From contig JALOBO010000047.1 of NCBI GenBank assembly GCA_023228225.1, positions 1 to 10,785 on the forward strand: 10,785 nucleotides of DNA, read 5' to 3'. Both the position numbers and the translations under genes were made by a program. Below are positions 1 through 10,785 of the stretch, piece by piece. The notes below the pieces were generated by a model. That model did not search any database, was not told the origin of the DNA, and saw nothing but the letters and a program-made list of their open reading frames with translations. The number at the start of each line of letters is the position of its first letter. Position 1 is the first letter of the stretch. This DNA comes from Clostridia bacterium (lineage in GTDB: Bacteria > Bacillota > Clostridia > Christensenellales > UBA1242).

Positions 1-2
1 CA

Positions 3-794
3 ATTGGTGGGCAATCTGGTTTAACGTTTGCAGATACGTTTGGCTTTTCATTAGGTGGCGGCGTGCAACACACTCGACAGATAATACGCCGTGCGCCAGC
101 ACCATCTAACACATCATCGCTGAACAACCAAATTCCGCGCGCGCCAAGTTTTAATCGTGAAAATGTAAAAACAAAAGTTGTTGTTAAAAAAGTGGTACAA
201 CAACCTCAACAAACAATACGAAGTGGTAGCATGGAAAACGTAATGGGGCGCGGGTTCGGTTCACCTGCACAACCTCAGCAATCGCAACGTCCTGTTAAAA
301 AAGGGTTTTTTGATAGTAATTCTGATTATACATCGCAATTCAATAAAAGTTCTGATTTAGGATTCAGTGTTGGTGGTTTTAGTTCAAATATATTTGGTAA
401 TTCTGAACCAAAAGTTATTGGAATATCTCGACCCATGGCTGTGTCAAATCAACCGGTCAATAAAAAGAGTGCTAAGAAAATTGTAAAAGCAACTAATGAT
501 TTACCAAGTGGGGTATCTAATAAACCATTTGGAAGCAAATTTACAATTGGTGATGGTTCTACTTTAGAGTTACCAAAAATTAAAGCGGTTAGTCATAAGC
601 CGGCAAAAAAACAAAAACCAAAAAGTAAATCTGCAAAACCGAGTAATAAGCAAACCCTTAAATGTAATACTGTTAAAGTAAAAACAAATGTTTCAAGTAA
701 GAAAAAAATCAAATCACCGAAACAATCAAAACCAAAGCAACCAAAGCAACCAAAACAACCAAATTTTGATTTTGGACGTCTTATTTGGGGTTAA
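3..794 (+). CDS. C-terminal part of a basic, low-complexity protein (5' end outside window)
   Basis: The reading frame is open from base 3 to the TAA at 792-794, so this is the C-terminal 263 codons of a longer protein; a GTG at 63 is only an internal codon. The first visible stretch is Gly-rich (GGQSG, LGGG). The rest is rich in Asn, Ser, Pro, Gln and above all Lys, with no predicted hydrophobic segment. The last 60 or so residues are a very basic KxxKQPKQPKQP-type tail ending in DFGRLIWG. I do not recognise a family. Such disordered basic tails occur in nucleic-acid-binding or virion-internal proteins, but that is inference. It lies 3 bp upstream of the next gene and is probably co-transcribed with the two membrane proteins that follow. 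Confidence 0.75.
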   Translation: MGGQSGLTFADTFGFSLGGGVQHTRQIIRRAPAPSNTSSLNNQIPRAPSFNRENVKTKVVVKKVVQQPQQTIRSGSMENVMGRGFGSPAQPQQSQRPVKKGFFDSNSDYTSQFNKSSDLGFSVGGFSSNIFGNSEPKVIGISRPMAVSNQPVNKKSAKKIVKATNDLPSGVSNKPFGSKFTIGDGSTLELPKIKAVSHKPAKKQKPKSKSAKPSNKQTLKCNTVKVKTNVSSKKKIKSPKQSKPKQPKQPKQPNFDFGRLIWG

Positions 795-797
795 ACT

Positions 798-1067
798 ATG
801 GTGAATGCGGGCAGAGTTGCAATGGCATGGATAGCTGTAATAATTACATTTTTAGTTATTCTGATGCTGTATACTGTTTTATCTCCGCAAATAGAATTGT
901 GGGCGAGTGTGGTAGCTGATTTTACCGGGGTGACATATAATAGTGCATTACAGTGGACAGATTTATCTTGGAGAGTTGTGCCAATCATTGTTGAAGGTGG
1001 TGTAATAGTGTGGGCAGTAATAACATCGTTCTCAGAAGAATTCCAATCAGATTTAGGTAGATTTTAA
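798..1067 (+). CDS. Small two-helix membrane protein
   Basis: An 89-aa protein with two clear hydrophobic segments, about residues 8-29 and 60-78, joined by a polar loop (about 30-59) with several Trp, Tyr and Thr, and ending in a short acidic/polar tail (EEFQSDLGRF). The ATG at 798 follows the upstream stop by 3 bp, and the next gene starts 2 bp after its stop, so the three genes look like one operon. No family is recognised. Small paired two-helix proteins are known as major capsid or membrane components of lipid-containing archaeal viruses (fusellovirus VP1/VP3-like architecture). The likeness here is only in size and topology, so a virion-membrane role is a hypothesis. Confidence 0.8.
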   Translation: MVNAGRVAMAWIAVIITFLVILMLYTVLSPQIELWASVVADFTGVTYNSALQWTDLSWRVVPIIVEGGVIVWAVITSFSEEFQSDLGRF

Positions 1068-1069
1068 AA

Positions 1070-1306
1070 ATGGCGTCATATTCTGCGTTTACATTTGTTA
1101 GTGCGTTATTTATTATGGGTTTAACATCGTTAGTTTACATATTTGTAACGCCCATGTTTGATATTTTTATAATATACGCGAACAGTTTAGCTCCAGTATA
1201 TTATGAAGTTTTTGATGTAATGCAATTATTTTGGACATATTTAATGTTACCTGTTGTAGTTGGAATGGTATTGTATTTTATTGCTAACTCACAAAACATA
1301 GATTAA
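1070..1306 (+). CDS. Small two-helix membrane protein
   Basis: A 78-aa, very hydrophobic protein. Segment one is about residues 5-36, long enough for a helix plus an amphipathic continuation, and segment two is about 51-71; both ends are short and polar. It resembles the preceding gene in size and topology but no sequence similarity is obvious. The ATG at 1070 is 2 bp after the upstream stop, which indicates translational coupling. Together with 798-1067 it could form a membrane or virion shell component. No signal peptide cleavage motif is seen. The function is unknown. Confidence 0.8.
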   Translation: MASYSAFTFVSALFIMGLTSLVYIFVTPMFDIFIIYANSLAPVYYEVFDVMQLFWTYLMLPVVVGMVLYFIANSQNID

Positions 1307-1330
1307 AAATTATTATTTTTTATGCGCGTT

Positions 1331-1348
1331 TTATTGTTTTTACAATAA
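1331..1348 (+). terminator. Possible terminator hairpin after the membrane-protein operon
   Basis: A perfect 7-bp inverted repeat (TTATTGT / ACAATAA, four-base loop) lies 25 bp after the stop of the second membrane protein. A T-rich tract comes before it (1313-1320) and another follows. The composition is so AT-rich that chance is not excluded. Confidence 0.35.
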
Positions 1349-1396
1349 TGGGTTTATTTTTAACTATAAAGTTGATTTTAAAGGTATGTTCTTTAT

Positions 1397-1443
1397 TTAC
1401 TTTAAGATACAATACTATGTGTGGAATAAATCCATAAAGTGAT
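1397..1443 (+). promoter_or_regulatory. Candidate promoter and ribosome binding site of the histone gene
   Basis: A TATA-like stretch (TACTTTAAGATAC, 1397-1409) would place transcription start near 1428. GTGAT at 1439-1443 ends 5 bp before the ATG and matches the core of the archaeal Shine-Dalgarno sequence GGTGATC. The same GTGAT with the same 5-bp spacing precedes the starts at 3205 and 4452, which supports it being real. Confidence 0.5.
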
Positions 1444-1448
1444 GTATT

Positions 1449-1700
1449 ATGACAACTAACGCAGAAATTAAAGAAGTCGTTATTCCCACGACCAAAGTAC
1501 ATAAGATTATTAAAGCATCTGGTATTGGAAGATGTTCAAAAGAATCCGCATCGGTATTTGCAGAATATTTGACTAACGAACTCATTATGCTCGCAAAGAA
1601 AGCGGAAGAGTTTTCATCTCATGCTGGACGTAAGACAATCAATTTTTCTGATGCAAAGATTGCTGTTAAGGAATTTGGCAAGATTGTTAAAGAAGAGTAA
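1449..1700 (+). CDS. Archaeal histone-fold protein (HMf family)
   Basis: An 83-aa protein matching the archaeal HMfA/HMfB histone fold. It has helix 1 (IPTTKVHKIIKAS), loop L1 with the DNA-binding Arg (GIGRCS, R28), long helix 2, and the hallmark L2 motif HAGRKTI at residues 58-64, followed by helix 3. Standard HMf histones are 66-69 aa; this one has about 11 extra N-terminal residues and a short acidic-basic C-terminal tail (GKIVKEE). Histones wrap DNA as dimers or longer multimers. Within a mobile element it could compact the element's genome or alter host chromatin. It is monocistronic, with its own candidate promoter upstream and a terminator hairpin just downstream. Family assignment is firm; the role in the element is inference. 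Confidence 0.93.
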   Translation: MTTNAEIKEVVIPTTKVHKIIKASGIGRCSKESASVFAEYLTNELIMLAKKAEEFSSHAGRKTINFSDAKIAVKEFGKIVKEE

Positions 1701-1707
1701 CGAATAA

Positions 1708-1738
1708 GTGTAATATAATTACACCATCTCTTTTATTA
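1708..1738 (+). terminator. Terminator after the histone gene
   Basis: A perfect 7-bp inverted repeat (GTGTAAT, ATA loop, ATTACAC; 1708-1724) lies 8 bp after the histone stop. It is followed by CATCTC and then a T-rich run (TTTTATTATTATTTTA), the usual shape of an archaeal U-tract terminator. Confidence 0.6.
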
Positions 1739-1760
1739 TTATTTTAATCTAAATAATAAA

Positions 1761-1769
1761 TTATATATA
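1761..1769 (+). promoter_or_regulatory. TATA box for the 1793 gene
   Basis: TTATATATA is centred about 28 bp before the ATG at 1793. This is the spacing expected for a leaderless archaeal transcript and favours that ATG over the upstream GTG at 1778. Confidence 0.5.
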
Positions 1770-1792
1770 GTTGTAGTGTGTATTATTATAAT

Positions 1793-2200
1793 ATGTCAAC
1801 TCGTAGCAAAAATAAGAACCCTCAGCTAAAATTTGTGAACAAAGAATTACCTTATGAAAAAGTTTTAGATTTGATTAACAAGTCTTTTGGTATTATCGGA
1901 CACAAATGTTGCTTGTGTTACATAGTTTTTGAACGTGTTAACGATGAGTGGTTTAAAATTTATGAATATAAACCCTCAAGATATATATCAAATAGATTGT
2001 ATCCTGCTGAAACATTAACTAATTTAAAAACACCAATCGATAAGAAGGATTTGGTGTTAACAATGTATAATGAGTTGCGAAAAACTAATGTTAATTTTGC
2101 GTATAAAACCGCAAACGCGTATCATTGTGTTGATGTTGCTTTTTACCCAAAAGAAATGTGGAAAAATCGTAGAGATGATTTGTTGAAAGATTATATTTAA
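1793..2200 (+). CDS. Hypothetical protein, orphan
   Basis: A 135-aa soluble protein from the ATG at 1793. An in-frame GTG at 1778 would add five residues (MYYYN), but the TATA spacing favours the ATG. It has a basic N-terminus (STRSKNKN) and a mixed alpha/beta composition. A His-Lys-Cys-Cys-x-Cys cluster (residues about 37-42) and a later HCVD could bind metal, although no paired second CxxC is visible. It contains neither a signal peptide nor a membrane segment. Its stop overlaps the end of the convergent gene at 2197 by 4 bp. I do not recognise the family and propose no function. Confidence 0.75.
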   Translation: MSTRSKNKNPQLKFVNKELPYEKVLDLINKSFGIIGHKCCLCYIVFERVNDEWFKIYEYKPSRYISNRLYPAETLTNLKTPIDKKDLVLTMYNELRKTNVNFAYKTANAYHCVDVAFYPKEMWKNRRDDLLKDYI

Positions 2201-2721
2201 TTTTTAAATCTAAAGTAAACAAACTTTAATTTTTTACTTACCTCATTCATAACTTCATGGGTGAAATTGTTTTCATAAAAACTTTTTGTGATTTTTCTAT
2301 TTTGATAATCTGTGTTCCATTGACGTTTTAAGGCTTTATAAATTGAATCATATGTTTGTTTTGCTTTTGACCATGAAACGCCCCATCCGTTTTTAGGTCG
2401 CATTGCCACATATGTGTATTTTTTTGTAATTGCGCGAACGCCGGCGCTGTTATTGCCAATAACTACTTGTAAATCTTCTCCGGTAATACTGGAATTATAT
2501 GGATATGGGTGATTGTGGGTTACAATTAAATCTTTATTTAATTTTTTAATTGTTTTAACTTGTGTATCATTTGGCGTAACTTGATTTTTTTGACCGCCTA
2601 CACAAAATAAACATTTTCCTTTTAATGTGACATAACAAGCCTGTTCTTTTGGTTTATTAGCTGATGTTTTTTCAATTTTGTCAAGTGTTTCTACAAGAGG
2701 TTGATTCTTATGTTTCTTCAT
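2197..2721 (-). CDS. JAB/RadC-like (MPN-fold) protein, putative metallohydrolase
   Basis: A 174-aa protein. The centre carries LIVTHNHP (H69-N-H71-P) followed by T80-G-E-D83. This resembles the zinc-binding pattern of JAB/MPN and RadC-like domains, H-x-H-P ... [S/T]-x-x-D, with one extra residue in the loop. E26 in the beta-strand-like stretch before ACYVTLKG could be the catalytic glutamate seen in the fold. The C-terminal half (about 100-174) is basic and aromatic and not recognised. MPN-fold enzymes cleave isopeptide or related bonds with zinc; similar HNHP segments also occur in phage minor head proteins and in RadC-like proteins. The specific activity cannot be told from the sequence. 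The likely promoter is the ATACCTTTTTATATAC element about 22-29 bp upstream, giving a leaderless mRNA. Confidence 0.7.
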   Translation of the reverse strand: MKKHKNQPLVETLDKIEKTSANKPKEQACYVTLKGKCLFCVGGQKNQVTPNDTQVKTIKKLNKDLIVTHNHPYPYNSSITGEDLQVVIGNNSAGVRAITKKYTYVAMRPKNGWGVSWSKAKQTYDSIYKALKRQWNTDYQNRKITKSFYENNFTHEVMNEVSKKLKFVYFRFKN

Positions 2722-2740
2722 AATACATAAAATGTTTAAT

Positions 2741-2756
2741 GTATATAAAAAGGTAT
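2741..2756 (-). promoter_or_regulatory. BRE/TATA promoter of the JAB-like gene (shared ATACCTTT element)
   Basis: On the minus strand this reads ATACCTTTTTATATAC, with the TATA part 22-29 bp before the ATG at 2721. The same ATACCTTTW element precedes the starts at 6779 (+), 10634 (-) and 10748 (+). Confidence 0.6.
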
Positions 2757-2759
2757 TTT

Positions 2760-3110
2760 TTAAAAAGGCGATATTAGCTTTTTATCGGGTGTTTTTGTGT
2801 CAGGTTTAGTAAAATTAACTAATGCGCGCGCGATTAATTCGCAACACGATTTGCCGTCTGCGTTTGGGTTATTTACGCATGCCGAGCATACTGTTTTTTT
2901 GAGTGGTTTTACAATACGTTCAATTGTTTTATCTCCATCTTCTAAATCATTACTGATATAACGACCAATTGTATTCATCGTTGCGGGACAACCATTGATT
3001 GATTGAACAAAACAATGAATTGGTTTACCAAATTCATTTGCGTCAATTGTTACATATAATCTACCACAGCCAGAATTATATTTTACAGTTTTTGATTCCC
3101 AAGTTTTCAT
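2760..3110 (-). CDS. Stand-alone TSCPD-domain protein
   Basis: A 116-aa protein consisting almost wholly of a TSCPD-like domain, a Cys-rich domain otherwise found at the C-terminus of B12-dependent (class II) ribonucleotide reductases and as short free-standing proteins. The diagnostic parts are SGCGRLYVTID (13-23), FGKPIHCFVQ, NGCPATMNTIGRYIS (40-53) and the Cys cluster CSAC (75-78) with GKSCCELIARAL (87-97). The cysteines (15, 33, 41, 75, 78, 89, 90) could bind zinc. No reductase catalytic domain is present here, so it would act in trans or have another role. Its leader shares an AT-rich gap with the divergent gene at 3205. Confidence 0.8.
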   Translation of the reverse strand: MKTWESKTVKYNSGCGRLYVTIDANEFGKPIHCFVQSINGCPATMNTIGRYISNDLEDGDKTIERIVKPLKKTVCSACVNNPNADGKSCCELIARALVNFTKPDTKTPDKKLISPF

Positions 3111-3145
3111 ACTATATTATTTGTCATAACAATACATTAATGTTT

Positions 3146-3154
3146 GTTTAAAAC
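3146..3154. promoter_or_regulatory. Possible divergent TATA element
   Basis: GTTTAAAAC is close to palindromic. It could serve as TATA for the leftward gene starting at 3110 (start site near 3125) and for the rightward gene at 3205 (start site near 3178). The only support is position and composition. A second TATA-like TATAAAAC lies at 3170-3177. Confidence 0.3.
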
Positions 3155-3204
3155 AATTATTACTCGATGTATAAAACTATGTTGATTGTGTGTTGTGATT
3201 TACC

Positions 3205-3528
3205 ATGAGGTTAATTTTCATATTAGCTTTTATTTTGATTAGTGTTGTTGTTTTTGCAATATTCGGTATATCGTCTATGTTTCACACAGCAGATGTTACT
3301 GGTGATTGGTTATATGGAAATGCAAAATTAACGTTAAATAATGATGGAACTGGTGTAATGGTGTATATGGCTGGTGATAAAAAATATACAGTAGATGCGT
3401 CTTGGGAAAAAACATCAATGGCTGATGTGTATAAGATTGTTATAATGAATTCGAAAATACCAAGTGATAATTATAAATATCAAGATGGTTATTTGATTGG
3501 TAGCAGTGCTACATTAGTGAGAGGTTAA
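3205..3528 (+). CDS. Membrane-anchored small beta-rich extracellular protein
   Basis: A 107-aa protein. Residues 3-21 form one uncleaved-looking hydrophobic helix, so the rest is probably outside the membrane. The exterior domain begins VTGDWLYGNAKLTLNNDGTG and continues with short alternating strands (YTVDASWEKT, YKIVIM, DGYLIGSS). The G-D-W start plus LTLNNDGTG resembles the small lipocalin-like or calycin-style beta domains often seen in methanogen secreted proteins; this is a resemblance in pattern, not a firm family call. GTGAT at 3195-3199 lies 5 bp before the ATG and supports this start. It is convergent with the next gene, separated by only about 10 bp containing an A-run. Confidence 0.75.
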   Translation: MRLIFILAFILISVVVFAIFGISSMFHTADVTGDWLYGNAKLTLNNDGTGVMVYMAGDKKYTVDASWEKTSMADVYKIVIMNSKIPSDNYKYQDGYLIGSSATLVRG

Positions 3529-3538
3529 AAAAAAAGAG

Positions 3539-3943
3539 TTAGTATGCTTTTACACGTTCATGATTTTTATAATCATCTAAATCAAGTGGACTTAAAATTT
3601 TCACTTTATCTCCTTTTCTAACGTTTTTTAATGGTTTTCTATCTAACGTAGTTCCGCCATTTTCCCACAACCTATTGAGAAAATAATCACCAACTTCTTC
3701 TTTTTCTTGAGTTGTCATGCGCGATATCTCATCACAATCACATTGTTTTTTATATCGTTTAACAATTCTTGGAACAAAGTATTTTGAAACTAATACGAGT
3801 GCTTTTGTTTTATCATAAGTACCGTTCATTCTTTTACGAACAAGTGTGTTGTAGAAATCAAAATCTAAATGTAATACAAGTGGATAATCGTTTTCTGCAA
3901 ACAAAATTGCCTCATCTATTTTATGATGGTTTAGTTCTGCCAT
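3539..3943 (-). CDS. Hypothetical protein, orphan
   Basis: A 134-aa soluble, charged, mostly helical-looking protein (MAELNHHKIDEAILFAENDYP...). It contains an acidic LHLDFDFYNTL stretch, a basic KRYKKQCDCDE segment and a C-terminal VRKGDKVKILSPLDLDDY that looks like a small SH3/KOW-type strand pair. No family is recognised. The start lies 22-31 bp downstream of a strong TATA on the minus strand, so the mRNA is probably leaderless. It is the first gene downstream, in TR-sense orientation, of the template repeat, so a transcript reading the TR leftwards would run into it. Confidence 0.7.
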   Translation of the reverse strand: MAELNHHKIDEAILFAENDYPLVLHLDFDFYNTLVRKRMNGTYDKTKALVLVSKYFVPRIVKRYKKQCDCDEISRMTTQEKEEVGDYFLNRLWENGGTTLDRKPLKNVRKGDKVKILSPLDLDDYKNHERVKAY

Positions 3944-3964
3944 ATAATATAATTGTAACTGTGT

Positions 3965-3974
3965 ATATTTAAAT
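3965..3974 (-). promoter_or_regulatory. TATA box of the 3943 gene
   Basis: On the minus strand this reads TTTAAATATA, 22-31 bp before the ATG at 3943. The palindromic core means it could also fire rightwards toward the template repeat. Confidence 0.5.
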
Positions 3975-4013
3975 CTATTTATTTTAATTAAATACGTGTT
4001 TAATAAAATAGAT

Positions 4014-4030
4014 TACCCCGTAAGGGGGTA
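4014..4030 (+). other. Hairpin flanking the template repeat (CCCC-GTAA-GGGG)
   Basis: TACCCCGTAAGGGGGTA can fold as CCCC / GGGG with a GTAA tetraloop, extended by TA/TA around one bulged G. On the plus strand the loop is of GNRA type. It stands out as a G/C block in very AT-rich sequence and ends 4 bp from the template repeat boundary. Confidence 0.6.
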
Positions 4031-4034
4031 TGTA

Positions 4035-4094
4035 CGGACGCAGAGTTGGCACCGTTACCCATCAGACCGCCACAGTTGTTGCTTCCAGTGGTGA
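4035..4094 (-). repeat. DGR-type template repeat (TR)
   Basis: Read on the minus strand, these 60 bp match the four variable repeats in the 7213-9525 gene. Translated in the VR frame the core is T-G-S-N-N-C-G-G-L-M-G-N-G-A-N-S-A-S. Four codons are AAC, the codon typical of DGR templates because any change at its two adenines yields NNC, which never makes a stop. Against the VRs, a 56-bp core (4035-4090) is identical at 48 positions; every difference falls on one of the eight AAC adenines. The repeat is about 58% G+C, far above its surroundings. It lies 1.2 kb upstream of the RT but points the opposite way, and is bracketed by two hairpins. Confidence 0.95.
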
Positions 4095-4096
4095 TA

Positions 4097-4112
4097 AAGT
4101 AGTAGACTACTT
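4097..4112. other. Hairpin immediately beside the template repeat
   Basis: AAGTAGTAGACTACTT is a perfect inverted repeat (AAGTAGT / ACTACTT around AG), starting 2 bp outside the TR. With 4014-4030 it encloses the TR symmetrically. Confidence 0.6.
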
Positions 4113-4142
4113 AAACTAAAGTAACAAATGTATTGGTTAGAA

Positions 4143-4170
4143 ATTCTTCTGCATGAGAATGCTGAAGGAT
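4143..4170 (+). other. Long hairpin with GAGA (GNRA) loop
   Basis: ATTCTTC pairs with GAAGGAT (one T-G wobble), then a T-T mismatch, then GCAT / ATGC closed by a GAGA loop, giving 11 pairs in 28 bases. The GNRA loop exists only in plus-strand RNA, as for the 4014-4030 hairpin. Confidence 0.55.
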
Positions 4171-4375
4171 AGATTTTACCTAGTATGCACAGTAGTACGA
4201 TTTACGAAATAAATTCAATGTCTTATGACAGCGAGATGTTATTTATAATAAATAGTAATTTTGTAAACTGTTTTGTGGTTTTGACAAATCATTGTAATTA
4301 CAAACATTACTCTTTGTTAAATTGGTATAGAACGATGTTAGTATTAAAACTATTGTTATTGAAAAATGTATCAAA

Positions 4376-4386
4376 GTTTTTATATG
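4376..4386 (-). promoter_or_regulatory. Candidate leftward promoter for a TR-sense RNA
   Basis: On the minus strand CATATAAAAAC is a reasonable TATA box. A transcript from it would begin near 4356 and read leftwards through the TR in the sense that carries the AAC adenines. The support is only a motif in AT-rich DNA. Confidence 0.25.
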
Positions 4387-4409
4387 TCTAAAGAACATAT
4401 TTTTTACAG

Positions 4410-4446
4410 TATAATAGTGTTTACACAGTGTTATGCAAGATGTGAT
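4410..4446 (+). promoter_or_regulatory. Promoter and ribosome binding site fixing the TTG start at 4452
   Basis: TATAATA (4410-4416) would start RNA near 4438. GTGAT (4442-4446) then lies 5 bp before the TTG at 4452, the same site and spacing seen before 1449 and 3205. An in-frame TGA at 4443-4445 rules out a start further upstream, and the next in-frame ATG is 37 codons inside. Confidence 0.5.
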
Positions 4447-4451
4447 TAAAT

Positions 4452-5321
4452 TTGACATCCAACGAATATAGAATTTATTTAGACAAACAAAGTGTTTTGT
4501 TTAAAGATAAGTATAGTATTTCTGAAATTACAAATGGTTCTCTTAAACAAAATTTATGGGCTATGGATATTCGTACTAAATTATTAATTGAGTTTGAAAA
4601 AAATCAAAAAGATTTAAGTTCAGTTTTTGTTAAAAGATTGACTACGTACATTATTTTTATTGATAATGCAAAATGGTGGATTCATTATAATTTAAAAGAA
4701 ATTGATTTTTTAAAATTATTGCAAGACCATTCTGAAATTGATGATACTGTATTATATCAATTTAGTGATGTTTTAAAAAAATCTACTGATAAAATAAACA
4801 CATCTAGTGTTAAAACTGGTGTGTGCGAAATAGTTGAAAATAATTTAAACGTTATTATAAATGATGATGACTTTGAAAAAATAATTATTTTGTGTGACAA
4901 ATCTATAAAATTATTACATTGTTTGAATTCAGCTATTGTTGAACCATATTGTTTTATTATAAATAAAACTGGGTATGAGTGTATCATAAATAAACAAAAT
5001 GTAGACCGTCAAGGAATACTTGAAAATATTACATCTAAATTAATGCGAGCTATGTTTTTTGTATCGTTGATTCAATCGAGTAATAATGTGATTAATCATG
5101 ATGGTTATTTATACGTTAAAGATGGTGAATTATATTGTTCTGTGAAATCACCAGCTCTATATAAAACACTATCTCGTTATTGTTATCGTGAAATGAAAAT
5201 TATTAACTCTAATTTACAAGAAATACGTAATGTATGGAAAAAATATGATTTGTGTGTAACGGATGAAGCTTATGGGTATGTTGAATTAAATTTAAAACCA
5301 GATTGTGTTAAAAATGACTGA
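4452..5321 (+). CDS. Orphan protein in DGR accessory position, coupled to the RT
   Basis: A 289-aa soluble protein, probably starting at TTG 4452. It is Lys, Asn and Ile rich and looks largely helical, with the N-terminal third (about 30-95, LKQNLWAMDIRTKLLIEFEKNQ on through WWIHYNLKEIDFLKLL) suggesting long helices and the C-terminal part (about 210-285) containing short strands (HDGYLYVKDGELYCSVKS). I cannot match it to Avd, the roughly 125-aa four-helix accessory protein of canonical DGRs, nor to other known accessories. Its last codons overlap the RT start by 8 bp (ATGACTGA), so the two are made together. Position and coupling suggest it helps the RT, for example by binding the template RNA. 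That is inference. Confidence 0.8.
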   Translation: MTSNEYRIYLDKQSVLFKDKYSISEITNGSLKQNLWAMDIRTKLLIEFEKNQKDLSSVFVKRLTTYIIFIDNAKWWIHYNLKEIDFLKLLQDHSEIDDTVLYQFSDVLKKSTDKINTSSVKTGVCEIVENNLNVIINDDDFEKIIILCDKSIKLLHCLNSAIVEPYCFIINKTGYECIINKQNVDRQGILENITSKLMRAMFFVSLIQSSNNVINHDGYLYVKDGELYCSVKSPALYKTLSRYCYREMKIINSNLQEIRNVWKKYDLCVTDEAYGYVELNLKPDCVKND

Positions 5322-6699
5322 TAAAAATTGGAACAATGATTTAGATTGGAAAAACGTTCATTATCGTGTTTATAAAATACAAACACGAATCGCTAAAGCA
5401 ACTCGCGATGGTGATTGGGAACGTGTAATAAAACTTACGAAATTAGTTCTTAATTCATATTATTGTAAACTTGTAGCAGTTAGACGTGTTACAAGTAAAA
5501 AAGTTAGACGAAAAGCTGGTGTAGATGGTGTGTTTTGGGAAACTGATAAAGAAAAATTTAAACAAGTTAGTTTGTTAAATTATCGTGATTATGCACCAAT
5601 GCCGTTTAAACGATTATATGTTCCGAAAGACCATGATAGAAGTAAATTAAGACCTTTATCAATTCCTGTAATTTTTGATAGAGCAATGCAGGGTTTATTG
5701 TTAATCGCAATTGACCCAATTGTTGAAACTTTATCAGAACCTCATTCGTATGGTTTTAGATTATACCGAAATTCACAAGACACTATTCGTGATGTTTGTA
5801 ATAGTTTTAAATTTTGTTCTGGAAATAGTTGGGTTTTAAAAGCAGATGTTCGCGAATGTTTTGACAGAGTGTCTCATTCTTGGTTATTAGAGAATTTGCC
5901 TGTTGATAAAAAGTTGTTGAAATCTATATTGAAATGCGGATATATACAAAATAATCGTTTTTATGCAACAAAAGAAGGTGTGCCGCAAGGTGGTGTGTTA
6001 TCACCAGTATTAATTAATTTTGTGTTAACTGGTATGGAAACAATATTAAAATATGAATATCCTAATGTTCATATGGTTAGATTTGTTGATGATTTTTTAT
6101 TTTCTGGAGAAAGTGAGCAGGAATTGCAAGCTGTTTTAAATGAATTGAAAAGTTTTTTAAAAGTTAGAAATCTTACGTTATCTGCTGAAAAAACAGAAAT
6201 TAAACGCATTTCGGAAGGCGTTGATTTTATTGGTTGGCATTTGCAAAAACAAAATAATGTGTTAGAGATATCGCCCACTGCGTTATCTTTAAATGAAGTG
6301 TTTATACGAATTGTAAATACTGAATTACAAGCCAATCATTGGTCGCCAGACGCATTTATTACAAAATTAAATTATATTGTTGCTGGTTGGGGGTATTATC
6401 ATGCGTATGATTGTTTAGAACATAATTTTATAGATTTAGATATGGCGGTTGCCGATTTAGTTTGGAAGTGGTTATGCAAAAAATATCCAACGATGAGTGA
6501 ACTAGATATCGCGCATACTTTTTGGAATGTGTGGAATGGGAATGATAGATGTTATTTTTACAATAATATAAAATTATTACGGTTTCAAGATATTGAAGTG
6601 AGAAGCCCTGAAGAATTAATTTTAACAAAAAATGCCTATTTAGACCGCGCGTATTTTAGAAATAGAAAGCGCGTGTATAAAGAACGATTGTTAGTATAA
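5314..6699 (+). CDS. Group II intron-type reverse transcriptase (maturase-like), no HNH domain
   Basis: A 461-aa RNA-directed DNA polymerase; ATG 5314 is preferred over the in-frame GTG at 5305. Residues 12-78 match the N-terminal RT domain of group II intron proteins (DWKNVHYRVYKIQTRIAKA ... KAGVDG). The RT core shows YVPKDHDRSKLRPLSIPVIFDRAM split over 102-125, SYGFRLYRNSQDTI (145-158), WVLKADVRECFDRVSH with the first catalytic Asp at about D178, EGVPQGGVLSP (221-231) and the active site RFVDDF (256-261), then LTLSAEKTEI (287-296) and DFIGWHL (304-310). Residues about 320-440 resemble the maturase/thumb domain (LNYIVAGWGYYHAYDC, VWKWLCKKYP). The HNH endonuclease that often follows is missing. 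Canonical DGR RTs instead carry [I/V/L]GxxxSQ. It is probably the enzyme that rewrites VR1-VR4. Confidence 0.92.
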   Translation: MTDKNWNNDLDWKNVHYRVYKIQTRIAKATRDGDWERVIKLTKLVLNSYYCKLVAVRRVTSKKVRRKAGVDGVFWETDKEKFKQVSLLNYRDYAPMPFKRLYVPKDHDRSKLRPLSIPVIFDRAMQGLLLIAIDPIVETLSEPHSYGFRLYRNSQDTIRDVCNSFKFCSGNSWVLKADVRECFDRVSHSWLLENLPVDKKLLKSILKCGYIQNNRFYATKEGVPQGGVLSPVLINFVLTGMETILKYEYPNVHMVRFVDDFLFSGESEQELQAVLNELKSFLKVRNLTLSAEKTEIKRISEGVDFIGWHLQKQNNVLEISPTALSLNEVFIRIVNTELQANHWSPDAFITKLNYIVAGWGYYHAYDCLEHNFIDLDMAVADLVWKWLCKKYPTMSELDIAHTFWNVWNGNDRCYFYNNIKLLRFQDIEVRSPEELILTKNAYLDRAYFRNRKRVYKERLLV

Positions 6700-6710
6700 T
6701 TTAAAATAAT

Positions 6711-6736
6711 AATTTTTCTTAATTTATTTTTATTTA
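6711..6736 (+). terminator. T-rich terminator after the RT
   Basis: Runs of T (TTTTTCTTAATTTATTTTTATTT) begin about 14 bp after the RT stop, without a clear hairpin; U-tract termination of this type is usual in archaea. There is no group II intron domain V-like hairpin here. Confidence 0.4.
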
Positions 6737-6740
6737 ACAA

Positions 6741-6755
6741 ATACCTTTAAATATA
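6741..6755 (+). promoter_or_regulatory. Promoter of the secreted-protein/target operon (ATACCTTT element)
   Basis: ATACCTTTAAATATA ends 24 bp before the ATG at 6779, so the message should be leaderless or nearly so. The element is shared with other genes in the window, whereas the RT operon lacks it. Confidence 0.65.
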
Positions 6756-6778
6756 ACGTATGTATTTGAATATACCTG

Positions 6779-7216
6779 ATGGTTAATATTAAGGTCAGTA
6801 AAAAAAGATTATTGTTTATTTGTGCGGTTGTGTTTTGCTTATGCACGATGTGTGTATGCGCGGTATCTGCTGAGGAAATTGTTAAAGAACCTGTTCTCAA
6901 AGAACCTGTTACGAAATTACAAATCGAAGACAATATTCGCTTAGCCGTAGGTTTTGATGCAAAAATCGATATTGTTGTTAAATCTGAAGTTTTCACACCA
7001 ATAGAACAATTACAAAAACAAACTGAAATTTTAGGTTACACGCAGTCCCTTGATAAGTGGATGGCTTATAAAATGAAGGTTACAGAAGATTATTCACCAG
7101 TTAAACCAGTTGATTTGTTAGATGATTCTGATGGTGAATCTCAATGGAACACGTATCTTATTAATTATTATGCTCATTATAAACCAACTGGTGACTTTGG
7201 CGGTAAGATAGTATGA
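6779..7216 (+). CDS. Small secreted protein, translationally coupled to the DGR target
   Basis: A 145-aa protein with a clear signal peptide: basic KVSKKR, hydrophobic core to about residue 28, and a VSA cleavage site after residue 31. The mature part begins acidic and contains a short KEPV duplication (VKEPVLKEPV), then IRLAVGFDAKIDIVVKSE, which looks beta-like, and ends with NYYAHYKPTGDFGGKIV. It has no second membrane segment and no known family. Its TGA overlaps the ATG of the variable surface protein (ATGA at 7213-7216), so the two are made in linked amounts. It may be a chaperone, subunit or anchor of the target protein; this is inference from coupling only. Confidence 0.8.
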   Translation: MVNIKVSKKRLLFICAVVFCLCTMCVCAVSAEEIVKEPVLKEPVTKLQIEDNIRLAVGFDAKIDIVVKSEVFTPIEQLQKQTEILGYTQSLDKWMAYKMKVTEDYSPVKPVDLLDDSDGESQWNTYLINYYAHYKPTGDFGGKIV

Positions 7217-9525
7217 ATAATTCTTGGAAAAAAATTACATTTGTTGTATTGTTGATATGCGCGTTTTTTATTGCACCAGCGTGCGCGACAGGGACAGGCG
7301 CAATCGATGATCCATACCTGATTACAAATTCTACTGAATTACAATCAATTCAAAACGATTTAAGCGCGTATTATCAGTTAGTTAACGATATTGATTTAAC
7401 GGGTGTTACTTGGACACCTATTGGTAATACTTCAACACCATTTTTCGGGCACGTAGATGGTGACGGTCATACTATTTCAAATTTAGTATATTCTAATATT
7501 AGTGTAGATAATGTTGGTTTATTTTCAATTGCGGGTAGCGGAGCATCGTTTGTTGATGTTACATTAGATTCTTGTTCCATAACTGGTAATAGTTATGTTG
7601 CGGGTTTAATTGGACAAGTTATTATGAGTGTTGGAGCACACGACGATTGCGTTATCACAAATGTCGATGTAACAAATTGTGATATTTATGCAAACACTTC
7701 GTATGCAGGTACGCTTGTTGCCAGAACGTATACAAACGCGTATACTAAAATAAGCTACTGTGATGTTTCATGTGGAAATGTCACCACTGGAAGCACCAAC
7801 TGTGGCGGTCTGATGGGTAACGGTGCCGACTCTGCGTCCGTGCTTGAAATGAATGACTGCACTGTTGATGCAATGGTAATCATCACTGGAAGCTCCAGCT
7901 GTGGCGGTCTGATGGGTTACGGTGCCGGCTCTGCGTCCGTGCTTGAAATGAATGACTGCACTGTAATGAATTCTGTGATAACCACTGGAAGCAACGCCTG
8001 TGGCGGTCTGATGGGTCACGGTGCCTACTCTGCGTCCGACTGCACTGTCACTGCATGCACTGTGACGAACTGTGTTATCACCACTGGAAGCATCAACTGT
8101 GGCGGTCTGATGGGTTACGGTGCCATCTCTGCGTCCGTTGCAAATGTCACTGACTGCACTGTCACTGAATGCACTGTATATGGAACAACCGGAACAGCGA
8201 GCGGGTTGGTAGCATTTGGTGATGCTACGTCGAATTTAACAATAAATAATTGCGAGGTCGATTATACTACAATTTTAGCAGGCAGTGGTAGCACAGCAGG
8301 TTTATTGGTTACTGCGGCAGGAAATACTACAATTACAAATTGTGATATATCAAATTCGAACATAAAAGCAACAGTGAATTTTGCACCAGCAGGAGCATAT
8401 GACCCAGCAACATGTACGGCGAGTGGAATAACTAATAATGCTACAAATTATTTAGAAGCTAAAACGTTTACTGTGACAAGAACAACCGAAACGATGAGTT
8501 GTGCGTTTACTGTAGAAAAATTAGGTGGGGCTGTTACGGTAGGTGGTGATGGTCATGTTACAAGCGGACATTTATGGGTGTTTGGTGATGGAGACTTTAG
8601 CGCTGATCTAGCTACAACAACATCGCATACCTATGCTATTGGCGGTACTGAAACATCAAGCATAACGCTTACAAATAAATTTGTGCCAGCAGGTTCGGTT
8701 CTTACTAAAATATTTACATTAGATACAACAAAATTATTGTCAAATATTAGTATTTTACCAACAACCCTGATTGGTGATGAAACATTAACTTTTAACGCAT
8801 CGAGCGATACCGCCGCGACGTTAGATTGGCAAATTAGTATTGATGGAGTATGGACAACAATTGCAACGGCAACGAGTCTGGGGAATAACGCTGTAGTTAC
8901 AGCAACATATGTTGTACCAAACACATTACCAGATAATACGTATTTATTTAGACTTGATGCTAACAATATTGCAGGTCACACATATAGCCCATCTACGTTG
9001 GTGACAATCAATCACTATCCATTAGCAACTATTACATCACCAACCACTGGTGATAAAACTATCGAACATACTGAATATACCTTTACAGCAGATTATTTAT
9101 TTACACCTACCGCGTATCTTTGGTCATTTGGGGATGGAGCTACTGCCACCACAGCATCAGCCACGCACACATACACTGCGTCGGGTGATTATAATATTAC
9201 ATTGACTGTCACAAACGTCTATGGCAGTTCAACAACGTCGTTACAGCAAACCACAGAAGCAACATACTATAGTTATACTCTTAATGAAGCTAGTGAGACC
9301 ATGACTGGCGCGATGGGGCTTGTAGCACTTATCCCGCTTGTGTTAGCTGGAATTTTAGTATTTACTATAATTAAAGGCGGCGCCAACCTCACACCGCAAA
9401 TCGTGGCATTGTTGGTTACTATTGGTGCCGTGGTTGTAGTTATCTATATTATTATCATATTAGGAGGGTTTGTAGATAAATCGTCACTTGAAATAATGGA
9501 AATTGTTGCTAATTTCAATAAATAA
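7213..9525 (+). CDS. DGR target: variable GLUG-repeat / PKD surface protein with C-terminal membrane anchor
   Basis: A 770-aa exported protein. The signal peptide covers about residues 1-25 (cleavage near ACA-TG). Residues about 30-110 (DPYLITNSTELQSI, FFGHVDGDGHTISNL) plus GLUG-type repeats to about 365 suggest a right-handed beta-helix. Within it, four 33-residue repeats (190-321) each contain GS-x-x-CGGLMG-x-GA-x-SAS, where x marks the DGR-variable residues: 195/196/203/206 (T,N,N,D), 228/229/236/239 (S,S,Y,G), 261/262/269/272 (N,A,H,Y) and 294/295/302/305 (I,N,Y,I). Regularly spaced cysteines may form disulfides. Two PKD-like domains follow (WVFGDGD at 455; WSFGDG at 637) around an Ig-like stretch. 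Two hydrophobic helices (about 703-720 and 730-752) anchor the C-terminus. It is likely a receptor-binding or display protein on a virion or cell envelope. Confidence 0.92.
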   Translation: MNNSWKKITFVVLLICAFFIAPACATGTGAIDDPYLITNSTELQSIQNDLSAYYQLVNDIDLTGVTWTPIGNTSTPFFGHVDGDGHTISNLVYSNISVDNVGLFSIAGSGASFVDVTLDSCSITGNSYVAGLIGQVIMSVGAHDDCVITNVDVTNCDIYANTSYAGTLVARTYTNAYTKISYCDVSCGNVTTGSTNCGGLMGNGADSASVLEMNDCTVDAMVIITGSSSCGGLMGYGAGSASVLEMNDCTVMNSVITTGSNACGGLMGHGAYSASDCTVTACTVTNCVITTGSINCGGLMGYGAISASVANVTDCTVTECTVYGTTGTASGLVAFGDATSNLTINNCEVDYTTILAGSGSTAGLLVTAAGNTTITNCDISNSNIKATVNFAPAGAYDPATCTASGITNNATNYLEAKTFTVTRTTETMSCAFTVEKLGGAVTVGGDGHVTSGHLWVFGDGDFSADLATTTSHTYAIGGTETSSITLTNKFVPAGSVLTKIFTLDTTKLLSNISILPTTLIGDETLTFNASSDTAATLDWQISIDGVWTTIATATSLGNNAVVTATYVVPNTLPDNTYLFRLDANNIAGHTYSPSTLVTINHYPLATITSPTTGDKTIEHTEYTFTADYLFTPTAYLWSFGDGATATTASATHTYTASGDYNITLTVTNVYGSSTTSLQQTTEATYYSYTLNEASETMTGAMGLVALIPLVLAGILVFTIIKGGANLTPQIVALLVTIGAVVVVIYIIIILGGFVDKSSLEIMEIVANFNK
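7781..7840 (+). repeat. Variable repeat VR1
   Basis: 60 bp matching the TR. The four NNC codons read ACC, AAC, AAC, GAC: two of eight adenines changed (A to C, A to G). All 48 other core positions equal the TR. The first base upstream of the shared TCACC also differs from the TR by A to G. Confidence 0.95.
7880..7939 (+). repeat. Variable repeat VR2
   Basis: The NNC codons read TCC, AGC, TAC, GGC: six of eight adenines changed, the most diverged copy. The core is otherwise identical to the TR; outside the core one C to T (ATC for ACC) is present. Confidence 0.95.
7979..8038 (+). repeat. Variable repeat VR3
   Basis: The NNC codons read AAC, GCC, CAC, TAC: four of eight adenines changed. The core is otherwise identical to the TR; upstream TAACC replaces TCACC. 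Confidence 0.95.
8078..8137 (+). repeat. Variable repeat VR4
   Basis: The NNC codons read ATC, AAC, TAC, ATC: three of eight adenines changed. This copy has the longest match to the TR on the 5' side, identical from TTATCACC (about 8075) onward. Confidence 0.95.
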
Positions 9526-9545
9526 ATACTATTTTTTAAAAAAAG

Positions 9546-9845
9546 TTAATTGTGAATTTTAGAAATAAAATTCGAGGTTTTAATTAAAATCTGTGTTTTA
9601 TCCAATAAAGCAATCATAATTTCATCAAATAATAAATCTCTAGCTAAAATACAATCTTCAAATGTTTTAAATCCGTCACAAATATGAATTTGCAATTCGT
9701 TTTTAGGATAATTTTTGATATCTATTTTAGATGCAATAGCGTATAAGCAGAAACCTATGGTGTCATTACCCTTAATGCTAAATTCAACAATGTCATCATA
9801 TCGATAAGCGCTACCACGTTTTGTTTCAATAAAAATATTACTCAT
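9546..9845 (-). CDS. Hypothetical protein, paralogue of its upstream neighbour
   Basis: A 99-aa soluble protein, last gene of the leftward operon; its ATG follows the preceding stop by 2 bp. It begins with alternating strand-like segments (IFIETKRGSAYRYDDIVEFSIKG, split by short turns) and contains DGFKTFEDCILARDLLFDEI (57-76). This aligns with QGLKSFNDACVIVDNLTGEI of the next gene upstream, so the two probably arose by duplication. Neither matches a family I recognise. It lacks signal and membrane segments. Downstream it converges with the DGR target gene across about 20 bp of A/T runs, which may end both transcripts. Confidence 0.75.
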   Translation of the reverse strand: MSNIFIETKRGSAYRYDDIVEFSIKGNDTIGFCLYAIASKIDIKNYPKNELQIHICDGFKTFEDCILARDLLFDEIMIALLDKTQILIKTSNFISKIHN

Positions 9846-9847
9846 TT

Positions 9848-10222
9848 TTATTCCGCATCTTCATCGTCACAATCAGGATATTTGACACCTTCTTTTTTTT
9901 CACGGATATTTGTCTCTTCTGGTGTTTCTAAATCATCGAATGGGTCATCTTCTTCAATGACTTCTTCGATTTTGTTTTTTGATTTCACTCTAAGTGGGTT
10001 TTTGATAACGTATGTCGAATCAATTTCACCTGTCAAATTATCGACAATAACACAGGCGTCGTTAAAAGATTTTAAACCCTGCATTACAAAAATAGATGTT
10101 CCATTTTTCATAATAGCAATGATGTTAAAAAATTGTGCTTTTTCGTCAATTTGCGGTACGATTACAGATACTTCTTCTTTGTTTAAAGAGGCTCCGTTTG
10201 GGGTAATAAAAAATTTACTCAT
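9848..10222 (-). CDS. Hypothetical protein with acidic tail, paralogue of the 9546 gene
   Basis: A 124-aa protein from ATG 10222, which sits one base after the stop of the gene upstream; an in-frame GTG at 10231 would add three residues (MSN) and overlap that gene by 8 bp. Residues 1-75 share the layout of the 9546-9845 product, including QGLKSFNDA (48-56) against DGFKTFEDC. The rest (about 75-124) is a linker followed by a strongly acidic tail (EEVIEEDDPFDDLE, DCDDEDAE) that the paralogue lacks. It may be a small beta domain used in protein-protein contact, with the tail mimicking nucleic acid or binding a basic partner such as the element's histone; this is speculation. The family is unknown. 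Confidence 0.75.
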   Translation of the reverse strand: MSKFFITPNGASLNKEEVSVIVPQIDEKAQFFNIIAIMKNGTSIFVMQGLKSFNDACVIVDNLTGEIDSTYVIKNPLRVKSKNKIEEVIEEDDPFDDLETPEETNIREKKEGVKYPDCDDEDAE

Positions 10223-10223
10223 G

Positions 10224-10634
10224 TTACTCACTTTTTTTGTTCTCTAACGCTTCTGCCGCATCAAGTTCTGCGACAGCTTCGTGTTTTAATCTAATAATTT
10301 CTTCAGCAAGATTATAAATTACATCTTCGATAATAAATCGTTGTTCAGAATCAATAGTGTGATTAGCCAGTTTACGAGCTAGTTTTAAAAACTCTTTTTT
10401 GCTAATTTTAGGACTACCGTTATCAACAGCATCATACTTTTTATCACAACGTAATGTGTAAATTACGTATAACCGTAAAAGACCTTCTTTGTTGTTTAAA
10501 AATTCTTCTGGCGAACTAACACCATCTCGATAAGCAATCAAGCATGCCTGATTAGTAAGTTCTTGAATCTGCTCAGGAACGGTTAATTTTTTACGACGAC
10601 TGGCTGTTACAATATTTTTAAATTTTTCTAACAT
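10224..10634 (-). CDS. Hypothetical helical protein, first gene of leftward operon
   Basis: A 136-aa charged, strongly helical-looking protein. The N-terminus is basic (MLEKFKNIVTASRRKKLTVPEQ), the middle has LLRLYVIYTLRCDKKYD and a Ser/Pro turn, and the end is a long Ala/Glu-rich helix (IIRLKHEAVAELDAAEALENKK) that could form a coiled coil. It shows no membrane segment or known family. It heads the operon with the two paralogues downstream, spaced by 1 and 2 bp, under the ATACCTTTATTT promoter about 30 bp before its ATG. Confidence 0.75.
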   Translation of the reverse strand: MLEKFKNIVTASRRKKLTVPEQIQELTNQACLIAYRDGVSSPEEFLNNKEGLLRLYVIYTLRCDKKYDAVDNGSPKISKKEFLKLARKLANHTIDSEQRFIIEDVIYNLAEEIIRLKHEAVAELDAAEALENKKSE

Positions 10635-10664
10635 ACTGTCTATATTTATATAGTTGTCAGTGTA

Positions 10665-10677
10665 AATAAAGGTATTT
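10665..10677 (-). promoter_or_regulatory. Promoter of the leftward orphan operon (ATACCTTT element)
   Basis: On the minus strand it contains ATACCTTTATTT, starting about 40 bp and ending about 30 bp before the ATG at 10634. A second TATA-like stretch (ATATAAATATA) lies nearer the start and is probably too close to serve. Confidence 0.5.
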
Positions 10678-10707
10678 ATATTGAAACTTTAATGTAAAAT
10701 ATTATAC

Positions 10708-10728
10708 ATACCTTTTTATGTTTATAAA
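10708..10728 (+). promoter_or_regulatory. Promoter of the truncated rightmost gene (ATACCTTT element)
   Basis: ATACCTTTTTATG (10708-10720) followed by TTTATAAA ends about 20 bp before the ATG at 10748. It is arranged back to back with the promoter of the leftward operon, forming a divergent control region at 10635-10747. Confidence 0.5.
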
Positions 10729-10747
10729 ACAAACATAAAAATACTAA

Positions 10748-10785
10748 ATGGTAAAATTAATAAAAGGTATCAACGATTTGGCTAC
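10748..10785 (+). CDS. N-terminus of a protein resembling treble-clef zinc-ribbon (DUF4379-like) repeats; runs off window
   Basis: Only 12 complete codons are visible (MVKLIKGINDLA, then an incomplete AC-). G-[FIL]-N-D-L-A-T is the usual opening of the short zinc-ribbon repeat in DUF4379-type proteins, and the final partial codon AC- can only be Thr, which fits. The start follows a good promoter. The match is short, so the family call is tentative. Confidence 0.4.
   Translation, partial: MVKLIKGINDLA

Follow-up and report, generated by a model that had tools for sequence, protein, structure and literature searches.

An adenine-specific template repeat and four tandem variable repeats adjoining a reverse transcriptase of the group II intron type

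Introduction

The closest described systems to the locus reported here are the diversity-generating retroelements (DGRs) of the BPP-1 type, with which it shares one template repeat (TR), variable repeats (VRs) within a target gene, differences at the TR adenines, a reverse transcriptase (RT) and an accessory gene beside the TR, and a likely surface-binding target. The portions of two papers available to us describe DGR RTs as one clade with a single origin (PMC8144416) and as enzymes whose domain 4 carries (I/V/L)GxxxSQ and whose domain 5 carries Y(V/M)DD (PMC4244168). Several VRs within one ORF are also on record, in 31 of 271 multi-VR DGRs according to an excerpt of PMC6642488; the initial annotation of this DNA had stated that DGRs usually have one VR, or a few VRs in separate genes. 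The archaeal DGRs of ANMV-1 (PMC4372165, as far as that text was accessible) and of the virus record vir215 (locus L158) likewise perform adenine-specific diversification, and an archaeal or archaeal-virus setting is possible for our locus as well; however, the archaeal DGR enzymes sit inside the DGR clade in the same part of PMC4372165, whereas the RT described here does not.

A second group of relatives comprises the RVT_N-type group II RT/maturases (L015 and L018 in our set, and PDB 6me0), which have the same domain layout and are about 34-40% identical to our enzyme. Unlike them, the present RT is accompanied by no recognisable intron RNA, stays below the TIGR04416 cut-off, has V for A in YxDD, and is linked to a TR and an accessory gene. 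The domesticated group II-like enzyme G2L4 is a further case of a group II-type enzyme given another use; it works in double-strand break repair, and the accessible portion of PMC12337344 mentions no TR/VR system. Among the matches listed by a literature search, read as titles and starts of abstracts and drawn from open-access articles (preprints and most subscription journals lie outside this collection), none described a TR/VR system whose enzyme is of the group II type.

Here we describe such a combination in a 10,785-bp stretch of DNA (contig JALOBO010000047.1), referred to in full as the window. The presence of several VRs in one gene is already known, and the unexpected element is the enzyme lineage.

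Results and discussion

Template and variable repeats

The TR and the four VRs (Table 1) were present as initially annotated. The VR starts are spaced by 99, 99 and 99 bp, in phase with units of 33 residues, and all four VRs are in frame in the 770-aa ORF. Within the 56-bp core, comparison of the TR with the four VRs revealed differences in 15 of 48 adenine cells and in 0 of the 176 other cells, third codon positions included. All three kinds of change at TR adenines occur (A to T six times, A to G five times and A to C four times). The annotated confinement of core differences to TR adenines was confirmed. When the alignment was extended to the full 60 bp, differences numbered 15 in the 52 adenine cells and 2 in the 188 others (Fisher p 1.8e-9), the latter two at the edge positions 2 and 4. 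The earlier count of 15 differences thus stands, whereas the eight varying AAC adenines and 48 identical core columns given with it are actually seven and 49, since core position 40 keeps its A in every VR. The TR adenines at positions 3, 6, 11, 12 and 33 are also the same in every VR; position 11 is a silent third base, and position 33 lies in a Met codon.

Table 1. Features of the window, in window coordinates
Feature	Position	Strand	Remarks
Terminator-like hairpin, directly after TR	4014..4030	minus	counterparts in L014 and L020
TR	4035..4094	minus	60 bp; AAC AAC / AAC / AAC codons; recurs in L014 and L020
Predicted 5′ leader of TR RNA	4095..4390	minus	5′ end near 4390, guessed by eye from a TATA-like string
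Accessory protein, new family	4452..5321	plus	289 aa; TTG start
Reverse transcriptase, group II intron type	5314..6699	plus	461 aa; RVT_N, RVT_1, GIIM
Target protein	7213..9525	plus	770 aa; tandem 33-residue units, PKD domains, hydrophobic ends
VR1	7781..7840	plus	
VR2	7880..7939	plus	
VR3	7979..8038	plus	residues 269 and 272 differ from allele P0130
VR4	8078..8137	plus	residues 294, 295, 302 and 305 differ from allele P0130

The VR cores are pairwise identical at 51-56 of 60 positions, whereas the 39-bp spacers of the same units agree at only 15-28 of 39. Since the spacers have diverged while the cores remain alike, something homogenises the cores without reaching the spacers.

A pair-finder of the same kind detected a TR/VR pair in six of seven DGR control loci (L001 and L154-L159; L155 was missed, and L001 had already been found earlier by that pair-finder), and in none of the 78 loci with group II-type RTs, all drawn from the same genome scan. 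The pairs in the six DGR controls measure 82-122 bp, in contrast to the 60-bp TR of the window. Two of these controls are ordinary DGRs in their own right. The IMG/VR contig L001 has its repeats at 1-82 and 520-601, with mismatches at 11 adenines and at no other base over 82 bp, and L158 (the vir215 record, host Methanomassiliicoccales) has a TR/VR pair at 4313-4434 and 4587-4708 adjoining a DGR-type enzyme.

The target protein and its second allele

Only the PKD domains of the target protein reached Pfam cut-offs, and GLUG was weakly matched in its relatives; this fits the earlier remark that DGR targets often have C-type-lectin or Ig folds. From its hydrophobic ends, repeat units and PKD domains, the target is likely a displayed protein that binds something, a role that we offer as a guess. 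A 145-aa ORF (6779-7216) with a hydrophobic N-terminal stretch and no family match overlaps the target start by 4 bp.

A second allele of the target, P0130 (17,333-bp contig; source 'ena'), was retrieved from the protein database. The window target and P0130 disagree at 8 of 770 residues, six of which fall among the 16 TR-adenine codons (p 7.7e-10), and the remaining two are residues 73 and 97. Inside the VRs, the differences between the alleles lie on TR-adenine codons only: VR1 and VR2 are identical, VR3 is altered at its last two variable codons only, and VR4 at all four. The pattern in VR3, one case so far, would match a cDNA begun at the TR's 3′ side and left incomplete. The annotated proposal, in which adenine-specific transfer from TR to VRs affects four stacked units in phase, is therefore supported, with the second allele differing mainly at TR-adenine codons.

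In each of seven further relatives of the target (P0131-P0137), three or four units of 32-33 residues stand in tandem. In 33 units from nine related proteins, all 132 variable residues were NNC-compatible; units without the CGGL signature, and P0138, were left out of this count. The chance of meeting no K, Q, E, M or W among the 132 residues, calculated from the proteins' own composition, is 6e-6, for a sample that is not independent because the proteins are related and two of them are alleles.

Gene conversion is known to affect tandem repeats, and it might keep the units alike while selection varies a few surface codons; the minus-strand copy would then be a stray repeat and the enzyme, with its maturase domain, the remnant of a worn group II intron. 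We find this account scarcely credible in view of the 0 of 176 non-adenine core differences, third codon positions included, and of the restriction of the second allele's VR differences to TR-adenine codons. Moreover, the TR is identical at 52 of 60 positions between the window and the related contig L014, whose enzyme is 57% identical to the window RT, and no intron RNA was recognised by the Rfam search described below.

Lineage of the reverse transcriptase

The only RT found in the window is the group II-type enzyme of Table 1. It scored 83.1 bits for RVT_N, 125.5 for RVT_1 and 36.3 for GIIM, all above the Pfam cut-offs. Its top match in the PDB was a chain named 'Maturase reverse transcriptase' (6me0, E 2e-89), from what we take to be a group II intron structure, while 8ub7, named 'Reverse transcriptase' and presumably the BPP-1 DGR enzyme, matched at 4.8e-9. 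Against TIGR04416, the NCBIfam group II model, the RT scored 250.2 bits, below the cut-off of 300. PHROG 1423 matched both the window RT and the DGR enzyme of vir215, and the PHROG library thus cannot separate them.

In a tree of 62 enzymes, the window RT grouped with those of L014 and P0002 (100/99), within a set of 32 (91/90) that lies beside 23 ordinary RVT_N-type group II enzymes; the seven DGR enzymes were separate, at 100/100. A clade joining the three closest enzymes with the DGR enzymes was not rejected on this tree (p 0.21). We also used a wider tree, consisting of a subset of the earlier rows plus 11 more (9 distinct; one above the retron model cut-off, the rest unclassified). On this tree, a single clade of the enzyme set and the seven DGR enzymes was rejected (p-AU 1.0e-5) and one of the enzyme set and the RVT_N-type group II enzymes was not (p 0.48), the long DGR branches being a weakness that carries into this test. 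These sequence comparisons assign the window RT to the group II intron lineage and place it outside that of the DGRs.

Active-site motifs

The domain 4 motif reads QGGVLSP in the window RT. SP is present in 32 of the 33 clade rows, P0030 has QGGVYAP instead, and SQ occurs in 0 of 33, so that the DGR motif (I/V/L)GxxxSQ was found neither in the window RT nor in any clade row. The Q of QGxxxSP is kept in the window RT, where the four DGR enzymes displayed have I, V or L; adenine errors by this enzyme, if made, would thus use another residue set. Two enzymes of the clade, P0024 and P0028, have R in place of this Q (ARGGIISP and SRGSIASP). Domain 5 is FVDD in the window and YVDD in L014, with the V that DGRs have and, in the window, F replacing Y.

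Three positions set the clade apart from ordinary group II enzymes. Position 97 is F in 30 of 32 clade enzymes, L in 23 of 23 group II enzymes and Y in all seven DGR enzymes. Position 175 is K in 24 and R in four of 32 clade enzymes, E in 22 of 23 group II enzymes and K in 7 of 7 DGR enzymes, and position 257, the x of YxDD, is V in 31 of 32, A in 23 of 23 and M in 5 of 7, respectively. The departure from group II residues towards DGR-like ones suggests convergence on an error-prone state, which we put forward as a lead rather than a test, since the three positions were picked from 27 listed.

According to the initial annotation, the locus would be a DGR unusual in its number of VRs, and the enzyme would then have to be a distant member of the DGR clade. 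The adenine signature is indeed the same, the V in YxDD is a stated DGR feature in the excerpt of PMC4244168, and the smaller clade test gave p 0.21; nevertheless, we judge this reading very improbable and do not retain it, because the enzyme has RVT_N and GIIM domains, QGGVLSP with no SQ in 33 of 33 clade rows, and a maturase chain as its top PDB match, and because the DGR set stands separate at 100/100 and the joint clade was rejected in the wider tree. What separates the window enzyme from those of the BPP-1 type DGRs is its lineage, its RVT_N and maturase domains and its lack of the SQ motif.

Search for intron RNA

At curated thresholds, Rfam recognised intron RNA domains in all six group II control loci, and in none of the window, L014 and L020; in the window, no such domain appeared at E values up to 5. 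Since L020 stops inside the enzyme gene, the search there covered the 5′ side only. The locus therefore combines adenine-only VR differences, as in DGRs, with an enzyme placed outside the single DGR clade, and an RT with a maturase domain, as in group II introns, with neither intron RNA in Rfam nor a TIGR04416 score above the cut-off. Although the TR/VR output is DGR-like, we thus assign the system to neither of the two classes, DGRs or group II introns.

The cassette in other contigs

A protein search placed the accessory protein in a family of 9 proteins, the window's own included (the alignment took in 10). Scans of family libraries yielded no curated family above cut-off, and a fold search with a low-confidence model gave no clear match. 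In a single BLASTP comparison, the accessory protein showed no similarity to the Avd of L156, which may mark a further difference from DGRs. The 383-aa ORF at 1345-2496 of L096, ahead of a helicase-like ORF, is weakly like the N-terminal part of the accessory protein (E 6e-6), and the L096 stretch examined shows no RT match; L097-L099 also match the accessory protein weakly.

The TR, the accessory gene and the same type of enzyme adjoin in all three contigs, namely the window, L014 and L020. In L014 (6,354 bp, 'Clostridiales' MAG), the TR (3326-3385) is followed by the accessory gene, then the enzyme and lastly a target of which the contig end leaves only the start; the target profile matches this TR too (E 1.2e-6). 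In L020 (3,610 bp, 'Clostridia' MAG), a TR-like sequence from 1765, more diverged from the window TR than that of L014, precedes the accessory gene and an enzyme gene of which the first 256 residues are present. No VRs were seen for the TRs of L014 and L020, where they are beyond the contig ends or absent, and hence TR, enzyme and VRs are found together in DNA in the window only. The TR is on the same strand as the enzyme in L014 and L020 and on the opposite strand in the window, and this flip in orientation makes the TR RNA look like an independent unit. Furthermore, the accessory protein P0125 starts with residues that read like an in-frame TR, which hints at a fourth locus with this arrangement. 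For both the accessory protein P0127 and the clade enzyme P0004, the listed source is a 33,040-bp contig of a 'Bacilli bacterium', probably one and the same.

A canonical DGR RT encoded elsewhere could, in principle, act in trans on the TR and VRs, with the adjoining group II-type enzyme as a passenger. In its favour are the nature of the window as a 10.8-kb fragment, the shortness of the L014 and L020 contigs and the usual accuracy of group II enzymes. We nevertheless consider a trans-acting DGR RT unlikely, given that TR, accessory gene and enzyme type are neighbours in three of three contigs despite the flip of the TR, and that P0127 and P0004 are listed with the same length of contig. In addition, the bins of L014 and L020, which are fragmentary and maybe mixed, yielded no DGR RT when queried with a DGR enzyme; the single match was the group II-type enzyme of L014 itself (24% identity, E 1.2e-7), with none in the L020 bin, whereas the vir215 control was recovered at 1.2e-35.

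The predicted template RNA and the proposed mechanism

The leader contains sequence blocks common to the window, L014 and L020. This leader 5′ of the TR, kept in three loci, and the tandem VRs in 33-residue units are two further features that distinguish the window from DGRs. Terminator-like hairpins after the TR numbered 1, 2 (overlapping) and 1 in the window, L014 and L020, against 0.2, 0.2 and 0.1 expected. Leader, TR and hairpin together folded better than shuffled sequences in the same three loci (z -2.69, -4.07 and -2.25), partly because of the terminator-like hairpin. The predicted topology at the start of the TR is alike in all three, with leader UUGUU paired to TR AACAA, a mismatch, a second helix and an inner hairpin; in the window, the predicted pairing joins leader UUGUUAC (4127-4121) with TR GCAACAA (4082-4076). 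The sequence of the inner hairpin varies from locus to locus, and three sequences are too few for a claim of covariation. For none of the three loci did the leader:TR duplex surpass those formed with shuffled leaders, and a sigma-70 scan gave promoter-like sites no more frequently than in shuffles.

We think it likely that the locus is a mutagenic-retrohoming cassette, in which an RT of the group II lineage, and no DGR RT, copies the TR RNA with adenine errors and thereby rewrites the four tandem units; we infer that the window RT carries out this copying. According to this proposal, an RNA of about 300 nt, made up of the structured leader, the TR and the terminator-like hairpin, would be transcribed, and the window RT, perhaps with the accessory protein, would make cDNA from the 3′ side of the TR. 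Misincorporation opposite TR adenines would produce NNC codons, and the cDNA would replace the VR cores by homology. The leader/TR helix may end copying, and it may mark the copy stop, as the adenines 5′ of the paired AACAA (positions 6, 11 and 12) are unaltered. The constancy of these three adenines and of the one at position 33 nonetheless counts against the proposal.

Adenine-only TR/VR differences next to an enzyme of the group II lineage make it likely that targeted protein diversification was invented twice. We lean towards the broader scenario in which adenine-specific mutagenic retrohoming arose on two occasions. In the second, a group II RT would have lost its intron, gained a structured template RNA, an accessory protein and DGR-like active-site residues, and come to use one template to reprogram GLUG-like tandem units (3 or 4 per protein), in mobile elements of archaea and perhaps of bacteria. 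If true, this would break the one-clade rule for DGR enzymes stated in the part of PMC8144416 available to us, and the defining motif in the excerpt of PMC4244168. Such systems would likely escape searches that start from DGR enzymes, and their comparison could test an old question, namely which changes turn an accurate RT into one that errs at A only. They would also be an example from nature in which a single template varies several repeat units within the same binding protein.

Host and genomic context

A histone-fold gene at 1449-1700 encodes a small protein of the archaeal-histone family (E 3e-9), which is a hint of an archaeal element. The related contigs are binned as Clostridiales, Clostridia or Bacilli, and misbinning is possible. 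The element may be a virus or a plasmid; family scans of ten and of seven window proteins named no virion protein. Finally, AT-rich strings around ATACCTTT/AAAGGTAT lie ahead of several genes, at 2742-2764, 6733-6755 and 10708-10731 (inverted repeats I17 and I18), and these are perhaps a common promoter element.
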